NCBI GenBank assembly: GCA_016208105.1 | Contig: JACQYS010000022.1 | Coordinates: 248,001 to 312,000, forward strand | Direction of reading: 5' to 3' | DNA: 64,000 bases | Origin: Desulfovibrio sp. | GTDB lineage: Bacteria > Desulfobacterota > Desulfovibrionia > Desulfovibrionales > Desulfovibrionaceae | Shown: positions 1-64,000 of the stretch, one piece after another | Position numbering within the stretch: the first letter of the stretch is position 1 | Layout of the letters: each line of letters begins with the position of its first letter | The notes under the pieces: model-generated | What the model saw: only the letters and a program-made list of their open reading frames with translations | What the model was told of the DNA's origin: nothing | Database searches by the model: none | Translations under genes and position numbers: made by a program

Positions 1-864
1 GGACCTCAGCAGGTAACTTCCCAGCAAGGCGGCAAGCAGGACGCTCAATCAGAACAGTCTGCCGGCAAACAGGAGGAGCAGGCTCCAGCTCCCGTGTCCG
101 GAGAGAAACCGGAATCCGTTTCCAGGCCAGAGGAGAAGATTGCCGCGCCCCAGGAGCCGATGCCGGCTCCGGCCGATTCCCAGGTGGTTGCCGCCGCGCC
201 CGCAGCTGCGCCGGCGTCCTCGGATGGCGATTTGCCAAAGGAGCGCGCCTCGGAGAAGGATGAAGCGAAGCCGGCTTCAGCCGCTGCGGAAGCGAAGCAA
301 AAGGACCACCCAGCGTTGGCTGGAGTGTCTGACCCAGGAACGGACAAGACCGGGGGAATGGATAAAGCGGGGAAAACCGGGGCCGGGGCTGGCCAACCTG
401 GTACGGCGGGAACCGAGGCCAAAGAAACCAAGCAGGCCAAGCCTGAGAAGAAAAAAACCGGAGCTCAGGAAAAAACTGTTTCGGAAGCTACGGACAAGCA
501 GACGGACAAGGCCGTGCCCGCCAAGGGCGGCAAGGTAGTGGACGTCACCGCTCAGGACAACCCGGGCGAGTTCGTGCTGACCATAACCACGGATGGTCCC
601 GTTGAACGGGTGACTTCCTTTTACGCCAAGGACCCCGCCCGTCTTGCCGTGGACATCTGGGGCGTCTGGCAGCCGGGCGTTCCAGGAGTGATCGCGGTGG
701 GCGGCCCGATCATGGAGCGAATACGGATCGGATCGCACCCGGACAAGCTGCGGCTGGTCGTGGATTACCGCGACAAGGAGTCCTCCGGGTTTTCCGAACC
801 GGTGGTGGAGAAGACGGACAAGGGCGTGGTGGTCCGCGTGCCCAAGAGCAAGAAACCCCAATAG
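1..864 (+). CDS. AMIN-domain-containing protein, 3' part (start lies before the window)
   Basis: The frame is open from base 1 to the TAG at 862-864, so the gene is cut by the window edge. Roughly the first 175 visible residues are low-complexity and rich in Ala, Pro, Lys, Glu and Gln, like a flexible periplasmic linker. The last 110 residues (from about base 527) form a folded beta-rich domain with the pattern of an AMIN domain (motifs FVLTITTDGP, RLAVDIWG, KLRLVVDYRD). AMIN domains in N-acetylmuramyl-L-alanine amidases and in secretins such as PilQ bind peptidoglycan and localise proteins to the envelope. No catalytic domain follows it, so this is probably a peptidoglycan-anchored accessory protein. 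The N-terminus and any signal peptide cannot be seen. Confidence 0.75.
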   Translation, partial: GPQQVTSQQGGKQDAQSEQSAGKQEEQAPAPVSGEKPESVSRPEEKIAAPQEPMPAPADSQVVAAAPAAAPASSDGDLPKERASEKDEAKPASAAAEAKQKDHPALAGVSDPGTDKTGGMDKAGKTGAGAGQPGTAGTEAKETKQAKPEKKKTGAQEKTVSEATDKQTDKAVPAKGGKVVDVTAQDNPGEFVLTITTDGPVERVTSFYAKDPARLAVDIWGVWQPGVPGVIAVGGPIMERIRIGSHPDKLRLVVDYRDKESSGFSEPVVEKTDKGVVVRVPKSKKPQ

Positions 865-900
865 CGCTTTACGAGCGCTTCGGTGCGGCGCAATTGTTTC

Positions 901-930
901 AGGGCATGGCGGCTTGGCCATGCCCTTGTG
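901..930 (+). terminator. Rho-independent terminator after the AMIN-domain gene
   Basis: A 10-bp stem (901-910 with 917-926, arms AGGGCATGGC and GCCATGCCCT) with a 6-nt loop, 37 nt after the stop codon, is followed by a weak T-rich stretch (TTGTGGTAACTTGTCT). It sits between convergent genes and could serve both, although the minus-strand T-tract is poorer. Confidence 0.5.
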
Positions 931-939
931 GTAACTTGT

Positions 940-1389
940 CTAAACCTTGCCGGCTGAGGATTTACCAGTCCCGGCAAGCGAGGAGCCGCCTGCCGACCCG
1001 CTTGCCGAGGACGACTGGGCCGTCAGCTGCGCGAGTTGCTGGGTCAAGGCGGCCAGCTGGGTCTGCAAACCCTTCACCACGGCCTGCTTGGTATTGTCCG
1101 GAAGGCTGCTCTGCTCCACCTCGGCAATCTTTTTCTCCAGTTCCTCGATCTGCTTCTTGAGCTTGGTCACGGGGTCGCTGTCTTCGGATTCCGACTCGCT
1201 GGCCGTTCCGGTGTTCTTGCCCAGTATCTTGGAGAGTTCCTTGGCGGCCGCCGACAATGTGACCGTGTCGCTTGAGGCTGCTGTGGAGGAACTGGCCTGG
1301 CTGGCCGAGGCAGTGGTGCCCGCCTGGTCAGTCTTGGTCACCGCCTGCACGGCCTGGTAGCCGCTCAACGCCGCGATTGAAGAATCCAT
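940..1389 (-). CDS. FlxA-like family protein (coiled coil)
   Basis: A 149-residue protein with an N-terminal stretch rich in Ala/Ser/Thr, a central coiled coil (motifs VTKLKKQIEELEKKIAEVEQ and LQTQLAALTQQLAQLTAQ) and a Ser/Gly-rich tail. The layout matches FlxA-like proteins, and it is a paralogue of the gene at 37031-37483: both share a short VTLSxAAKEL/ITISDEAKKL-like segment followed by the K-Q-I coiled coil. I chose the ATG at 1389 because it has an AGGAGT ribosome site 7 nt upstream; an upstream extension would lack one. There is no signal peptide or membrane segment. FlxA in E. coli belongs to the flagellar sigma-28 regulon, but the function is unknown. No sigma-28 site was found upstream of this copy. 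Confidence 0.6.
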   Translation of the reverse strand: MDSSIAALSGYQAVQAVTKTDQAGTTASASQASSSTAASSDTVTLSAAAKELSKILGKNTGTASESESEDSDPVTKLKKQIEELEKKIAEVEQSSLPDNTKQAVVKGLQTQLAALTQQLAQLTAQSSSASGSAGGSSLAGTGKSSAGKV

Positions 1390-1518
1390 GGTGCACTCCT
1401 GGAAAGCGTGTCCCGGAAAAAAATTCCCGCTCGGGTGAGAAAGCAAGGACTGTTCCGGGGCGACTCAGGCACAGAGGAGTGAAATGGATGCTTTACGGCT
1501 GGGCAAGGCTTAAGAGGG

Positions 1519-1836
1519 TTAATCCGGGAACAACCGCAGCCCGGCCACTCCCGCTACGATGAGGGCGATGCAGGCCAGCCGGGGCAGGGCGGCCGATTCG
1601 CCGTATGCGATCATGCCCACCAAAACTGTCCCGAGGGTGCCGATTCCGGTCCACACCGCATAGGCCGTGCCGATGGGAAGGTGTTTCGCGGCGATCCCCA
1701 ACAGTCCCATGCTGGCAATCATGCTGACCACCACGATAATGGTGGGCCAAAGCCTGGTGAAGCCCCCGGTTGACTTGAGCCCGACTGCCCAAACAATCTC
1801 GAAGAGTGCGGCAAGAATAAGCACGGCCCATTCCAT
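1519..1836 (-). CDS. gdx: Guanidinium exporter Gdx (SugE), small multidrug resistance family
   Basis: The 105-residue protein has the size and four transmembrane helices of the SMR family. It carries the conserved glutamate in helix 1 (ALFEIVWAVGLK) and the SugE-type signature GTAYAVWTGIGTLGTV in helix 3, aligning along its length with E. coli SugE/Gdx rather than with the EmrE branch. Members of this branch export guanidinium in exchange for protons across the inner membrane as a dual-topology dimer. The ATG at 1836 has AAGGAG 7 nt upstream. The assignment is strongly reinforced by the guanidine-II riboswitch directly upstream in the leader (1858-1906), which would turn on translation when guanidine accumulates. 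The gene is monocistronic, with a terminator of the jag unit on its upstream side. Confidence 0.93.
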   Translation of the reverse strand: MEWAVLILAALFEIVWAVGLKSTGGFTRLWPTIIVVVSMIASMGLLGIAAKHLPIGTAYAVWTGIGTLGTVLVGMIAYGESAALPRLACIALIVAGVAGLRLFPD

Positions 1837-1857
1837 GAGTGCGCTCCTTGGTTATTT

Positions 1858-1906
1858 GGGGTCGTCCCCTGTGAAAGCCGGAAGCGGGTAAGCCGGGTCG
1901 TCCCGG
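1858..1906 (-). promoter_or_regulatory. Guanidine-II (mini-ykkC) riboswitch controlling gdx
   Basis: Read on the minus strand, two GC-rich hairpins each carry an ACGA tetraloop: P1 at 1906-1893 (CCGGG-ACGA-CCCGG) and P2 at 1869-1858 (GGGG-ACGA-CCCC), separated by a 23-nt linker. P2 ends 8 nt before the AAGGAG ribosome site (1849-1844) of gdx. Two hairpins with ACGR loops close to the ribosome site of an SMR exporter are the defining layout of the guanidine-II class, in which ligand-stabilised kissing loops expose the ribosome site. Confidence 0.93.
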
Positions 1907-1960
1907 TCGCCGAGGCGGGCCAATCAGATTGAAAAACGACGGGCTGCGAATTCACCAAAG

Positions 1961-1985
1961 CAAAAGGCCGGAAAGACTCCGGCCT
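1961..1985 (-). terminator. Rho-independent terminator of the rpmH-rnpA-yidD-yidC-jag unit
   Basis: A perfect 7-bp stem (1979-1985 with 1965-1971, AGGCCGG/CCGGCCT) and a 7-nt loop are followed on the minus strand by TTTTGCTTTGG. It lies 55 nt after the jag stop codon and separates that unit from gdx, so gdx must have its own promoter between about 1906 and 1965. Confidence 0.8.
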
Positions 1986-2039
1986 ATGCTGTAAAAAAAT
2001 CATCAAAGGCTTTACGTCATCCAGGCACGGGCGTGGCTC

Positions 2040-3044
2040 CTACTGAGCCTGTGCCGCCGCTTCGACCTTGGCACGCTTGGGAACGATGATGACCCTCTTC
2101 ATCGGCCCGTCGCCCTTGCTGCGGGTCTGGATGGTCTCGTCGTTCTGCAGCGCCATGTGGATCACCCTGCGGTGGTAGGAGCTGAGCGGTTTGGTGCTCT
2201 GGGGACGGCCCAGATTCTTGGCCTTGTCAGCCAGGTAGAGGGCCATCTTGCGCAGGTTGTCGTCTTGTTTTTCGCGGTATTCGCCGGTGTTTATCTGGAC
2301 GCGGACCGGAGTTTTCCAGCGCCTGGCCACGATGCGGTTGGCCAGGTACTGAAGCGCCGCCAGGGTCTGGCCTTCGCGTCCGATCAGAAGTCCCGAATGC
2401 TCTTCGTCCTGGATGAGCACGTTCACCCGGCTGGCCGTTCCGTCGATCTCCATCTTGGGCTCCTGCTCGAGGATGGGCACGAGCAGGCGGTTCATGATCT
2501 CGGTGGTCAGCGCGATCAGCTCGGCCGAAGCCGGGGACTGGTCCTGGCCCTCGGGCAGGTCGTCGTCCAGGGCGTCCATCCGGTGGTCGGAGCCGTTCTG
2601 GGGCCTTTGCTCGGCCTTGGCCTGGGCGGGGTGCTCGCGCCTCGGGCGCTCGGGCCTGGGTTCCCTGGGCTCTCGGTGGTTCTGGGGCTTGTCCCTGCGG
2701 GGAGGGCGGCTTCTCTGGCCGCGTTCCTGGGGCTGTTGGCCGTTTGGCGCGGCTGCTTCCCGTGGTTCCTCCTGGGGCGTGCTTCCAGCGGCGGGAGCGG
2801 CGCAGGCCGCGGCAGCTGCCTTTTCTTTACGCTCGTCTTCCTCGATCAGGGCGACCACCGCAGGGTCCAAACGCCGCCGGGCCCTGATCTGGGCTTTTTT
2901 CTTGCCCATCAAACCGAAGATGCCGGTGGAGCCGCCGGTAATTATTTCCACTTCCAGTTTGTCGCGTTCAGTGGCGAAGAACCGGCAGGCCTCGGTGATG
3001 GCGTCATCAACGGTCTTGCCGGTGAATGTGTTGAACTCGCTCAT
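2040..3044 (-). CDS. jag: RNA-binding protein Jag/KhpB (Jag-N, KH and R3H domains)
   Basis: 334 residues. The first 55 form a Jag-N domain (FTGKTVDDAITEACRFF, GSTGIFGLMGKKKAQI). A long, charged, disordered linker rich in Arg, Pro and Glu (about residues 60-165) follows, then a KH-like domain with the GREGQTLAALQYLANRIV motif and a C-terminal R3H domain (SSYHRRVIHMALQND). KhpB/Jag binds RNA and in Gram-positives helps control cell elongation and division together with KhpA. Its position directly after yidC is the classic arrangement; the AAGGAG ribosome site overlaps the yidC stop codon, so the two are probably translationally coupled. The linker is longer than in many homologues. Confidence 0.92.
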   Translation of the reverse strand: MSEFNTFTGKTVDDAITEACRFFATERDKLEVEIITGGSTGIFGLMGKKKAQIRARRRLDPAVVALIEEDERKEKAAAAACAAPAAGSTPQEEPREAAAPNGQQPQERGQRSRPPRRDKPQNHREPREPRPERPRREHPAQAKAEQRPQNGSDHRMDALDDDLPEGQDQSPASAELIALTTEIMNRLLVPILEQEPKMEIDGTASRVNVLIQDEEHSGLLIGREGQTLAALQYLANRIVARRWKTPVRVQINTGEYREKQDDNLRKMALYLADKAKNLGRPQSTKPLSSYHRRVIHMALQNDETIQTRSKGDGPMKRVIIVPKRAKVEAAAQAQ

Positions 3045-3053
3045 GGATGCTCC

Positions 3054-4685
3054 TTAGGCTTTCTTTGGCGCCGGGGCCGCGCTTCCCTTCATGAGCATCC
3101 CCTGCTGGGCGATGGAGAGCACGTTGTTCACCAGCCAGTAGATCACCAGCCCCGAGGGGAAATTCAGGAACATGAAGGTGAAGATCACCGGCATGAACAA
3201 CATGATTTTGGCCTGGGTGGGATCGCCCGGGGGGGGAGACATCTTCTGCTGGATGAACATGGTGGCGCCCATGATGAGCGGCGTCACGTAGTAGGGGTCC
3301 TTGGAGGCCAGGTCGGCCAGCCAGGGAAGGTTGGTGAAGGGCACCGTGGCGATGAACGCAGCGTGGCGGAGCTCGATGGAGTTGAGCAGGGCCTGGTACA
3401 GGCCAAAGAATACGGGAATCTGCACCAGGATGGGTAAACACCCGCCAGCCGGATTGACCTTGTAGGTCTTGTAGAGCTGCATGAGCTCTTCGTTCATCTT
3501 GGTGCGGTCCTCACCGTGCTTCTCGCGTATGGCGGCCATCATGGGCTGAAGCTTGCGCATCTTCTCCATGGATTGGTAGCTTTTGTGGGAAAGCGGCCAG
3601 AACAGAAGCTTGATGAACACGGTAAGGAGGATGATGGCCACGCCGTAGTTGTGCACGTAGCCGTAGAGGAAGTGCAAAAGCCACAGGCAGGCTTCGGCCA
3701 GTATGTGGAACCAGCCGTAGTCCAGGGCGGCCTTCAGGTTGCCGGGCGCGTCAGCCAGGGTGACGCGCTCCTTGGGGCCCAGGTAGTAGCTGTTCTCGAT
3801 TTTCACAGGCTGTCCGGCAGCCAGGGAAATGTTGTCCTTTTCGGCGGCCAGGCGGGTGATGTCGTCGGCGTGCTGGAGCTTTAACGCCGCAGCCCCGGCC
3901 GGGATGATGGCGGAGATGAAATAGTTGCTCTCCACGGCGGCCCACTTGCCCCCGGCGTCGATCACCTTTCCGTCTTTCAACTTGTCCAGGCTGGTGATCT
4001 CTTCCAGCCCCTTGTCGAAGTACGCTGCGCGGGTGGGGTTGTAGTTGTCCTCTCCGCCGGTGAGGCTGCCCGCTGCCAAGGTGAAGGCCACCCGGGAAAC
4101 CTGAGGGGCCTGGGCTACCAGAGTGACGGCCTCGTCGATCTCGTATTTGTCGGCGTGGAAGGTGAGTTCGCGCTTGATGGTGAGCCCGCCCTGGGTGCCT
4201 GTGAAGGTCAAGGTGGCGGATTTGCCCGGCTCGATGGTGGTGTCCTTGGCGGTGGTGGTCCACTGGGCGTCGCGCCAGGAGGCCTTGCCGTCCACGATGA
4301 GCCCCATGGGCGCCTTGATGGCGGCCTTGCTGGAAACCAGGTCCATGTTGGGGGAGTCGGGAGCCAGGGAAAGCTTGTACTTGCTCAGGGTGAAGTGCTG
4401 CAGCACGCCGCCGGAATTGAGGAGCGTGGCCTTGTACAGGGGCGTGGTAATGGTGATGGGCGCTCCGGCCAGGGGCTCGGCTGCGGCCATGGTAGCGTCG
4501 GGCTTGGCGGACGGCTTGGCCGCGCTGATGGCGTCAGGCTGCTGGCCCTGCTGTTGGCCCTGCTGCTGTTGTTGCTGGGGCGGAGCCTTCTGAATCAAGG
4601 CGTTTTGGGGGAAGAAATATTGCCATCCGATGAGGATGCCCAGGCACAAGACGATGGCGAGCAAAACGCGCTTGTTGTTATCCAT
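3054..4685 (-). CDS. yidC: Membrane protein insertase YidC
   Basis: 543 residues, the usual length for Gram-negative YidC. There is an N-terminal signal-anchor helix (VLLAIVLCLGILIGWQYFF), a Gln/Pro/Ala linker, a large periplasmic beta-sandwich domain (about residues 75-330) and the conserved C-terminal insertase core of five transmembrane helices. Core motifs include YGVAIILLTVFIKLLFWPLS with the conserved Arg/Lys-rich cytoplasmic loop, and NPAGGCLPILVQIPVFFGLY. YidC inserts small membrane proteins alone and others together with SecYEG. The gene sits between yidD and jag on the minus strand with gaps of 10 and 9 nt, so it is within one transcription unit. Confidence 0.97.
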   Translation of the reverse strand: MDNNKRVLLAIVLCLGILIGWQYFFPQNALIQKAPPQQQQQQGQQQGQQPDAISAAKPSAKPDATMAAAEPLAGAPITITTPLYKATLLNSGGVLQHFTLSKYKLSLAPDSPNMDLVSSKAAIKAPMGLIVDGKASWRDAQWTTTAKDTTIEPGKSATLTFTGTQGGLTIKRELTFHADKYEIDEAVTLVAQAPQVSRVAFTLAAGSLTGGEDNYNPTRAAYFDKGLEEITSLDKLKDGKVIDAGGKWAAVESNYFISAIIPAGAAALKLQHADDITRLAAEKDNISLAAGQPVKIENSYYLGPKERVTLADAPGNLKAALDYGWFHILAEACLWLLHFLYGYVHNYGVAIILLTVFIKLLFWPLSHKSYQSMEKMRKLQPMMAAIREKHGEDRTKMNEELMQLYKTYKVNPAGGCLPILVQIPVFFGLYQALLNSIELRHAAFIATVPFTNLPWLADLASKDPYYVTPLIMGATMFIQQKMSPPPGDPTQAKIMLFMPVIFTFMFLNFPSGLVIYWLVNNVLSIAQQGMLMKGSAAPAPKKA

Positions 4686-4695
4686 TGGAAACGTC

Positions 4696-4962
4696 CTATT
4701 TCGCGGCGAGCCGCGCGCGGCGTCGCGGAATGATCGCGGGCCAGCTCAGGGTTAGGGGAACGGGGTCGTAGCCGGGCTTGCAAAGGGGCTGGCAACGCAG
4801 AAGCCGCCAGACGGCGAGGAATGCGCCGCGCAGTGGGCCGAAGCGGAGAACGGCTTCGCGCGCGTACTCCGAGCAGGATGGGGTGAACCGGCAGTGCCCC
4901 GGGAAAAGCGGAGACAGGCAATACCGGTAGAAGGCGATAATGGCGAGTAAAAGCCTTTGCAT
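4696..4962 (-). CDS. yidD: Membrane protein insertion efficiency factor YidD
   Basis: 88 residues from the ATG at 4962, which gives the family's usual N-terminus ([19 protein letters not shown]). The signature [15 protein letters not shown] and the downstream cysteine of [16 protein letters not shown] are present. YidD is a small, amphipathic, membrane-associated protein that assists YidC-dependent insertion. An upstream in-frame ATG at 5004 would add 14 residues; I consider it less likely because family members begin near the hydrophobic segment, but neither start has a strong ribosome site. The gene lies between rnpA and yidC. Confidence 0.93.
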
Positions 4963-5042
4963 AGTATCCCGAACCAGACCTCGCGGCCTGGATTGTGGGT
5001 CCATGCGGACCCGACCGGCAAACCCCTTTTACAAAGGATCGC

Positions 5043-5549
5043 TCAGGCGGAAGTTGGTTCCTGGCTGGCCTTCAGTTTCGCGAGGATGGGCTCGAGGTCT
5101 CTTGTGAGCGTGTCGAGCGTCAGGCCTGCAGCATCAAGGTGTTTTTTCGGAACCGCCACAATATCGATCCCGCCTGGGATCACGGGGCCGTGGAGCCGGA
5201 AGAATTCCCTCAAGAGCCTTTTCACCCGGTTGCGAACAACAGCGTTTCCGGTCTTCCGGCTTACAGCCAGCCCCAACCTCCAATGTGAAGCCGGGGCGGG
5301 CTGGTCTAGCACGAAAAGGATGAAGCCCTTGGTGTGGTGTCGCCGTCCCCGCTCGTAACATGCAAGAAATTGCGGGCGCTTGACCAGGCGAAAGGCACGG
5401 GGAAAACCTAGACGCCCAGGCGTTTGCGGCCCTTGGCGCGGCGGCGGCGAATGATCGCCCTGCCGTTCTTGGTACGGGAGCGCACCAGAAAACCGTGGGT
5501 GCGTTTGCGCCTTGTGTTCGAGGGCTGGTATGTTCTCTTGCTCATGCAT
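5043..5549 (-). CDS. rnpA: Ribonuclease P protein component with N-terminal extension encoded across rpmH
   Basis: 168 residues from the ATG at 5549. The RNase P protein core begins at about residue 48 ([20 protein letters not shown]) and includes the RNR signature ([22 protein letters not shown]). It binds the RNase P RNA and matures tRNA 5' ends. In this frame there is no ATG, GTG or TTG codon between 5549 and the core, so the protein can only start upstream of, or at, the start of rpmH; its first 47 residues are translated from rpmH DNA in a different frame. GGAG lies only 3 nt before this ATG and 7 nt before the rpmH ATG. In-frame ATGs at 5558, 5588 and 5612 are alternatives. Confidence 0.88.
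5408..5545 (-). CDS. rpmH: 50S ribosomal protein bL34
   Basis: 45 residues with the canonical bL34 sequence: it opens [20 protein letters not shown] and ends GRKRLGV before a TAG stop. It is a highly basic structural protein of the large ribosomal subunit. GGAG is 7 nt upstream of the ATG, an optimal spacing. The whole gene is contained within the rnpA reading frame (frame offset, start codons 4 nt apart), so one ribosome site appears to serve two overlapping starts. This is the first gene of the rpmH-rnpA-yidD-yidC-jag unit. Confidence 0.97.
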
Positions 5550-5713
5550 GGTCTCCATGTCGAAGTGAAAAATGGAACTCGGCTTCATAGCCAGAAGACG
5601 GGACTCCGTCAAGGGGAAGCGGCAAAACCCTTGGTCTGGACTTGAATGAGCCCCGGCGTTAAAGAATGACGTGTCGTAAAACCCGCTTAACCTTCTGTCA
5701 ACAAGGACTCAGC

Positions 5714-6367
5714 ATGCATCCCAAACTGACGGAATTCTACAAGGCCCGGCTCGAAGAAACCGCCAAGGCCCTTCGCAAAAACAACTTCCTGGCCCACGTG
5801 GTGGATACGGCCCAGGACGCCAAGAAACTCGTCCTGGAAAACCTCATCCCCGCGCTGAAACCCGAATCCGTGGCTTTCGGCGGCTCCATGACCCTGGTTG
5901 ACACCGGGATCTATGAGGCCGTGAAGAACAATCCCGGTCTTAAACTTTTTGACACCTACAACTATTCCCTGCCTCCGGCGGAAATGATCGAACTCCGCCG
6001 CCAGGCGCTCCTGTGCGATCTTTTCCTCACCAGCACCAACGCCGTCACCGAGCAGGGCACCCTGGTGAACCTGGACGGCACCGGAAACCGGGTGGCCGCC
6101 CTGACGTTCGGCCCCAAGAAAGTCATCGTCCTGGCCGGGCGCAACAAACTGTGCGCGGACGACTACTCGGCCATGGAACGCGTTCGCGACGTGGCCGCGC
6201 CGGTGAATGCGGCGCGCCTGAGCAAGAAGACCCCCTGCACAGCCACCCACCGCTGCGAGGATTGCCCTTCTCCGGACCGCATCTGCAACACCTGGACGAT
6301 CACCTTGAAGTCCGCTCCCAAGGAGCGCACCACAGTGGTTCTCATAAACGAGGACCTGGGATTCTAG
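5714..6367 (+). CDS. LUD-domain protein (LutC/YkgG family, lactate utilisation type)
   Basis: 217 residues from the ATG at 5714, which has AAGGA 8 nt upstream. The chain matches LUD domains: AFGGSMTLVDTGIYEAV near residue 60, the segment LFLTSTNAVTEQGTLVNLDG, and FGPKKVIVLAGRNKL. A cysteine-bearing C-terminal part (HRCEDCPSPDRICN) is typical of the stand-alone versions in anaerobes. LutC with LutA and LutB oxidises L-lactate in other bacteria, but no lutAB lie nearby, so the substrate is unknown. It is divergent from rpmH and followed 80 nt later by a flavoprotein gene on the same strand. Confidence 0.8.
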   Translation: MHPKLTEFYKARLEETAKALRKNNFLAHVVDTAQDAKKLVLENLIPALKPESVAFGGSMTLVDTGIYEAVKNNPGLKLFDTYNYSLPPAEMIELRRQALLCDLFLTSTNAVTEQGTLVNLDGTGNRVAALTFGPKKVIVLAGRNKLCADDYSAMERVRDVAAPVNAARLSKKTPCTATHRCEDCPSPDRICNTWTITLKSAPKERTTVVLINEDLGF

Positions 6368-6447
6368 CCAACGGGCTAGGCAGCATCATCCCTAGGCCCA
6401 CTCGCACGCCGGCCTGGGGATGAAGTCTTCTCCAAGGAGCCGAGCGT

Positions 6448-7023
6448 ATGAAAGTCCTGGCAATAAACGGCAGCGCCCGCAAGGACGGCAACACGGCCAT
6501 CATGGTGCGCGCCGTGTTCGCGGAGCTTGAAAAGGAAGGCATCTCCACCCACATGGAGCAGCTGCACGGCGTGAAGCTTTCCGGCTGCATAGCCTGCTAC
6601 GAATGCTTCAAGCGCAAGGACAAGCGCTGCGCCGTGAAAAATGACCGCATGAATGACTACATCGAGATGATGCTCGACGCCGATGGAATCATCCTTGCCT
6701 CCCCCACCTATTTCGCGGACGTCACCGCCGGGCTGCGCGCCGTGATCGAGCGCGCCGGCATGGTGGCCAGGGCCTGCGAGGACATGTTCGCGCGCAAGGT
6801 GGGAGCCGGCGTGGTCACCATGCGCCGGGGCGGAGGCATGCAGACCTTCAATTCGCTCAACTCGTTTTTTTTCATCGGCCAGATGATAGTGCCAGGATCA
6901 AGCTACTGGAACATGGGTTTCGGACGCGACATCGGGCAGGTGGAGGGCGACCAGGAAGGCCTTAAGACCATGGCCGACCTGGGACGGAACATGGCCTGGC
7001 TCATGAAGAAGATAGACGGATAA
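6448..7023 (+). CDS. Flavodoxin-family NAD(P)H-dependent FMN reductase / iron-sulfur flavoprotein-like
   Basis: 191 residues starting MKVLAINGSARKDGNTAIMV, the FMN phosphate-binding loop of the NADPH-dependent FMN reductase branch. Residues 45-62 have CIACYECFKRKDKRC, a cysteine arrangement like that of archaeal and clostridial iron-sulfur flavoproteins, and SPTYFADVTAGLRAVIERAG follows. Such proteins are cytoplasmic FMN-dependent electron-transfer or reductase enzymes. An AAGGAG site sits upstream of the ATG at 6448. Neighbours give no substrate; co-directional spacing of 80 nt with the LUD gene suggests possible co-transcription. Confidence 0.8.
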   Translation: MKVLAINGSARKDGNTAIMVRAVFAELEKEGISTHMEQLHGVKLSGCIACYECFKRKDKRCAVKNDRMNDYIEMMLDADGIILASPTYFADVTAGLRAVIERAGMVARACEDMFARKVGAGVVTMRRGGGMQTFNSLNSFFFIGQMIVPGSSYWNMGFGRDIGQVEGDQEGLKTMADLGRNMAWLMKKIDG

Positions 7024-7270
7024 TCGGGGGCCAGCCCCCGAACCCCGGCCAGGGCTCCGCCCTGGACCCGCTGGGGGGATGATCCCCCCAGACCCCGCAA
7101 TTATGCATCACGCTCTCCGCCGGCTTGCCTGCGGAGGGCGCGATGCTATTTGGGAGTCCAGAGGGCTGATAATTCCGCAGGATAGCGGAATTGGACGCTG
7201 CTTGCAGCGCCCGTAGGGTGAGGGCCAGGATGGCCCGAGTCAACCCTCTGGCCGCCGGAGGCTTCTTACC
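7024..7270. repeat. Intergenic structured repeat element with nested palindromes
   Basis: The region contains no credible gene but a dense run of perfect or near-perfect hairpins: GGGGGC/GCCCCC (about 7026-7039), CCAGGGC/GCCCTGG, CTGGGGGGA/TCCCCCCAG, CTCCGC/GCGGAG, then an 8-bp inverted repeat CCAGAGGG (7158-7165) with CCCTCTGG (7244-7251) that encloses three more hairpins: AATTCCGC/GCGGAATT (7171-7192), CGCTGC/GCAGCG (about 7195-7208) and GGGCCA/TGGCCC (7222-7236). Similar GC-rich strings recur, from memory, between genes in Desulfovibrionaceae; only this copy was seen here. Confidence 0.55.
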
Positions 7271-7288
7271 CTTAAAATAAGAACCAAT

Positions 7289-8263
7289 CTAAGCCAGCGC
7301 CGCTTTCAAGGCCGCGCCCACCTGGACCACAACCGCGCGCGCCGCGGGCGTCTTGGCCAGGGCGTTGTTGACCGCGAACCCGTGGATGGTTCCCAGATAC
7401 CTGGTCGCCGTCACCTCCACCCCTGCCTGGATGAGCTTCCTGGCAAAGGCCTCGCCCTCGTCACGCAGCACGTCGAATTCCGCCGTGATCACCAGGGCGG
7501 GCGGCAGGCCCGTGAGATCCTCCACCGAGGCGTTCAACACAGAAGCGGTGTCGTTGGCCTTTTCTTCGGGAGAAGGGGCGTACTGGTCCCAGTACCACTG
7601 CATGGCCTTGCGCGTGAGGTTCGGGCCGTTTTCGAACTGGGAGTAGGACGGCAATGAGCAGGACCCGTCCGTAACCGGATAGATGAGCGTCTGATGCCTG
7701 ATGGCCGGGCCGTTTCTGCGCTTGGCCAGGATGGCCACTCCGGCGGCCAGGGCGGCGCCGGAGCTGTCTCCGGCTACGGCCAGACGCGAGCTGTTAAGAC
7801 CCAGCACCTCGCCGTTTTCAGCCAGCCAGGCGGTTACGGCGTAGGCTTCCTCGAGAGCTGTGGGATAGCGGGCCTCGGGTGAACGCGAGTAGCGAACCAT
7901 GACCACCGCAGCGCCGGACGCGGCGGTTATTTCCCTGGCAAGCCTGTCGTGGGTGTCCGGGCTGCCGAGCACCCAACCGCCGCCGTGCATGTAGACAACG
8001 ATGGGGCGTTTGCCAGGCACGCCTGACGGCCTGAGCAGGCGGACGCTCACTTTCTTGTCCGGCTCCATGGGGATTTCGATGTCGTCGGACAGCGCGCGCG
8101 GTTTCTCCTGCACCTGGGCCTGCGCCATTTCCAGGCCGGTTCGGGCCTGTTTCAGCGGGACTTCGTAAATGGGCGGAAGGTCGGCGGCCGCCCTGGCCTT
8201 GAGCCATTGCAGGGTGTCGGCTTCGATTCCGAGATCATCGAGGGAAGTGGAAAGAGTTGTCAT
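7289..8263 (-). CDS. Alpha/beta hydrolase, hormone-sensitive-lipase-like esterase
   Basis: 324 residues. The oxyanion-hole motif HGGGW (YMHGGGWVLGSPDTHDRLAR) and the nucleophile elbow GDSSGAALA are intact, with an Asp in the EFDVLRDEGEAFA segment and a His in the GTIHGFAV segment completing the catalytic triad. This is the bacterial HSL (family IV) esterase pattern, acting on short-chain esters in the cytoplasm; the physiological substrate is unknown. There is no signal peptide. The ATG at 8263 lacks a good ribosome site, and a TTG at 8299 is an alternative. It is a single gene beyond the pal terminator. Confidence 0.85.
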   Translation of the reverse strand: MTTLSTSLDDLGIEADTLQWLKARAAADLPPIYEVPLKQARTGLEMAQAQVQEKPRALSDDIEIPMEPDKKVSVRLLRPSGVPGKRPIVVYMHGGGWVLGSPDTHDRLAREITAASGAAVVMVRYSRSPEARYPTALEEAYAVTAWLAENGEVLGLNSSRLAVAGDSSGAALAAGVAILAKRRNGPAIRHQTLIYPVTDGSCSLPSYSQFENGPNLTRKAMQWYWDQYAPSPEEKANDTASVLNASVEDLTGLPPALVITAEFDVLRDEGEAFARKLIQAGVEVTATRYLGTIHGFAVNNALAKTPAARAVVVQVGAALKAALA

Positions 8264-8332
8264 GGGCAAGGGGCTGTCAGAACCGGACACGCTTGTCAAA
8301 TTGCACGCAGATGCGGGAGTGTTGCTGCAAAT

Positions 8333-8361
8333 GAAAAAGGCCGCGGGATAACCCGCGGCCT
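8333..8361 (-). terminator. Rho-independent terminator of the cobB-tol-pal operon
   Basis: A 10-bp stem (8352-8361 with 8338-8347, arms AGGCCGCGGG and CCCGCGGCCT) with a 4-nt loop is followed on the minus strand by TTTTTCAT. It lies 24 nt after the pal stop codon. Confidence 0.85.
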
Positions 8362-8384
8362 ATCAAGATCAGGCAGATCCGGTC

Positions 8385-8891
8385 TTAGTAGCTGGGCTTG
8401 AACTCGTCGCGACGGTTCTTGGACCAGGCGGCCTCGTTGTGACCGGGATCGAGGGGGCGTTCCTTTCCGTAGCTCACGATGGAGAGCTTGGCGGAGGGCA
8501 CGCCCAGGTTCACCAGGTAGTCGGCGGCGGCGCGGGCGCGGCGCTCGCCAAGGGCCAGGTTGTATTCGGCAGTGCCGCGTTCGTCGCAGTTGCCTTCGAC
8601 GACCAGCTTGATCTCGGGGTACTGCTTCATGATCTCAGCCTTGCGGGTCAGGACCTGACGGGCTTCGGGCTTAAGGTCGTAGCGGTCCAGATCGAAGAAG
8701 ATCATGGTGCCCAGCTCACCGGCGACGCGTCCGAGCTTTTCGCGCAGCTCGCGCTCACGGGCCAGGCGTTCGCGCTCCTGCTCTTCCCAGTTGTCCTTGT
8801 CAGGGCCAGCCACTTTCTTGCTGGCGCAGCCGAAGCTCATCAGGGAGAGGCACAGAAGCGCCATAACGGCCAACAAAAGTCTGCTCTTCAT
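8385..8891 (-). CDS. pal: Peptidoglycan-associated lipoprotein Pal
   Basis: 168 residues from the ATG at 8891, which has a strong GAGGAGGA ribosome site. A lipoprotein signal (LLLAVMALLCLSLMSFGC) precedes the acylated cysteine, then a short charged helix and the OmpA-like peptidoglycan-binding domain (FFDLDRYDLKPEARQVL, VEGNCDERGTAEYNLALGERRA, SIVSYGKERP). Pal anchors the outer membrane to peptidoglycan and interacts with TolB and TolA. The usual HTD is NCD here, as is common in Pal. The gene is the last of the tol operon, followed by a terminator. Confidence 0.96.
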   Translation of the reverse strand: MKSRLLLAVMALLCLSLMSFGCASKKVAGPDKDNWEEQERERLARERELREKLGRVAGELGTMIFFDLDRYDLKPEARQVLTRKAEIMKQYPEIKLVVEGNCDERGTAEYNLALGERRARAAADYLVNLGVPSAKLSIVSYGKERPLDPGHNEAAWSKNRRDEFKPSY

Positions 8892-9068
8892 AATTTTCCT
8901 CCTCTTGCGGTACATGACGCGGCCACCCATTACCGCGTTACATCATGCGGTTAAAATACATTCCGCTGACGGCCGAAATTCATACTCGCTTGAATAAAAA
9001 AGGCAAGTCTCATGCAATGCGGGTTTTGCGTTTGAATGAGACATTTCACAACCGTAATACGGACTGCA

Positions 9069-10391
9069 TCAGTCCTTGGCTGCCACGGGGCTGAAGGCCG
9101 GCATCAGAGCCTCTCCATCTCCAGTGGGAATCTGAACAGCGCCGTCTCCATTGCGCGTGGTCAGGTACAACTTTCTGCCTCCAGCGCGGCTGGACGAAAA
9201 AGCGATGAAGTAGCTGTCCGGAGCGAAGCTCGGGTTTTCGTCCGAACCGCCTCCGAAGCTGACCTGCTTTTCCGTGTCCGTGGCCAGTTCATACACGAAG
9301 ATGCGGTGGCCTCCGCCGGCCTGCTTGGAATAGGCGACGTACTTGCCGTCCGGGCTCATGGAGGGATTGGTGTTGTAGCCGGATTTGGACGCGCGGCGCA
9401 CGCTGCCCGACGACAAGTCCTTGATGAACACGTTGGGGTTGCCCAGGCGGTCCGAGACAAAGGCCATCAGATTGCCGGACTGGTCGAAGGTGGGGGACAC
9501 GTCGATGGACGAATCCGTCACCAGCGGGGAGGCGATGTTCTTGAACGAACTGTCCAGGGTGTAGATGTCCGTGTTCTGGCGGATGCTTAAAGCCACCGCG
9601 ACCGTTCCGCTAGGCATGAAGTGCGGGCTGATCACCGTTGAGGAGGGCAGGGTGTAGACGCTGGCCTTGCCACCGCTGGAGATGCCCAGGTAGTGCGAGG
9701 TGGACCCGATGAGGGTGAAGCAGATGCGGCCGCCGTCCCAGGACCAGGCGGGCGATATGGCCATGCCCAGGTCCCCGTAGCGCGTCACCTGGGCCATGTC
9801 GCGGCCCATGGCCCCCACCGTCCAGATGTCCTTGCCCTTGCCGGAGGGCTTCACGAAGGCCAGCTTGGCCTTGAAGATCGTGCCCTGGCCTGTGAGCAGG
9901 GCCATGAGTTCCATGCAGAAGCGGTCAGCCACTTCGGGAAGCTGGTCGCGGGTAACGCCCGAATAGACTTTGCCCAAGAGAAGCTTCTGGGAATAGACCT
10001 CGAAGGCCCGGAGTTCCACGTCGCCAAGCCCCTTGCCCGGCTTCCAGACGGAAGTGACCAAGAGGTCGACCTTGGCCAGGGAAAAGGGCTTGAAATCTAT
10101 CTGCTCGGCCTTGGGGCCAGGCAGTGTGGCCCCGCCAAGGATGTCGGTGTCGCTCATGACCTTCAAGAAGGGCATGAAGGCCAGGTTTTTGCGGATGAGC
10201 TCGTTCAGATATTGCGCGTCGGCGGGCATGTTGCCGTCAGCGAAAGGCTTGGATTGGACGATGTTCATCCTGGCCTGGCCAGGCCCCTGGATTTCCAGGG
10301 CCAGGGTGTCCTGGGCCGTGGCGTTTTCGGACAGAGCCATGGAGCAGAGCGCGGCGAGCGCGCAGAAGAGGACGCTGCGGAGTACCGTCAT
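9069..10391 (-). CDS. tolB: Tol-Pal system periplasmic protein TolB
   Basis: 440 residues: an N-terminal signal peptide (VLFCALAALCSMALS, cleavage probably after ATA), the TolB N-terminal domain (about 30-165) and a six-bladed beta-propeller built of WD40-like PD40 repeats (SPDGKYVAYSK, APDSYFIAFSS, SPAWSWDGGRICFT). TolB links Pal to TolA in the periplasm. Its start codon lies 1 nt after the tolA stop, so translation is probably coupled. The last part of the gene precedes a 177-nt AT-richer spacer before pal. Confidence 0.96.
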   Translation of the reverse strand: MTVLRSVLFCALAALCSMALSENATAQDTLALEIQGPGQARMNIVQSKPFADGNMPADAQYLNELIRKNLAFMPFLKVMSDTDILGGATLPGPKAEQIDFKPFSLAKVDLLVTSVWKPGKGLGDVELRAFEVYSQKLLLGKVYSGVTRDQLPEVADRFCMELMALLTGQGTIFKAKLAFVKPSGKGKDIWTVGAMGRDMAQVTRYGDLGMAISPAWSWDGGRICFTLIGSTSHYLGISSGGKASVYTLPSSTVISPHFMPSGTVAVALSIRQNTDIYTLDSSFKNIASPLVTDSSIDVSPTFDQSGNLMAFVSDRLGNPNVFIKDLSSGSVRRASKSGYNTNPSMSPDGKYVAYSKQAGGGHRIFVYELATDTEKQVSFGGGSDENPSFAPDSYFIAFSSSRAGGRKLYLTTRNGDGAVQIPTGDGEALMPAFSPVAAKD

Positions 10392-10392
10392 A

Positions 10393-11484
10393 CTAGCGTT
10401 TTTCCTGTGAGTTGAAGGTCAATTCCAGCCGGCTAAGACTAGGCGACGGCGGCTGCGGCAGATTTTCCGTCTCCTGCACCGCCCGAAGCGCTGAGTTGTC
10501 GAAGTCGGACCGGCCCGACGACTGTACGAGACGGGTTGATTGGATACGCCCTTCGCGCGTGATTTGCAATTCAACCACGCACACGAGCTTCAAGTTGGCG
10601 AACTGCGGGAAGCGCCAGTTCTGCTTGATGAGCTTTTCCACGATGGCGCCGTACACGGCCTCAGAGGCCCCGGCTCCGCCGCCGCCACCTCCGCCGCCAC
10701 CGCCGCCCTGGCCGGCCTGCTGGCGCAGCTTGGCCAGTTCCTGGGAAACGGCGTTGGAGCTGCTGGAGCTGCCCTGGCTCGACTTCTTGGCGTCCTTCAA
10801 AGCCTGGCTGAGCACGTCCTGGCGCTCCTTGGCGGCTCGGTCGGCGGCATCCTTGGCTGCTTTTTCCTTGGCTGCCTTGTCCGCAGCCTCTTTCGCGGCC
10901 TTGTCCTTGGCCGCTTTTTCAGCAGCTTCCTTGTCCGCTTTTTCCTTGGCTGCCTTGTCCGCGGCGTCCTTGGCGGCTTTGTCCTTCGCCGCCTTTTCCG
11001 CTTCAGCCTTCTCCCGCGCCGCCTTTTCCGCCGCAATGCGGGCGGCGTCGGCAGCGGCTTTTTCAGCAGCCGCCTTGTCCGCGGCGGCCTTCTTGGCGGC
11101 TTCCTCGGCCACGGCCTTCTTCTGGGCTTCGTCGGCAGCGGCTTTCTTGGCCGCTTCCTCGGCCGCTTTTTTGGCTGCTTCGGCCGCCGGGTCCGGCTTG
11201 GGCGGTTCGGGAACCTTCTTTGCTTCCTGTGGGCCAGGGATCTGGTCGGGCTTGGGGCCTGGAGGCTCCGGAATGTTCTGTTGACCAGGCTGGCCTGGTC
11301 CTTCCCAGCCGGGCGCCGCGTCTGGTTTGGTGTTCGGGCCGGGCATGCGCAGGTCAACCAGCTCGACCTCGTACACGGGCACGTCGAGGCGGATCCGGCG
11401 CGACTCGAGGTTGGACAGCAGAATGCCGCCCAGCACCAGGGTCAGGTGCAAAAAGAGGGAAAAGAGCCAGCTTAAATAGCGCAT
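10393..11484 (-). CDS. tolA: TolA-like energy-transducing protein (TonB C-terminal fold)
   Basis: 363 residues. One N-terminal membrane helix ([20 protein letters not shown]) is followed by a Pro-rich stretch and a very long Ala/Lys/Glu helical domain (about residues 95-225) built from imperfect [20 protein letters not shown]-type repeats, a Gly-rich hinge (GGGGGGGGGG), and a C-terminal TonB/TolA domain ([20 protein letters not shown]). TolA spans the periplasm and transmits proton-motive energy from TolQ-TolR to TolB-Pal. The repeats could vary in length between strains. Confidence 0.94.
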
Positions 11485-11521
11485 GGCGTTTAGCGGACGA
11501 CTCCGGTCAAACTGTCGCCGG

Positions 11522-11965
11522 TCATTTCTTGGCGCGTCCCTGGGACTTGTCGTCTTTTACCGGCTCGGGCTCGGCCACCACGCCCAGCTTGTCCACGCCG
11601 GCGCCCTTGAGGACTCCCATCACCTGCACCACGATGCCGTAGGCCACCTCGCGGTCGGCGCGCAAAAAGAGCATCTTCTTCTGGTCCACCACGTGGGTCT
11701 TCACGTAGGAGGGGAGCTCGTCGATGCCGACCTGGTACTTGTCCAGGTGCAGGGAGCCGTCTTTTTTAATGGTCAGCACCATGTTCTCGGAATCCTGCGG
11801 CAGGCTGGTGACGGTCTTGGTCTGGGGCAGGTCCACCTCGAGGCCCTGGGTCATCATGGGCGCCGTGACCATGAAGATGATGAGCAGCACCAGCATGACG
11901 TCCACGAAGGGCGTGACGTTTATCTCGGAGAGAAAGCCGTCTCCGCCGCCGGTGGACATGCCCAT
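11522..11965 (-). CDS. tolR: TolR (ExbD family) subunit of the Tol motor
   Basis: 147 residues with one transmembrane helix carrying the essential Asp ([21 protein letters not shown]) and a periplasmic ExbD/TolR domain ending in a charged tail. TolR and TolQ form the proton channel that energises TolA. The gene follows tolQ by 1 nt and precedes tolA by 37 nt. Confidence 0.95.
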
Positions 11966-11966
11966 G

Positions 11967-12719
<753 letters not shown>

Positions 12720-12723
12720 GTCG

Positions 12724-13488
12724 TCACCTTCGGATAAGATTGCCGTTTTCCAACAAAAGCCGCGCGAGCACCGGCAGGGCCTCTTCGGCCTTGGCCGAAA
12801 CCTTGGCGTCGCACAGGTGCGCCATGCGGCTTGGCATCACATTGATTTCCGCCACCTTGCCGCCGTATTGCTTGGTGAGCATGGGCAGCGAGTTGGCCGG
12901 GGCCACCTCGCACGAGGTGCCGACGATGAGCGTTAGCTCGGCGCCGCTGGCCAATTGACCGCTTTTGTTCAAGGCGTCAAGTGGAATGGGTTCGCCGAAA
13001 AAAACGATGTCCGGGCGCACCACGCCGCCGCATTGGCATCGCCATGGGGCGGTGGCGGTGGTCACTTCCTCGGCCTTCTTTGCATCATGGGGTGTGGAGC
13101 AGTCGTTGCAGCGATAGCGGGCCATGGACCCGTGAAACTCCACAACGTTTACGGAGCCAGCCCGCTGATGGAGCCCGTCGATATTCTGCGTGACGATAGC
13201 CTGGGCCAACCCGGCTCCCTCCAGTTCTGCCAGCGCCACGTGGGCCGGATTGGGATCCGCCCGGGACATGACCCACACGGCGTCCAGGAGAAATTCCCAC
13301 ACGGCGGCCGGGTTGTTGTCCAAAGCGTCCGCGGTGGCCACACGCATGGGGTCGTATTTGGACCACAACCCGCCGGGGCTGCGGAAGTCCGGAATGCCGC
13401 TGGCCACGGAAATGCCCGCACCGGTGAGTACGACGACCTTGCCGGAAGAGGGCCATATCCGCGCTATCTGTTCTACCGCGTCCACCAT
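12724..13488 (-). CDS. cobB: Sir2-family NAD-dependent protein deacylase
   Basis: 254 residues from the ATG at 13488. All Sir2 motifs are present: GAGISVASGIPDFRSPGGLW for NAD binding, TQNIDGLHQRAG, the catalytic His in EFHGS, a zinc ribbon with two cysteine pairs (CNDC and CQCGG), and GTSCEVAPAN. The enzyme removes acyl groups from lysines using NAD in the cytoplasm. The start is uncertain: an ATG at 13536 or the frame's open extension up to 13635 are possible, but the core begins right after residue 12 with the chosen start. It heads the tol operon, an unusual partner; ybgC is the usual one in E. coli. Confidence 0.93.
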   Translation of the reverse strand: MVDAVEQIARIWPSSGKVVVLTGAGISVASGIPDFRSPGGLWSKYDPMRVATADALDNNPAAVWEFLLDAVWVMSRADPNPAHVALAELEGAGLAQAIVTQNIDGLHQRAGSVNVVEFHGSMARYRCNDCSTPHDAKKAEEVTTATAPWRCQCGGVVRPDIVFFGEPIPLDALNKSGQLASGAELTLIVGTSCEVAPANSLPMLTKQYGGKVAEINVMPSRMAHLCDAKVSAKAEEALPVLARLLLENGNLIRR

Positions 13489-13635
13489 GAACAGGGATAC
13501 TCCGTACCTGGGCCGTGCATGAAGCAGCCATTGCATCGCCCTGCGCGGCGGTAACAGATTAGGCGTGGCCTGCAAAGGCCCAATGGCCCAGCTTGCCAGC
13601 GCGGAAAGGGGATGGCGCTCTGTATCTATCCACAA

Positions 13636-13839
13636 CCATACGATATTGTTTTATAATCAATCTGTAACAAAGATGTATTACAAAGTGTTCATCCACCCGG
13701 GTTTTCTTGGGCTTCATTGGGCCCAGGGTCAAGTGATTGCTTGCTTGAGCGACTTGGGCGCGCACGTTGCACGGATTCCGGAGTATCAATTGAAAAACGT
13801 TCCACGAAGGCAAAACTACATTTTAAGGGGCATGCAGCG
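13636..13839. promoter_or_regulatory. AT-rich divergent promoter region between cobB and arsC
   Basis: This 204-nt spacer is markedly more AT-rich than its surroundings around 13636-13690, with a TATAAT at 13650-13655 on the plus strand and several TTGT boxes on the other. I could not pair a good -35 with it. It probably holds the promoters for the cobB-tol operon and for arsC. The arsC ribosome site AAGGGG lies at its end (13825-13830). Confidence 0.35.
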
Positions 13840-14265
13840 ATGAAAAAAAACATACTTTTTCTCTGTACGGGAAACTCCTGCCGTTCCCAGATGGCGGAAG
13901 GGTGGGCCAAAAAGCTCAAGGAAGAACTGTACAACGTCTTTTCGGCCGGGGTCGTCCGGCACGGCATGAACGAGCATGCGGTGAAGGTGATGGCCGAGGC
14001 CGGAGTGGACATCTCGGCCCAGTATTCGAAGACAGTGGACGACCTGCCCCAGGTGGAGTTCGACTGCGTGATAACCCTGTGCGGCCATGCGGCGGAAACC
14101 TGCCCCTTTTTCAAGGGCACGGCAAAACGCATGCATGTGGGATTCGACGATCCCCCGGCCCTGGCCAGGGACGCCAAGACCGAAGAAGAGGCCCTGAACC
14201 ACTACCGCAGGGTACGCGACGAGATCAGGGCCTTTGTTGAAGGAATGCCGGGCAATATCTGCTGA
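13840..14265 (+). CDS. arsC: Arsenate reductase, thioredoxin-coupled (low-molecular-weight phosphatase fold)
   Basis: 141 residues. The P-loop CTGNSCRS (nucleophile Cys9) and the second redox pair Cys81 and Cys88 (LCGHAAETCPFF) match the pI258-type ArsC, which reduces arsenate to arsenite via a cysteine relay and thioredoxin. AAGGGG lies 9 nt before the ATG. No arsR, efflux pump or thioredoxin is adjacent, so this is a solitary resistance gene. Without the C-terminal cysteines it would be a tyrosine phosphatase; with them, ArsC is the better call. It converges on trmI with an 8-nt gap. Confidence 0.92.
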   Translation: MKKNILFLCTGNSCRSQMAEGWAKKLKEELYNVFSAGVVRHGMNEHAVKVMAEAGVDISAQYSKTVDDLPQVEFDCVITLCGHAAETCPFFKGTAKRMHVGFDDPPALARDAKTEEEALNHYRRVRDEIRAFVEGMPGNIC

Positions 14266-14273
14266 GCGGGTAT

Positions 14274-15131
14274 TTATCCGCCGTCTGATTCAGACAGAAT
14301 TTCGTCCGTGGCCTGGAGTTCGTCCGGTTCCTGAACGTCCTCTGGAATCTCCTCGTCGTACTTGATTCCCTTGTGCCTGGCGAAGACCAGAAAGCCGGTG
14401 TGGGCCACCATGCGGTCCTCGGGGCGAAGGCGCTCGGGCACGGTCTTGTAGCGCCTGATCATGATCTCCAGCACGTCGACATCCTCGAAATCGGAAGTCT
14501 CCAAAGCGTGAAGCAATTCGATGATCTGGTTCGCCGTGGGCAGCAGAAAGCCGATGGGCGCGCCCGGGCAGACGATGTCCGCGGCCTGGGAGAGGTATTC
14601 CCACGGGGTGCGCACGTCCAGGAACAGGGCGTCCGCGCCCCGGGCCTCTTCCGGGAAGCCGTCGGCGATATCAATGTTAAAGAAGCTTACCCGGTTGGAA
14701 AGCCCGTTGCGGGCGATGTTCTCCTTGGCAAGCTCGGAGAATTCGGCACGCTTTTCACAGGTGTAGACACGTCCGGTGTCGCCGGCCATCCAGGCCAGGG
14801 CCGTGGTCAGCCCGCCGGAGCCGCTGCCGGCCTCCACGATGCGCCTGCCTGGCCCGGCTCCGAGCTTTAGGAGAACGTAGCCGATCTCCTTGGGATACAT
14901 GATGGTGGTTGAGCGGCGCACACCCTTGATGCAGTCGTACAGGGTGGGGCGCATTACCCGAAATGCCAGGCCCTTGTGGGTGCGTACCACTCCCCCGTAT
15001 TCGGCCTCGGCCACGTCCGCCATTTTGAGCAGGCCTTCCTGGGTATGGAAGGTGTGGTCCGGGTTCAGGGTGCGAAGATAGCGCTTGCCCTCGGGGCTTA
15101 TGAGAAGTACCAAATCTCCGGTTTGGATCAT
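14274..15131 (-). CDS. trmI: tRNA (adenine-N1-)-methyltransferase TrmI family
   Basis: 285 residues: an N-terminal beta domain (GDLVLLISPEGKRYLRTLNP), then a Rossmann methyltransferase with the SAM motif VEAGSGSGGLTTALAW, the acidic motif YTCEKRAEFSELAKENI, and ADALFLDVRTPWEYL. This corresponds to TrmI, which makes m1A58 in the T-loop of tRNAs and is common in archaea, actinobacteria, Thermus and some deltaproteobacteria. An acidic tail extends the C-terminus by about 40 residues. It is divergent from the radical SAM gene, 84 nt away. Confidence 0.88.
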   Translation of the reverse strand: MIQTGDLVLLISPEGKRYLRTLNPDHTFHTQEGLLKMADVAEAEYGGVVRTHKGLAFRVMRPTLYDCIKGVRRSTTIMYPKEIGYVLLKLGAGPGRRIVEAGSGSGGLTTALAWMAGDTGRVYTCEKRAEFSELAKENIARNGLSNRVSFFNIDIADGFPEEARGADALFLDVRTPWEYLSQAADIVCPGAPIGFLLPTANQIIELLHALETSDFEDVDVLEIMIRRYKTVPERLRPEDRMVAHTGFLVFARHKGIKYDEEIPEDVQEPDELQATDEILSESDGG

Positions 15132-15215
15132 GCCGGAACAATTCCTTTTTTATGCGTGATGTAAAGCGCGATACCTTGGCCTTGCCGGCCCCACCTGTCA
15201 AGCAAAGGCCTTTCC

Positions 15216-16193
15216 ATGTCCGCTGAAGACCATGGCCTGATCTTCGGGCCGGTCCGCTCGGGGCGCCTGGGCGCATCGCTCGGGCTCGACCTTCTGGGCG
15301 CCAAGATCTGCTCGTTCGACTGCCTCTACTGCGAGGTGGGCCCCACCAGAGCCCTCACCAAGACCAGAAAACCATACGTCCCCGCCGACAAGCTGCTGGG
15401 GGAACTGGCCTCCTGGCTGTTCAACCCGCACCCGCCGTTTGAAGTGATCACCTTGGGAGGGATGGGCGAGCCCACCTTGAACAGCGACATGGGGCGCATC
15501 ATCCAGGGCGTGCGGGAGCTGGCCCCGGACGTGCCCGTGGCCGTGCTCACCAATTCGAGCCTGGTGAACGACCCAAAGGTGCGCACCGAGCTTGCCCTGG
15601 CTGACGTGGTGCTGCCTTCCATGGACACCCTGGTCCCATCGGAGTTCGCGGCCTTGAACAAGCCCTTTGCCGGATCGACCCTGGTGGACATCCGGCGCGG
15701 GCTATTGGAATTTCGCACGCTGTATCCCGGAAAGATTTTTTTGGAGATCCTGGTGCTGGCGGGCGTGAACGACTCGGACGAAAATCTGGAACGCCTCCGT
15801 AATTTCATGGACGAGCTCAGCCCTGACCGCGTCGATGTGGTGACCATGACCCGGCCTGGGGCGTATCCGCAGGCCCTGCCGGCTCCCCCCGCCACCCTGG
15901 AACGGTTCCGCAGCGCTCTGTGCCGGGGCGAAAAAAATGGAGCTGACGAGGCGGAAAAATCCAGACATTTCGGCCACACGCTGGACAATCCGAGTGAGGA
16001 GAGGCTACAGGCCTTGAGCATCAGGGTGCTCGATTCGCTCACCAGGCGTCCGCAGACCGCGCAAGGTCTTGCCTTGGCCTTGGGCGAACACGTTCACCCC
16101 GTGCAGAATTTACTGGACGATTTCGCCGCGAGGGGCCTTGTTACGCCCACTCGCCTTAGCGGGGAGACGTTCTATCTTCGTGGAGCAAAGTAG
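15216..16193 (+). CDS. Radical SAM protein with C-terminal winged-helix-like domain
   Basis: 325 residues. The radical SAM cysteines CSFDCLYC sit at about residues 32-39 (CX3CX2C), followed by GGMGEPTL and the beta-barrel motifs expected of the fold (MDTLVPSEFAALNKP, EILVLAGVNDSDENLERL). The last 70 residues resemble a winged helix (LDSLTRRPQTAQGLALALG). This matches a widespread, uncharacterised radical SAM family in anaerobes (COG0731-like); COG0731 includes TYW1-like wybutosine enzymes, but a tRNA role is not established here. The AAGGCC stretch upstream is a weak ribosome site. Confidence 0.8.
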   Translation: MSAEDHGLIFGPVRSGRLGASLGLDLLGAKICSFDCLYCEVGPTRALTKTRKPYVPADKLLGELASWLFNPHPPFEVITLGGMGEPTLNSDMGRIIQGVRELAPDVPVAVLTNSSLVNDPKVRTELALADVVLPSMDTLVPSEFAALNKPFAGSTLVDIRRGLLEFRTLYPGKIFLEILVLAGVNDSDENLERLRNFMDELSPDRVDVVTMTRPGAYPQALPAPPATLERFRSALCRGEKNGADEAEKSRHFGHTLDNPSEERLQALSIRVLDSLTRRPQTAQGLALALGEHVHPVQNLLDDFAARGLVTPTRLSGETFYLRGAK

Positions 16194-16378
16194 CGCGCGG
16201 CAAGCGTGCGGGCTTTCGTCGAATGTTCGAATTTTTAACGCGTGCCAGACGCCGGAGCAAAAGACTCGGGCAGACAGGCGCGCCAGCTTAAGCACCCGGC
16301 CCTCGCTTGCGAGGGAAAAAACGATTCACAGCGCCCTATCTGATCGGCGCACACGGGTGTTTTGAAAGGAGATTTTTC

Positions 16379-17836
16379 ATGGCGGTAAAGAAGCGCAAGC
16401 GCAAGATGTTCATTTCCGTGCTTCCGGGAGAGGAAGTCGAAGTGGCGGTGGCCGAAGACGGCATGCTCCAGGAATACTATGTGGAGATGACGCACCAGGC
16501 AAAGACGCGCGGCAACATCTACAAAGGCAAGATCCACAACGTCGACCCCTCCCTGCAGGCGGCCTTCATAAACTACGGGGCCGAGCGCAACGGCTTTCTC
16601 CAGATAGACGAGGTGCACCCGGAATACTACATGGGTGAGTCCAACCCTGAGCGCAAGGGCAAGTATCCGCCCATCCAGAAGGTGCTCAAGAAGGGCCAGG
16701 AGATTCTCATCCAGGTGGTGAAGGAACCCACGGGAAGCAAGGGTGCGTTCGTCACCAGCTACCTGTCGCTTCCCGGCCGCTATTTCGTGCTCACTCCGGG
16801 CAGGGAGCAGAAGGGCATTTCCCGCAAGGTGGAGGACGACGAGGAACGCAAACGCCTGAGGGAGATCGCTTCCGGGGTCAAGCTGGACGAAGGCATCGGA
16901 GTGATCGTTCGCACGGCGTCCATCGGCCAGTCCAAGGCCGCCCTGGAGCGCGACATCAGCTACCTGAAGCGGCTGTGGAAGGAAGTGCGGGGGCGCGGCA
17001 CCAGCGTGCCCACCCCGAGCATGATCTACCAGGAGCCGGACCTGGCCGCCCGGGCCGTACGCGACTACCTCACCGACGACGTGTCCGAGGTGTGGGTGGA
17101 CGACAAGGAAACCGCTGACCGCGTTTCCGAGATGGCCTCCCTGGTCTTCCCGCGCCGCCAAGGCCTGGTGAAATTGCACGCCGATATCGACCACTCCGTC
17201 TGGGACCGCTTCAGCCTGCGCAAGCAGATCGATCAGCTGCACGGGCGCGAGGTCACCCTGCCCTCCGGCGGGCGCCTGGTCATCGACCACACCGAAGCCC
17301 TGACCGCCGTGGACGTGAACTCCGGCAAGATCGGCGGAGAGACGAATTTCAAGGAAATGGCCTTGAAGACCAACCTGGAGGCTGCCGTGGAGGTGGCCAA
17401 CCAGCTGCGCCTGCGCGACATCGGCGGCCAGGTGGTCATCGACTTCATTGAACTGAAGGACCGCAAGCACGTGGCCGAAGTGGAAAAGGCCATGAACGGG
17501 GCCATGAAGATCGACCGGGCCCGCCACGACGTAGGCAAGATCTCCCGGTTCGGGCTCATGGAGATCGTTCGCCAGCGCATGGGCTCCTCGGCCATGTCCG
17601 TGAGCACGGAAACCTGCCCGTGCTGCCAGGGCTCCGGCACCCGGAGAAACCTGGAGTGGCAGGCCCTGCACTCCTTGCGCGAGCTCTACCGGGTGCTTCG
17701 CCGTTCGGGAGGCGCCGACACCGTGACCCACAGAGTCTCCCCTGAACTGGCCTTCTACCTGCTCAACCAGAAGCGCCAGCGCCTGCTGGCCATGGAAGAA
17801 CAGCACCAGAAGACCATTCAGATCGTACCGGAGTAG
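16379..17836 (+). CDS. rng: Ribonuclease E/G family endoribonuclease
   Basis: 485 residues from the ATG at 16379, with AAAGGAGA 7 nt upstream. An S1 RNA-binding domain comes first (RGNIYKGKIHNVDPSLQAAF), then the RNase H-like fold with catalytic Asp residues in TAVDVNSGKIGG and VIDFIELKDRKH, and the Zn-link CPCCQGSG at about residue 417. It lacks the long C-terminal scaffold of RNase E, so it is RNase G sized. It cleaves single-stranded AU-rich RNA in mRNA decay and rRNA processing. A perfect hairpin (16300-16315, CCCTCGC-TT-GCGAGGG) in its leader might influence expression. Confidence 0.92.
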   Translation: MAVKKRKRKMFISVLPGEEVEVAVAEDGMLQEYYVEMTHQAKTRGNIYKGKIHNVDPSLQAAFINYGAERNGFLQIDEVHPEYYMGESNPERKGKYPPIQKVLKKGQEILIQVVKEPTGSKGAFVTSYLSLPGRYFVLTPGREQKGISRKVEDDEERKRLREIASGVKLDEGIGVIVRTASIGQSKAALERDISYLKRLWKEVRGRGTSVPTPSMIYQEPDLAARAVRDYLTDDVSEVWVDDKETADRVSEMASLVFPRRQGLVKLHADIDHSVWDRFSLRKQIDQLHGREVTLPSGGRLVIDHTEALTAVDVNSGKIGGETNFKEMALKTNLEAAVEVANQLRLRDIGGQVVIDFIELKDRKHVAEVEKAMNGAMKIDRARHDVGKISRFGLMEIVRQRMGSSAMSVSTETCPCCQGSGTRRNLEWQALHSLRELYRVLRRSGGADTVTHRVSPELAFYLLNQKRQRLLAMEEQHQKTIQIVPE

Positions 17837-17892
17837 TACCCGGTGCGCCTCCAACGCCTGGCCGTTGTCCCTGGGGCGCGTGGGTTGTTCCC

Positions 17893-18444
17893 GTGAGCGC
17901 TGGGCGCGTTCTGGTGCACGCCTGCTGCGGGCCTTGCGCCATCACCGTGTTCCAGGCTCTCGCAGCCAGGGGCGAGGACTTTCTGGGGTTCTACTACAAT
18001 CCCAATATTCACCCCCTGACCGAGTACCTGCGCCGCAGGGACGCCCTGGCCCAGGTGGGAGAGCGTCTGGGCGTGCCGGTAACCTTCGCCGATTCGGAGT
18101 ATGACCCGTCCCTGTTTTTGCGCCTGGCGGCCTTCAGGGAGAAGGACCGCTGCCGCACGTGCTACGGCCTGCGCCTGGACCGGGCCGCGCGTGAGGCCAG
18201 GTCTCTTGGATGCTCCGGCTTCACCAGCACTCTTCTCTACAGCAAATACCAGGACCATCAGGCCATCCGCGAGACCGGCGAAGAGGCCGCCCGGGTTCAT
18301 GGTGTGGAATTCGTGTACGAAGACTTCCGCCCGGGCTGGGAAGAGGGGATACGCCTCGCCAAAGAGTGGGAACTCTATCGTCAGCCCTATTGCGGGTGCA
18401 TTTTTTCCGAGTTCGACCGGTATCGCAAACGCCTGGGGCGCTAA
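17893..18444 (+). CDS. queH: Epoxyqueuosine reductase QueH
   Basis: 183 residues from a GTG start. The DUF208/QueH cysteine pattern is complete: VHACCGPCA near residue 10, DRCRTCYGLRL near residue 92, and PYCGCIFSEFDRY near the end. QueH reduces epoxyqueuosine to queuosine in the last step of tRNA wobble-base modification, independently of QueG, using an Fe-S cluster plus a second metal. It starts 56 nt after the RNase gene on the same strand. The GTG has no strong ribosome site. Confidence 0.93.
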   Translation: MSAGRVLVHACCGPCAITVFQALAARGEDFLGFYYNPNIHPLTEYLRRRDALAQVGERLGVPVTFADSEYDPSLFLRLAAFREKDRCRTCYGLRLDRAAREARSLGCSGFTSTLLYSKYQDHQAIRETGEEAARVHGVEFVYEDFRPGWEEGIRLAKEWELYRQPYCGCIFSEFDRYRKRLGR

Positions 18445-18525
18445 GCGCCGCCTGTCCGATGGCGCGGGCTTTCTTGCTTCCCAGGCCGTATCCATGCCTT
18501 CGGGCATGGTAACGGGTAGTGCTCA

Positions 18526-19665
18526 ATGCTTCTGTACGTCCATGTCCCCTTTTGCGTGAGCAAGTGTCGCTACTGCGCCTTTTCTTCCGAGGTCATGTCC
18601 ATGGATGCCCTGGAAGTGTGGGAGAAGGGGCTTGCCGCAGAGGCGGCCCACTACGGAAAGCTCCTGGGCAAGCCTTGCGTCAAGACGGTCTATCTGGGGG
18701 GCGGCACCCCGAGCCTGTTGCCCTCCTGGGCCTTCGAGCGCCTGGTCAAAAGCCTCAGGCGAAATTTCACCATCCCCAAAGACATTGAATTCACTCTGGA
18801 GGCCAACCCGGACTCGGCCGTGGACATGGACCTCATGCGCGTCTGGCGCCAGTGGGGCGTGAACCGGGTGTCGCTTGGCGTGCAGTCCATGAGCGAGACG
18901 GATCTCGTGATGCTTGGGCGCCCGCACGGAGTTGCGGACGTGCTGACCGCGGTGCAGCGGCTTCGGGCCGCGGGGATAGCCAATCTGTCCGTGGACCTCA
19001 TCTGGGGCCTGCCCGGGCAGCGCCTGAAAACCTGGATGGACACCCTCAAGGCGGCTGTCCGCCTGGGGCCGGAACACATCTCCGCCTACGGCCTGACCCT
19101 TGAAGAGGGCACCCCCCTGGCCGCCATCGCGGCGGACGGGGCCATAACGCTTCCGCCCGAGGACGAAGCCGCGAAGATGTACGTGAACGGCGGGGAATAT
19201 CTGGAGGAAGCTGGCTATCTGCACTACGAGATCAGCAACTTCGCCCGCATGGGTTTCGCTTCGGTTCACAACCAGGGGTATTGGCAGGGCCTGGACTACC
19301 TGGGGCTTGGGCCTTCGGCCGTGTCCACCGTTGCGGGAAGACGCTGGGAGAACCCCAAAACGGTGTCCGGGTACGCCGCGCTCGCCAAGCGCAAGGCCTG
19401 GGGCGAGAACGCCCAGGAGCTTACTCCGGAGATCCGGGCCAGGGAACTTTTGATGCTCGCCCTGCGCACGTCCAAGGGAATGCGGCTCGCGGAATACAAG
19501 CGCCTCACCGGGCGCGACCTTGTGGCCACGGAAGGCAAGCTCCTGGGGGCGCTTCGCCAGAAGGACCTTATAAGAATCAAAAGCGGGAGCCTACGCCTGA
19601 CCCGCCAGGGGATGCTGGTCTCCAACCTCATCATCGGGCGGTTCCTGTTTCCAGAGGCGAGCTGA
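18526..19665 (+). CDS. hemW: Radical SAM haem chaperone HemW-like protein
   Basis: 379 residues beginning LLYVHVPFCVSKCRYCAFSS, which carries the radical SAM motif CX3CX2C with the extra F-S following, then GGGTPSLLP, FTLEANPDS, NRVSLGVQSM and LSVDLIWGLPGQ, all HemW/HemN signatures. The HemN-specific N-terminal segment is absent, pointing to HemW, which binds haem and is proposed to insert it into respiratory proteins. That fits a genome rich in haem enzymes. The C-terminal HemN domain (KGMRLAEYKRLTGRDL) is present. Confidence 0.88.
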   Translation: MLLYVHVPFCVSKCRYCAFSSEVMSMDALEVWEKGLAAEAAHYGKLLGKPCVKTVYLGGGTPSLLPSWAFERLVKSLRRNFTIPKDIEFTLEANPDSAVDMDLMRVWRQWGVNRVSLGVQSMSETDLVMLGRPHGVADVLTAVQRLRAAGIANLSVDLIWGLPGQRLKTWMDTLKAAVRLGPEHISAYGLTLEEGTPLAAIAADGAITLPPEDEAAKMYVNGGEYLEEAGYLHYEISNFARMGFASVHNQGYWQGLDYLGLGPSAVSTVAGRRWENPKTVSGYAALAKRKAWGENAQELTPEIRARELLMLALRTSKGMRLAEYKRLTGRDLVATEGKLLGALRQKDLIRIKSGSLRLTRQGMLVSNLIIGRFLFPEAS

Positions 19666-19702
19666 TGAGAATTGCAGGAACAACACGCAAGGAGTCGGTT
19701 TC

Positions 19703-20173
19703 ATGAAGAAAAGAACACTCTTGTACGCGGTATGCGCCTTTACTGTCCTGGCCGGGCTGTGCGCGTCCGTTTTCCCGGTTCAGGCCCAGGAAGGGGCACG
19801 GGGCGACGTTTCCGGGCACGTGACCATGCGCGTTGGGCGCGGGGCCCTTCTCATCAGCGCCACCGGCGGGGACGGCGAACTGACTTTTGAGGGCCAGTCC
19901 CACAAGTTCAAGCTGGGCGGAATGGGCATAGGTCTTGTGGGCTTCACCACCGTGGACGCGGAGGGCGATGTTTTCAACCTGAAAAAGATTGAGGACTTTG
20001 CCGGAGCATATGTCCAGGGCGGTGCGGACTATGCCGCTGGAGACGGCCAGGGGGTTTTGTGGCTTAAGAACACCAAAGGTGTGGTCATGAAGCTGCGCTC
20101 CAAGACCAAAGGGGTTTCCCTGGCGGTTGGGGGCGAGGGACTTCTGGTTCAGATGGGGAACCTGAAAAAGTAG
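19703..20173 (+). CDS. Exported protein of unknown function, first of two tandem paralogues
   Basis: 156 residues. A signal peptide (LLYAVCAFTVLAGLCASVFP, cleavage after VQA) is followed by a compact, beta-rich domain with alternating Gly and hydrophobic residues (VTMRVGRGALLISATGGDG, FKLGGMGIGLVGF, VFNLKKIEDFAGAYVQG). It is clearly homologous to the next gene, with shared segments GxxxxFxLGxxGxGxxGF, GxVxNLKxIEDFxGxYxQ and GVVxKLxxKxKG. Located 37 nt after hemW, it is likely periplasmic. I do not recognise the family, and no function should be inferred. Confidence 0.75.
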   Translation: MKKRTLLYAVCAFTVLAGLCASVFPVQAQEGARGDVSGHVTMRVGRGALLISATGGDGELTFEGQSHKFKLGGMGIGLVGFTTVDAEGDVFNLKKIEDFAGAYVQGGADYAAGDGQGVLWLKNTKGVVMKLRSKTKGVSLAVGGEGLLVQMGNLKK

Positions 20174-20319
20174 CCCCCCGGGCCGATCCGCCCGTGGCCT
20201 GCATTTGGATGCCCGCCTTTCGGGCATGGTCCGTCCTGTTTGCGAAAAGTCCTTCCTGGTGGCACATGTGGCGTACACGTCAGCCCGTACCGGGCGCGAA
20301 ACAAAACAGGAGCCGATCC

Positions 20320-20808
20320 ATGTCCGCACGTTTTTTCCTCAATCTTCTGCTTGTTGCCGCAGTCTGCGCTGTTCTCGCGCTTCCGAACGCCGCTTTCGCC
20401 CAGGATCACCCCACGGGCAAGGCCCTTCCCGTGGAGGAGAAACTCTCGGGGAACGTCACCATGGAATTCGGCCAGGGCGGTTTCATCCTGAGTGCCAGCG
20501 GAGGCAGCGGAACGCTCATCTTCAACGGCCGCAAGTATTCCTTCAAATTGGGGAGCCTCGGTGTCGGCGGGTTTGGCGTCTCCAAGATCACGGCTGTGGG
20601 CGAAGTCTACAACCTGAAAAGGATTGAGGATTTTCCCGGCGGTTATTTCCAGGCCCGTGCCGGCTATGCGGCAGTGGACGGCAAGGGGAAGCTCTGGCTG
20701 GAGAATACCCACGGCGTGGTCCTGAAGCTCAAGGCCAAGAGCAAGGGCCTTGCCTTGAATCTGGGCGCGGACGGCTTGATGATCGAGATGGGGGGGAGCA
20801 AGAAGTAA
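20320..20808 (+). CDS. Exported protein of unknown function, second tandem paralogue
   Basis: 162 residues from the ATG at 20320, with AGGAG upstream. A signal peptide ends near NAAFAQD. The mature domain parallels the preceding gene (VTMEFGQGGFILSASGGSG, FKLGSLGVGGFGVSK, VYNLKRIEDFPGGYFQ, GVVLKLKAKSKGLAL). The pair therefore arose by duplication and has diverged to perhaps 50% identity by eye. The intergenic spacer holds an ATGCCCG/CGGGCAT hairpin. The function is unknown. Confidence 0.75.
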   Translation: MSARFFLNLLLVAAVCAVLALPNAAFAQDHPTGKALPVEEKLSGNVTMEFGQGGFILSASGGSGTLIFNGRKYSFKLGSLGVGGFGVSKITAVGEVYNLKRIEDFPGGYFQARAGYAAVDGKGKLWLENTHGVVLKLKAKSKGLALNLGADGLMIEMGGSKK

Positions 20809-20843
20809 TACTGCGGGGTGGTCGCCCTGACGTCTCTTTCTCT

Positions 20844-20890
20844 GCGGCCCGGCATTCCTCTCAGGTGTGTCGGGCCGCTGGCGTATTTTG
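20844..20890 (+). terminator. Probable terminator after the tandem exported proteins
   Basis: An 8-bp stem (20844-20851 GCGGCCCG with 20871-20878 CGGGCCGC) with a 19-nt loop is followed by TGGCGTATTTTGG. The long loop and mixed tail make it only moderately convincing. Confidence 0.4.
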
Positions 20891-20921
20891 GGGAACGGCG
20901 GATGAGTCCAGGCACACCTGC

Positions 20922-21206
20922 CTAGAATTTGTCCTTGGCTTTCCCCACGGCATCCTTGAGTTCGTGCATGGCCTTCTCGATCCCTTCCTTCAATTCATGC
21001 CAGGCGGACTGGCTGCCCTTATGCAGCAACGAAAGCTTGTAGCGGGCCAGGTCGTACTTCGATTCGAGCTTGGTGAGCTCATCCTCGTATTTGTTGATGA
21101 AATCCTGGCCTCTGGTTTCCGCCTTGGCCTTGGTTTTATCGATTTTGGTCTTGAAGTGGCTGAGTTGCTCTTCCATCTGGGCCTTGAATTTCTCACGGTC
21201 AGGCAT
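20922..21206 (-). CDS. Small coiled-coil protein of unknown function
   Basis: 94 residues, strongly charged and predicted helical throughout (EQLSHFKTKIDKTKAKAETR, DELTKLESKYDLARYKLSLL). It has no signal peptide, cysteines or membrane segment. It resembles small coiled-coil proteins found next to stress genes in deltaproteobacteria, but I cannot place it in a named family. The gene lies 93 nt downstream of the sigma-54 activator gene on the same strand and might be co-transcribed. Confidence 0.6.
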   Translation of the reverse strand: MPDREKFKAQMEEQLSHFKTKIDKTKAKAETRGQDFINKYEDELTKLESKYDLARYKLSLLHKGSQSAWHELKEGIEKAMHELKDAVGKAKDKF

Positions 21207-21299
21207 GGCGGCTTCCTCTGGAATAATGCGGATTTATACGGTTTCATTGCCAAGATACGATTCCTGTATTGGTTTGGCAAGGCTCGAGAAGAACTTCGG

Positions 21300-22670
21300 T
21301 CACGATGTGATGATGCGGTCGCAGCTGACAGCGTGTTTGCGCATCCTGTTGAGCACGGTCAGCCTGCTGACGCCAAGAAGCCTGGCCGCTTCGCTTTTAT
21401 TGCCCCCACTTTGGCGCAGGGCGTCGACTAGCGCGGCCCGTTCCTGGTCGGGTAACGTGCTCGCCGGCTGCGAAGCTGGAAGGCTCGGCCGCTCCCCGCC
21501 GATCCCGGGAGGCAGATGGGCGGGTTCGATTCGTTTCCCCTCGGCGAGCACCATGGCGTATTCCAGGGCGCTTTTGAGCTCCCGGACGTTGCCTGGCCAG
21601 CGGTACACCATGAGCGCGCGCATGGTCTCGGGAGTCAATACGGCAGGCTCCCTCCCGGATGTGGCCGAAATCTTGTGGAGGAAGTGCTCGGCCAGGAGAG
21701 GGAGATCCTCCATGCGCTCTCTGAGAGGCGGAATTTCAATGGGGATCACGTTTATCCTGAAGAAGAAATCCTCCCGGAACCGTCCCTGGGCAATGAGGGT
21801 GCGAAGATCCTGGTGCGTCGCGGTAATCAGCCGGACGTCAACCGGAATGGATTTGTTTTCCCCCACCCGTTCCATGCTCTTGGTCTCGAGAACCCGCAGA
21901 AGCTTCACCTGGATGGAGAGCGGCGCATCGCCGATTTCATCCAGGAAGATGTCCCCCCCGTGGGCTTCTTCAAAGCGCCCCCGGCGTTCCCGGTAGGCGC
22001 CGGTGAACGCGCCTTTGGCGTGCCCGAAGAGTTCGCTTTCCAGAAGAGACTCGTTTAGTGCCGCGCAGTTGAGCTGAACGAACGGCCCTTTCTTGCGTCC
22101 CCCCAATTCGTGTATCGCCTTGGCGGCAAGTTCCTTGCCCGTGCCGGATTCGCCCAGAAAGAGCACCGGCGCGCCGGACTTGGCGGCCTTTTCGAGGATG
22201 TCGTACAGCTTCGTCATGGGGGGAGAGGCCCCTATCATGCCGTGGAAAGCTCCAGGTTCGACAAGGAGCTTTGAGAGCTCCTCCACCTTGCGGTCCAGCC
22301 GGTCCAGCTCGCTCAAGTCGAGCACGCTTTCCACGGCCCCGAGAAGGCTGCCGTCCTTGTCATGCAAAAGGGATTGGTTCTTGAAAGCAGGGAGGTAGGA
22401 GCCGTCCTTCCGGCGGATGCGGCAGCGCTTGGCCTCGCTTTTTCTCTCGGCGAAAAGCTTGCACCAGGCACCTTTCACGTTCCGGCGCTGGCGGGCGCAA
22501 ATGTCGCACCCCAGAACCGCGCAGGAGTGGTCGAGCAGTTCCTCCCGGGTGTATCCGGTCAGCCGGGCCATGGCTTCGTTGACCATGACGATTCGCCCGT
22601 CGGGATTGACGATGAACACGCCTTCCTGAATGGCATGGCAGATTTCCTGCCAATGTTTGCTTATGTCCAT
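21300..22670 (-). CDS. Sigma-54-dependent transcriptional activator with Cys-rich PAS sensor
   Basis: 456 residues. The N-terminal 115 residues form a PAS domain (IVNPDGRIVMVNEAMARLTG) with an unusual cysteine set (CAVLGCDICARQ, then WC and RC), suggesting redox, metal or Fe-S sensing. The central AAA+ domain has Walker A GESGTGKE, the sigma-54 contact GAFTGA, and LFLDEIGDAPLSIQ-type Walker B. A Fis-type HTH ends the protein (NKSEAARLLGVSRLTVLNRM). It is divergent from the redox operon at 22829, whose upstream region has a near-consensus sigma-54 promoter, so this is very likely its activator. There is no response-regulator receiver domain, so it senses its signal directly. Confidence 0.93.
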   Translation of the reverse strand: MDISKHWQEICHAIQEGVFIVNPDGRIVMVNEAMARLTGYTREELLDHSCAVLGCDICARQRRNVKGAWCKLFAERKSEAKRCRIRRKDGSYLPAFKNQSLLHDKDGSLLGAVESVLDLSELDRLDRKVEELSKLLVEPGAFHGMIGASPPMTKLYDILEKAAKSGAPVLFLGESGTGKELAAKAIHELGGRKKGPFVQLNCAALNESLLESELFGHAKGAFTGAYRERRGRFEEAHGGDIFLDEIGDAPLSIQVKLLRVLETKSMERVGENKSIPVDVRLITATHQDLRTLIAQGRFREDFFFRINVIPIEIPPLRERMEDLPLLAEHFLHKISATSGREPAVLTPETMRALMVYRWPGNVRELKSALEYAMVLAEGKRIEPAHLPPGIGGERPSLPASQPASTLPDQERAALVDALRQSGGNKSEAARLLGVSRLTVLNRMRKHAVSCDRIITS

Positions 22671-22800
22671 GGCCTGTCTCCGCCTTGAGGCGTGCGCTGT
22701 TTCCTTGAATGTTCGTCCGTTTTGTCCATGTGTATATATATGTGTAAATGCCGCTGGCGCAAGCTTTTATGAAAACGTAATCAATTAAGCATGATATCCC

Positions 22801-22817
22801 TTGGCATGCAATCTGCT
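22801..22817 (+). promoter_or_regulatory. Sigma-54 promoter of the cytochrome operon
   Basis: TTGGCATG-N4-CTGCT places GG at 22803-22804 and GC at 22815-22816 with exactly 10 nt between, close to the consensus TTGGCACG-N4-TTGCW. Transcription would start about 12 nt after the GC, near 22828, almost at the annotated start codon of the next gene (22829). The gene encoding a sigma-54 activator is divergent, as expected for a cognate pair. Confidence 0.65.
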
Positions 22818-22828
22818 TTCCTTGCCGC

Positions 22829-23899
22829 ATGCTCACTTCTGTAGACACGAAATCCAGGTTCTCGCGCAGGACCCTGTTCAAAACACTCGGCCTGGGAGGA
22901 GCGGCGGCATTGATGCCAGCCCGCTCTCGCGCAGCCGTTCTCCCGGACACCGGCCAGGAAATGGCCACGCTCCTCGACCTTAACAAGTGTATAGGCTGTG
23001 GCGCCTGCGTGGACGCCTGCCGCGATGTGAACGCCTCGCGCTATCCCGAGCCCAAGAAGCCCTTCCCGGTGATGTATCCGTCCCGGGTGAAGGCCGAGGA
23101 CTTCTCGGACAATCGCCATGTGGACAACCGGCTCACCCCCTACAACTGGCTCTTCATTCAAAGCGCCACGGCTGAGGGTCGCGAAGTATTCATCCCCAGG
23201 CGGTGCATGCATTGCCAGAATCCGCCCTGCGCCAACCTCTGCCCTTGGGGGGCGGCGGCCAGGCAGGGCAGCGGAACAGTGGCCATCAACACCGATATTT
23301 GTCTGGGCGGGGCCAAATGCCGCGACGTCTGCCCCTGGGAAATACCCCAGCGCCAGACCGGGGTCGGCCTCTATCTGGATCTGGCGCCCTCCCTGGGGGG
23401 AAACGGCGTGATGTTCAAGTGCGACCGCTGCTCGGACCGGGTTGCAAACGGAAAGCTCCCGGCCTGTATCGGGGCCTGCCCGAACGGGGTGCAGGAGATG
23501 GGGCCGCGCGATGTCATTGTGGCCAAGGCGCGCGACCTGGCCAAGGCCACAGGCGGCTTTCTCTACGGCCTGGAGGAGAACGGGGGGACAAATACCATCT
23601 ACCTTTCACCAGTTTCCTTCGAAAAATTGAACGCCGCCTTGATGGAAGGCAAGCAAAGTGGCAAGACCGGAGCTAATACCTCGGAAAGGGTTGAGCAGCA
23701 GGGCCCGGGGCGCCCGCATCTGGCCAGGGTTGCAGACGTCATGGCCGGGTCCAACACCCTGGCCTGGGCCGTGCTGCTGGCCCCGCTGGCCGGAGTCGCC
23801 TCGGCCTTTCTCAAAGGGACACGCAAACTGATGAACACCTCCTCACCCCAACCGGCCGTTTCCGATGCCGCTGCCAGGAAGGAGGAGCGCAATGCCTAG
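22829..23899 (+). CDS. Tat-exported four-cluster ferredoxin-like subunit with C-terminal membrane anchor
   Basis: 356 residues. A twin-arginine signal (SRRTLFKTLG) leads to a periplasmic protein with four cysteine clusters in the DMSO-reductase B-subunit pattern (CIGCGACVDAC; CMHCQNPPCANLC; CLGGAKCRDVC; CDRCSDRVANGKLPACIGAC), enough for four [4Fe-4S] centres. A C-terminal helix (LAWAVLLAPLAGVASAFL) anchors it. It should pass electrons between the b/c cytochrome and a partner. The ATG at 22829 has no ribosome site and sits almost on the predicted transcription start, so the mRNA may be leaderless or the start may lie elsewhere; no other start precedes the Tat motif. It overlaps the next gene by 8 nt. 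Confidence 0.88.
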   Translation: MLTSVDTKSRFSRRTLFKTLGLGGAAALMPARSRAAVLPDTGQEMATLLDLNKCIGCGACVDACRDVNASRYPEPKKPFPVMYPSRVKAEDFSDNRHVDNRLTPYNWLFIQSATAEGREVFIPRRCMHCQNPPCANLCPWGAAARQGSGTVAINTDICLGGAKCRDVCPWEIPQRQTGVGLYLDLAPSLGGNGVMFKCDRCSDRVANGKLPACIGACPNGVQEMGPRDVIVAKARDLAKATGGFLYGLEENGGTNTIYLSPVSFEKLNAALMEGKQSGKTGANTSERVEQQGPGRPHLARVADVMAGSNTLAWAVLLAPLAGVASAFLKGTRKLMNTSSPQPAVSDAAARKEERNA

Positions 23900-24305
23900 C
23901 CTCACCCTCTACCGTCTGGTGGTGGCGGTACTGGCCGTATCCGGGGTCGCCCAGATGCCCATATTCAAACGTTATTACATCGCGGACATCCCGGGGCTTG
24001 GATGGACAGCCGATTTCATCTTCACCCATCGTCTGCACTATCTGGCAGCGGCGGCGCTGCTCTTCTGGCTTGCCCGCCGCATTGTTCTTTCCGGAGCTTC
24101 TTCCATTGGCGAGGGGCGGCTGGCGCTTCTGCTGGCGCTTATCGCCACTGGCGTGCCCCGTATGCTCAAGAACCTTCCGGATGTCAGCTTTTCCCCCACA
24201 GCCACCATGCTGATCGATTGGACACACCTGGGCGCTGCCATGGCGCTCGGACTAACGGCACTGGCCATGGTTTTTAAACGTCATCCGCACACAAGCAGGA
24301 GGTAG
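23892..24305 (+). CDS. Small multi-span membrane protein of the cytochrome complex
   Basis: 137 residues from the ATG at 23892 (GGAGG upstream, overlapping the preceding gene by 8 nt). Four hydrophobic segments are visible (LYRLVVAVLAVSGVAQM, LHYLAAAALLFWLA, LALLLALIATGVPRML and LGAAMALGLTALAMVF). Conserved-looking histidines (THRLHY and DWTHLG) could ligate b-type haem, although the chain is short for a dihaem cytochrome b. It is probably the membrane partner of the ferredoxin-like subunit in the same operon. The family was not recognised. Confidence 0.8.
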   Translation: MPSLTLYRLVVAVLAVSGVAQMPIFKRYYIADIPGLGWTADFIFTHRLHYLAAAALLFWLARRIVLSGASSIGEGRLALLLALIATGVPRMLKNLPDVSFSPTATMLIDWTHLGAAMALGLTALAMVFKRHPHTSRR

Positions 24306-24309
24306 GCGT

Positions 24310-26802
24310 ATGGTCGCTGTTCGCGCCTTGGCGGCACTTTTCATCGTGGTTTTTTCGGTCACGGCGGCGCAGGCAAAATCCAAAGCCTGCCCTCCCTTTT
24401 TTCTGCGCGCCGAGAACGGTGCGGTGATAAACCCCGTAACCGGCGAGAACAAGGACTTGCCCATCTCCACCCGCCAGACCTGCGGCGCCCAGGGGTGCCA
24501 TGACTATGCGGCCATCACCAAGGGCTACCATTTCCAGCAGGGCTGGGACAACGTGAAGGACGGCTTCAGCAAGGACAAGCCCTGGGTGCTCTCGCCGGGA
24601 ATGATGGGCAAGTTCTGACCCCCCTCCTTTCGCCAGTTGGCGAAAAAGCAGAACGACAATGCCGACCAGATCGACATGACCCCCTTCACCTTCGCGGCCG
24701 ACGGCCCCAAGGACCCCAAGATGCTTGGCGTGCCAGGCTGCGGCGGGTGCCATCCCGGCGGCGGCGGGCTGGAGTTCGACCGCGACGGGCAGCGCTACGA
24801 CGCCCGGCTCAAGGCCGACCCCACGCTCTCGTCCTCCCTGGACGGCGACTACCACAAGAGCCAGTGGGACAAGACCGGCGTGCTGGAGGCCGACTGCTTC
24901 ATCTGCCATTTGCCCGGTTACAACTTCAAGGAACGCAACAAGCAGCTGAAGAAGCTCAACTTCCGTTGGTCCGCCACCGCTGCTTCGGGCATCGGACAGG
25001 TGGCCGGATTCGTTGACGAGGGCCAAACCCCGTCCGTCACCTACAATCTGCGCCTGTTCAACCAGGACGGCAAAGTGGCCTTGGACCTGACCGACAATCC
25101 GCCCAGCGAGAACTGCGTGTTCTGCCACGGCATGTCGGACATGAAAAAACGGGGCTTTTCCTGGAACGACCCGGTCAACCACGATGTGCACAACATGCGC
25201 GGCATGTCCTGCGTGAGCTGCCACCCGGGCGATATCAACCACAACTTCGCCAAGGGCCAGGAAAACGTGTCCACGGTGCGCGACGACCTGGACAACACCA
25301 TGAAGAAGTGCGCCGACTGCCACACCACCGGGTACATGGGCGCGCCCCGTCCCGAGCACGCCGGGGTGCGCCCCAGCCACCTGGAGAAGATGGCCTGCGA
25401 GGCCTGCCACATCCCGGCCCTGAACCGGGCCGGCGGCGAAGGCTTCGATGTCACCACCGGGGCCATGGTCAACTATCCCAAGGTCGGGGCCAAGGCCATG
25501 GGAGCGGAGTTCAAGTGGGAACCGCGCATGCAGCTGGTGAAACGCGGTCAGATAACGCCGGTCAATCCTCTGCTGGTGGTCACCTGGACCAACAAGGACG
25601 CGGACGGCAAGTATTATCCGCTGTTCATGCGCGAACTCAAGAAGGGCTGGGAAGTCGCTTCTCCTCAGATCAAGGATCAGAAGGCTCCCGGCAAGCCCGA
25701 GCTGCACAAGCCTGAGGATATCAAAACCATGATCCTCGCGCTTACCAAGACCCTGGAGGGCAACAAGCGCTTCACCCAGATCGCGCCCGCCTACCACAAG
25801 GGCGGAGAGATCCACACCCTCGGTCCGGACGGCACGGTCGTCACCCGCAAGGACGACACCTGGGTGGGGCATGTGGAAGGCTTCAACATCAACCACAACG
25901 TCGCTCCGGCCAAGCTGGCCCTGGGCGCCAACGGCTGCCGGGACTGCCATTCGGATACGGGCAACGTTTTGGCCGGGCGCATGGTCACGGACATGTTCGG
26001 CAAGGACGGCAAGCCTGTCCGCACTACCAATGCAGCGCTTCTTGGCATCAGCGCTACCGCCCTTGGAGTCAACAACGCCTACCAGGCACTGGTTGTCCCC
26101 TACGGCAGCTGGGTCATCCTTATTTTGGGGTTTATGCTGACCCTGCACTACACCGGCCAGGGGCCCAAGGGGCTTGATATGCGCCACGAGCCAGGGGAGA
26201 TCGTCCGCTTCGGCCTGGCCGAGCGCTGGTCGCACCTGATCCGCTTTGTGGCCTTCGTGGTCCTGGCCGTAACCGGCTATGTGTTCTTTACAAGCAACGC
26301 CACCCTGGCCAAGGCCCTGTTCGGGTCGTACAAGATAGCGTCCATCTGGCATTGGTGTGCCGGGCTCGTGTTTACGGCTATGGGGCTATACAGCTTCAGC
26401 CTGTGGGTAAAGGACGCGGTCTTCAAACCATACGATACCAAGTGGTTCGCCATGCGGGGCGGCTACCTGGGCCGGACGGAAAGCTCTGAGCACGCCCCGG
26501 CCGGAAGGCTCAACGCCGGGCAGAAGGTGTTCTTCTGGCTGTCGCTTATTCTGACGCTCATCCTGGCCGCAACGGGCATCCCGCTCATCTGGAAGGAGGC
26601 CCTTTCGGCCAATACGGCGCTGGTCCTCTCGACGATACATGGCCTGGGAGCGGTATTGCTGGTGGCCTGTGCTTTGGCCCACGCCTACCTGGGCACCATC
26701 GCCAATCCGGGGACGTGGAGGGTGCTGGTGGACGGCAAGGTGAGCCGTGCCTGGGCCCGGGAACACCACAGTGAGTGGTATAAGGAACTCGACGGCAAAT
26801 AG
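24310..26802 (+). CDS. Probable selenoprotein: octahaem cytochrome c fused to a cytochrome b561-type membrane domain (in-frame TGA at codon 103)
   Basis: 830 residues if TGA at 24616-24618 is read as selenocysteine (codon 103). AGGAGG lies 7 nt before the ATG. A signal peptide (VAVRALAALFIVVFSVTAAQA) is followed by haem 1, CGAQGCH (Cys58; CX4CH), then seven CXXCH motifs at Cys144, 196, 269, 301, 334, 363 and 543. From about residue 598 there are five membrane helices with His pairs typical of dihaem b561/FdnI-like subunits (ERWSHLIRF, IWHWCAGL, STIHGLGAV, ALAHAYLG). The part after the TGA has only a TTG, no ribosome site and no signal peptide, so it cannot be an independent exported cytochrome. 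A SECIS-like hairpin follows the TGA. Alternatives: a nonsense mutation, or a TGC/TGG sequencing error. It would be the catalytic or electron-wiring subunit of a membrane-bound periplasmic complex. Confidence 0.8.
24616..24645 (+). promoter_or_regulatory. UGA codon with putative bacterial SECIS hairpin
   Basis: UGA at 24616-24618 is followed by 9 nt and then a perfect 7-bp stem (UUUCGCC 24628-24634 with GGCGAAA 24639-24645) closed by the loop AGUU. The loop starts 16 nt after the UGA and has G in its second position, within the spacing and loop rules described for bacterial SECIS elements; in E. coli fdhF the corresponding loop begins 17 nt after its UGA. SelB would bind this loop to insert selenocysteine. 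Confidence 0.65.
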
Positions 26803-26854
26803 TGTCCTGCGGGCCGGGTGGCGTTTCCATCCGGCCCGCACCCAAGGAGGTTGT

Positions 26855-27313
26855 ATGAAGAATGATGCACCCGAAACCGGTAGTCAGAGGTACGCCTTCA
26901 TCTGTTCCCGGGGAACCCTGGACGGAGCCTACCCCGCGCTCATTCTGGCCATCAACGCCCGCAGGCTGGGGCATGAAGCCTTCGTGTTCCATACCTTCAT
27001 GGGCATAAACGCCGTGCGCAAAGGCAAGCTGGAGTCCTTCAAGTTCTATCCGCCGGGATTTCTGGGGGCCATCCCGGGCATGCCCCAGGTGGCGACCATG
27101 ATGATGAAGAAGCAGATCGACGAGGCGGGAATCCCGGACCTTCCGGAGCTTCAGGAGACCGCGCAGCTGGAGGGGGTCAAGCTCATCGCCTGCCGCATGA
27201 CCCTGGACATGATGAAGCTTGGCCAGAAGGACCTGATCGACGGCGTGGAGATCATGAATGCGGAGCAGTATCTGAAGCTGGCCGGAACGTGCGCCATCAA
27301 TATGTTCACCTAG
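26855..27313 (+). CDS. DsrE/DsrF-like small protein
   Basis: 152 residues from the ATG at 26855 with AAGGAGG upstream. The start YAFICSRGTLDGAYPALILA and the stretch HEAFVFHTFMGINAV match DsrE/DrsE2-like proteins, which act in sulfur transfer or oxidation networks; KLIACRMTLDMM contains a cysteine at the position where DsrE-type proteins often have one. It has no signal peptide, so it is cytoplasmic, unlike the rest of the operon. It follows the cytochrome gene by 52 nt, so co-transcription is likely and suggests that the complex handles a sulfur compound, but this is inference. Confidence 0.82.
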   Translation: MKNDAPETGSQRYAFICSRGTLDGAYPALILAINARRLGHEAFVFHTFMGINAVRKGKLESFKFYPPGFLGAIPGMPQVATMMMKKQIDEAGIPDLPELQETAQLEGVKLIACRMTLDMMKLGQKDLIDGVEIMNAEQYLKLAGTCAINMFT

Positions 27314-27337
27314 AACGTCCGGGAGGGTGAAGCATGG

Positions 27338-28309
27338 TTACGCGAAGTGGTCGAACCCAGTGGCGTCAAGGGCTTTGCCGTTTAGAGTGATCACCCCGGC
27401 GTTATCCACCACGGTGCCCACGGCCCACACCCCGGCCACGCAGGTGAAGATCTCCAGGAAGGCCGCCTGGGCGCAGGCTCCGAGCAGGGCGTAGTCTTCC
27501 CCTCCGGCGACTGCCAGTGCGGCCGGGTCCCTGCCCGTTTGCTTCGCGCGCGTAAGAACCTCCGGGTGCAGGGTGTCGGGGTCGATCTCCAGATTGGCCC
27601 CTAAACCGTTTCCCAAGAAGCGGGGTAGGTCCCTGGCCAGGCCGTCGGAGACGTCCATGAGCCCCCGGACCCTGGCCCTGCCGGCCAGGACCAGGCCTTC
27701 CGGCACCTTCACCCCGGGCCGTAGATGCGCGGCCACGGCCTCGGGCCATGCTTGGGAGGCTTGAGGACCTGATTCCTCCAGCACGTTAAGGCCCACTGAC
27801 GCCAAGCCCAGATCGCCCACCACAAAGAGCACATCGCCCGCCATGGCCTGTCCGCGCTGCAGAAAGCGACCGGAGGGGCCGGGCTTGCCCCAAATGGTCA
27901 CTGACAAAATGATCTTGTCGCAGGCGTTCAGGTCGCCGCCCACCAGCGCAATGTCTAAAGAGTTGGCCAGGTCGGCCATGCTGTCCAGAACGGCTTCCCA
28001 GTAGGCGGCGGGAGTGTCCGGCGGTCCGGCCAGACCAAGGCTGAAACCCAGGGGAGCTGCGCCCATGCCCGCGATGTCGCTTATGTTCACGGCCAGGGCT
28101 TTGTATCCGACGTCCTGAGGGGAGAAGTAGCTTTTGCGAAAATGCACGTCCTCCACGAAGAGGTCCGTGGTCAGGGCCACGGATTCCGGGCAGGCCAGAA
28201 CAGCGCAGTCGTCGCCGCGGCCCAGCTGCATGTGCGGGTGCTGGTTGGAAAATCGGGCCGATATGGCTGCCAGGAACTGGTCTTCGCAGGTGAATGGCGC
28301 GCTGTTCAT
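27338..28309 (-). CDS. thiL: Thiamine-monophosphate kinase ThiL
   Basis: 323 residues. Conserved ThiL/AIR-synthase-like motifs are present: GRGDDCAVLACPESVALTTD with the metal-binding Asp pair, LAVNISDIAGMGAAPLGFSL, ALVGGDLNACDKIILSV, LMDVSDGLARDLPRFL and VAGGEDYALL. It phosphorylates TMP to TPP with ATP. The ATG at 28309 overlaps the stop of the preceding flippase gene (ATGA arrangement), so the genes are translationally coupled even though their functions differ. Confidence 0.95.
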   Translation of the reverse strand: MNSAPFTCEDQFLAAISARFSNQHPHMQLGRGDDCAVLACPESVALTTDLFVEDVHFRKSYFSPQDVGYKALAVNISDIAGMGAAPLGFSLGLAGPPDTPAAYWEAVLDSMADLANSLDIALVGGDLNACDKIILSVTIWGKPGPSGRFLQRGQAMAGDVLFVVGDLGLASVGLNVLEESGPQASQAWPEAVAAHLRPGVKVPEGLVLAGRARVRGLMDVSDGLARDLPRFLGNGLGANLEIDPDTLHPEVLTRAKQTGRDPAALAVAGGEDYALLGACAQAAFLEIFTCVAGVWAVGTVVDNAGVITLNGKALDATGFDHFA

Positions 28310-29508
28310 GATTTTCTCAGATAGCCCAGCCCAAGGCCAGCGGCAAGCAATGCCTCGGTAACCACTGTTGCTAGGGCGGACCCTTTGGCTCCAAGCCAGG
28401 GAATGAGCGCCAGATTGAAGAGGATGTTTGCGATGGCCGTAACGATGGTGACCCGGGCGTAAAAGCCTTCCTTGCCGATGGCGATGAGGGCCTGGGTGAG
28501 GATGCCGTTGGGCAGGATGAACAGGAGGGAAGGCAGAAGCCACAGGCACAGGCTCTCGGCCGGGGCGAACTTGTCCCCGAAGGCCAGCCGGATGACCATG
28601 GGGCCAAGCCACATTGCCAGGGCGGTTCCGAACGCGGCCAGGGCGCACATGATTGCGAGCTGGGTGCGGAAGGCCCGCCTGAACACGTCCGGCTGGTGCA
28701 TGTTCATCCGCAACTTGCGGAAAAAGAGCTGGGTGAGCGGGGTGCAGAAAAGAACCGCGGCCTCGATGAGCCTGTAGGCTGCGGCGTATTGGCCTACCTC
28801 GCCGGAATCCCCGGTGAGTTGGGTGAGCAGGATGATGTCGGACTTGAAGTAGATGGTGGTCGCGGCGCTGATGAGCAAAAAAGCCCCGCAGCTCCGGTAG
28901 ATGTCTCGTTTGAGCTTGAAGCTGGGTTTTAAGCGGATGCTCGCAGCCATGGGCAGGGCCAGGGCGATGCCCATGCCTGCGACCCAGCCGGAAAAAAGAA
29001 GCGCGGGACCGGTGAACGGGGCCGCCAGGGCCAGGGCCACAGCTGCGACCGTCAAGGTGCGCACGAGGATGCGCCACTTCGCTTCACGCTCGAAGAGTCC
29101 GTGGCCCTTGAGGTCCGCGGACAAAAAATTGCCGGCGCTGAACAGGGCGTAATACGCAATGGCCAGACAGAGCGCCGATTTGTTGTCTAGCGGGAGAAGC
29201 CAGACCAGAACGAGCCCGGCCGCGGTGACTAGCGTCGTGTGCCCCAGGGCAAGCCGGGCAATGGGCGCTTCCAGGGCGAGATCACCGGACGGATGGGCGG
29301 CTTCGCGGAAGATGAGAGTGGAAAAACCGCCATCCTGAAAAATGGCGAAGAGCGAGACCATGGTCAGAATGTAGGAGTATACGCCGAAGGCATCGGGGCC
29401 GAGAAACCGCCCCAGAGCGAAGGACAGAAGCGTGGAGAGGACGGCGCAGTAGAGGGTGGCCGCCCACTGGCCAGCCAGGGCGGACATGAAGCGCCGCGCC
29501 GCGCTCAT
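28306..29508 (-). CDS. Polysaccharide flippase (Wzx-like, MATE/MVF superfamily)
   Basis: 400 residues with about 12 predicted transmembrane helices and no large soluble part. The N-terminus (LSFALGRFLGPDAFGVYSYI) and LFFRKLRMNMHQPDVFRRAF match oligosaccharide flippases that move lipid-linked repeat units across the inner membrane. The ATG at 29508 overlaps the gmhB stop by 4 nt and is the first start in line with the family; the frame remains open far upstream, but in gmhB DNA. Its context (heptose phosphatase, GT39) points to LPS or surface-glycan export. Confidence 0.88.
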   Translation of the reverse strand: MSAARRFMSALAGQWAATLYCAVLSTLLSFALGRFLGPDAFGVYSYILTMVSLFAIFQDGGFSTLIFREAAHPSGDLALEAPIARLALGHTTLVTAAGLVLVWLLPLDNKSALCLAIAYYALFSAGNFLSADLKGHGLFEREAKWRILVRTLTVAAVALALAAPFTGPALLFSGWVAGMGIALALPMAASIRLKPSFKLKRDIYRSCGAFLLISAATTIYFKSDIILLTQLTGDSGEVGQYAAAYRLIEAAVLFCTPLTQLFFRKLRMNMHQPDVFRRAFRTQLAIMCALAAFGTALAMWLGPMVIRLAFGDKFAPAESLCLWLLPSLLFILPNGILTQALIAIGKEGFYARVTIVTAIANILFNLALIPWLGAKGSALATVVTEALLAAGLGLGYLRKS

Positions 29509-30101
29509 CCGGAGGCCTCGCCCAGTACGAACGCCGCAGCTGCCGCGAGGTCGCGCGCCAGCACGGTGGGTTGGCCAGGAGCCGGAGCTTCGATGCGCAT
29601 CCATCCGTCTTTTAACTCCGGCATACCGAGCTGTCCGGCAAAGCGCGCCCCGTGCCCGGTGAGCACCAGGATGGACTCGGCCAGACCGCAGGTAATGCCG
29701 AAGGCCACATCCGATGCGTTGTCGCCGATCATCACGGTTTCCAGGGGATTGAGACCATGCTTGGCGCAAAGCTCCACCCACATGCCGGCCTGGGGCTTGC
29801 GGCAGGCGCAGCACTCATCGGGAGTGTGCGGGCAGAAGCAAACGCCGTCGAAAGTGACCCCATGGGGAGCGAGCAACGCGGCCAGGCGTTCCTGCACGGC
29901 CAGGAAATCCTTCTCGGCGTAGATCCCACGTCCGATCCCGGACTGGTTGGTGACCACGAAGAGGCGGACCCCGGCACGCTTGAGCCGGACCAGAGCGTCA
30001 ATGGCTCCAGGCACCAGCTCCACCTGCTCCGGATCATGCAGGTAGTGCTTCTCCACGATGATGGTTCCGTCGCGGTCGATGAGGGCGTTTCTAAGAGCCA
30101 T
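29505..30101 (-). CDS. gmhB: D-glycero-beta-D-manno-heptose 1,7-bisphosphate 7-phosphatase
   Basis: 198 residues of the histidinol-phosphatase-like HAD branch: DRDGTIIVEKHYLHDPEQVE carries the nucleophile Asp, VVTNQSGIGRGIY follows, and a zinc loop of the form CFCPHTPDECCACRKP is diagnostic for GmhB. The C-terminal motif MIGDNASDVAFG completes the site. The enzyme makes ADP-heptose precursors for LPS inner core in the cytoplasm. It shares a 1-nt junction (30101) with the upstream GT39 gene and overlaps the flippase gene. Confidence 0.94.
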   Translation of the reverse strand: MALRNALIDRDGTIIVEKHYLHDPEQVELVPGAIDALVRLKRAGVRLFVVTNQSGIGRGIYAEKDFLAVQERLAALLAPHGVTFDGVCFCPHTPDECCACRKPQAGMWVELCAKHGLNPLETVMIGDNASDVAFGITCGLAESILVLTGHGARFAGQLGMPELKDGWMRIEAPAPGQPTVLARDLAAAAAFVLGEASG

Positions 30102-33100
30102 CAGCGTGTTCTCCGGAGCCGGTCGGGGAAGGGCTGGGGAGACTCGAGCAGCAGCACATCCAGGGGAGTGGCGTGGCTCAAGGAGAGTCGTACCGGCCAG
30201 GAATCGATGACCGGCACCGGAACCCTGGATGCGTCCATGCGGATTTCAAAACGCATGCGGGCATCCGGGGCGGACCAGAGCTGGGCCTTCTGGCCGGTGA
30301 GAACGAAGCGGATAAGCATTTCCCTGGCCGGTTTGTCCAGGGACACCAAGGTGTACTGGGGGATCTTCAAGCCTTCCCAGCGGCCCGACCCTGAGCCGCT
30401 GTAGCTGTTTACATCCCGCCAGTTTTTTCCATCAGTGGAAACCTGGGTGCCCACGGCAAAGCGTCCCGCCGAATCGCTCAAGACGCGCGGAAAGGCCGTA
30501 ATCCGCATCTTGGTTATCGGCAGGGAGGAACTGACGGCATAGGTCAGGAAACACGGTTTGTCCTCGGCGCAGCTCAAGCAGTCCTCGTCGTCGTTGCGGC
30601 GTATGTTGTCCTGTGAAACCAGGGAGTCCAACCGGAGGTCTTGCTTTGTGAAAAGTGGGGACACAACGAGCTCGGCCTGTGCCCCGGGGTTCACAGTCAA
30701 CTCCGCCGGGCCAGGACAGGTGACGGGCAAAGGCAGGCCAAGAGACCCAATCCGCAATACCGGACGGTCCAGCTCTCCCCTGAGCTTGAAGGAACGCACC
30801 TGCCTTGTTCCGGCCGGGTAGGCTGAGAGAAATCGGTCATCGTCTTGGGCCACAGGCAGGAAAGGATTTGCCAGAGCCGGGTCGTAGAGGGCGATTGCCG
30901 GGGTGTCGTCCTGGTGGGTCAGCACCCGTACGGGTTTGTCGCCGGGATGGTTGCTCAGGTAGGCCTTCAGATCGGCTGGAGATCCAATGCCCGGCCCGGT
31001 GGTCCTTCCGTCCAGGCTGAAGGCGTGGACCGAGTCTGAAAGCACCACATCCTGATCGGGAACCCATGGCGCCACAGGAAGCTGGTCGAGGAGCATCTCT
31101 GGCCGTGTGCTTGGAGAAACCGGTTGGCCCGCCAGTGAGGCTTCCAGGCGGAACGAGCCTATTTCGATGGGCATGGAACGTGTGCAGTCAGCGTAGTCGA
31201 ACCGCAAATCGAAGGACTCGGCGCCGGCAAGATTTTGGGTAAGGTCCGCGCTTACGGTGATGAAGCGCTTCATCTCGTGATTGGCTGGGACGAAAGAGCC
31301 GTCTGCTTGTTTGAAACTGTCCAGGTTGATCGTGGCAATGGGGGCCTGGGCCTTACCAGAGGGAGCAATGGAGATAACGACTTGAGAATCGTTGGAAATG
31401 GAGGAGAGAAGCTGGGTGGATAATTCAACAGTGAGTTTCGCCTGGCTGATCGATTGCCCTTTGAGAGCCTGATAGCGGTAGACGCACCAGCCCGAGGATC
31501 CGGCGTCATGGGCGGTGAGAGTCCTTGAAAGGGGGCTGGGAACAAGATTGTGGGCCGAATAAGCGTCCGCGATCATCTTGAAGTCCGCATAGTTCTCAGC
31601 ATACACGAAGCGGCCTTCGCAGTCGGGAGCCATGGGTTGCACCGGAGTGCGGGCTATACCCATGCCCAGCACGTCGACGTCTTCGAGGCGGGTTCTCCAA
31701 ATGGACAAGGGGAATTTCTCGGGGCCTTTCACGGATTCCGGTGAAAGCAGCATCGCCCGGTGGTAACCCTGGGGTGGGAGATTCTTGGCCGGTCGCAACA
31801 GTTCCGGTCCGTACCAGCCGAGAATGAGTTTCAAGTTCCGGGGGTTGTAAAAGAGTATGGAATCCTGGTTGTTTCTGTTCTCCGCCAGATATCCCACCAG
31901 CTCTTTGTAGTGCGAGGTCTCCCGGGAATAGTATTCGCTCAAGCACTCCATGTTGGGCCTGGAGACAGCAAGGCACAGAAAAAGCGCGGCTATCAGGCGG
32001 GCGATGAATACCGGGTGTCTGTTCCCGAAAAGCCTGTCCGCAATGCGTTCAGCCCCTGTGGCCAACAGGTGCCCTGCGAAAATGCCGAAAAACAGGAAGA
32101 AGGTGAAAATATAGCGCGAGGACAATTCCATACGCGCCTTGGCCAGGAAAATCCCGACCACGGGCATCAGGGACCACACGGCCATGAGCAGCACGAACCA
32201 CCTGCTCTTGCCCGCAATCGCAACGGCGCAACCTGCAAGGCCCAGCCCGGCGAAGGTCCAGCCCGTGGGGAATTCTCCCCTGTAGGCAAAGGCCGCGAAT
32301 TCCTTGAGCGAGGAGGTGACGAAATCCCAGCTGAAGTTTGCCTTGAAACCAGGGTCGTGCAACGCCTTGAATACATGGATCTGTCCACTGGCCCAGGGCA
32401 GGTAGACCACACCCGCGGCTGCCAGGGAGAGGCAAAGGATTATCCCCAGAGAACGGGCTTCGTTCCTGGCCCCAGTTCTGAAACGGCTGGCGAGGAGAAT
32501 AACCGCGAAAACCGCCTGGGCAAAGACCAGGGTCGCGGCCATGTAGGATGTGTAGAGCATGGCCGCAGTAACAGCCCCGTATCCCCACAGCAGCCGTTTT
32601 CTGTTTTGCGTCAACCCCTCGTAGAGCAGGTGCAGTGCTAGAACGTTCTCCAGCATGAAGAGCGAGTAGGGGCGCACCTCCCTGCTGTAGTGGATGTGGT
32701 AGACGGAGAGGGTGATGAGCGTGGCCGCGCAAAGAGCACTCAAACGGCCCAGCGGCCTGCGGCACAAAAGATAGACCATCGGCACCAGGGCAACTCCGGC
32801 CAGAACGCCCGGAAGGCGCATGAGGACATCGTTTTTGCCGATAAGCGTAAGCCCGTGGGTGATGATGTGGACCAGGGGAGGAAACAGTTCCACGCCGATG
32901 TCGGATGGACCTATGTTCTTAAGTACGGACAGCATGTCCGCCAAGGGCTTGAGCGACGCTCCAACCGTAATGAACTCATCCCACCACAGAGAAGGCTGGC
33001 CAATGTTCAGAAAACGCAGCCAGGCCGCCGTAAGGGTGATGGCCACTACGATCAGGCGGTCGGAACGGTCGGGCGAAGAAAATTTCAATGGAGCGGCCTT

Positions 33101-33184
33101 GGGTTTAAGTGCGTTCGTGGGATACCCAAGGTTGAAGGCAAGTTCAAGCAATGATCCCACCGGCCAGAGCCCTGCAGTGTTCAT
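30101..33184 (-). CDS. GT39-type membrane glycosyltransferase with large C-terminal extracytoplasmic region
   Basis: About 1027 residues. A membrane domain of roughly 10-11 helices (about residues 45-415) carries the acidic motif WWDEFITVGASLKPL expected in the first periplasmic loop of dolichol/undecaprenyl-linked transferases. The C-terminal ~570 residues are extracytoplasmic and end in a beta-sandwich resembling a discoidin/CBM-type module (GTQVSTDGKNWRDV). It probably moves a sugar from a lipid carrier to a glycan or protein. The start is uncertain: I used the ATG at 33184, inside mnmA, but a GTG at 33160 or a TTG at 33151 overlapping the mnmA stop are possible. The gene is about twice the usual GT39 size. 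Confidence 0.8.
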   Translation of the reverse strand: MNTAGLWPVGSLLELAFNLGYPTNALKPKAAPLKFSSPDRSDRLIVVAITLTAAWLRFLNIGQPSLWWDEFITVGASLKPLADMLSVLKNIGPSDIGVELFPPLVHIITHGLTLIGKNDVLMRLPGVLAGVALVPMVYLLCRRPLGRLSALCAATLITLSVYHIHYSREVRPYSLFMLENVLALHLLYEGLTQNRKRLLWGYGAVTAAMLYTSYMAATLVFAQAVFAVILLASRFRTGARNEARSLGIILCLSLAAAGVVYLPWASGQIHVFKALHDPGFKANFSWDFVTSSLKEFAAFAYRGEFPTGWTFAGLGLAGCAVAIAGKSRWFVLLMAVWSLMPVVGIFLAKARMELSSRYIFTFFLFFGIFAGHLLATGAERIADRLFGNRHPVFIARLIAALFLCLAVSRPNMECLSEYYSRETSHYKELVGYLAENRNNQDSILFYNPRNLKLILGWYGPELLRPAKNLPPQGYHRAMLLSPESVKGPEKFPLSIWRTRLEDVDVLGMGIARTPVQPMAPDCEGRFVYAENYADFKMIADAYSAHNLVPSPLSRTLTAHDAGSSGWCVYRYQALKGQSISQAKLTVELSTQLLSSISNDSQVVISIAPSGKAQAPIATINLDSFKQADGSFVPANHEMKRFITVSADLTQNLAGAESFDLRFDYADCTRSMPIEIGSFRLEASLAGQPVSPSTRPEMLLDQLPVAPWVPDQDVVLSDSVHAFSLDGRTTGPGIGSPADLKAYLSNHPGDKPVRVLTHQDDTPAIALYDPALANPFLPVAQDDDRFLSAYPAGTRQVRSFKLRGELDRPVLRIGSLGLPLPVTCPGPAELTVNPGAQAELVVSPLFTKQDLRLDSLVSQDNIRRNDDEDCLSCAEDKPCFLTYAVSSSLPITKMRITAFPRVLSDSAGRFAVGTQVSTDGKNWRDVNSYSGSGSGRWEGLKIPQYTLVSLDKPAREMLIRFVLTGQKAQLWSAPDARMRFEIRMDASRVPVPVIDSWPVRLSLSHATPLDVLLLESPQPFPDRLRRTR

Positions 33185-34253
33185 CAAACACGGCGGCAAC
33201 CTGGCCCGGAGTGGGTTTGGGCACGGACTCTTCGAAAGATATGGCCATGGCCTCTTCTGATACTTCCACACGAGCAGGCCTGGGCCGTTGCCTGTAGCAG
33301 GTCTGGGCCAGCACCTGGCTTGGCCACGTGTTCGGATCAACAAGATAATTAACGTCTGTGGCATGGCAGCCGCGAGATTCGAGCCCTGATTTGGGGCCGA
33401 CGATCAGGGCGTTGTCGCCTTGGTGCTTGTCCAGCACGTACAAGGGCTCGCTCCAGGGGATGCCCAGGCCCTTGCGCTGGCCGATGGTATGGCGCCACAG
33501 TCCGTTATGACGGCCTATCTCCCGGCCGTCCGGCAGCCGCACCGGGCCGCTGCCGGAAAGGTGAATCCCCTGGGCTTCGAGAAAGGCCCGGTAGTCGTCG
33601 CCGGGAATGAAGCAGACCTCCTGGCTCTCCGAAGGCAGTGGAGGAGCAAGGTTGCGCTCCGCCAGGGCTGCGGGGACTGAGGCCTTGTGCCACTCGCCCA
33701 GCGGGAAAAGGGCTCGGCCCAGGGCGTGGCTGGGGGTGAGGGTCAAAAAATAGCTCTGGTCTTTGCCCGGGTCCGCTCCGCGATACAACCCCTGTCCCGG
33801 CGGAAGCTCCGTTGCACCATGTGTCTTGGGCGTTTTCCGAAGTGCTGAGACTGGCATGGAGGAAGGTCGAGTAGCGTTGCCAGGGAGCAGGCGAGCATAG
33901 TGGCCTGTGGCAATGCGGTCCGCGCCCAGGCGGGCGGCCTCCTCGTAAAGCAGGCCGAACTTCATGTCGCGGTTGCACCGGGCACAGGGGTTGGGGGTGG
34001 TTATGCCGCTGGCATAGGCCGCCGCGAAAGGATCGATCACAAGGCTTTTGAAAGCTTCCGAGAGGTCCACCGCGTGAAGGGGTACCCCCATTGATTCGCA
34101 CACGCCACGCAATGCATCAGCCAGCCGGAGTTGGCGCGTGTCTGGCTTAAGAAAATGCGCGTGCAGGGCGAGCACTTCGTGACCCGCTTCGCGCACCAGG
34201 GCCAGGGCCAACAGGCTGTCCATGCCCCCGGAAACCGCAACCGCTACAACCAT
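33144..34253 (-). CDS. mnmA: tRNA-specific 2-thiouridylase MnmA
   Basis: 369 residues from the ATG at 34253, with GGAGG 11-15 nt upstream. The PP-loop AVSGGMDSLLALAL, the catalytic pair NPCARCNRDMKFG and EVCFIPGDDYRAFL, and RHTIGQRKGLGI identify MnmA, which thiolates U34 of tRNA for Lys, Glu and Gln. Between TGHYARL and KDQSYFLT there are about 25-30 extra residues compared with E. coli MnmA. The 3' end overlaps the next gene's possible starts. The upstream frame extends to 34304 but without a better ribosome site. Confidence 0.93.
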   Translation of the reverse strand: MVVAVAVSGGMDSLLALALVREAGHEVLALHAHFLKPDTRQLRLADALRGVCESMGVPLHAVDLSEAFKSLVIDPFAAAYASGITTPNPCARCNRDMKFGLLYEEAARLGADRIATGHYARLLPGNATRPSSMPVSALRKTPKTHGATELPPGQGLYRGADPGKDQSYFLTLTPSHALGRALFPLGEWHKASVPAALAERNLAPPLPSESQEVCFIPGDDYRAFLEAQGIHLSGSGPVRLPDGREIGRHNGLWRHTIGQRKGLGIPWSEPLYVLDKHQGDNALIVGPKSGLESRGCHATDVNYLVDPNTWPSQVLAQTCYRQRPRPARVEVSEEAMAISFEESVPKPTPGQVAAVFDEHCRALAGGIIA

Positions 34254-34400
34254 CGATCCATTCCCTCCACCCGTATGAAGACGTGTTCGCAACCAGGCAA
34301 GCAATGGAAGACGCCAGCCCGGACGTCAAGAAGGAACCGTGCCGCGCTCGGATGGAAATCAGGACTCCGGGATGTGGAACATCCCCTGGCCGCTCAATCC

Positions 34401-34430
34401 AAAAAAGAGGGCCGGGATGTTCCGGCCCTC
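34401..34430 (-). terminator. Rho-independent terminator of ppsA
   Basis: A perfect 9-bp stem (34422-34430 with 34407-34415, arms GAGGGCCGG and CCGGCCCTC) with a 6-nt loop and six consecutive T on the minus strand, 8 nt after the ppsA stop codon. Confidence 0.92.
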
Positions 34431-34438
34431 GTGTGCGG

Positions 34439-36847
34439 TTATCTCCCCAGCCTCTTTTCCAGGTCGGACACGGCCAGCGTGGTCTTTATGACCGTATCCG
34501 GATTGAGCGACATGCTCTGGATGCCGCATTCCACGATGAACTCAGCGAATTCCGGGTAGTCCGACGGCGCCTGGCCGCAGATGCCGATGTACTTGCCCTT
34601 GGCGTTGCACACCTCGATCACCTGCTTGACCATCTTCTTAACAGCCGGGTTGCGCTCGTCGTAGACGTGGGCCACCAGCTCCGAGTCCCGGTCCACGCCG
34701 AGGATGAGCTGGGTCAGGTCGTTGGTGCCTATGGAGAAGCCGTCGAACACCTCCAGGAATTCCTCGGCCAGGATGACGTTGGACGGAATCTCGCACATGC
34801 CGATGACCTTCAGGCCGTTCTCGCCCTGCCGAAGCCCGTACCCGGCCATGGTGTCCACCACCTTGCGGGCCTCCTCCACGGTGCGCGGGAAGGGGATCAT
34901 GACCTCCAGGTTGGTAAGTCCCATGTCGTTTCGGATCTTCAATATGGCCCGGCATTCAAGGGCGAAGGCCTCCTTATAGGCGTCCGCGTAGTAGCGGCTG
35001 GCCCCGCGCCAGCCGATCATGGGGTTTTCCTCATGGGGCTCGAACTGCGACCCGCCAATAAGGTTGGCGTACTCGTTGGTCTTGAAGTCCGAGAGGCGAA
35101 CGATGACCGGTTTGGGATAAAAAGCCGCCGCTATCATGCCCACGCCCTCGGCCAGCTTGTCCACGAAGAACTGGGCCTTGTCGTCGTAGGTGGAGGTCAT
35201 CTCGTAGATGGTCTTCTTGACTTCCACATCGCTCAATTCTGAAAACTTGAGCAACGCAAGGGGGTGGATGCGGATGTAGGAGTTTATGATGAACTCCTCG
35301 CGGGCCAGGCCCACCCCGTCGTTTGGTATAAAGCTCTTTTCGAAGGCCTGTTCCGGCGCGGCCAGGTTCATGGTGATCTTGGTCTTGGGGCGCGGGATCT
35401 CGGCCAGGTTGAGCTCCTCCACTGCGAAATCCAGAAGTCCCTTGTAGACAAGGCCATCAGAGCCCAGGGAACAATCCACGGTTACAGGTTCACCGGCCGC
35501 GATCTTCTCCGTACCGCTTCCCGTGCCCACCACGCAGGGGATGCCGAGCTCCCGGGACACGATGGCCGCGTGGCAGGTGCGGCCGCCCCGGTTGGTGACG
35601 ATGGCCGAGGCGATCTTCATGATGGGCTCCCAGTCCGGGTCGGTCATGTCCGTGACCAGAACCTGGCCTTTCTGGAACTCTTTGATGTTGGCCGCCTCTT
35701 TTATCACGTGGGCCAAGCCGCTTCCGATCATCTCGCCCACGGCCTTGCCCTTGGCCACCACTTCGCCGGTTTGCTTCAGCACGAACTTTCGCAGGATGTT
35801 GGCGTCCTTCTGGGAATGCACGGTCTCAGGCCTGGCCTGCACGATGAAGAGCTCCCCGGTCAGGCCGTCCTTGGCCCATTCTATGTCCATGGGCTTGTGG
35901 GCGCCGGCCTTGGCCGAATAGTGGCCCTCGATGGTCACTGCCATGCGGGCCAGTTCCAGTATCTCCGGGTCGGAAACCACCAGCCTGCGTCTGTCGGCAA
36001 TGGGCACGTCCACGTTCTTGGTGGGGGATTTGGCGTCGTCGGTGTAGACCATCTTAATGGCCTTCTCGCCGGCTTTCTTCATGATGATGGGCTTGAACCC
36101 CTGGGCCAGCGTGGGCTTGAACACGTAGTACTCGTCCGGGCTCACCGCGCCCTGCACAACGTTCTCCCCCAGGCCCCAGGCGCCGGTGATGTACACGGCG
36201 TCCTTGAAGCCGGACTCGGTGTCTATGGAGAACATCACTCCCGAGCAGGCCAGGTCGGAGCGGACCATCTTCTGCACGCCGATGGACAGGGCGATGGCGA
36301 AATGGTCGAAGCCCTTGTCCACCCGGTAGGAGATGGCCCGGTTGGTGAAAAGCGACGCGAAGCACCGCTGGCAGGCTTCGATGAGCTCCTCCACCCCGTG
36401 GATGTTGAGATAGGTCTCCTGCTGCCCGGCGAAGGACGCGTCCGGCAGGTCCTCCGCCGTGGCCGAAGATCGCACGGCCACGTCGCAATTGGCACCGTAC
36501 TGTTTTTCCAGGTCAGCGTAGGCCGCCTCTATGGCTTGGCGCAGGTCGTCGGGGAAGCTCAGGGAGCGTATGAGGGCCCGGACCTTGCGGCCGCGCTGGG
36601 CAAGGTTCTCCATGTCGCTGGTGTTTAGGTCCGCCAGGATGTCCTTGATTTTTTGGGCCGCGTTGTTGTGGCCGAGCAGGCGTCGGTACGCCGCGGCGGT
36701 CACGGCGAATCCGTTGGGGACACGCACCCCCTTTTGCCCCAGCTCGCGGTACATTTCGCCAAGAGAGGCGTTTTTCCCTCCAACCAGAGGCACGTCTTCG
36801 ATGGTGAGCTGGTCGAACCAGAGGATGAGACTGTCGCTAGTGTCCAT
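34439..36847 (-). CDS. ppsA: Phosphoenolpyruvate synthase
   Basis: 802 residues, the standard length. The N-terminal ATP-grasp domain has VGGKNASLGEMYREL and AVRSSATAEDLPDASFAGQQ; the swivelling phosphohistidine domain has GGRTCHAAIVSRELGIP with the catalytic His; the C-terminal PEP domain has GFSIGTNDLTQLILGVDRDS and CGQAPSDYPEFAEFIV. It converts pyruvate and ATP to PEP, AMP and phosphate for gluconeogenesis from lactate, pyruvate or acetate. The ATG is preceded by AAGGAGG. Monocistronic, with its own terminator. Confidence 0.96.
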   Translation of the reverse strand: MDTSDSLILWFDQLTIEDVPLVGGKNASLGEMYRELGQKGVRVPNGFAVTAAAYRRLLGHNNAAQKIKDILADLNTSDMENLAQRGRKVRALIRSLSFPDDLRQAIEAAYADLEKQYGANCDVAVRSSATAEDLPDASFAGQQETYLNIHGVEELIEACQRCFASLFTNRAISYRVDKGFDHFAIALSIGVQKMVRSDLACSGVMFSIDTESGFKDAVYITGAWGLGENVVQGAVSPDEYYVFKPTLAQGFKPIIMKKAGEKAIKMVYTDDAKSPTKNVDVPIADRRRLVVSDPEILELARMAVTIEGHYSAKAGAHKPMDIEWAKDGLTGELFIVQARPETVHSQKDANILRKFVLKQTGEVVAKGKAVGEMIGSGLAHVIKEAANIKEFQKGQVLVTDMTDPDWEPIMKIASAIVTNRGGRTCHAAIVSRELGIPCVVGTGSGTEKIAAGEPVTVDCSLGSDGLVYKGLLDFAVEELNLAEIPRPKTKITMNLAAPEQAFEKSFIPNDGVGLAREEFIINSYIRIHPLALLKFSELSDVEVKKTIYEMTSTYDDKAQFFVDKLAEGVGMIAAAFYPKPVIVRLSDFKTNEYANLIGGSQFEPHEENPMIGWRGASRYYADAYKEAFALECRAILKIRNDMGLTNLEVMIPFPRTVEEARKVVDTMAGYGLRQGENGLKVIGMCEIPSNVILAEEFLEVFDGFSIGTNDLTQLILGVDRDSELVAHVYDERNPAVKKMVKQVIEVCNAKGKYIGICGQAPSDYPEFAEFIVECGIQSMSLNPDTVIKTTLAVSDLEKRLGR

Positions 36848-36968
36848 GGAGCCTCCTTCTGTGAGCCCGGTAAGATTCGGAGTCCAGGGTGAGAGACGGG
36901 CGCCACAAACCTTTCAGGGGAGTCTGGGAAATCTTATGACACGCTGAAAGTCAGGTAAAGATTTTGCC

Positions 36969-36996
36969 TAAAGTTTTTTCAAGAAAACCCCGATTG
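36969..36996 (+). promoter_or_regulatory. Sigma-28 (FliA)-type promoter before the FlxA-like gene
   Basis: TAAAGTTT (36969-36976) matches the sigma-28 -35 box exactly. CCCGATTG (36989-36996) matches the -10 box GCCGATAA at five of eight positions, with 12 nt between (consensus about 11). The predicted start is about 28 nt before the ATG of the next gene. Known flxA promoters in E. coli are FliA-dependent. Confidence 0.55.
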
Positions 36997-37030
36997 GAGA
37001 AAGAGTTTTCTCCAAACAAGGCGGGATACC

Positions 37031-37483
37031 ATGAGCATCTCCTCAGCGGCCTTGACCATAGGCGCGGCGTCGGCCACCAGCATTGGCACCCTGAAGACCG
37101 TCAATGCCTACGGAGCGGACACGTCGCAGGACGGCTCCACCAAGAGCCAGGGCGACACCATCACCATATCGGACGAAGCGAAAAAGCTGGCGAGCCAGTC
37201 CAGCGCGTCCTCTTCCAAGACCGATGCTTCCTCTTCGAGCGATTCCACCAGCACCCAGAACCAGATCGAATCGGTCAAACAGCAGATCAAGGACATCGAG
37301 AAACAGATTCAAAAACTCCAGAAAGAAGACCTGCCCGAGAAGGAAAAGCAACAGCAGATCCAGGCCCTTCAGAACGAGCTGATGCAGCTAAACGATGAGC
37401 TGGCCAAGCTGCAGAGCGGTTCTGGGGGGTCCTCCTCAGCTGGCGGAACCGCGGCCAAGGGATTCGCCAACAGCCTGACCTAG
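37031..37483 (+). CDS. FlxA-like family protein (coiled coil)
   Basis: 150 residues: a Ser/Thr/Ala-rich N-terminus, the segment DTITISDEAKKLASQS, then a coiled coil (QIESVKQQIKDIEKQIQKLQ and IQALQNELMQLNDELAKLQS) and a Ser/Gly tail. Overall layout and length match the protein at 940-1389, so they are paralogues. The sigma-28-type promoter upstream suggests flagellar-regulon expression. There is no signal peptide, and the function is unknown. The ATG at 37031 follows GGCGGGATACC, a weak ribosome site. Confidence 0.65.
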   Translation: MSISSAALTIGAASATSIGTLKTVNAYGADTSQDGSTKSQGDTITISDEAKKLASQSSASSSKTDASSSSDSTSTQNQIESVKQQIKDIEKQIQKLQKEDLPEKEKQQQIQALQNELMQLNDELAKLQSGSGGSSSAGGTAAKGFANSLT

Positions 37484-37512
37484 CGGACGCCGGGATCATA
37501 ATAAGCAGTGTG

Positions 37513-37540
37513 GAGGCGCGGTTTTTTCCGCGCCTCTTCA
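37513..37540. terminator. Hairpin between convergent FlxA-like and dgkA genes
   Basis: A perfect 9-bp stem (37513-37521 GAGGCGCGG with 37528-37536 CCGCGCCTC) has a loop of six T. It lies 30 nt after the FlxA-like stop and 2 nt after the dgkA stop; T-tracts are weak on both sides, so it may act as a bidirectional terminator or an RNA-stabilising end. Confidence 0.55.
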
Positions 37541-37885
37541 CGTTTCAGCCAGGAAGGCGATGAACACGGCCAGCGCCCCGACGCTCAGGATAAGCACAGC
37601 CCCTGCCGCGCAGTCCTTGGCGATTCCAACGGCTGGGTGCTCTTGGGGGCTCAGGTGGTCAAGGGTGTGCTCAAGAGCCGTGTTGAGAAGTTCGGCGGCA
37701 AGCACGGCAGCGCAGGTAAAAAGGAGTATGGCCCACCAGAGAGGCTCGGGCTGTTTCCATATGAGGACCAGGACCACGAAGAGGGTTGCCAGGCAGTGCG
37801 TGCGGAAGCTCGCCTCATATCGCCAGGCTTGAACGATTCCCTGGCAGGCGAAGAGGACGCGGCGGATGATGGAGAGTTGTTTCAT
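37538..37885 (-). CDS. dgkA: Diacylglycerol kinase
   Basis: 115 residues with three transmembrane helices and the DgkA signature ELLNTALEHTLDHLSPQEHP, followed by AKDCAAGAVLILS. It phosphorylates diacylglycerol (from membrane-derived oligosaccharide or LPS modification) to phosphatidate, or undecaprenol in the related UdpK branch; the sequence here fits the Gram-negative type, but the lipid substrate is inferred. Downstream of the 37925 gene on the same strand by 39 nt. Confidence 0.9.
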   Translation of the reverse strand: MKQLSIIRRVLFACQGIVQAWRYEASFRTHCLATLFVVLVLIWKQPEPLWWAILLFTCAAVLAAELLNTALEHTLDHLSPQEHPAVGIAKDCAAGAVLILSVGALAVFIAFLAET

Positions 37886-37924
37886 AACAGGCTTACGTGC
37901 GTGCGGGAGTTGTGCGCTTCAGTG

Positions 37925-38674
37925 CTACTGGCTAGACGATATGGCCATGACGATCTTGTCCAAGGTCCCGTCCTGGCGCATGGAGGACAACGCTTCGTTG
38001 AATGCCCCGAGAAGCTCGGACTTGTTCACTTGTTTGGAAAAAGCCAGATAGGTCGGCTTTTCTGTAAGTGGAGGCTCCAATGCGATGAACGCCCGGGTTG
38101 ATCCAAATCCGGACATACCGACTTCCCCGCTCTCCTTGATTGCCAGGACAGCGTCCAGGCGGTCATTTTTTAGTTTGGCCAGGTTCTGCGCATCGCTTTC
38201 CACTTCCTCCACGATAAAGAGTCCTTCAGCCTTGGCCTTGTCGAATTCATCACCGTAGGACCATCCCCTCAAGACGCCCAGACGTTTCCCTTTGAGGGAT
38301 TGAATCCCCAAAAACGGAAACAATTTGTTGGCAAGAACGATCACTTGCACCTTTTCCACAAAAAGGGCCTCGCTGAAGTCGAATTTTTCTGTGCGCTCAG
38401 CGGTCTTGTATATGCCGGCCACGCCCGCCTCCCCGATTTCCAGGGTGGCCAGGGCGCGTTTCCACGGTACGGCGGACACTTTTACCGGGAGTTTCATGCG
38501 TTCAAAGGCTTCGGTTATGATAGCCGGATAGATTCCCGAGGCTTTGCCCTCGGACGTAAGGAACATGAAGGGGGGATTGGCCGTATCCACCATGACCAGG
38601 ACGGGTTCGGCCGAGGTGGGGGCGGGCAGGCAGACAAGGACCAACAGGGCAAGGACAAGCAGGCGCGTTGGCAT
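37925..38674 (-). CDS. Periplasmic solute-binding protein (ABC transporter type 3 fold)
   Basis: 249 residues from the ATG at 38674 with AGGAGG upstream. A signal peptide (LLVLALLVLVCLPAPTSA) precedes an SBP_bac_3 domain (VMVDTANPPFMFLTSEGKAS and SLKGKRLGVLRGWSYGDEFD). No permease or ATPase lies nearby, as is common for stand-alone sensors of this family. It is more distantly related to the tandem pair at 47996-49812, sharing the FKRALAxLxxGxA-like segment as WKRALATLEIGEAGVAGIY. The ligand is unknown. Confidence 0.8.
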   Translation of the reverse strand: MPTRLLVLALLVLVCLPAPTSAEPVLVMVDTANPPFMFLTSEGKASGIYPAIITEAFERMKLPVKVSAVPWKRALATLEIGEAGVAGIYKTAERTEKFDFSEALFVEKVQVIVLANKLFPFLGIQSLKGKRLGVLRGWSYGDEFDKAKAEGLFIVEEVESDAQNLAKLKNDRLDAVLAIKESGEVGMSGFGSTRAFIALEPPLTEKPTYLAFSKQVNKSELLGAFNEALSSMRQDGTLDKIVMAISSSQ

Positions 38675-38739
38675 GGGGGCCTCCTGTACTCTGCCAGGCA
38701 AAGTACACCCGGGCCACGGTCAGGTAAAGCATGGTCCAC

Positions 38740-38774
38740 AAAAAAAAGCCCCTGGAGCGGCTGCTCCAAGGGCT
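38740..38774 (-). terminator. Rho-independent terminator of the rrf2-cydAB operon
   Basis: A 12-position stem with one mismatch (38763-38774 with 38747-38758) and a GGCT loop is followed on the minus strand by eight T. It is 25 nt after the cydB stop and, with T-runs on both sides, may also stop plus-strand transcription. Confidence 0.9.
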
Positions 38775-38798
38775 TTTGTCTCGAGGTTGTTCTTCTTT

Positions 38799-39827
38799 TT
38801 AGTACGCTTCGTCGTACTCCACGTCCTTCTCGGTCACCTTGTGGTTGAAGGTCTTGTACACCCAGGCCTGATACAGGATCACGATGGGCACGAAGGTCAG
38901 GGCCACCGTGAGCATGATCTTCAGGGTGAGCGGCGAGGATGAGCTGTTGGCGATGGTCATGGAGAAGGCCGGGTCGATGCTTGAGGGCAGAAGCACCGGG
39001 AACAGCCCGATGACCCCGAACAAGGCCACCCCGGCGATGGTCACGGCGCTGGCCACCCAGGCGGCGAACATGCGGCGCTGGCCGATGAACACCCGCTGCA
39101 TGAGAAGCCCACCCACGGGCAGCAGCACGATTATAAACAGCACCGGGTTGTCCAGGTAGTTCTTAAAGAGCGTGGTGGCCACGGCGGAGTACAGGAGGAA
39201 CAGCACCGCCACCAGCAGCAGGGCGGGCCAGATCTTTTCCGCAACCTTCACGGCCCTGTCGCGAAGCGCTCCTTCGGTTTTGCAGGAGAGATACAGTGCC
39301 CCGTGCATCAGGAAGGCGCACACGAACAGCACGCCGCCGCACAAACCGTAAGGATTGAGCAGAGTGAACAGGGTGCCCTGGTAGATGCCGTCCTTGGCGA
39401 TGGGAATGCCCTTGAAGATGTTGGCAAAGGCCACGCCCAAGAGAAGCGCCGGGAGGAAGCTGCCCAGGAAGTGGATGTTGTCCCAGAGTTTACGCCCGGC
39501 CTCCGACTCCATCTTGGAGCGGAACTCGAAGGAGATGCCCCGGAAGATGAGCGCGAACAGAAGCAGCATGAGCGCCGAGTACAGGGCAGAGAACATCACC
39601 GCGTATGTTCCTGGAAACGCGGCGAAGGTCACGCCGCCGGCGGTGATGAGCCAGACTTCGTTGCCGTCCCAGAAGGGGCCGACCGAGTTGAGAAGAATGC
39701 GTTTTTCCGTGTCGTTTTTGGCGATCACGGGCGAGAGCATGCCCACGCCCAGATCGAAGCCGTCCAGCACGAAGTAGACGGCCCATAACACGCCCCACAG
39801 CAGAAACCATATGGTTCCGAGTTCCAT
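38799..39827 (-). CDS. cydB: Cytochrome bd oxidase subunit II
   Basis: 342 residues, eight to nine membrane helices, starting WFLLWGVLWAVYFVLDGFDLGVGML, the CydB signature, with NEVWLITAGGVTFAAFPGTY following. CydB supports CydA in reducing oxygen with quinol in the inner membrane. It follows cydA by 16 nt. In a sulfate reducer this complex defends against or respires low oxygen. Confidence 0.96.
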   Translation of the reverse strand: MELGTIWFLLWGVLWAVYFVLDGFDLGVGMLSPVIAKNDTEKRILLNSVGPFWDGNEVWLITAGGVTFAAFPGTYAVMFSALYSALMLLLFALIFRGISFEFRSKMESEAGRKLWDNIHFLGSFLPALLLGVAFANIFKGIPIAKDGIYQGTLFTLLNPYGLCGGVLFVCAFLMHGALYLSCKTEGALRDRAVKVAEKIWPALLLVAVLFLLYSAVATTLFKNYLDNPVLFIIVLLPVGGLLMQRVFIGQRRMFAAWVASAVTIAGVALFGVIGLFPVLLPSSIDPAFSMTIANSSSSPLTLKIMLTVALTFVPIVILYQAWVYKTFNHKVTEKDVEYDEAY

Positions 39828-39843
39828 GTCCGTTCCCTCCGTG

Positions 39844-41145
39844 TTAGTGGACCGGGCCCTTCTTGGCGTATTTCACCAGAAGGTAGATGTCGATGGCGCC
39901 CAGGAAGGCGTACACGATAATAAATGCCGCCAGCGAGATGGCCACCTGGGAGGGGTCCACCGGTGACACGGCGTCCTTGGTGCGCATGAGCCCATGCACG
40001 ATCCAGGGCTGGCGTCCCACTTCGGCCACGGCCCAGCCGCAGTCTATGGCGATGTACGGCAGCGGAATGGCTAAGATCATGGCCTTTAAGTACAGCGGGT
40101 ATTCCGTCAGCCTCTTGAGCTTCAACCAGCCGAAGATGGCCAGGAGCGGGAAGATGGTGCCAAGCGCCACCATGATGCGGAAGGCCCAGAAGGTGATGGT
40201 CACGGGCGGCCGGTCTTCGGGCTTGAAGTCGAGCAGGCCCTTCACCTCCGCGTTGATGTCGTTGTAGGCGATGAAGGAAAGTCCGCCCGGAATTGGCAGG
40301 GCTTCAACCGCGTTTTTCTGATTGGCTTCGTCTGGTATGAGCAGGAGGTGGATGGGGGCGCGCTTTTCGGTCTTCCACTGCGCTTCCAGGGCCGCGAGCT
40401 TCGCGGGCTGGAGCTTGGCCACCAGGTTGCCCTGGGCATGGCCGGCCAGGGCCACGGCCACGGAGAAGATAAGGCCGAACACGGCGCCGTACTTGAAGGA
40501 ACGGGTGAAGAAATCCACTTCGTTCTTGCGCAGCAGGTGCCAGGCGGAAACGCCCATCACGAAAAAGCCCGACAGCATGGCCGCAGCCGTGAGCACGTGG
40601 GCGAACTCGCCCCAGGCGTAGGGGTTGGTGATAAGCGCCCAGAAGTCGTCCAGTTCGGCCCTGCCGTTTCGCATCACGTATCCCAGCGGGTTCTGCATGA
40701 AGCCGTTGGCGATGATGATCCACAGGGCGGAAAGGTTCCCGGCGATGGCCACCATCCAGATGGCTGCGGCGTGCATTTTCTTTGAGAGTTTATCCCAGCC
40801 GAAGACCCACACCCCGACCATGGTGGACTCCAAAAAGAAGGCCACGGAGGCTTCGATGGCCAGAAGCGGGCCGAAGATGTCGCCCACATAGGCCGAGTAG
40901 CGCGACCAGTTGGTGCCGAACTGGAATTCCAAGGTTATGCCCGTGACGATGCCGAGCGCGAAGTTGATGAGAAAAAGTTTGCCCCAGAATTTCGCCATCC
41001 TCTTGTAGATTTCATCTCCGCTGCGGACGTATTTGGTCTCCATGAGGGCCACGATGATGGAGAGCCCAAGGGTCAGCGGAACGAAGATGAAGTGGAAGAA
41101 GGTGGCTGCGGCAAATTGCAAACGGGAAAGCATCAAGGTGTCCAT
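39844..41145 (-). CDS. cydA: Cytochrome bd oxidase subunit I (short Q-loop type)
   Basis: 433 residues, shorter than E. coli CydA (522), consistent with the short Q-loop group. Haem ligands are visible: a His in LQFAAATFFHFIFVPLTLGL, a His in the AWHLLRKNE segment and a Met in the later membrane region; the GLSFIAYNDINAEVKGL segment lies in the quinol loop. It accepts electrons from menaquinol, reduces oxygen to water and contributes to proton-motive force. It is preceded by an Rrf2-type regulator gene with a 33-nt gap on the same strand. Confidence 0.95.
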   Translation of the reverse strand: MDTLMLSRLQFAAATFFHFIFVPLTLGLSIIVALMETKYVRSGDEIYKRMAKFWGKLFLINFALGIVTGITLEFQFGTNWSRYSAYVGDIFGPLLAIEASVAFFLESTMVGVWVFGWDKLSKKMHAAAIWMVAIAGNLSALWIIIANGFMQNPLGYVMRNGRAELDDFWALITNPYAWGEFAHVLTAAAMLSGFFVMGVSAWHLLRKNEVDFFTRSFKYGAVFGLIFSVAVALAGHAQGNLVAKLQPAKLAALEAQWKTEKRAPIHLLLIPDEANQKNAVEALPIPGGLSFIAYNDINAEVKGLLDFKPEDRPPVTITFWAFRIMVALGTIFPLLAIFGWLKLKRLTEYPLYLKAMILAIPLPYIAIDCGWAVAEVGRQPWIVHGLMRTKDAVSPVDPSQVAISLAAFIIVYAFLGAIDIYLLVKYAKKGPVH

Positions 41146-41178
41146 GCGCCTTCTCTCCTGTGCCTGGCCAGTTAGAGG

Positions 41179-41637
41179 TTAAGGCAGACGGGCCGCCGGA
41201 ACTCGCCGCTTAAGAGCGGCGCGTTCCGGGCAGACGTCCGCCCGGGCGAGCTCTTCGAAGCTCGCGGAGTTAAGTGTCTCCCTGAACTGGTCCCGGGCTT
41301 TTTCCCACACCTTGTGGACCGCGCAGAAGGAGCTTCGGCCGCAGTCCTGGGGGCGGGAAAGGCACTCGTTGACCAAAATTTCACCATCGATAGCTTCCAC
41401 CACCATTAGCAGAGAAATTTGGCTAGGGGGAAGCGCCAATTCGTAGCCGCCATGAGCCCCTTGCCGCACAACCAGAACACCGGATTTGGCCAGCCCCTGG
41501 GCTATCTTGCCCAAAAAAGCCATGGGTATGTCCATGGTCTGGGCCACTTCGCGGCGGCTCACAGTCTGGCCGAACGGATGTTTGGCCAGGTAGAGCACAC
41601 AGCGGATGGCGTATTCAGCGGCGCGGGTCAGTCTCAT
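41179..41637 (-). CDS. Rrf2-family transcriptional regulator with probable Fe-S ligands
   Basis: 152 residues. A winged helix-turn-helix (TVSRREVAQTMDIPMAFLGK) is followed by a dimerisation helix and a cysteine set Cys92-X6-Cys99-X5-Cys105-X2-His108, which parallels the Cys-Cys-Cys-His ligands of IscR, so a [2Fe-2S] cluster and redox, oxygen or NO sensing are likely. It is the first gene of the unit with cydA and cydB. An inverted repeat covering its own promoter (41672-41688) suggests autoregulation and joint control of cydAB. Confidence 0.9.
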   Translation of the reverse strand: MRLTRAAEYAIRCVLYLAKHPFGQTVSRREVAQTMDIPMAFLGKIAQGLAKSGVLVVRQGAHGGYELALPPSQISLLMVVEAIDGEILVNECLSRPQDCGRSSFCAVHKVWEKARDQFRETLNSASFEELARADVCPERAALKRRVPAARLP

Positions 41638-41671
41638 GGCTACCTACAACAGGGATAATTAAGAGCTGATT

Positions 41672-41703
41672 TGTCCTATATGTGGACACGCCGAAGCTGT
41701 CAA
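41672..41703 (-). promoter_or_regulatory. Sigma-70 promoter with overlapping inverted-repeat operator of rrf2-cydAB
   Basis: Minus strand: a perfect -35 TTGACA (41703-41698), a 17-nt spacer and -10 TATAGG (41680-41675). The inverted repeat GGACA-N7... read on the plus strand as TGTCC (41672-41676), N7, GGACA (41684-41688), covers the -10 box. The position, 35 nt before the ATG of the Rrf2 regulator, is typical of an autorepressed operator. Confidence 0.7.
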
Positions 41704-41741
41704 CACGGTCAGATAAAAAAATGAGCAACGAGGGAAAAAAC

Positions 41742-42815
41742 TTAGTGCTTTTCGCGATCGGCCGAGGCGGGGGCGGCCACTGGCCAGGGGAAGGTGCGCC
41801 GCCAGGTGGCCATGAAGCCGCCTGCCATATGCTTGTTCACAAAGCCCTTGCACCGCTTGTGCAGGGCCACGTCGAGCTGGCCGAGAAACCAGAACGCGCC
41901 AAGGCAGAGCACGAGTGCCATAAGCCCGGCCACGAGCCCGGGAAGCTCCCCGGTGATGGGCTTCCAGCGGTCCAGCACCAGGATGATGATGGTGGAATGA
42001 ACAAGATAGAGGGCGTAGGAGTAGTCGCCCAATTGGGCCAGGAGTTTGGGCGAGCGGATGCGGCTCTCAAGCTGAATAAGCCAGTAGATGAGCAGGCAGG
42101 AGATGATCCCGAGCAGGTACAGTATGCTGTAGGCCTGCCTGTAGAGCACGCTCATCACGCAGAGCGAGGCGAACATGACCTGTCCGGCCCAGGCCATGGT
42201 CACAGGTTCCTGCCGGCGCTGAATGAAGTAGAAGGTGAGGGCGCCCAGGATGAACGAGTAGTTCCAGATGGAGAGCCATATTGAGAACACGTTCGGCAGG
42301 GGCTTGGGCGCGGAGAATGCCACGGTGTCGTGGATGATGACGGCGAAGAGCCAAACCAGCAGAAAGGCCGGGAAATGCCTGTTCCATTTGGGACGGCAGA
42401 AGAGTGCGCAAATGAAATAGTACCAGATTTCGTAGACCAGGGTCCATTCTATGCCCAGCTTGTAGCTTTTGCCCATCCCGAAGGGCAGAAGAGAGAGCAC
42501 CTGGGGCATGTCGTCAAAGTTGAGAGGGATAGACGTGAACGCGCGCATGACAAACGCCATGGCCACCACCACGAAGTACATGGGGTAGACGCGCACCAGG
42601 CGTTGGATCAGGAAGTTGGGGGCGTTGCGGTCCACCAAAAAAGCCATGAAATACCCGGAGATGGCGAAAAATCCGCAGGGGACTCCGCCAATAATATAGG
42701 GCGTATACTCGAATATAGATGGTGAACCGTAGTGGGTGAGGTAGATCTTGATGTGCATGAAAACCACACACACGCACAAGATTCCGCGAAGCGCCTGAAT
42801 AAGGGTGTAGGTCAT
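41742..42815 (-). CDS. Acyltransferase 3 family membrane protein
   Basis: 357 residues with about ten membrane helices. The N-terminus (ALRGILCVCVVFMHIKIYLT) carries the RGxxxxxVxxxH motif whose Arg and His are essential in the acyltransferase-3 (OafA/WecH-like) family, and GFFAISGYFMAFL follows. These enzymes transfer acetyl or succinyl groups onto surface sugars from the cytoplasmic to the periplasmic side. It stands alone, 104 nt beyond the rrf2 promoter region. The substrate is unknown. Confidence 0.85.
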   Translation of the reverse strand: MTYTLIQALRGILCVCVVFMHIKIYLTHYGSPSIFEYTPYIIGGVPCGFFAISGYFMAFLVDRNAPNFLIQRLVRVYPMYFVVVAMAFVMRAFTSIPLNFDDMPQVLSLLPFGMGKSYKLGIEWTLVYEIWYYFICALFCRPKWNRHFPAFLLVWLFAVIIHDTVAFSAPKPLPNVFSIWLSIWNYSFILGALTFYFIQRRQEPVTMAWAGQVMFASLCVMSVLYRQAYSILYLLGIISCLLIYWLIQLESRIRSPKLLAQLGDYSYALYLVHSTIIILVLDRWKPITGELPGLVAGLMALVLCLGAFWFLGQLDVALHKRCKGFVNKHMAGGFMATWRRTFPWPVAAPASADREKH

Positions 42816-42940
42816 TGTATTGAGATGCGAAGGAGCGCGTATCCGTTACGGTTTCGCAACAGCTCGAACTTACAGAACATGTTTGTACAATTAACTGATT
42901 ACCAAATAACGCGCGTCCGGTCAACGCGGCTTGTGCAATG

Positions 42941-42966
42941 AAAAAGGAGCGGCCGGGGCCGCTCCT
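42941..42966 (-). terminator. Rho-independent terminator of the rubredoxin-roo unit
   Basis: A perfect stem (42957-42966 with 42945-42954, arms AGGAGCGGCC and GGCCGCTCCT) around a 2-nt gap (realistic loop 4-6 nt) is followed by TTTTTCAT on the minus strand, about 20 nt after the roo stop codon. Confidence 0.85.
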
Positions 42967-42986
42967 CTAGATTTCTACGAGCAGAA

Positions 42987-44192
42987 TTAGGATGCGGCGA
43001 TTTTGGCCTGCAGGGCCTTGGCCACGGTCCGTCCCAGTTCAACGCAGGCTTTGAGTTGTTCGTGCGTGGGCCTGTTCTTGGCGCGCACGCCTTCCACCAC
43101 CTCGAAATGCATGGCGGTCAAGAGTTCAGTGACGTGCTTGAGCGCCTCTCCGCTCCATCCGTAGGAGCCGAAGGCTGCGGCGACCTTGTTCTGGGGCTTA
43201 AGCCCCTTCATGTAGGTGAGCATACCCGAAACCAGGGGCAGGACGCCGTTGTTGTGGGTGGCTGAGCCCACGAGCACCGCTCCGGACTCGAACACCTCGG
43301 CCATCACGTCGGAATGATGGTCGGACTTGAGCGACATCACCCGCACGGGAGTACCGGCCTCAAAAAGCCCCTCGGCTATGGCATGGGCCATTTTCTCGGT
43401 GGAGCGCCACATGGTGTCGTAAAACACCACGGCGCGGTTGACGGGTTTTTGCAGGGCGAAGCGGCGGTAGTCCTCAAGCACGCGGGCCACGCCCTCGCCG
43501 CGCCATATGAGCCCGTGGTCCGGGGCGATCATGTCCACCGGCCAGCCCAGCTTGCCGAACTCATCCAGGAGTTTGAGCGTCACCGAGGAGAAGGGCAGCA
43601 CGATGTTGGCGTAGTAGCGTGAGAGCTGCCTGGCCAGTTCGGCCTGGTCCACCTCGTCGGCGAAGCGGGCGGAGCTGGCGTAGTTCTGGCCGAAGGCGTC
43701 GGAAGAGATCAGGAGCTTGTCCTCTTCCACGTAGGTCATCATGGAGTCTGGCCAGTGCAGCATGCGGGTCTCTACGAAGCGCAGGGTGCGGCTGCCGATG
43801 GACAGGCTGTCGCCGGTTTTGACCACATGCAGCGGCCAGTCCGTGGTGTCGTAGTATTCCTTGAGGGCCTTTTCGCCCATGACGGAGCAGATGATCTTCT
43901 CAGGCTTGGCGGCTTTTACCAGCGCGGGCAGCGCGCCCGAGTGGTCGGGTTCCACGTGGTTGACCACGATGTAGTCGATCTCTGAAGGCGGCATCACGTG
44001 GGCGACGTTGCACAGAAGAGTGCCCGCGAAACGGTCTTCCACGGTGTCTATTATGGTGTTCTTCTGGTCCTTGATGAGAAACGCGTTATAGGTTGTACCC
44101 TGGGGAGACAGGGAGTAGCCGTGGAAGTTGCGCCTGTCCCAGTCGACGGCGCCAATCCAATAAATATCTTTTTTTATCTCGCAAGCGGTCAT
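42987..44192 (-). CDS. roo: Rubredoxin:oxygen oxidoreductase (A-type flavodiiron protein)
   Basis: 401 residues. The metallo-beta-lactamase domain has the diiron ligands NHVEPDHSGALPALV, LHWPDSMMTYVEEDKLLISS with SSDAFGQ, and APDHGLIWRG. The C-terminal flavodoxin domain (about residue 255 on) starts AVVFYDTMWRSTEKMAHAIAEG and has GSYGWSGEAL. It reduces oxygen to water (and often NO) with electrons from rubredoxin. It is preceded by the rubredoxin gene, the order known for Desulfovibrio gigas. Its AGAGG ribosome site lies just beyond a terminator-like hairpin. Confidence 0.96.
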   Translation of the reverse strand: MTACEIKKDIYWIGAVDWDRRNFHGYSLSPQGTTYNAFLIKDQKNTIIDTVEDRFAGTLLCNVAHVMPPSEIDYIVVNHVEPDHSGALPALVKAAKPEKIICSVMGEKALKEYYDTTDWPLHVVKTGDSLSIGSRTLRFVETRMLHWPDSMMTYVEEDKLLISSDAFGQNYASSARFADEVDQAELARQLSRYYANIVLPFSSVTLKLLDEFGKLGWPVDMIAPDHGLIWRGEGVARVLEDYRRFALQKPVNRAVVFYDTMWRSTEKMAHAIAEGLFEAGTPVRVMSLKSDHHSDVMAEVFESGAVLVGSATHNNGVLPLVSGMLTYMKGLKPQNKVAAAFGSYGWSGEALKHVTELLTAMHFEVVEGVRAKNRPTHEQLKACVELGRTVAKALQAKIAAS

Positions 44193-44208
44193 CGAATACC
44201 TCTGTGGG

Positions 44209-44244
44209 AAAAAAGGAGAGGCCCGCCGTCAGTTCCGGCGGGCC
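44209..44244 (-). terminator. Terminator-like hairpin between rubredoxin and roo
   Basis: A perfect 9-bp stem (44236-44244 with 44220-44228, arms GGCCCGCCG and CGGCGGGCC) with a 7-nt loop, then CTCTCC and six T on the minus strand. It lies 16 nt after the rubredoxin stop and only about 16 nt before the roo ATG, so roo transcripts must read through it or start inside it. Confidence 0.7.
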
Positions 44245-44259
44245 TTTGAAAAAGGGGGG

Positions 44260-44418
44260 CTATTCCTTGGTGAATTCGCTCTTTGGAGCGCCGCAGACCG
44301 GGCAGGTCCAGTCGTCCGGCACCTTGTCGAAAGAGGTGCCCGGGGAGATTCCGTTTTCGGAATCGCCCTCGGCTGGGTCGTAAACATAGCCGCAGACATT
44401 GCAGACGTACTTGTCCAT
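44260..44418 (-). CDS. rub: Rubredoxin
   Basis: 52 residues starting [19 protein letters not shown] and ending [14 protein letters not shown]. Both CXXC iron-binding pairs (YVCNVCG and CPVCG) and the aromatic core of desulforedoxin-free rubredoxins are present. It passes single electrons to ROO. A GGAGG site lies 5 nt before the ATG at 44418. Confidence 0.97.
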
Positions 44419-44808
44419 GATGCCTCCATGAAGATGTGGCGGACGCGCTGCGCCTTCTTTTAGCCCTCAGCGCCGGTCCCGCGTGTGTCGGGGGGCCTTG
44501 CCTGAGCGGCAAAGAGGACTAAGCGTCCGGACATATCGCCAGGGCGATCTGAGCACCCGGGCGAATCGGGATATACCCGGTTTATCGGCCGTTGTGAATG
44601 GGCTTTTGAATCATCCGGTGAACAATTCCATGGCAAGCCCTGTTCATTATTGCGACATATCGATCCACGGACAGGGCGATGTCAAGAGCGAAGTGGGCCC
44701 AGGAGTCTCTCACCCGGGAAAATCTTCCAGCAAGCGCCATCGGATGTCCGCAATGGGGGAGGGACGGTTGCGGCGGCGGGGTGGTCCCCGCCGCCCTGAT
44801 TCAAAAGG
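44419..44808. other. Intergenic region between rubredoxin and purL
   Basis: 390 nt without a credible gene. It should contain the rubredoxin promoter near 44419-44600 and, near purL, a GC-rich stem (44771-44795, GGCGGCGGGG with CCCCGCCGCC) 14 nt after the purL stop, which lacks a T-tract. Nothing else was identifiable; no tRNA, and no convincing regulator site. Confidence 0.5.
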
Positions 44809-47796
44809 CTACCAGTCGAGGGTGGCCTTGAAGGCCTCGGCCAGGCTCTCCACGTCCTCCTCCAGGACCAGCTCTTTCGAGTTTCGGATGGTAAGCCTGG
44901 ATTCGGGCGTTACCCGGCCGATGGGGGCCATCCATTGCCCGGCGAAGAGCTTTTCGAAACTGACCACATTACCGGAAGGGACACCCACGATGAAGCGGGA
45001 GTGGCTTTCCGAGTAGAGGATTTCCATTGCGGAAGTGCAATCCGGACTCGTTGGCACGCGGGAGAGGTCCACATCCGCTCCCAGACGTCCACCGATGCAC
45101 ATTTCGGCCAGGGCAACGGCCAGGCCGCCGTCGGAGCAGTCGTGGCAGGCATTCACGATCCGTCCCTTGGCCGCCTTGCGCATGCACTCGTAGCGCTTGA
45201 TGGCGGACAATGCGTCCACCTGGGGGACGTTGTCGTCGCTTATGCCGAGTTCGTCGGCGAGCTCAGATCCGCCCAGTTCCTTCCGGGTTATGCCAAGCAC
45301 GTAGATCACGTCACCGGCCTGCTTGAAGTCGGAGGTCATGGCCTCGGCGGCGTCGGGGATCACGGAAAGGACGGTGAAAAGAACCGTGGGCGGAATGGAT
45401 ATCTTTTCGCCGCCGCCGGTGTAGTCGTTCTTCATGGAGTCCTTGCCTGAAACGCAGGGAACGCCGTAGGCGTGGCAGAAGTGGGCCAGGGCCTGGTTGG
45501 CGCGGACCAGCTGGGCCAGCTTGTAGCGGCCGTCCGGCGTCTTTTCCGACTGGACCGGATCGCACCAGCAGAAGTTGTCCACACCGGCCATGTGCTCCAG
45601 GTCGCCTCCGGTGGCCACGGCGTTGCGCACGGCCTCGTCGATGGCCCCGGCCATCATCCAGTAGGCGTCCAGGTCGGAGTACTTGGGGCAGATGCCGTGG
45701 GAGACGACCAGAGCCTCCTTGCGCGAAATCACCGGGCGCATGACCGCGGCATCGGCCGGACCGTCGCGCAGGGCGCCGACCAGCGGCTTGACCACGCTGG
45801 CGCCCTTCACCTCGTGGTCGTACTGGCGGATCATGTATTCCTTGCTGCAAATGTTCAGGCGGCCCAACATGCGCTTGAGAAGTCCGGCCTGGTCGGCCAC
45901 GGCAGGAATGGGGGTGGCCTTGATTGCCGGGCGCTCCCACACCGCCTCCAGGACCATGCGGGGGGTGCCCTCGTGCAGGAAGTCCATGTCCAGAAGGGCC
46001 ACGGGCTTGCCCGCGAAGCTCACCTTGAATTGCCCTGAGTCCGTGAACCGCCCGAGCGCGGTGGCCTCCACGTCCATCTCGGCGGCCAGGGCCATGAACC
46101 GTTCGATCTGGTCCGGCCCGACGGCCACGGTCATGCGTTCCTGAGCTTCGGACAAGAGGATCTCCCACGGGCGGAGCCCGTCGTACTTGAGCGGGGCCTT
46201 GGCCAGATCAAGCTCCGCGCCGCCGGAATCGTTGGCCATCTCGCCTACGGAAGAGGACAGGCCGCCCGCCCCGTTGTCGGTGATGGCGTGGTAGAGGCCA
46301 AGGTCCCTGGCTCGCATGAGAAAATCATACATCTTGCGCTGGGTGATGGGGTCGCCGATCTGCACGGCCGTGGCCGGGGAACCCTCATGCAGCTCCTCTG
46401 AGGAGAAGGTGGCCCCGTGGATGCCGTCCTTGCCGATACGCCCGCCGGTCATGACGATGTAGTCCCCGGGCAGGGCCTTCTTCTGGTAGCTGGGCTTGCC
46501 GTTAAGCGTTGCCGGCATGATGCCGATGGTGCCGCAGAACACCAGGGGCTTGCCCAGGAACCGTTCGTGGAAAACCACCGAACCGTTCACTGTGGGGATG
46601 CCGGATTTGTTGCCGCCGTGCTCCACGCCTTCGCGCACGCCTTCCATCACCCGCCTGGGGTGCAAAAGCCTGGGCGGTAGCGGTTTGTCGTAAAAGGGCG
46701 AGGCGAAGCAGAACACGTCGGTGTTGCACAGAAGGTTCGCGCCCATGCCCGTGCCCATGGGGTCGCGGTTGACGCCCACGATGCCTGTGAGCGCTCCGCC
46801 GTAGGGGTCCAGGGCGGACGGGGAGTTGTGGGTCTCCACCTTGACGCAGAGGTGGCTCTCGTCGGTGAAGCGGATCACGCCGGCGTTGTCCTTGAACACG
46901 GAGAGGCAGATGTCGCCAGCGCCCATGTTCTCGCGGATTTTCGCCGTGGAGCCCTGCACGAAGGTCTTGTACAGGCTGGAAATGGCGTGGCGGTGGCCGG
47001 TCTCCGTGTTCAGGTAGTCTATGTCGGCGGAGAAGATCTTGTGCTTGCAGTGCTCGGACCAGGTCTGGGCCAGCACTTCCAGTTCCGCGTCGGTGGGGTG
47101 CTTGCCAAGCCCTGCGGACGCCCGGGCGGAGGCGACTGCCGGGTTCGCGTAGTGGTCGCGGATGACGCGCATCTCTTCGAGCGAAAGAGCCAGCACGTTG
47201 TCGCGCGAAAACGCGGTCAGTTCCTCGTCGCTCATGGCGGAAAGATTCACTTCGAGCACTTCGTCCGAGGACATACCCGTCACCTGGGCCGCCTTGGCGC
47301 TAAAGCCAGGTTCCTTGGCCCAGTCCGTTCCGGATTTGATCTCGAAACGCTGGATCAGCTCGTTGCACAGATGGTCCCGGGCGATGTGCTCGGCCTGTGA
47401 GCGGTCAAGCGCACCCTTCAGGGCGTACTGGGTGGAGGTGTACACCGCCAATTCCCTGGCCTGCTCCTTGGTGAGGCCAAGCACCAGGGCCAGGGTTTCC
47501 TTGGCGGTACGGCCTTCGTTGTCGGTCACGCCCGGGCGCAGTCCCACTTCGACGATCCAGTCGAAGTCCCTGGCCAAAGGGGTCAGGGAAGCGATGTGGG
47601 AAACGGGGTCGTGCAGCGCGGCCGCGTCCAGGATCTTGTCCAGGTCCTTCTCAGCAAGGCCTGCGATTGTGTAGGTCTTGACCACGGAGGCGTCGTCCAC
47701 GGGCACGCCCAGCTCATGGGTTATGCGCATTGCCGCGCGGCGGCCGGGCACATCCGGAACGTGGGGCTTGGGAGCTACTTCCACGCGAAAGAGCAT
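44809..47796 (-). CDS. purL: Phosphoribosylformylglycinamidine synthase, fused PurS-PurL subunits
   Basis: 995 residues. The first ~230 residues contain PurS-like material (MLFRVEVAPKPHVPDVPGR and VYTSTQYALKGALDRSQAEH), then the PurL ATPase core begins (TWSEHCKHKIFSADIDYLN, VETHNSPSALDPYGGALTGI, NDSGGAELDLAKAP) and ends with a second AIR-synthase-like half (ACHDCSDGGLAVALAEMC). The C-terminal glutaminase domain of the E. coli enzyme is absent, so a separate PurQ is required. It makes FGAM from FGAR and ATP in purine synthesis. The ATG at 47796 has a weak ribosome site. Confidence 0.93.
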   Translation of the reverse strand: MLFRVEVAPKPHVPDVPGRRAAMRITHELGVPVDDASVVKTYTIAGLAEKDLDKILDAAALHDPVSHIASLTPLARDFDWIVEVGLRPGVTDNEGRTAKETLALVLGLTKEQARELAVYTSTQYALKGALDRSQAEHIARDHLCNELIQRFEIKSGTDWAKEPGFSAKAAQVTGMSSDEVLEVNLSAMSDEELTAFSRDNVLALSLEEMRVIRDHYANPAVASARASAGLGKHPTDAELEVLAQTWSEHCKHKIFSADIDYLNTETGHRHAISSLYKTFVQGSTAKIRENMGAGDICLSVFKDNAGVIRFTDESHLCVKVETHNSPSALDPYGGALTGIVGVNRDPMGTGMGANLLCNTDVFCFASPFYDKPLPPRLLHPRRVMEGVREGVEHGGNKSGIPTVNGSVVFHERFLGKPLVFCGTIGIMPATLNGKPSYQKKALPGDYIVMTGGRIGKDGIHGATFSSEELHEGSPATAVQIGDPITQRKMYDFLMRARDLGLYHAITDNGAGGLSSSVGEMANDSGGAELDLAKAPLKYDGLRPWEILLSEAQERMTVAVGPDQIERFMALAAEMDVEATALGRFTDSGQFKVSFAGKPVALLDMDFLHEGTPRMVLEAVWERPAIKATPIPAVADQAGLLKRMLGRLNICSKEYMIRQYDHEVKGASVVKPLVGALRDGPADAAVMRPVISRKEALVVSHGICPKYSDLDAYWMMAGAIDEAVRNAVATGGDLEHMAGVDNFCWCDPVQSEKTPDGRYKLAQLVRANQALAHFCHAYGVPCVSGKDSMKNDYTGGGEKISIPPTVLFTVLSVIPDAAEAMTSDFKQAGDVIYVLGITRKELGGSELADELGISDDNVPQVDALSAIKRYECMRKAAKGRIVNACHDCSDGGLAVALAEMCIGGRLGADVDLSRVPTSPDCTSAMEILYSESHSRFIVGVPSGNVVSFEKLFAGQWMAPIGRVTPESRLTIRNSKELVLEEDVESLAEAFKATLDW

Positions 47797-47995
47797 GACT
47801 CATTCTCTCTTGTTTAGTTATTCAAATGGTACGCGCTGATCAGTCCCGGCCGGGGAGATGAACGGGTGAAGGCCGGTCCTGATACTGTAAAAGCCGTTCG
47901 CGCGTGTGCTGGTCCAGGGGATGTCCGGTGTTTGGACAAAGAGCAGGATCAGTACAGGCGGAAGGCTTCTAGGTAAAGAGTTGGCCCTCTGATGT

Positions 47996-48829
47996 CTACG
48001 GTCTCTTTGCGGCGGGCAGCTGCTTTAAGTACTCCAGACGGATTTCTTCCATCCGTCCGCTTTTGACCATCCGCGCTATTTGCTCGGAGAGTTCTTTGTC
48101 GCGAGCCACCCAGGGCGATTTCTTGGACAGGCAGACGTAGGCGGGTGCAACATCGGAGTGCTTGAAGTGGGCCTTTTCGACCTTGTCATGAAGATTGAAG
48201 TTGGCAATGAGGTAGTCACCGGAATCCTCAGTGAGCAGCACCGCGTCCAAGCGGCCGCTGACGAGTTTTTTCAGTCCGATCAGTCCGTTTGGCGCTTCAT
48301 CCTTTTTTAATTTGGTGTCTTCATCAAAGGGCGAGAAAAATTTGGCTCCCGCACCCACGCCGATGGCCTGAAGCTTGTAAAGGTCCTGGTAAGTTTTGAT
48401 CTCCGCTCCCCTGCCTTTGGCCACGTAGAAGGCCTTGAAGGACTTCGTATTGTAGGGCGGGTTCAGGAAATGGTAGTATTTCTCCCGCTCGGGAGAGCGA
48501 AAAAGGCCGATCATGGCGTCGGCCTGGCCGTCGGCCAACAGGGCCAGGGCGCGTTTGAAAGGCACGATGTGGAATCTGGGAACAGCGCCTAATGGCCGAA
48601 GAATCTCTTCCATAATCTTTATGTAGATACCATCGGGCTTATCGTTTTCACCCCCTATGCAATACGGAGGAAACGTCGAGCTGACGACGACCATCTCGCG
48701 AAGAGATTCCTGGGAAACCGCCTGTGTGGGCATGGCCAGGACGGCCACGAGAGAAAACAAGAGGGCCAGAACAGAATCCGGAATGCGGTGCTTGCGTACG
48801 GGGAAGTATTTCGAAGAGTACGTGGACAC
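47996..48829 (-). CDS. Periplasmic solute-binding protein, tandem copy 1
   Basis: 277 residues from a GTG at 48829 (weak upstream signal; a shorter start is possible). A signal-like segment (VLALLFSLVAVLAMPTQA) precedes an SBP_bac_3 domain (VVVSSTFPPYCIGGENDKPD, FHIVPFKRALALLADGQADA). It is about two-thirds identical to the following gene by eye, including the C-terminal CLSKKSPWxAR segment. There is no adjacent permease. Proteins of this shape often act as soluble sensors feeding a signalling protein rather than a transporter; the HDOD-GGDEF gene lies upstream in the same direction. Confidence 0.78.
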   Translation of the reverse strand: MSTYSSKYFPVRKHRIPDSVLALLFSLVAVLAMPTQAVSQESLREMVVVSSTFPPYCIGGENDKPDGIYIKIMEEILRPLGAVPRFHIVPFKRALALLADGQADAMIGLFRSPEREKYYHFLNPPYNTKSFKAFYVAKGRGAEIKTYQDLYKLQAIGVGAGAKFFSPFDEDTKLKKDEAPNGLIGLKKLVSGRLDAVLLTEDSGDYLIANFNLHDKVEKAHFKHSDVAPAYVCLSKKSPWVARDKELSEQIARMVKSGRMEEIRLEYLKQLPAAKRP

Positions 48830-48990
48830 GAATGTATCAGCTCCGGTTGTCGAGAAACGAAACGGACACAGGTTTTGTTGTTCTTCTGGGAAGGGACCTT
48901 CATCATCCTGGAGTTACCTGCATTCCAGGAGGAATCGAATCCCTGTTGTGTAGACTTGTAAATATAGATATTATCAGCAGATGTCCATGA

Positions 48991-49812
48991 TCACTTTCCA
49001 ACGGGCAGTTGTTTCAGATAGTCCTGCCGAATGTTTTCCATTCTGCCGCTGTTGACCATCTGCTTTATCCTGTCGGAGAGTTCCTTCTCACGAGCAATCC
49101 AGGGGGATTTCTTTGAGAGGCAGATGTAGGCTGGCGCAACCTCGGAGTGCTTGAACTCCGCTTTCTCGACTTTGTCCTGAAGATTGAAGTTGGCGATAAG
49201 GTAGTCACCGATATCTTCATGAAGCAGTGCTGCATCGAACCTGCCGTTGACCAGTTTCTGCAACGTCGTAAGGCTGTTTGGAGACTCGTCCTTTTTCAGG
49301 GTGGTGTCTTCTTCAAACGGAGAGAAGTACTTGTATCCTGAAACGATTCCAATTCCCTGGAGCTTGGAGAGGTCCTGATAGGTTTTGACATCGCCTCCCC
49401 GGCCCTTGGCCACGAAGAATGCTTTGCAGGAATTGGTGCGATACGGCGGCTCCAGGAAATGCAGGTAGTCTTCCCGTTCCGGTGTGCGGAAGAGACCAAC
49501 CATCGCATCGGCTTGGCCGTCGGACAAGAGAGCCAAGGCACGTTTGAAAGGTAAGATGTGGAATTTGGGAACCGCGCCTAGGGGCTTCAAAAGCTCTTCC
49601 ATAATAGCAATGTAGATGCCTTCGGCTTTTTCGTTTTCACCACCGCTGGAGTAGGGGGGGAAGATGCTGCTGACGATGACCATCTCCTGAGGCAGGGGGT
49701 GGGAGAGGGCGGTGGCAGGAAGGAGAAAAACGGCTGCGAGAGCGGTGAACACGTTGCGCATCCATCCGGGGAGATGGCGTTGCGGCGAGGAACCATGTTC
49801 TATGAAATGCAT
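48991..49812 (-). CDS. Periplasmic solute-binding protein, tandem copy 2
   Basis: 273 residues. A signal peptide (FTALAAVFLLPATALSHP) is followed by MVIVSSIFPPYSSGGENEKA and FHILPFKRALALLSDGQADA. The ATG at 49761 is an alternative that would give a tighter signal peptide. It is transcribed after the HDOD-GGDEF gene with a 101-nt gap. The duplication is recent enough that long blocks (YIAIMEELLKPLGAVPKFHI and the partner YIKIMEEILRPLGAVPRFHI) still align residue by residue. Confidence 0.8.
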   Translation of the reverse strand: MHFIEHGSSPQRHLPGWMRNVFTALAAVFLLPATALSHPLPQEMVIVSSIFPPYSSGGENEKAEGIYIAIMEELLKPLGAVPKFHILPFKRALALLSDGQADAMVGLFRTPEREDYLHFLEPPYRTNSCKAFFVAKGRGGDVKTYQDLSKLQGIGIVSGYKYFSPFEEDTTLKKDESPNSLTTLQKLVNGRFDAALLHEDIGDYLIANFNLQDKVEKAEFKHSEVAPAYICLSKKSPWIAREKELSDRIKQMVNSGRMENIRQDYLKQLPVGK

Positions 49813-49913
49813 GACCGATCCATACGCAGGGATTCCCAGTGTTTGATGCCGCCTGAGCGAGAGAGTCCTATATTGGGGAGAAGCGTCTTACCCGGACAAA
49901 CCTGGCGATGGGT

Positions 49914-52412
49914 TCACGCTTGTTCCTCCTGCGCCCAAAGGATTCGGCTTCCACCCTGGGCCTTGGCTACATAGGAAGCCTTGTCCGCGCGCCTGAGCAG
50001 GGAGGACGACGACTCGTCCTCGCCAAGAATGGCCAGCCCGATGCTCATCCCGATGGAACCCTTGAAATGTTCGGCCACGGCCCGGCTCAGGCGCGTGGCC
50101 AAATGCTCCAGCTGGGCAGTGTCGATCTCCGTGACCACAACGGCGAATTCGTCCCCACCGTACCGGCACGGGTAGTCCATGCCCTGGCGGAGTTTGGCTT
50201 TGAGCAGCTTGGAAACGGTTTTTAGCACGCTGTCCCCGGCCTGATGCCCCTGGGTGTCGTTGATGGCCTTGAAGTTGTCCAGGTCAAAAAACATGAGTCC
50301 CATATGGCGGCCTGTGCGTTTGGAGCGCTGTGCCTCCCGGTCCAGGACGACGTGGAACTGGTAGTGGTTCAAGAGGCCGGTAAGCCCGTCGAAAAGGGCC
50401 AGGCGCTTGAGTTTGTCCTCCAGACGGCGGACCACGGTGATGTCGCGCCCCACCACCAACCATTGTTTCTGGCCTTTGGGCGGTTTGGGCAGGGGAGAAA
50501 ACACCAGTTCCAGTGTGTGCACAGAATCTTCACCCGTGGCGATCATCGCTTCCACGGGGGAGGGGGCTCCGGCCAGCAACTCCGGCCCCCATGTGCCCTG
50601 GTAGCTGGCTACGGGTTTGGCGATCTGGAAGAGATTCTTTTCAAGCAGCTGTGAAATCCTTGGCGAAGCGAAAAGAATGCGCCCCAGCGTGTCGATGGTG
50701 AAAACCGCGTCGCGCATGGATTTGATGAGTTTTTCCAGGAATTCCCCTTGCTTGAGGGTTTTGAATTCCCATCCCGATACAAGGGTGACGTCCTCGAGAA
50801 ACATGAGTATCTCGGCGCGCCCCTGCCACTCGCGCTTCTCGGCGGCCAGGTAGACGCAGGCGTCCGAGTCATGGTGCTCTTCTTTCCAGAGGCAGAAGAT
50901 CTTACGCAGGGATGTGATGGAGTCGTCCGAAATAAAGCTGTCCCACTGCGAATCGCGTGAAAAATCCCGCCCTTCGCCGAGCGCGGTCCAGAGGTCCATG
51001 CCGTGACAGTCCTTCTGGATGGAAAGGAAAGTCCGTAAGCGGTCGTTGATTTCCATGATGGCGCCCTTGGGCGAGAGACGGGCCACGCCCACGGGAAGCT
51101 GATCCAGCGTGTGGGCCTTGAGCTCCAGGACGGTCTGGCGGATGGCGAAGTTCGCGTAGCACTTGCTCACAAAGAGCATGTACAGGTGTATCTGCTTGGC
51201 CATTTCAGGGGCGACGGCCTTGCCCGGAAATCTCAGCTCCCCGTAGAAGCGGCCATCAGCGCTGAGAGGGATGCTCGCTTTTTTTGAAGCGCTCCAGGGC
51301 AAGGCCTCCGGACCTTGTTCGACTTTGATCCGGGTGATCCCTGCGGTTTCGTTTGATGAGAAGAGGTCCCAGTCGCCGTATTCAGGGATGCCAAGGGCCA
51401 GCTCCCAGTTGTCGAGGCCCCATTCCCAGCGCAGGTGCCGGCCGATGATCTTGGCCACTTCCTCCTTGCCGCCATCGGCGTGGGTTATTTCGGAGGCGAG
51501 GAAATGGTATTCCTGCATGAGTTTGAGCGTGTGCTGGTAATAGCGTTCGTTTGGCTCGGACTCCGCGATGCCCAGGGTGGAAAGCACGGATTGGAACCGC
51601 TGGGTGCACCGGCAGACGAGTTCCTCCACCTCCTGCTTGTTCATGCCCAGCCGATGCTGGAGCATGCCCCGGAAATGGATGACGGCAGTTGGGTTCTCCG
51701 GGGAATTCAATTCCATCTCGGACCAGCGTGTGGCCAGTATGATGCATTGGGTAAGAGGTGGATGGCTGTCCAAACCTTCGAAATCATGGTGGCTGTCCAC
51801 GCAATCCGGACTGGGCAGGGGGATGTGCCAATCCTCCAGGAGCTGCGTGGTGAGCTGGCAGTGGTCTGTCCGCCATATTCCACGCTCTTCTTCGATCTGA
51901 CCGGGCATGTAGGCGATGATCACCGGTCCATGGGCGGTTTCCTTCAATCTTTCAGGGGCGGCGCACACCAGCAGCAACAGGGAGATGTCCTTGAGAAGCG
52001 CGGAGAGGTAGGCTTGGTCCGCCATATCCGGGCAGAGGCGCTCCGCCAGGAGTTCCGCCGCAATTGCCGACCAGATGGTCAGGCGCCAGTTGGCGAAGAA
52101 GTCGATGCCGCGTTGCTCGAAGGCCTTGTGCAGGTGTTTTTGGTAGGTGACGGACAGGGCGAGCTTGAGAATCTCCTTGGTTCCGAGGATGGTTGCCGCA
52201 CGATTGAGGTCAGTGACCTTCTGCCCAGAACCGTAATAGGGAGAATTCGCCAAGGTGAGCACCGTGGCGGTGAGAATCGGGTCCATGCCCAGGATTTTCG
52301 AGATGGTATCGAAGTCGGCTGTGGGCTTAACCGCTTCTTCCAAGAGCTGAAGCATCACCGGCGGGAAGGTGATCTTCATGCATTGGCGTAGAGACGCGAT
52401 GGGAGTGGTCAT
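49914..52412 (-). CDS. HDOD-PAS-GGDEF signalling protein (diguanylate cyclase)
   Basis: 832 residues. An N-terminal HDOD domain (ILGMDPILTATVLTLANSPY) runs to about 210, then a long linker with a PAS-like region (SPKGAIMEINDRLRTFLSIQ) and another near 570 (DAVFTIDTLGRILFASPRIS), and a C-terminal GGDEF domain (LALFDGLTGLLNHYQFHVVL; RYGGDEFAVVVTE) with an intact active site. It should make cyclic di-GMP in the cytoplasm. HDOD plus GGDEF fusions are signal integrators; its signal is unknown. The downstream genes are two solute-binding paralogues, a possible sensing pair. Confidence 0.9.
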   Translation of the reverse strand: MTTPIASLRQCMKITFPPVMLQLLEEAVKPTADFDTISKILGMDPILTATVLTLANSPYYGSGQKVTDLNRAATILGTKEILKLALSVTYQKHLHKAFEQRGIDFFANWRLTIWSAIAAELLAERLCPDMADQAYLSALLKDISLLLLVCAAPERLKETAHGPVIIAYMPGQIEEERGIWRTDHCQLTTQLLEDWHIPLPSPDCVDSHHDFEGLDSHPPLTQCIILATRWSEMELNSPENPTAVIHFRGMLQHRLGMNKQEVEELVCRCTQRFQSVLSTLGIAESEPNERYYQHTLKLMQEYHFLASEITHADGGKEEVAKIIGRHLRWEWGLDNWELALGIPEYGDWDLFSSNETAGITRIKVEQGPEALPWSASKKASIPLSADGRFYGELRFPGKAVAPEMAKQIHLYMLFVSKCYANFAIRQTVLELKAHTLDQLPVGVARLSPKGAIMEINDRLRTFLSIQKDCHGMDLWTALGEGRDFSRDSQWDSFISDDSITSLRKIFCLWKEEHHDSDACVYLAAEKREWQGRAEILMFLEDVTLVSGWEFKTLKQGEFLEKLIKSMRDAVFTIDTLGRILFASPRISQLLEKNLFQIAKPVASYQGTWGPELLAGAPSPVEAMIATGEDSVHTLELVFSPLPKPPKGQKQWLVVGRDITVVRRLEDKLKRLALFDGLTGLLNHYQFHVVLDREAQRSKRTGRHMGLMFFDLDNFKAINDTQGHQAGDSVLKTVSKLLKAKLRQGMDYPCRYGGDEFAVVVTEIDTAQLEHLATRLSRAVAEHFKGSIGMSIGLAILGEDESSSSLLRRADKASYVAKAQGGSRILWAQEEQA

Positions 52413-52430
52413 GTCACTACGGGGTTGAAG

Positions 52431-53399
52431 TTATTTGTCTCGCCGGGCCATCCCCTCCAACGCAGTGTACAAAAGCTCCGTCTCTTCCGTGGCGGGGAAA
52501 GCGTCCAGGCATTGCTTGGCTCTGTCCAAGTAAGAGACGGCCATGTCCCTGGTCTTGTCCGCATAGCCGCTGGTGGTTACAGCCAGCAGGGCAGACTCCA
52601 GCGCATCTTCTGTTAATGTGTTCTCTTTGAACGCCTTTGTAAATACTTTTTGCTCTTCTTGCGAAAGATTCTGGATATGAAGAATAAGGGGCAGGGTGAG
52701 TTTCCCTTCGCGTATGTCAGACCCTTTGGGCTTTCCAGAGACTTCTTTGGGGGAGGTATAGTCCAGAGCATCATCCACCAACTGAAAGGCCACGCCCAGG
52801 TTCATGCCGAATTCGGAGGCGGCTTTTACCCGGGAAGGTTCAGCATCGGCCAGAAGGGCGCCGGCCTGGCAGGCGGACTGGATGAGGCAGGCTGTCTTGC
52901 CGATGATGATCTCAAGATAGTCCGACATGGTGAGGTCAACGTCGCGGATGTGGGAGATTTCCTGGATTTCGCCGCTCACCGTGCGCATGATGGCGTCTGA
53001 AAGGCAGGCCGTGAGGACGGGCTTGTCATAGGAGGCCACCATGGTGTTGGCCAGGGCCAGGAGCACATCGCCCGCCAGAATGGTGTGGGTGGTCCCAAAC
53101 AGGGTGTGCGCCGCTGGTTGTCCCCGGCGAAGCGAGGCGCCGTCCAGAATGTCGTCGTGAAGCAGGGTGGCCGAGTGCAACAGTTCCAGCGAGCAGGCCA
53201 GGGGATATATGTCCTCTCTGGAATATCCGAGGGCTCTGGCGGTCAGGATGGTCAGCAGGGGGCGCAGGCGCTTGCCTCCCGCCTTGAGGACGTGTTCGGC
53301 GGTGGGCCGTACGTACGGGTTGAGCTCCGCCACGTGGCGTCGCAGGCAGTCTTCGATCTTGGGAAGCTCTCGTTCCAGATATGTGGCGAATGAATTCAT
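52431..53399 (-). CDS. Polyprenyl diphosphate synthase
   Basis: 322 residues of the trans-prenyltransferase fold: first Asp-rich motif LLHDDILDGASLRRGQP, second FQLVDDALDYTSP, plus GGKRLRPLLTILTARALG. It elongates farnesyl diphosphate to a long chain, most probably the octa- or heptaprenyl side chain of menaquinone, given mqnB next door. The exact chain length cannot be read from the sequence here. It starts 31 nt after the mqnB stop and is followed by the HDOD-GGDEF gene after 18 nt, so all are probably co-transcribed. Confidence 0.9.
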   Translation of the reverse strand: MNSFATYLERELPKIEDCLRRHVAELNPYVRPTAEHVLKAGGKRLRPLLTILTARALGYSREDIYPLACSLELLHSATLLHDDILDGASLRRGQPAAHTLFGTTHTILAGDVLLALANTMVASYDKPVLTACLSDAIMRTVSGEIQEISHIRDVDLTMSDYLEIIIGKTACLIQSACQAGALLADAEPSRVKAASEFGMNLGVAFQLVDDALDYTSPKEVSGKPKGSDIREGKLTLPLILHIQNLSQEEQKVFTKAFKENTLTEDALESALLAVTTSGYADKTRDMAVSYLDRAKQCLDAFPATEETELLYTALEGMARRDK

Positions 53400-53430
53400 G
53401 ATGATATGATCTTCACGGGTATGCCCCGGT

Positions 53431-54141
53431 TTATGCAGGCCCGCCGGACAGCATGCCGGCCAGCACCGTCCCCAGGCCGGTCATGGCCTCGTTGAGCTTC
53501 CAATTGGTTCGGTCCGCTTCCCCTACGCCGTTTGAGATGGTCCGGACTTCCAAAAAAGGCAAGCCCCTCGTTACGCAAGCCAAAGCCAAGGCGAACCCTT
53601 CCATGCTTTCCGTGAGCGCTCCGTGGAGTGCCGAAAGCGCCTGTGCCCTCATTGGTGTCCCCGTCACCCCGGCCACGGTCAGGCCGGTCCCGAAAACCGC
53701 GCCTTGCGGCAGGCAAAGCGTCATGTCCTTAGCCGCATCCTCCGGGCTGAGTTCCAGGCGCTGCGCCACTCGTAGCGCGCCCTTCTCCCACTGCGGGAAT
53801 GCGAATCGCGCCGTGCTGGCCAAACCGCCGTCATCCACGACGCCGTATTCGGCATACACCTCCGCGGTGGCAACCGCTACAGAGCGAAGTGGCGCCCGTT
53901 TCAAATCGAAACTGCCGGCCACACCGGCATTGAGAACTCCGGCAATGCCGTACCGGTCCAGACAGGCTCCGGTCTCCAGAGCGGCGTTCACAGGGCCGAC
54001 GCCGGTAACCACCAGGAGCATGTCGCGGCCGCAAATACGGGCCGGGCTTACTCCCCGGCCAGGAATGCTCGCGTCCACGGCAAGGCCGGCAAGGGCGGAG
54101 CGCATCTCGGCGGCCGTGGCCGTGACCAAAGCCAGGGGCAT
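53431..54141 (-). CDS. mqnB: Futalosine hydrolase MqnB
   Basis: 236 residues from the ATG at 54141, which has AGGAAG 9 nt upstream. It belongs to the nucleosidase/phosphorylase fold (VVTGVGPVNAALETGACLDR, GVLNAGVAGSFDLKRAPLRS, ESMEGFALALACVTRGLPFL). Length and these segments fit MqnB, which splits futalosine into hypoxanthine and dehypoxanthine futalosine in the alternative menaquinone pathway; an MTA/SAH nucleosidase is the nearest alternative. A neighbouring polyprenyl synthase and menG nearby support a menaquinone role. Confidence 0.88.
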   Translation of the reverse strand: MPLALVTATAAEMRSALAGLAVDASIPGRGVSPARICGRDMLLVVTGVGPVNAALETGACLDRYGIAGVLNAGVAGSFDLKRAPLRSVAVATAEVYAEYGVVDDGGLASTARFAFPQWEKGALRVAQRLELSPEDAAKDMTLCLPQGAVFGTGLTVAGVTGTPMRAQALSALHGALTESMEGFALALACVTRGLPFLEVRTISNGVGEADRTNWKLNEAMTGLGTVLAGMLSGGPA

Positions 54142-54142
54142 T

Positions 54143-54316
54143 TCAGCGCTTCCTGACCAGGGCCACGAATTTTCCGTCGCCGATATCGCACAACTGGGCA
54201 ATGTCGGACTGGCGGTGGGCGGCCACCAGCTCGAGCTTGCGGCGCTGGTCCAGGCAAATCTCCACTTCGATTACCCCGCCGCTATCAAGAGCTTTGAGAA
54301 GCGAACTCGCTTCCAG
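54143..54316 (-). CDS. Possible small gene or gene remnant before mqnB
   Basis: A 57-codon open frame that ends in TGA at 54145-54143, one base before the mqnB start codon. Its product would contain VIEVEICLDQRRKLELVAAH and end in DIGDGKFVALVRKR, which looks protein-like rather than random. It has no ATG, GTG or TTG; a CTG at 54316 follows AAAGGG by 4 nt and could serve. Alternatively, it is the tail of a gene broken by a frameshift near 54320-54330. Family unknown. Confidence 0.35.
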   Translation of the reverse strand: MEASSLLKALDSGGVIEVEICLDQRRKLELVAAHRQSDIAQLCDIGDGKFVALVRKR

Positions 54317-54368
54317 AAAGCCCTTTCAGCAATCGCCCGCGCAGTTGAGGCGAGGTATCTGTACCACG

Positions 54369-55718
54369 CTACAGCCTCCAGTAAGAGAGTCCCGCGTCTG
54401 AAACTGAAGATTTGTCCAGGGTGCCCCGGATGTCCATCACCAGACCGCCGCTCTTCGAGGCGAAGCGGGAGGCGAGAGAAGCCAAGGGCATGTCCTTATA
54501 TGCCTGGTGGCCAACGGCCACAATGAGCGCCTCAAGCCCCGTGAAGGCACTAAGGGGCGAGAGCGTGAGCCCGTACTCATGCATGGCTTCCTCGGGGTCG
54601 GCCATGGGATCGTGCACGATCACCCGGACACCGTATTCCTCCAGTTCCCGGATAACGTCCACTACCTTGGTGTTGCGCAGATCGGGGACATTCTCCTTGA
54701 AAGTGAGTCCCAAAATGCCCACCGTGGCGCCGCTGATGGGACGCTTGGCCGCGATCAGGCGCTTGATGCACACCTCTGCCACGTGCTTTCCCATGGAGTC
54801 GTTGATGCGCCGTCCGGCCAGGATCACCTGCGGGTGCAGGCCCAGGCCTTCCGCCAGAAAAGTCAGGTAGTAGGGGTCGACTCCTATGCAGTGGCCTCCG
54901 ACCAAACCAGGCCGAAACGGCAGGAAGTTCCATTTGGATCCGGCCGCTTCCAACACCTCCAGGGTATCGATCCCCACTTTCTCGCAGATGATCGCCAGCT
55001 CGTTCATGAGGGCGATGTTCAAGTCCCGCTGGGTGTTCTCGATCACCTTGGAGGCTTCGGCCACCTTGATGGAGCTGGCCCTGTGCACTCCGGCGCTCAC
55101 CACAGTGCCGTACACCGCGCACAGCATCTCGCGCACGGCGTCCGTCTGTCCGGCCACCACCTTCACGATGGTGGTCAGGGTGTTGACCTTGTCGCCGGGG
55201 TTGATGCGTTCCGGGGAGTAGCCGATGAAGAAATCTTGGCCTCCGGTGAGCCCAGAATGCTCTTCGAGAAGGGGCAGGCACACTTCCTCGGTCAGCCCCG
55301 GGTACACGGTGGACTCGAAGACGACCACGCTGCCGGGCTTCAAGTTCTTGCCCACGGTGACGGACGCGGAACGGACCGGGGTGAGGTCCGGACTGCGGTG
55401 GGAATCGATGGGGGTCGGGACGGCGACGATGATGAGCCTGCACTCCGCGAGCTTGGCCGGGTCGTGCGTGTACTCGACGGACACGTTCGACAATGCCTGG
55501 GCCTCGACTTCACCTGTGTCGTCGAAGCCCGCGCGGAGGCGCTCGATGCGTTTTTGTGAGATGTCGAATCCCACCACGGAAAAATGTTCGGCAAGGGCCA
55601 CCGCCAGCGGCAGGCCCACATAGCCAAGGCCCACGACCGCGATTTTGGCCTGGCCGGATTTCAATGCTTCAAACGTGACCAAAGCATCCTCCAAATACTC
55701 TCCCGGGAGAAGCGTCAC
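54369..55718 (-). CDS. UDP-N-acetyl-sugar 6-dehydrogenase (TviB/WbpO-like)
   Basis: 449 residues. The Rossmann motif AVVGLGYVGLPLAVALAEHF, the sugar-dehydrogenase middle domain (KVAEASKVIENTQRDLNIAL, the catalytic Cys in GGHCIGVDPYYLTFLA) and the C-terminal UDP-binding domain (GLTFKENVPDLRNTKVVDVI) identify a nucleotide-sugar dehydrogenase. The best match of pattern is to UDP-GlcNAc/GalNAc 6-dehydrogenases that supply uronic acids for surface polysaccharide. It is first in the mqnB-polyprenyl synthase direction, with a 223-nt gap to mqnB. Confidence 0.9.
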   Translation of the reverse strand: MTLLPGEYLEDALVTFEALKSGQAKIAVVGLGYVGLPLAVALAEHFSVVGFDISQKRIERLRAGFDDTGEVEAQALSNVSVEYTHDPAKLAECRLIIVAVPTPIDSHRSPDLTPVRSASVTVGKNLKPGSVVVFESTVYPGLTEEVCLPLLEEHSGLTGGQDFFIGYSPERINPGDKVNTLTTIVKVVAGQTDAVREMLCAVYGTVVSAGVHRASSIKVAEASKVIENTQRDLNIALMNELAIICEKVGIDTLEVLEAAGSKWNFLPFRPGLVGGHCIGVDPYYLTFLAEGLGLHPQVILAGRRINDSMGKHVAEVCIKRLIAAKRPISGATVGILGLTFKENVPDLRNTKVVDVIRELEEYGVRVIVHDPMADPEEAMHEYGLTLSPLSAFTGLEALIVAVGHQAYKDMPLASLASRFASKSGGLVMDIRGTLDKSSVSDAGLSYWRL

Positions 55719-55784
55719 TACCGGACTTTCCCCCCGGCATCAAGCGGGCTGGACAGAAGCCCGGACCGGGACTAGTTTGGGCGC

Positions 55785-55982
55785 ATGAACATCGACTGGA
55801 AGCTCATCGCCATGGCACTGGGCATAGCCTTGGTCATAGAGGGTATGCCGTATTTTCTCTTCGCTGAAAAAATGCCGAAGGTTCTTCGGACGTTATCCGC
55901 CATGGGACCCAGGCCGCTGCGCCTCATCGGCGCCAGTTCCATGACCATCGGTCTGGTGCTGGTCTGGCTGATGAAGCACTGA
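55785..55982 (+). CDS. DUF2065 family small membrane protein
   Basis: 65 residues with two predicted helices (ALGIALVIEGMPYFLFAEKM and LRLIGASSMTIGLVLVWLMK). The EGxxYxxxPxxxxxxL-like start and the C-terminal helix fit DUF2065, a family often next to hflC. Here it sits alone between two minus-strand genes. The function is unknown. It converges on menG with 9 nt between stop codons. Confidence 0.8.
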   Translation: MNIDWKLIAMALGIALVIEGMPYFLFAEKMPKVLRTLSAMGPRPLRLIGASSMTIGLVLVWLMKH

Positions 55983-55991
55983 TGCTTTGGT

Positions 55992-56702
55992 CTAGGTTTT
56001 TTTCACTCCCACGTGGATGACCACGATTCCGAAAGCCAGTTTCTCCCAAAAAACGTCCATGAACCCGGCGTCGCGCAGCTCCTTGGCCAGGTTGTCCGCG
56101 TCCGGGAACTCCATGATAGTGTCAGCCAGATACTTGTAGGCCCCGTCGTCCTTGGAAAAAAGGCGGCCTATGGCCGGGAGCAGCTGGTTCAGGTAGAAAT
56201 TGTAGATTCCCCCCAGAATGCGCTGCCTGCCTGACCCGAACTCCAGAATGCACAATCTCCCGCCCGGCTTGAGCACACGCAGAAGCTCCGCATAGGCCTC
56301 GCTTCGCGGCTTGATGTTGCGGATGCCGAAGGCGATGCTGGCCGCCTCGAAACTGTTTTCCGAAAAGGGCAGGACGCGCCCGTCGGCCTGGACCGGGTCG
56401 ATGGCGGTGACGCCTTTGCGTGTGAGCTTCGCCTTGCCCGTGGTGAGCATGGGAAGGCAGAAGTCTGTTGCCGCGATGCGGCATTGGGGATGCCTGCCGG
56501 ACGCCTCCAGGGACACGTCCAGGGTTCCGGCCGCCAGGTCAAGCAGGCGGCTTTTACGGCCTAGAGGCAGGTTCAGATGGTCAACCAGGCGTTTTCGCCA
56601 GAGGATATCCAGGCCCAGGCTCAGAAAGTGGTTGAGAAAGTCGTACCAGCCCGCGATGCGCCCGAACATGGATGCCACGCGCTGGCCATGATCCGAACTC
56701 AT
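55992..56702 (-). CDS. menG: Demethylmenaquinone methyltransferase (UbiE/MenG)
   Basis: 236 residues. The UbiE/COQ5 start FGRIAGWYDFLNHFLSLGLD, SAM-binding motif LDLAAGTLDVSLEASGRHPQ, and GIRNIKPRSEAYAELLRVLK, then LEFGSGRQRILGGIYNFYLN, are present. Motif I has Leu in place of the usual second Gly (GTGD to GTLD), which is a departure worth noting. It methylates demethylmenaquinone at the last step of the pathway. It starts 3 nt after the stop of a 59-residue gene. Confidence 0.93.
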   Translation of the reverse strand: MSSDHGQRVASMFGRIAGWYDFLNHFLSLGLDILWRKRLVDHLNLPLGRKSRLLDLAAGTLDVSLEASGRHPQCRIAATDFCLPMLTTGKAKLTRKGVTAIDPVQADGRVLPFSENSFEAASIAFGIRNIKPRSEAYAELLRVLKPGGRLCILEFGSGRQRILGGIYNFYLNQLLPAIGRLFSKDDGAYKYLADTIMEFPDADNLAKELRDAGFMDVFWEKLAFGIVVIHVGVKKT

Positions 56703-56705
56703 CGG

Positions 56706-56885
56706 CTAGTCCAGGTCTTTGGGCGGGCCAGGGTAGGGTGTGTGTTCGCTTATGGTGCGCAACACTTCCAGGTATATCCGCGAAAAATGGTCGGTGAAGT
56801 TGGATGGGGAGATGCGCCCGGTCTCAACGAACTTGACCACGATCTCCTTGGCCACCTGCAAGGCCTTGTCCTGTATCTTGTCCAC
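56706..56885 (-). CDS. Small conserved-looking protein upstream of menG
   Basis: 59 residues from a GTG at 56885 with GGAG 6 nt upstream. The chain is MDKIQDKALQVAKEIVVKF then ETGRISPSNFTDHFSRIYLE, predominantly helical, with no membrane segment. An ATG at 56954 would add 23 residues but would make the coding sequence span a terminator-like hairpin. The 3-nt gap to menG indicates translational coupling. I do not recognise a named family; the distribution next to menG in relatives would be informative. Confidence 0.75.
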   Translation of the reverse strand: MDKIQDKALQVAKEIVVKFVETGRISPSNFTDHFSRIYLEVLRTISEHTPYPGPPKDLD

Positions 56886-56910
56886 GGCGTGCTCCGTAGT
56901 GTGGTGGTGC

Positions 56911-56963
56911 AAAAACCGCCCGGGGGGAAATGGCCTTTGACCATCAAAGGACAAACCGGGCGG
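56911..56963 (-). terminator. Terminator-like hairpin in the leader of the small gene-menG unit
   Basis: Minus strand: outer stem CCGCCCGG (56963-56956) with CCGGGCGG (56923-56916), inner stem CCTTTGA (56950-56944) with TCAAAGG (56940-56934) and loop TGG, followed by five T. It ends 26 nt before the GTG of the small gene. Confidence 0.7.
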
Positions 56964-57054
56964 AAAAGAGAAATACCTTTAAGCACTCCCCTTTTTTCGG
57001 GGCCTCTAGCATGGGGGCCTCCGGGAGTCGAGGGCCGCAGGCACCGGTGCCCTG

Positions 57055-57097
57055 AAGAGAGGACGCCCCGCCCGGGAGTCGGCTGGCGGGGCGTCCT
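57055..57097 (-). terminator. Probable terminator of the OFA antiporter-acetate transporter unit
   Basis: A 12-bp stem (57059-57070 GGACGCCCCGCC with 57083-57094 GGCGGGGCGTCC) with a 12-nt loop and a TCTCTTC tail on the minus strand, about 75 nt after the acetate transporter stop. The tail is only moderately T-rich. Confidence 0.6.
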
Positions 57098-57171
57098 GAG
57101 GAGCATGTATTGGGTTTTCAAAGTCCGCTCATGGGAGCATGCGACGAGCGCAGGCTAACCATGATGCGGTG

Positions 57172-57723
57172 CTAGAACGGCAGTATCTTGCGGCCGCGCG
57201 CCTCCTCCAGGACCTCGGCCACGCCGAGGTAGAAAGCTGAAGCACCGCAGACGATGCCCTCCCATCCGGCGATGGTTCCCACAAGCTGCGACCCGGTCCA
57301 GTCCCGCACTGCCAGAAGGAAGAAGAGCACGGTGAGCGAGCCGAAGATGAACTTGAGCACAGGGCCTTTGTTCAAGGTGCCGATGAACATGAACAGGGTG
57401 AAAACGCCCCACACGAACAGATACCAGCCCATGAAGGCGTGTTCCGTGGGCGGCGTGATGCCCCATTTGGGGGCCACGATGAGAAACACCAGGGTCAGCC
57501 AGAACATGCCGTAGCTTACGAAGGCCGTGTAGGCGAAGGTGTTGCCCTTCTTGTATTCGAGTATGCCCGCGATAACCTGGGCGATGCCGCCGTAGAAGAT
57601 TCCCATGGCCAGTATCATGGCGCTTACGGGAAAGAAGCCGGCATTGTGGATGTTGAGCAGGATTGTGGTCATGCCGAAGCCGAGCAGCCCCACCGGGGCT
57701 GGATTGGCTGTTTTCTGATCCAT
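57172..57723 (-). CDS. satP: Acetate/succinate transporter (GPR1/FUN34/YaaH, SatP family)
   Basis: 183 residues from the ATG at 57723 with AAGGAC upstream. It has six membrane helices, an NPAPVGLLGFGMTTILLNIH start (NPAPLG-type signature), and Asn/Phe-rich pore segments (AGFFPVSAMILAMGIFYGG). SatP-type channels move acetate and succinate across the inner membrane. In an incomplete oxidiser producing acetate this would handle its exit or uptake. It follows the OFA antiporter gene by 90 nt on the same strand, so they form a carboxylate-transport unit. Confidence 0.9.
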   Translation of the reverse strand: MDQKTANPAPVGLLGFGMTTILLNIHNAGFFPVSAMILAMGIFYGGIAQVIAGILEYKKGNTFAYTAFVSYGMFWLTLVFLIVAPKWGITPPTEHAFMGWYLFVWGVFTLFMFIGTLNKGPVLKFIFGSLTVLFFLLAVRDWTGSQLVGTIAGWEGIVCGASAFYLGVAEVLEEARGRKILPF

Positions 57724-57813
57724 TCGTGAGTCCTTCGTACGTCCTTTGGTCTCGGGTTGAATGTTGTAACGCGGGGTTCTTCTGAAAAAGCACCCCATTG
57801 AGCAGCCGTCGGC

Positions 57814-59034
57814 CTAGGCCGGGACCGCCCCTTTCCGCTTCTGCAAATATTTGAGGACAAGGCTCAAGAGGGCGGCGGCGATCATCAGCATGGACGCCAC
57901 CTCGTAGGCCGCGGTGTAGGAGCCTGTGGAATCGGCAATCCTTCCGGCCAGCAGCGGGCCGAAAACCCCGCCCACGCCCCAGGCCGTGAAAATTATTCCG
58001 TAGTTGAGCCCGAAATTGGCCGTGCCCCAGTTGTCCGCGGTCACAGCCGGGAAAAGCGACAGGCACGCCCCGTAGCTGAATCCCACCAGGGACGCCCCAA
58101 TGAAGAAGGCCTCGCTGGTGGCGAAGGAGCCGAAGAAACTCATGGTGGCCGCCTGCATCACGCAGACCAGGGCGATGGTCCAGACGCGTCCGATCTTGTC
58201 CGAGACGATGCCCGCCACGATCCTGCCCGAGGCGTTGAACACGGCCAGCACGCCCACGAACAGGTAGCCCGCCTTGACCGCGCCTCCGGACTGGGTGGCC
58301 ACGATCCGGGAGAGGTGGCCGATGATCATGAGACCGGCCATGGCCGCACAGGCGTATTGGAGCCAGAGGATATAAAACTTCGCGGTGCCAAGCATGTCCC
58401 GCCAGGAACCGGAAGCGGGCGCGGCCCGGCCAGACGTCTTTGCCGACGTGGCGGCCACAGCCGGATTGACCAGCATCTGGGCGAGCAGGCCTGCGAACAC
58501 TGCGAAGGCCGCCCCCAGGATCATGAAGGATTTTCCAACCCCATACTCGCCCAGCAGATAGTTGGACAACGGCGCTATGATAACCGGTGCCACGCCGAAT
58601 CCGCTGACCACCAGACCGGTGATGAGGCCTTTTCTCTCGGGCGGGAACCACTTCACCGCCGCCGGGGTGGTGGACGAATAGCCCAGGCCGATGCCGGCCC
58701 CGGCCAATACGCCGAACCCGAGCAGCGCGGGGAGGGAAGCTTCCGGAGTGGCCAACCCGGCCACCATCAGGCCGAGTCCGGTCAACAGCGCCCCGGACGT
58801 GGCCACCAGCCGTGGGCCGAACCTGTCCTGGAGCCGTCCGGCCGGGATCATCATGACCGCGAAAACCGCGATGGCCGTGGTATACGGCAAAGACGCCAGG
58901 GTCTTGTTCCAGCCGAACCCTCCGGCTGCCAAGGGTTCCGTGAGCTGCTTGGCGAAGACGCTCCAGGCGTAGAGCACGCCCAGGGCGATGTTTAAGCCCA
59001 TGCCCGAGAATGTGACGATCCAACCTCTGTTCAT
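57814..59034 (-). CDS. OFA-family MFS transporter (oxalate/formate antiporter-like)
   Basis: 406 residues, 12 transmembrane helices. The first helix (GLNIALGVLYAWSVFAKQL) and FGVLAGAGIGLGYSSTTPAA followed by KWFPPERKGLITGLVVSGFG are typical of OxlT-like OFA transporters. The transported anion (oxalate, formate, lactate or sulfonate) cannot be read from the sequence. The ATG at 59034 has AAGGACT upstream. Downstream is the acetate transporter. Confidence 0.87.
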   Translation of the reverse strand: MNRGWIVTFSGMGLNIALGVLYAWSVFAKQLTEPLAAGGFGWNKTLASLPYTTAIAVFAVMMIPAGRLQDRFGPRLVATSGALLTGLGLMVAGLATPEASLPALLGFGVLAGAGIGLGYSSTTPAAVKWFPPERKGLITGLVVSGFGVAPVIIAPLSNYLLGEYGVGKSFMILGAAFAVFAGLLAQMLVNPAVAATSAKTSGRAAPASGSWRDMLGTAKFYILWLQYACAAMAGLMIIGHLSRIVATQSGGAVKAGYLFVGVLAVFNASGRIVAGIVSDKIGRVWTIALVCVMQAATMSFFGSFATSEAFFIGASLVGFSYGACLSLFPAVTADNWGTANFGLNYGIIFTAWGVGGVFGPLLAGRIADSTGSYTAAYEVASMLMIAAALLSLVLKYLQKRKGAVPA

Positions 59035-59197
59035 GCTTCAGTCCTTCCCTGGGGAGAAGGCGGGGAAGCCTGGAGCGAATACCAGAGCTTCCACACCGCG
59101 GGGGTGAATGGGATTGCCCGCATGCCCTCCTTTAACGGCAGGGCATGGATCGCAAGGTCAGACGTGCGGCTTGCAGGCACAAACAGGCGTGGTGGCC

Positions 59198-60313
59198 CTA
59201 TACTTCGTGGAGTTCGTACCTCTGAGTGCCCAGGCCGATCTCCTCGGCGTAGGTCAGCTGGAGATCGCCCATGGTGTGCTTCCAAAGGGCCTGAAACTTG
59301 TGTTCGCCCGGACCGTGGTTGGCGCTTAAGAGCGAACCGGACAAGCCGGACTGTTGATTCACCAGATCAAGGCAGGCTTTGTCAATGGCCACGGGGTCCG
59401 AGGAGGCAAGAATGCCGATGTCGGGCACGATGGGGGCGTCGGACCAGGAGGCGCAGTCGCAATCCGGGGTGATGTTCACCAGAAAGTTGAAGTAGCCGGT
59501 GCGGGCCTTGCGGCCTTTCACCGCGCCATAAGCGTACTCGACCATTTTTTCTGTGAACGGGCCGATTTCCGTGGCCCAGTCCATGCTTATGGCCTTGGGC
59601 TGGCATACGGTCAGGCATTCGCCGCAGCCGATGCACAGCTTCTTGTCGATGGAAGCCTTCTTGGCGGCAACCGTCACGGCTTTTTCCGGGCAGACCTTCA
59701 GGCATTCGGCGCAGCCGATGCACGCTCCCTGGCTGACCTGGAACCTGGGGGAGTGCTGGTCGCGCTTTCCGGCCGGAGGGGAGCAGCCCATGGCCAGGTT
59801 TTTAATGGCGCCACCGAAACCGGCCATCTCGTGGCCCTTGAAGTGGCTGACAGCCAAAAGCGAATCCGCCTCCAGTATGGCGGAGGCGATCTTCACTTTC
59901 TTGAAGTGTTTGAGTTTGACGCTCACTTCTTTCCAGTCGTTGCCGCGCAGCCCGTCCGCGATGATCATCGGGGCACCCGAGGTCTCAGGACCGAAACCAT
60001 GCAGAAACGCGGTGCGCAGGTGGTCCACCGCGTTGTGGCGTGAACCGGAGTACAGGGTGGCCGTGTCGGTGAGGAACGGGTTGGCCCCGTATTTTTTCAG
60101 TTTGTCCACGATGGCCCGAATGAGCACCGGGCTCACGAAGGTGTCGTTGCCGAGTTCCCCGAAGTGGACCTTGACCGCTGCCAGGGCCTCCTTGCCGGCC
60201 AGTTTCTTGAACCCGGCCAGCTCGAAGAGCTTGCCTATGCGGGCGAGTTTGTTTTCCTTGGGGCCCCTGGCGCGGAGGTTGGCGAAATAGACGGTGCTTG
60301 TTTTGGCGGCCAT
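59198..60313 (-). CDS. DUF362 protein with two [4Fe-4S] ferredoxin motifs
   Basis: 371 residues from the ATG at 60313 with AAGGAG upstream. The N-terminal DUF362 part (KVHFGELGNDTFVSPVLIRA, FKGHEMAGFGGAIKNLAMGC) is followed by two ferredoxin motifs (CIGCAECLKVCPEKAV and CIGCGECLTVCQPKAI) near residues 205 and 235, then NITPDCDCASWSDAPIVPDI. Such proteins are uncharacterised cytoplasmic Fe-S proteins in anaerobes, sometimes near corrinoid enzymes. No neighbour explains its role. It is monocistronic. Confidence 0.85.
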   Translation of the reverse strand: MAAKTSTVYFANLRARGPKENKLARIGKLFELAGFKKLAGKEALAAVKVHFGELGNDTFVSPVLIRAIVDKLKKYGANPFLTDTATLYSGSRHNAVDHLRTAFLHGFGPETSGAPMIIADGLRGNDWKEVSVKLKHFKKVKIASAILEADSLLAVSHFKGHEMAGFGGAIKNLAMGCSPPAGKRDQHSPRFQVSQGACIGCAECLKVCPEKAVTVAAKKASIDKKLCIGCGECLTVCQPKAISMDWATEIGPFTEKMVEYAYGAVKGRKARTGYFNFLVNITPDCDCASWSDAPIVPDIGILASSDPVAIDKACLDLVNQQSGLSGSLLSANHGPGEHKFQALWKHTMGDLQLTYAEEIGLGTQRYELHEV

Positions 60314-60492
60314 GTAAGGCTCCTTGAAAACGGTTGGCAGTGAAAACGATTCGTCAGGCGGTGCCATTTTGACTCCGGGTAACCGCAAGGTCAAGCCGGA
60401 CGACCAGATTGCCGGAGCCAGCGAAAATTGTCTTGCCCGCGCCGGAGTGTGGTGCTGAAATACAAGGCGACATATCGGTTTTGGAGAAAATC

Positions 60493-60939
60493 ATGTTTAT
60501 CCGCTTCCGCAGGTTTCTTCTCATTGCCATTCTCGTCTCGTCGTGTCTGCCGGCAGGGGCCTCTCTGGCCCAGGGGCCGTATTACCCGTACGGTCCGCCG
60601 CCCTCGCGCGACGACTACGAACGCGAGCGCCGCCGCGAGGAACGCGAGATGCGGAGGGAGGAGCGCGAACGCCAGAAATGGCAGGCACGCGAGGACGCCC
60701 GCCGCGCCTGGGAGGCCGAGGAGTGGCGCCGCCACCATGAGCGCTATTTCGGGGGAACGGTCATACAGCCGCGCCCCTACGAAAGCCCCGAGGCCTATGC
60801 CGCCAGAGTGCGCAACCAGTGCAACATCCGCTGGAACAGAGCCGTCTCCTACTGCAATACCATCCGCGATCCCTACCAGCGGGCGGCCTGCATAGCCAAC
60901 AGCAACAACGAACTCTACGAATGCCAGTCGCACTTCTAA
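60493..60939 (+). CDS. Small secreted charged protein of unknown function
   Basis: 148 residues from the ATG at 60493, with GGAG upstream. A signal peptide (FRRFLLIAILVSSCLPAGAS) precedes a Pro/Tyr stretch, a strongly Arg/Glu-rich helical region (ERERRREEREMRREERERQ, about residues 42-75) and a C-terminal part with four cysteines (NQCNIRWNRAVSYCNTIRD, AACIANSNNELYECQ) that could form disulfides. It is likely periplasmic. I do not recognise the family. Confidence 0.7.
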   Translation: MFIRFRRFLLIAILVSSCLPAGASLAQGPYYPYGPPPSRDDYERERRREEREMRREERERQKWQAREDARRAWEAEEWRRHHERYFGGTVIQPRPYESPEAYAARVRNQCNIRWNRAVSYCNTIRDPYQRAACIANSNNELYECQSHF

Positions 60940-61096
60940 CAAATGGGATGAACCTTGTGGCCCGGTTCCCGGCGCACAGGCTCGCGAACGGCTGGAAGCC
61001 GGCTCCCGGGTGGCGCTTTGGGCTTCAGCGTTGGTGTTCGGCCAGAGGTGGCCTCTTCTCGTGTTGGAACGGGCAGCCGGTCTGCCAGGGGAAATG

Positions 61097-63631
61097 ATGC
61101 CCATGCCCCTTGCCCTTCGCCTGGCACGGCGCGAGATGCGGGGCGGCATACGCGGCCTGTGGACCTTCCTCTCCTGCCTGGCCCTCGGCGTTGCCGCCAT
61201 CGCCTCGGTGGGCACGCTCTCCGAGGCCTTCAGAGCCGCCGTGACCAGCGAAGCTGCGTCCATCACGGGCGGCGACATCGAGATAAGCTTAAGCAACAAG
61301 CCGCTGAAGTCCGAGGAACGCGGGTTGGTCGATCCACTGGGCCGGGTTTCCGAGGTCCTGGAAATGAGGGCCATGGCCTTCAACGACTCGGTTCCCGGCG
61401 GGAAAAGAGCGCTCACCTCGCTCAAAGCCGTGGACAACGCCTATCCGCTGCTGGGTTCCTTGACGCTCTCACCGGCCATCCCCTTGGCCGAAGCTCTGGG
61501 CGAGCGGGACGGCGTGTTTGGCGCCGTTGTCCATCCGGATTTGTTGACGAGAATCGGCGCGAAACTGGGTGATACCATCGGCGTGGGCGACGCGCAGTTC
61601 CAGGTTCGCGGAGTCCTTTTGCAGGAGCCGGATCGCGCTTTCCGTTTGCTGGCCTTCGGCCCGAGGCTCCTGGTGTCCCTTACTGGAATGGAGCGCACCG
61701 GGCTGGCCCGGCCCGGCAGCATGGTCCGCTACGAGTACCGGCTGGCCCTGCCCGACGCCCGTAACATCGAGGCGGCGGCGCAAATCCTCAAGCAAGCCTT
61801 CGACGACCCGGGCATCCGGGTGCGCACGGCGGACGAAGCCGCCCCCACCATCAAAGAGGGCTTTACACGCCTGGGCGGGCTCATGGCCCTGGTGGGCTTG
61901 TCGGCCCTTCTTTTAGGCGGGCTCGGCGTTTCCGAAGCCGTGGCCGGGTATCTGGAAGTAAAGACCAGGACCATAGCCACGTTCAAGGCCATCGGGGCCT
62001 CGGGCAAACTCATTTTCTGGGTGTTTTTCCCGCAGATCATGTTTCTGGCCGTGGCGGGCATAGCCCTGGGGCTTCTTGCCGGAGCTGGCGTGGGCTATTT
62101 CGGCGCCCCGGCCCTGGCCCCAATATTGCCGGTAACCCCCAAGGCCGGGCTTTATCCCGGGGCGCTTGGCGTGGCCGGCCTGTTCGGACTGTTCACGGCC
62201 GTGGCCTTCGCCCTGCCGCCGTTGTCCTCGCGCACCAGGGTGTCGCCCCTGACGCTCTTTCGGGGGTACGCCGCGCCCATGCGCTCCAGGGCGGGTCTGG
62301 CTGCTGTGGCGATTTCCGCACTGATGGGTTTGTGCCTGGCCTGGCTGGTGCTTATGAGCGCCCCGGACTCCCGCCTGGGGTGGGGCTTTCTCGGCTCCGC
62401 CGCAGCCTGCGCCGTGGCCTTCTGGCTCTTGGCCAAGGCCTTAAGCCTTGTGGCCCGCCTGCTGCCCGCCCCTCGCGACCCCAGGGCCGCTTTGGCCATC
62501 CGTGGGCTGTACCGGCCCGGCAATCCCACCGGCCCGGTGGTGGCCTGCCTGGGGCTTGGCCTTACGGTGCTGGCCGCCGTGGCCCTGTCCGACGCCAATT
62601 TCCAGCACGCCATGCGCGAGGAACTTCCGGCCCAGGCTCCGTCATTCTTCTTTTTGGATGTGCAGCCCTACCAGTTGGACGAATTCAAAAACATACTGGC
62701 CTCTGTCGAGGGAGTGACGCGGGTGGAGACCGCCCCGTCGCTTCGCGGACGCATCGTGAAGGTGAAGGGGGTGCCCGCCGAGAACCTGAACGTGCCGGAA
62801 AACGTGGCCTGGGCCGTACGCGGCGACAGGAGCCTGAGCTACTCCGGCCAGATGCCTTCCGGCACGGTTTTGACGGCGGGCACATGGTGGCCGACGGACT
62901 ATTCCGGGCCGCCGCTCGTATCCCTGGACGCCGAGGTGGCCAAGGGGCTGGGGCTTGGCGTGGGCGACGTTCTATCCGTGAGCATCCTCGGGCGAGAGGT
63001 GGAACTGACCGTGGCCAGCCTGCGGCGCATCAACTGGCTCTCCCTGTCGCTCAACTACGCGCTTATTCTCTCCCCCGGTGTTCTCGAGAGCGACCCCATG
63101 AGCTACCTGGCCACGGCCTACGTGGATTCCTCAAAGCCCGACGCGGTCTCCCAGGTGTATGACCGGGTGAGCTCGCGTTTCGGCAACATAAGCATCCAGC
63201 GGGTGGACGAGGCCCTGGCCGACGTGGGCAAGCTGGCCGGGCAGATCGCCCTGGCGGTGCGGGCCTCGGCCGTGGTCACCCTTCTGGCCGGACTTCTGGT
63301 GCTGGCCCAGAGCCTGCGGGCGGCCATGGCCAGACGGGTGTACGAGACGGTTATCTACAAGGTCTGCGGGGCCACGCGCCTGGACGTGATGGCCATCATG
63401 CTCTGGGAGCACGGGCTGGCCGGGCTGGCCGCAGGGGTGGCGGCGCTGGTTCTGGGGGCCGGGTTGTCGTGGTTTTTCGTTACCCGCTACATGCAGGTGG
63501 AGTGGAGCTTCTTCGCCGGGCCGGTGCTTATTACGCTTGGGACCGCCATCGTGCTGACCCTGGTGATGTCGCTTTCCGGAGTGTGGCGGATATTGTCGGG
63601 CAAGGCCTGGCCGTATTTGCGAAACGAGTAG
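61097..63631 (+). CDS. FtsX-like ABC transporter permease (YbbP/LolE type)
   Basis: 844 residues. The first membrane helix (GLWTFLSCLALGVAAIASVG) is followed by a MacB-like periplasmic domain, an FtsX core (ALVGLSALLLGGLGVSEAVA; RTIATFKAIGASGKLIFWVF), then a second half with the same layout, ending in VYETVIYKVCGATRLDVMAI and membrane helices. It fits the large two-FtsX permeases (YbbP-like) that pair with an ATPase of the YbbA type; none is in the window. Start uncertain among ATGs at 61094, 61097 and 61103, because AGGGGA sits right before them. Its role may be lipoprotein or lysophospholipid handling in the envelope. Confidence 0.85.
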   Translation: MPMPLALRLARREMRGGIRGLWTFLSCLALGVAAIASVGTLSEAFRAAVTSEAASITGGDIEISLSNKPLKSEERGLVDPLGRVSEVLEMRAMAFNDSVPGGKRALTSLKAVDNAYPLLGSLTLSPAIPLAEALGERDGVFGAVVHPDLLTRIGAKLGDTIGVGDAQFQVRGVLLQEPDRAFRLLAFGPRLLVSLTGMERTGLARPGSMVRYEYRLALPDARNIEAAAQILKQAFDDPGIRVRTADEAAPTIKEGFTRLGGLMALVGLSALLLGGLGVSEAVAGYLEVKTRTIATFKAIGASGKLIFWVFFPQIMFLAVAGIALGLLAGAGVGYFGAPALAPILPVTPKAGLYPGALGVAGLFGLFTAVAFALPPLSSRTRVSPLTLFRGYAAPMRSRAGLAAVAISALMGLCLAWLVLMSAPDSRLGWGFLGSAAACAVAFWLLAKALSLVARLLPAPRDPRAALAIRGLYRPGNPTGPVVACLGLGLTVLAAVALSDANFQHAMREELPAQAPSFFFLDVQPYQLDEFKNILASVEGVTRVETAPSLRGRIVKVKGVPAENLNVPENVAWAVRGDRSLSYSGQMPSGTVLTAGTWWPTDYSGPPLVSLDAEVAKGLGLGVGDVLSVSILGREVELTVASLRRINWLSLSLNYALILSPGVLESDPMSYLATAYVDSSKPDAVSQVYDRVSSRFGNISIQRVDEALADVGKLAGQIALAVRASAVVTLLAGLLVLAQSLRAAMARRVYETVIYKVCGATRLDVMAIMLWEHGLAGLAAGVAALVLGAGLSWFFVTRYMQVEWSFFAGPVLITLGTAIVLTLVMSLSGVWRILSGKAWPYLRNE

Positions 63632-63700
63632 GGCGACCCCCCAAGAAGCGTGAGTGCTGTAGCGGAACTTGATCGACCTTTCGTTTCGATTGATTCCAAC

Positions 63701-63746
63701 AAAATAGCGGGACCCACCGAATAGTCGGTGAACCCCGCTTGGTTTT
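63701..63746. terminator. Bidirectional terminator between the FtsX-like gene and the end gene
   Basis: A two-part stem (63706-63711 AGCGGG with 63734-63739 CCCGCT; 63715-63720 CACCGA with 63725-63730 TCGGTG) with loop ATAG lies between convergent genes. T-rich stretches follow on both strands (TTGGTTTTG on plus, ATTTTGTT on minus). Confidence 0.75.
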
Positions 63747-63760
63747 GAGTATGGTCCTGG

Positions 63761-64000
63761 CTATTGTTCGGCCAGCCAGCTCCTGAACGCCCGCAGTTCG
63801 TCGGTCCAGTTGGTGGAAAGCCGCACTTCCAAAAACTGTTTGTACAGCTCGTCCACGAATTCCATGCACTGCTCCACCAGGAGAATCTTCTCCAGAAACG
63901 GCGCGTCCGGGTCGTCGCCTTCTTCCAGGCGGGTTTCGATCTTGGGGGTCTTGAGGCCGGACAGGGTAAAATCGTCCGATCCCAAAAGCACCATCCAGGT
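63761..64000 (-). CDS. C-terminal part of a protein running off the window (possibly RdgC-like)
   Basis: The frame is open to the window edge, so only the last ~79 residues are visible. They read WMVLLGSDDFTLSGLKTPKI and later LEEGDDPDAPFLEKILLVEQ and NWTDELRAFRSWLAEQ. By general feel the C-terminal layout resembles the tail of RdgC-type recombination-associated proteins of deltaproteobacteria, but I would not rely on this without the full chain. No membrane segment or cysteine cluster is visible. Confidence 0.5.
   Translation of the reverse strand, partial: TWMVLLGSDDFTLSGLKTPKIETRLEEGDDPDAPFLEKILLVEQCMEFVDELYKQFLEVRLSTNWTDELRAFRSWLAEQ

Follow-up and report, generated by a model that had tools for sequence, protein, structure and literature searches.

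A predicted selenocysteine codon in an octahaem cytochrome c/cytochrome b fusion gene of Desulfovibrio sp.

Does an in-frame TGA in a cytochrome gene of Desulfovibrio sp. end a short protein, or is it read as selenocysteine (Sec) within a long one? The question is raised by a frame on the plus strand of the window, i.e. the whole stretch of 64,000 nucleotides analysed here. It runs from an ATG at 24310 to a TAG at 26802, is preceded by AGGAGG at 24297-24302, 7 nt upstream of the ATG, and contains a single internal TGA, at codon 103 (24616-24618, plus strand). The preferred reading is that the gene encodes a Sec-containing fusion of an octahaem c-type and a b-type cytochrome that belongs to an Ohc-type operon and is proposed to serve as a quinone-linked reductase, with a sulfur compound as the likeliest substrate; for this reading as a whole we estimate a probability of roughly 0.85.

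Layout of the frame and its product

Without read-through the frame falls into an ORF of 102 codons and one of 721, and the earliest start of the second is a TTG at 24637, with no signal-peptide-like sequence following it. A sequence-only reading of this DNA, which had likewise seen only a TTG and no signal peptide for the second part, proposed one frame from 24310 to 26802 with eight c-type haem sites and a C-terminal cytochrome b, and this layout was borne out by the sequence and by Pfam and NCBIfam matches. Standard gene callers, whose output was not in hand, are likely to split the gene at the TGA.

Residues 1-22 (24310-24375, plus strand like all parts of this gene) form a hydrophobic, signal-peptide-like N-terminus ending in AQA, an assignment supported only by the sequence and by a helix of residues 2-22 in the structural model. 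Haem site 1 is C58-x4-C63-H64 (24481-24501), seen in the sequence and in the family alignment. The CX4CH spacing, which had been pointed out before, is true of the window protein and does not hold in general, as 4 of 13 aligned proteins have CX4CH and 9 have CXXCH. The other seven sites were also identified by sequence and alignment: CGGCH (residues 144-148, 24739-24753), which aligns with haem site 2 of octahaem tetrathionate reductase (OTR); CFICH (196-200, 24895-24909); CVFCH (269-273), which together with Asp277-x-x-Lys280 spans 25114-25149; CVSCH (301-305, 25210-25224); CADCH (334-338, 25309-25323); CEACH (363-367, 25396-25410); and CRDCH (543-547, 25936-25950).

Residues 633-801 (26206-26712) make up a domain resembling cytochrome b561 and the formate dehydrogenase gamma subunit, identified by Pfam, NCBIfam, a PDB sequence search and Foldseek. 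An AlphaFold2 model computed from a 34-row alignment (mean pLDDT 80.9) contains five long C-terminal helices (582-617, 636-661, 674-699, 736-760 and 767-797), in agreement with the five-helix b-type domain inferred earlier, and has low confidence for residues 71-110 including Sec103 (block means 64-72). Foldseek comparison with the PDB gave one match at E <= 0.001, cytochrome b 1kqf_C (E 1.5e-8), covering the cytochrome b part only; the runner-up was a cytochrome b, too (E 0.06), and the remaining matches were weaker and mixed. For the octahaem part, PDB sequence searches returned no relatives except weak matches to NrfA (region of haem sites 5-6) and cytochrome c6, and all NCBIfam models stayed below their cut-offs in the proteins scanned.

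Decoding of codon 103

A scan of genome contigs yielded 16 relatives, 15 of which we term close (43-80% identity over the best segment), and the codon-103 column was TGA in 16/16 as well as in the window. The sixteenth, L018 (32% identity, 1271 aa), has its TGA at the aligned column. Searches of 395 genomes of the phylum and 247 genomes of the family added 12 further close loci, each of which has TGA there; by length and position three of them coincide with the contigs of L009, L006 and L003 and were counted once. TGA is kept in 25/25 distinct close loci, window included; L010 and L017 of the close set are incomplete loci from a single MAG. By their record titles, the close loci with TGA include Deltaproteobacteria groups as well as a Candidatus Eisenbacteria MAG and, from the Bacillota, Ammonifex.

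We also compared 21 more distant octahaem loci fetched from the phylum search, where the column holds TGA in 10, Cys (TGT) in four (L050, L055, L056 and L065) and another residue in seven. These counts refer to fetched matches only, further listed matches with or without TGA being left out. For L053, L057 and L058 the TGA is two columns off in one alignment owing to a gap; in the tree alignment the TGA of L053 and L058 falls in the column, and L057 shares the motif. A quick maximum-likelihood tree, which carries a long-branch warning, was built from 34 proteins, 33 of them different (25 Sec, four Cys, five other). In it the residue states need two changes and the Cys proteins form one clade beside the Sec clades; TGA or Cys stands at the column in the sister clade. 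Comparing homologues at this position had been suggested as a check, and TGA in every close locus together with Cys in four distant ones is the outcome expected of Sec. Homologues lacking both residues, together with a conserved split into two genes, had been named as a possible refutation. Homologues without Sec or Cys do exist, namely seven loci of a sister clade that all belong to family f8 and carry Gln, Ser, Phe, Ala or Trp, but their frame is unsplit and TGA or Cys is found in the remaining 14 of the 21 distant loci. Because of the f8 clade, Sec or Cys is not essential in every octahaem relative.

Behind the TGA lies a SECIS-like hairpin (24628-24645, plus strand), supported by folding, codon constraint and relatives, in which a 7-bp stem, TTTCGCC/GGCGAAA, closes the loop AGTT (24635-24638) that begins 17 nt downstream of the TGA. 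By energy alone the hairpin is not outstanding (-9.7 kcal/mol), its z of -2.2 being modest and 6 of 200 shuffles being equally good; across the Sec genes the single-sequence z ranges from about -0.4 to -3.3. The codon constraint is stronger evidence than the z-score. Codons F107-A111 have a mean entropy of 0.12 bit, the lowest among 77 five-column windows in 20 sequences, and Q109, L110 and A111 each use one identical codon in 20/20 sequences, fully fixed codon use being found in just 2 of 228 other conserved columns. The codon of residue L110, TTG, makes up 9 of the 70 Leu codons of this gene. The stem is re-formed with different pairs in L012, L054 and L062, displaced 6 nt downstream together with a two-residue insert in L047-L049, reduced to four pairs in L045 and to five in several distant Sec genes, and in L051 the best fold differs from it. 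It is absent in 4/4 Cys relatives despite the kept RQLA. Formal covariation is weak (one pair altered on both sides, a value reached by 90 of 500 shuffles) because the close set hardly varies.

The search for selA, selB, selD and tRNA-Sec that had been proposed earlier was carried out on the window's own genome, which is 99.99% complete, and all were found: selA with 600 bits, selB with 366, selC (tRNA-Sec) with 79.4 and selD with 334. The selD is of the Sec type with an in-frame TGA of its own, and one formate dehydrogenase alpha gene of this genome (locus L109) has an in-frame TGA, another (locus L110) having none; the alpha genes above cut-off lie on other contigs, C20 and C10. selB was above cut-off in 34/34 genomes checked, i.e. 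22 with TGA at the site, the window's genome not among them, four with Cys, seven with another residue, and G491, where the cytochrome gene is absent. The presence of selB is a necessary condition that is met and does not discriminate between Sec, Cys and other genomes.

Suppression or an altered code could instead turn UGA into a Cys or Trp codon, and the Cys relatives at the same site would suit this reading. We consider it very improbable, as the genome has the complete set of sel genes along with other genes with in-frame UGA (fdhA, selD), as TGA is the ordinary stop of 3 of the 11 window ORFs checked, e.g. the sigma-54 activator, and as the post-UGA hairpin is missing where Cys codons stand. 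Still less room is left for a plain stop or a sequencing error, which would leave a short monohaem protein and, apart from it, a heptahaem/cytochrome b ORF that may be dead, and which we rejected: the standard code and the two listed ORFs speak for it, but the TGA is retained in all distinct close loci, the downstream frame is open with conserved haem sites and begins at a TTG without a signal-peptide-like start, and the codons behind the TGA are frozen and form the hairpin. That the window gene encodes a selenoprotein with Sec at codon 103 is, in our judgement, close to certain, actual incorporation of Sec being inferred. The probable selenoprotein of the sequence-only reading is hence supported by TGA conservation, Sec/Cys exchange, the hairpin and the sel genes, with no peptide or selenium data to add.

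The operon and the relation to OTR

Neither the operon nor the link to OTR formed part of the sequence-only reading. The cytochrome gene is preceded by a divergent activator, an Fe-S protein gene and a small ORF, and is followed by a DsrE2-like gene. The activator (21300-22670, minus strand) is a sigma-54 enhancer-binding protein with a PAS domain according to Pfam and NCBIfam. The Fe-S protein (22829-23899, plus strand) resembles the 4Fe-4S proteins HmcB and HybA, below the cut-offs of those models, carries an RR motif, SRRTLFK, near its N-terminus and is OhcB-like. The small ORF (23865-24305, plus strand) looks like a membrane protein, has no family match and adjoins the Fe-S gene in 24/24 fetched loci. 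The product of the last gene (26855-27313, plus strand) is a DsrE2-like member of the sulfur-carrier family that meets the Pfam DrsE_2 threshold and stays below the cut-off of NCBIfam SulfCarrDsrE2.

Matches to the Fe-S protein with E<=1e-30 occur in 116 of the 199 family genomes, and we analysed the neighbourhoods of the best 24 loci besides the window's, five from the window's genus and 19 from other genera. The activator lies within the 1.5-kb flank in 15 of the 24. In the same genus the cytochrome is present in 4/5 loci and absent in G491, where activator, Fe-S gene and small ORF are directly followed by DsrE2; divergent sigma-54 activator, Fe-S protein, octahaem part and haem-b part occur together in the window and in four of six other genomes of the genus. 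Haem motifs were found in the flank of 6 of the 19 loci from other genera, the fetched flanks of the other 13 containing no haem gene. Extended regions of these six loci revealed an OTR-family octahaem gene downstream in 6/6, directly behind the small ORF in five and past one further ORF in L157, and in all six it is followed by a PF01292 cytochrome b. The three of the six operon octahaem proteins that were scanned score 636.5-642.8 bits with TIGR04315, the OTR model. The activator is part of five of these operons and was not seen in L157. No octahaem gene was found downstream of the small ORF in the G213 region; the G418 region stops about 400 bases past the small ORF and is uninformative on this point. 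The window's genome has no OTR above cut-off. The window cytochrome is likely to be a fused OhcA/OhcC-type subunit that replaces OTR and a separate cytochrome b.

By score the window protein is not a member of the OTR family, as it reaches 34.6 bits with TIGR04315 (cut-off 375). Comparison of profiles from the 34-row family and 19 OTR proteins nevertheless gave an unforced alignment with a probability of 99.3 (E 7.7e-21) that spans haem sites 4-7, and in a forced full-length hhalign run the eight haem sites align with those of OTR one to one and in order. The forced alignment places Asp277 and Lys280 on OTR Asp150 and Lys153 (1SP3 residue numbers were counted by hand). OTR Lys153 is said, going back to Mowat in 2004, to ligate the active haem; ligation of a haem by Lys280 is inferred. 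Outside the CXXCH motifs just six His residues (H74, H294, H311, H350, H357 and H529) are found in every one of the 34 rows, so that two of the eight c-haems would lack an invariant His partner. Such a pattern is compatible with a Lys-ligated haem and does not show one.

In the OTR family, too, the stretch from haem site 1 to haem site 2 holds a Cys or Sec, at the residue corresponding to 1SP3 Cys64: of the 30 loci fetched, 16 have TGA and 14 Cys; of the six operon OTR genes five have Cys there and that of L157 has TGA. Sec103 sits in an indel of the OTR alignment and lies 41 residues ahead of haem site 2, as compared to 10 residues for OTR Cys64, so that equivalence of the two is not shown. 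They may be alike in place without necessarily being the same residue.

Proposed function and comparison with known systems

In the mechanism that we propose SelB and tRNA-Sec, guided by the hairpin, would decode UGA103 as selenocysteine, and the product would be one exported 830-residue protein with eight periplasmic c-haems and its b-type cytochrome in the membrane, a localisation that is inferred. This fused OhcA/OhcC-type subunit would work with the Fe-S protein and the small membrane protein, electrons passing between quinone pool, haem b and the chain of c-haems and on to a catalytic haem, with the direction of flow again being inferred. The axial ligand of this haem would probably be Lys280, the equivalent of OTR Lys153, and Sec103 would act as substrate-binding nucleophile or redox partner. 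That Sec lies at or near the Lys-ligated catalytic haem is a tentative inference. Binding of a metal or substrate by Sec103, as suggested before, is plausible and not shown.

The likeliest reaction would be the reduction of a sulfur oxyanion or a polysulfur compound because of the DsrE-type neighbours and the kinship to OTR. Besides the window, 7 of 20 other close loci have a DsrE-family gene no more than about 2 kb away, and one further locus has a DsrE2 gene there; the flanks of several of these loci are short. Among the neighbours scanned, an exporter of the TauE type (L015) and a repressor of the CsoR type (L118) each turned up a single time. Taken together, DsrE-, TauE- and CsoR-type neighbours point to sulfur chemistry. 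We rank this reaction first and still regard it as no more than possible, since the substrate is inferred and there are no activity data.

The protein might, on the other hand, be a selenoprotein without catalytic function, i.e. an electron conduit or quinol:cytochrome module in the style of Hmc or Ohc where Sec only tunes or protects a haem. The operon resembles that of Ohc, described as an electron-transfer complex in the portion of the source available to us (PMC4641369), the Fe-S partner is HmcB-like, and the f8 clade manages without Sec or Cys. We judge this unlikely, without dismissing it, given that six related genomes have an OTR-family gene in the same operon, that Asp-x-x-Lys is kept, and that a fixed site is occupied by Sec or Cys in 14/21 distant family loci and in 30/30 OTR loci read, which suggests chemistry there. 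Decidedly less likely is a selenoprotein that acts on arsenic or selenium/tellurium oxyanions rather than on sulfur compounds. The distant Sec relative L119 lies in an arsR/ArsP/SBF-family cluster and the Cys relatives L122 and L123 are near genes of the LMW-phosphatase family, possibly ArsC, so the substrate may differ among relatives; in addition, ExtKL of Geobacter is linked to selenite reduction, as far as the accessible text of PMC5877670 goes. A partial scan of neighbours in the close clade, however, revealed no arsenic-type gene, but DsrE-type ones.

The protein could have a new catalytic centre, a Lys-ligated c-type haem plus Sec in one chain with a quinone-linked cytochrome b, replacing a two-gene OTR and cytochrome b in an Ohc-type respiratory complex; the two octahaem families would then perform the same chemistry with a Sec or Cys placed at different positions along the chain. 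This remains speculative, and we would not yet rely on it. Should Sec act at the catalytic haem, we would be dealing with a haem-selenocysteine reductase, and the relatives with Sec and those with Cys offer ready pairs for asking why selenium is used. Selenoproteins are easily lost in annotation: because TIGR01583 passes its cut-off we infer that the larger ORF is likely to be annotated as formate dehydrogenase gamma subunit, and the Sec-bearing front part would be dropped.

Sec in multihaem cytochromes is already known as a prediction, and the reports mentioned in the sequence-only reading exist in published form, be it as predictions or as annotation in databases (ExtKL, OTR family). In the part of a 2026 inventory of 119 selenoprotein families accessible to us ExtKL comes nearest, along with an octahaem Sec protein of the OTR family that is annotated in GenBank only, and in Table 1 of this inventory we found no entry for a Sec octahaem-cytochrome b fusion (PMC13188914). 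Listed in a 2022 table, again available in part, is a "cytochrome c family protein" that seems to be what later became the ExtKL entry (PMC9312934). Our literature search found nothing on a Sec octahaem-cytochrome b fusion; within the literature searched this fusion family appears to be new, as do its hairpin, the Cys partners and the replacement in the operon.

Among the known systems, the gamma subunit of formate dehydrogenase-N (1KQF chain C) shares the C-terminal cytochrome b, with 119.7 bits for TIGR01583 (cut-off 115.85), but in the window protein this is just one domain of a larger cytochrome. As the match is confined to the last 200 residues, we rejected a formate dehydrogenase function for the whole protein. 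Like ExtKL the window protein is a multihaem c cytochrome with one predicted Sec, but it has eight haem sites, whereas ExtKL is a 49.5-kDa protein with five haems according to what is accessible of its description (PMC5877670); membership was rejected as the ExtKL model NF040886 gave 9.9 bits (cut-off 250). With OTR (TIGR04315; S. oneidensis OTR, PDB 1SP3) it has in common the eight aligning haem sites, the Asp-x-x-Lys after site 4, a Cys or Sec between the first two haem sites, and the place in the operon, which the OTR form takes in six related genomes. Unlike OTR, its Sec is located in another segment, GKF-U-PPSFRQLA, and it is fused to a cytochrome b. There is also a likeness to the Ohc complex of Desulfovibrio, in which, according to the available portion of its description, OhcA (octahaem), OhcB (Fe-S) and OhcC (haem b) are under the control of a divergently placed sigma-54 regulator (PMC4641369). 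Orthology to D. vulgaris OhcBAC has not been established, and by analogy the window operon fits the Ohc plan with A and C fused. Both systems (OhcBAC with the EBP DVU3142) combine a divergent sigma-54 activator, an Fe-S protein, an octahaem c cytochrome and a haem-b membrane part; in contrast to Ohc, the window protein unites the OhcA- and OhcC-type parts in one chain, with Sec.

Small exported-looking proteins and formate dehydrogenase genes

Two small exported-looking proteins are encoded by adjacent genes in the window (19703-20173 and 20194-20808) and carry similar GGxGxLxFxG...FKLG segments. A relative was identified at 1893-2375 of L003, the locus of a close relative of the octahaem protein (window 24310-26802). 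In the window's own genome two formate dehydrogenase alpha genes exceeded the cut-off; an in-frame TGA is present in locus L109 and absent from locus L110.

Relatives of the octahaem protein and their surroundings

In G491, a genome of the same genus as the window, the genes for the activator, the Fe-S protein, the small membrane ORF and DsrE2 are all kept (L130/L159), and the cytochrome gene is absent from its place between the small ORF and DsrE2. In family f8, a sister clade of octahaem proteins, the column aligned to Sec103 holds neither Sec nor Cys (loci L059, L060, L061, L063, L064, L066 and L067), despite the presence of selB in the genomes of this clade. The 1271-residue multihaem protein encoded at 2320-6135 of L018, from a Desulfuromonadaceae MAG, shares a GKW-TGA-SPS..RQ motif and a hairpin with the octahaem protein family and possibly represents a further Sec cytochrome family. 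In another MAG (L046, G392:C234) the octahaem gene is spread over two frames, with a frameshift in addition to the TGA; this frameshift may be an assembly error. Arsenic-type genes lie near three distant Sec or Cys relatives, namely arsR, an ArsP permease and an SBF-family transporter at L119 (G017) and LMW-phosphatase-family genes, possibly ArsC, at L122 (G132) and L123 (G214).

TGA codons in the octahaem tetrathionate reductase family

Among 30 octahaem loci of the octahaem tetrathionate reductase family (TIGR04315) that were fetched, many of the TGA-bearing genes have a strong stem-loop after the TGA. A further family member with TGA at the position of Cys64 of the S. oneidensis enzyme, L157, lies within an Ohc-like operon in a genome of the same family as the window, adding to the 16 of the 30 loci that have TGA at this position (L081, L085, L086, L090, L092, L093, L095, L099-L101 and L103-L108).
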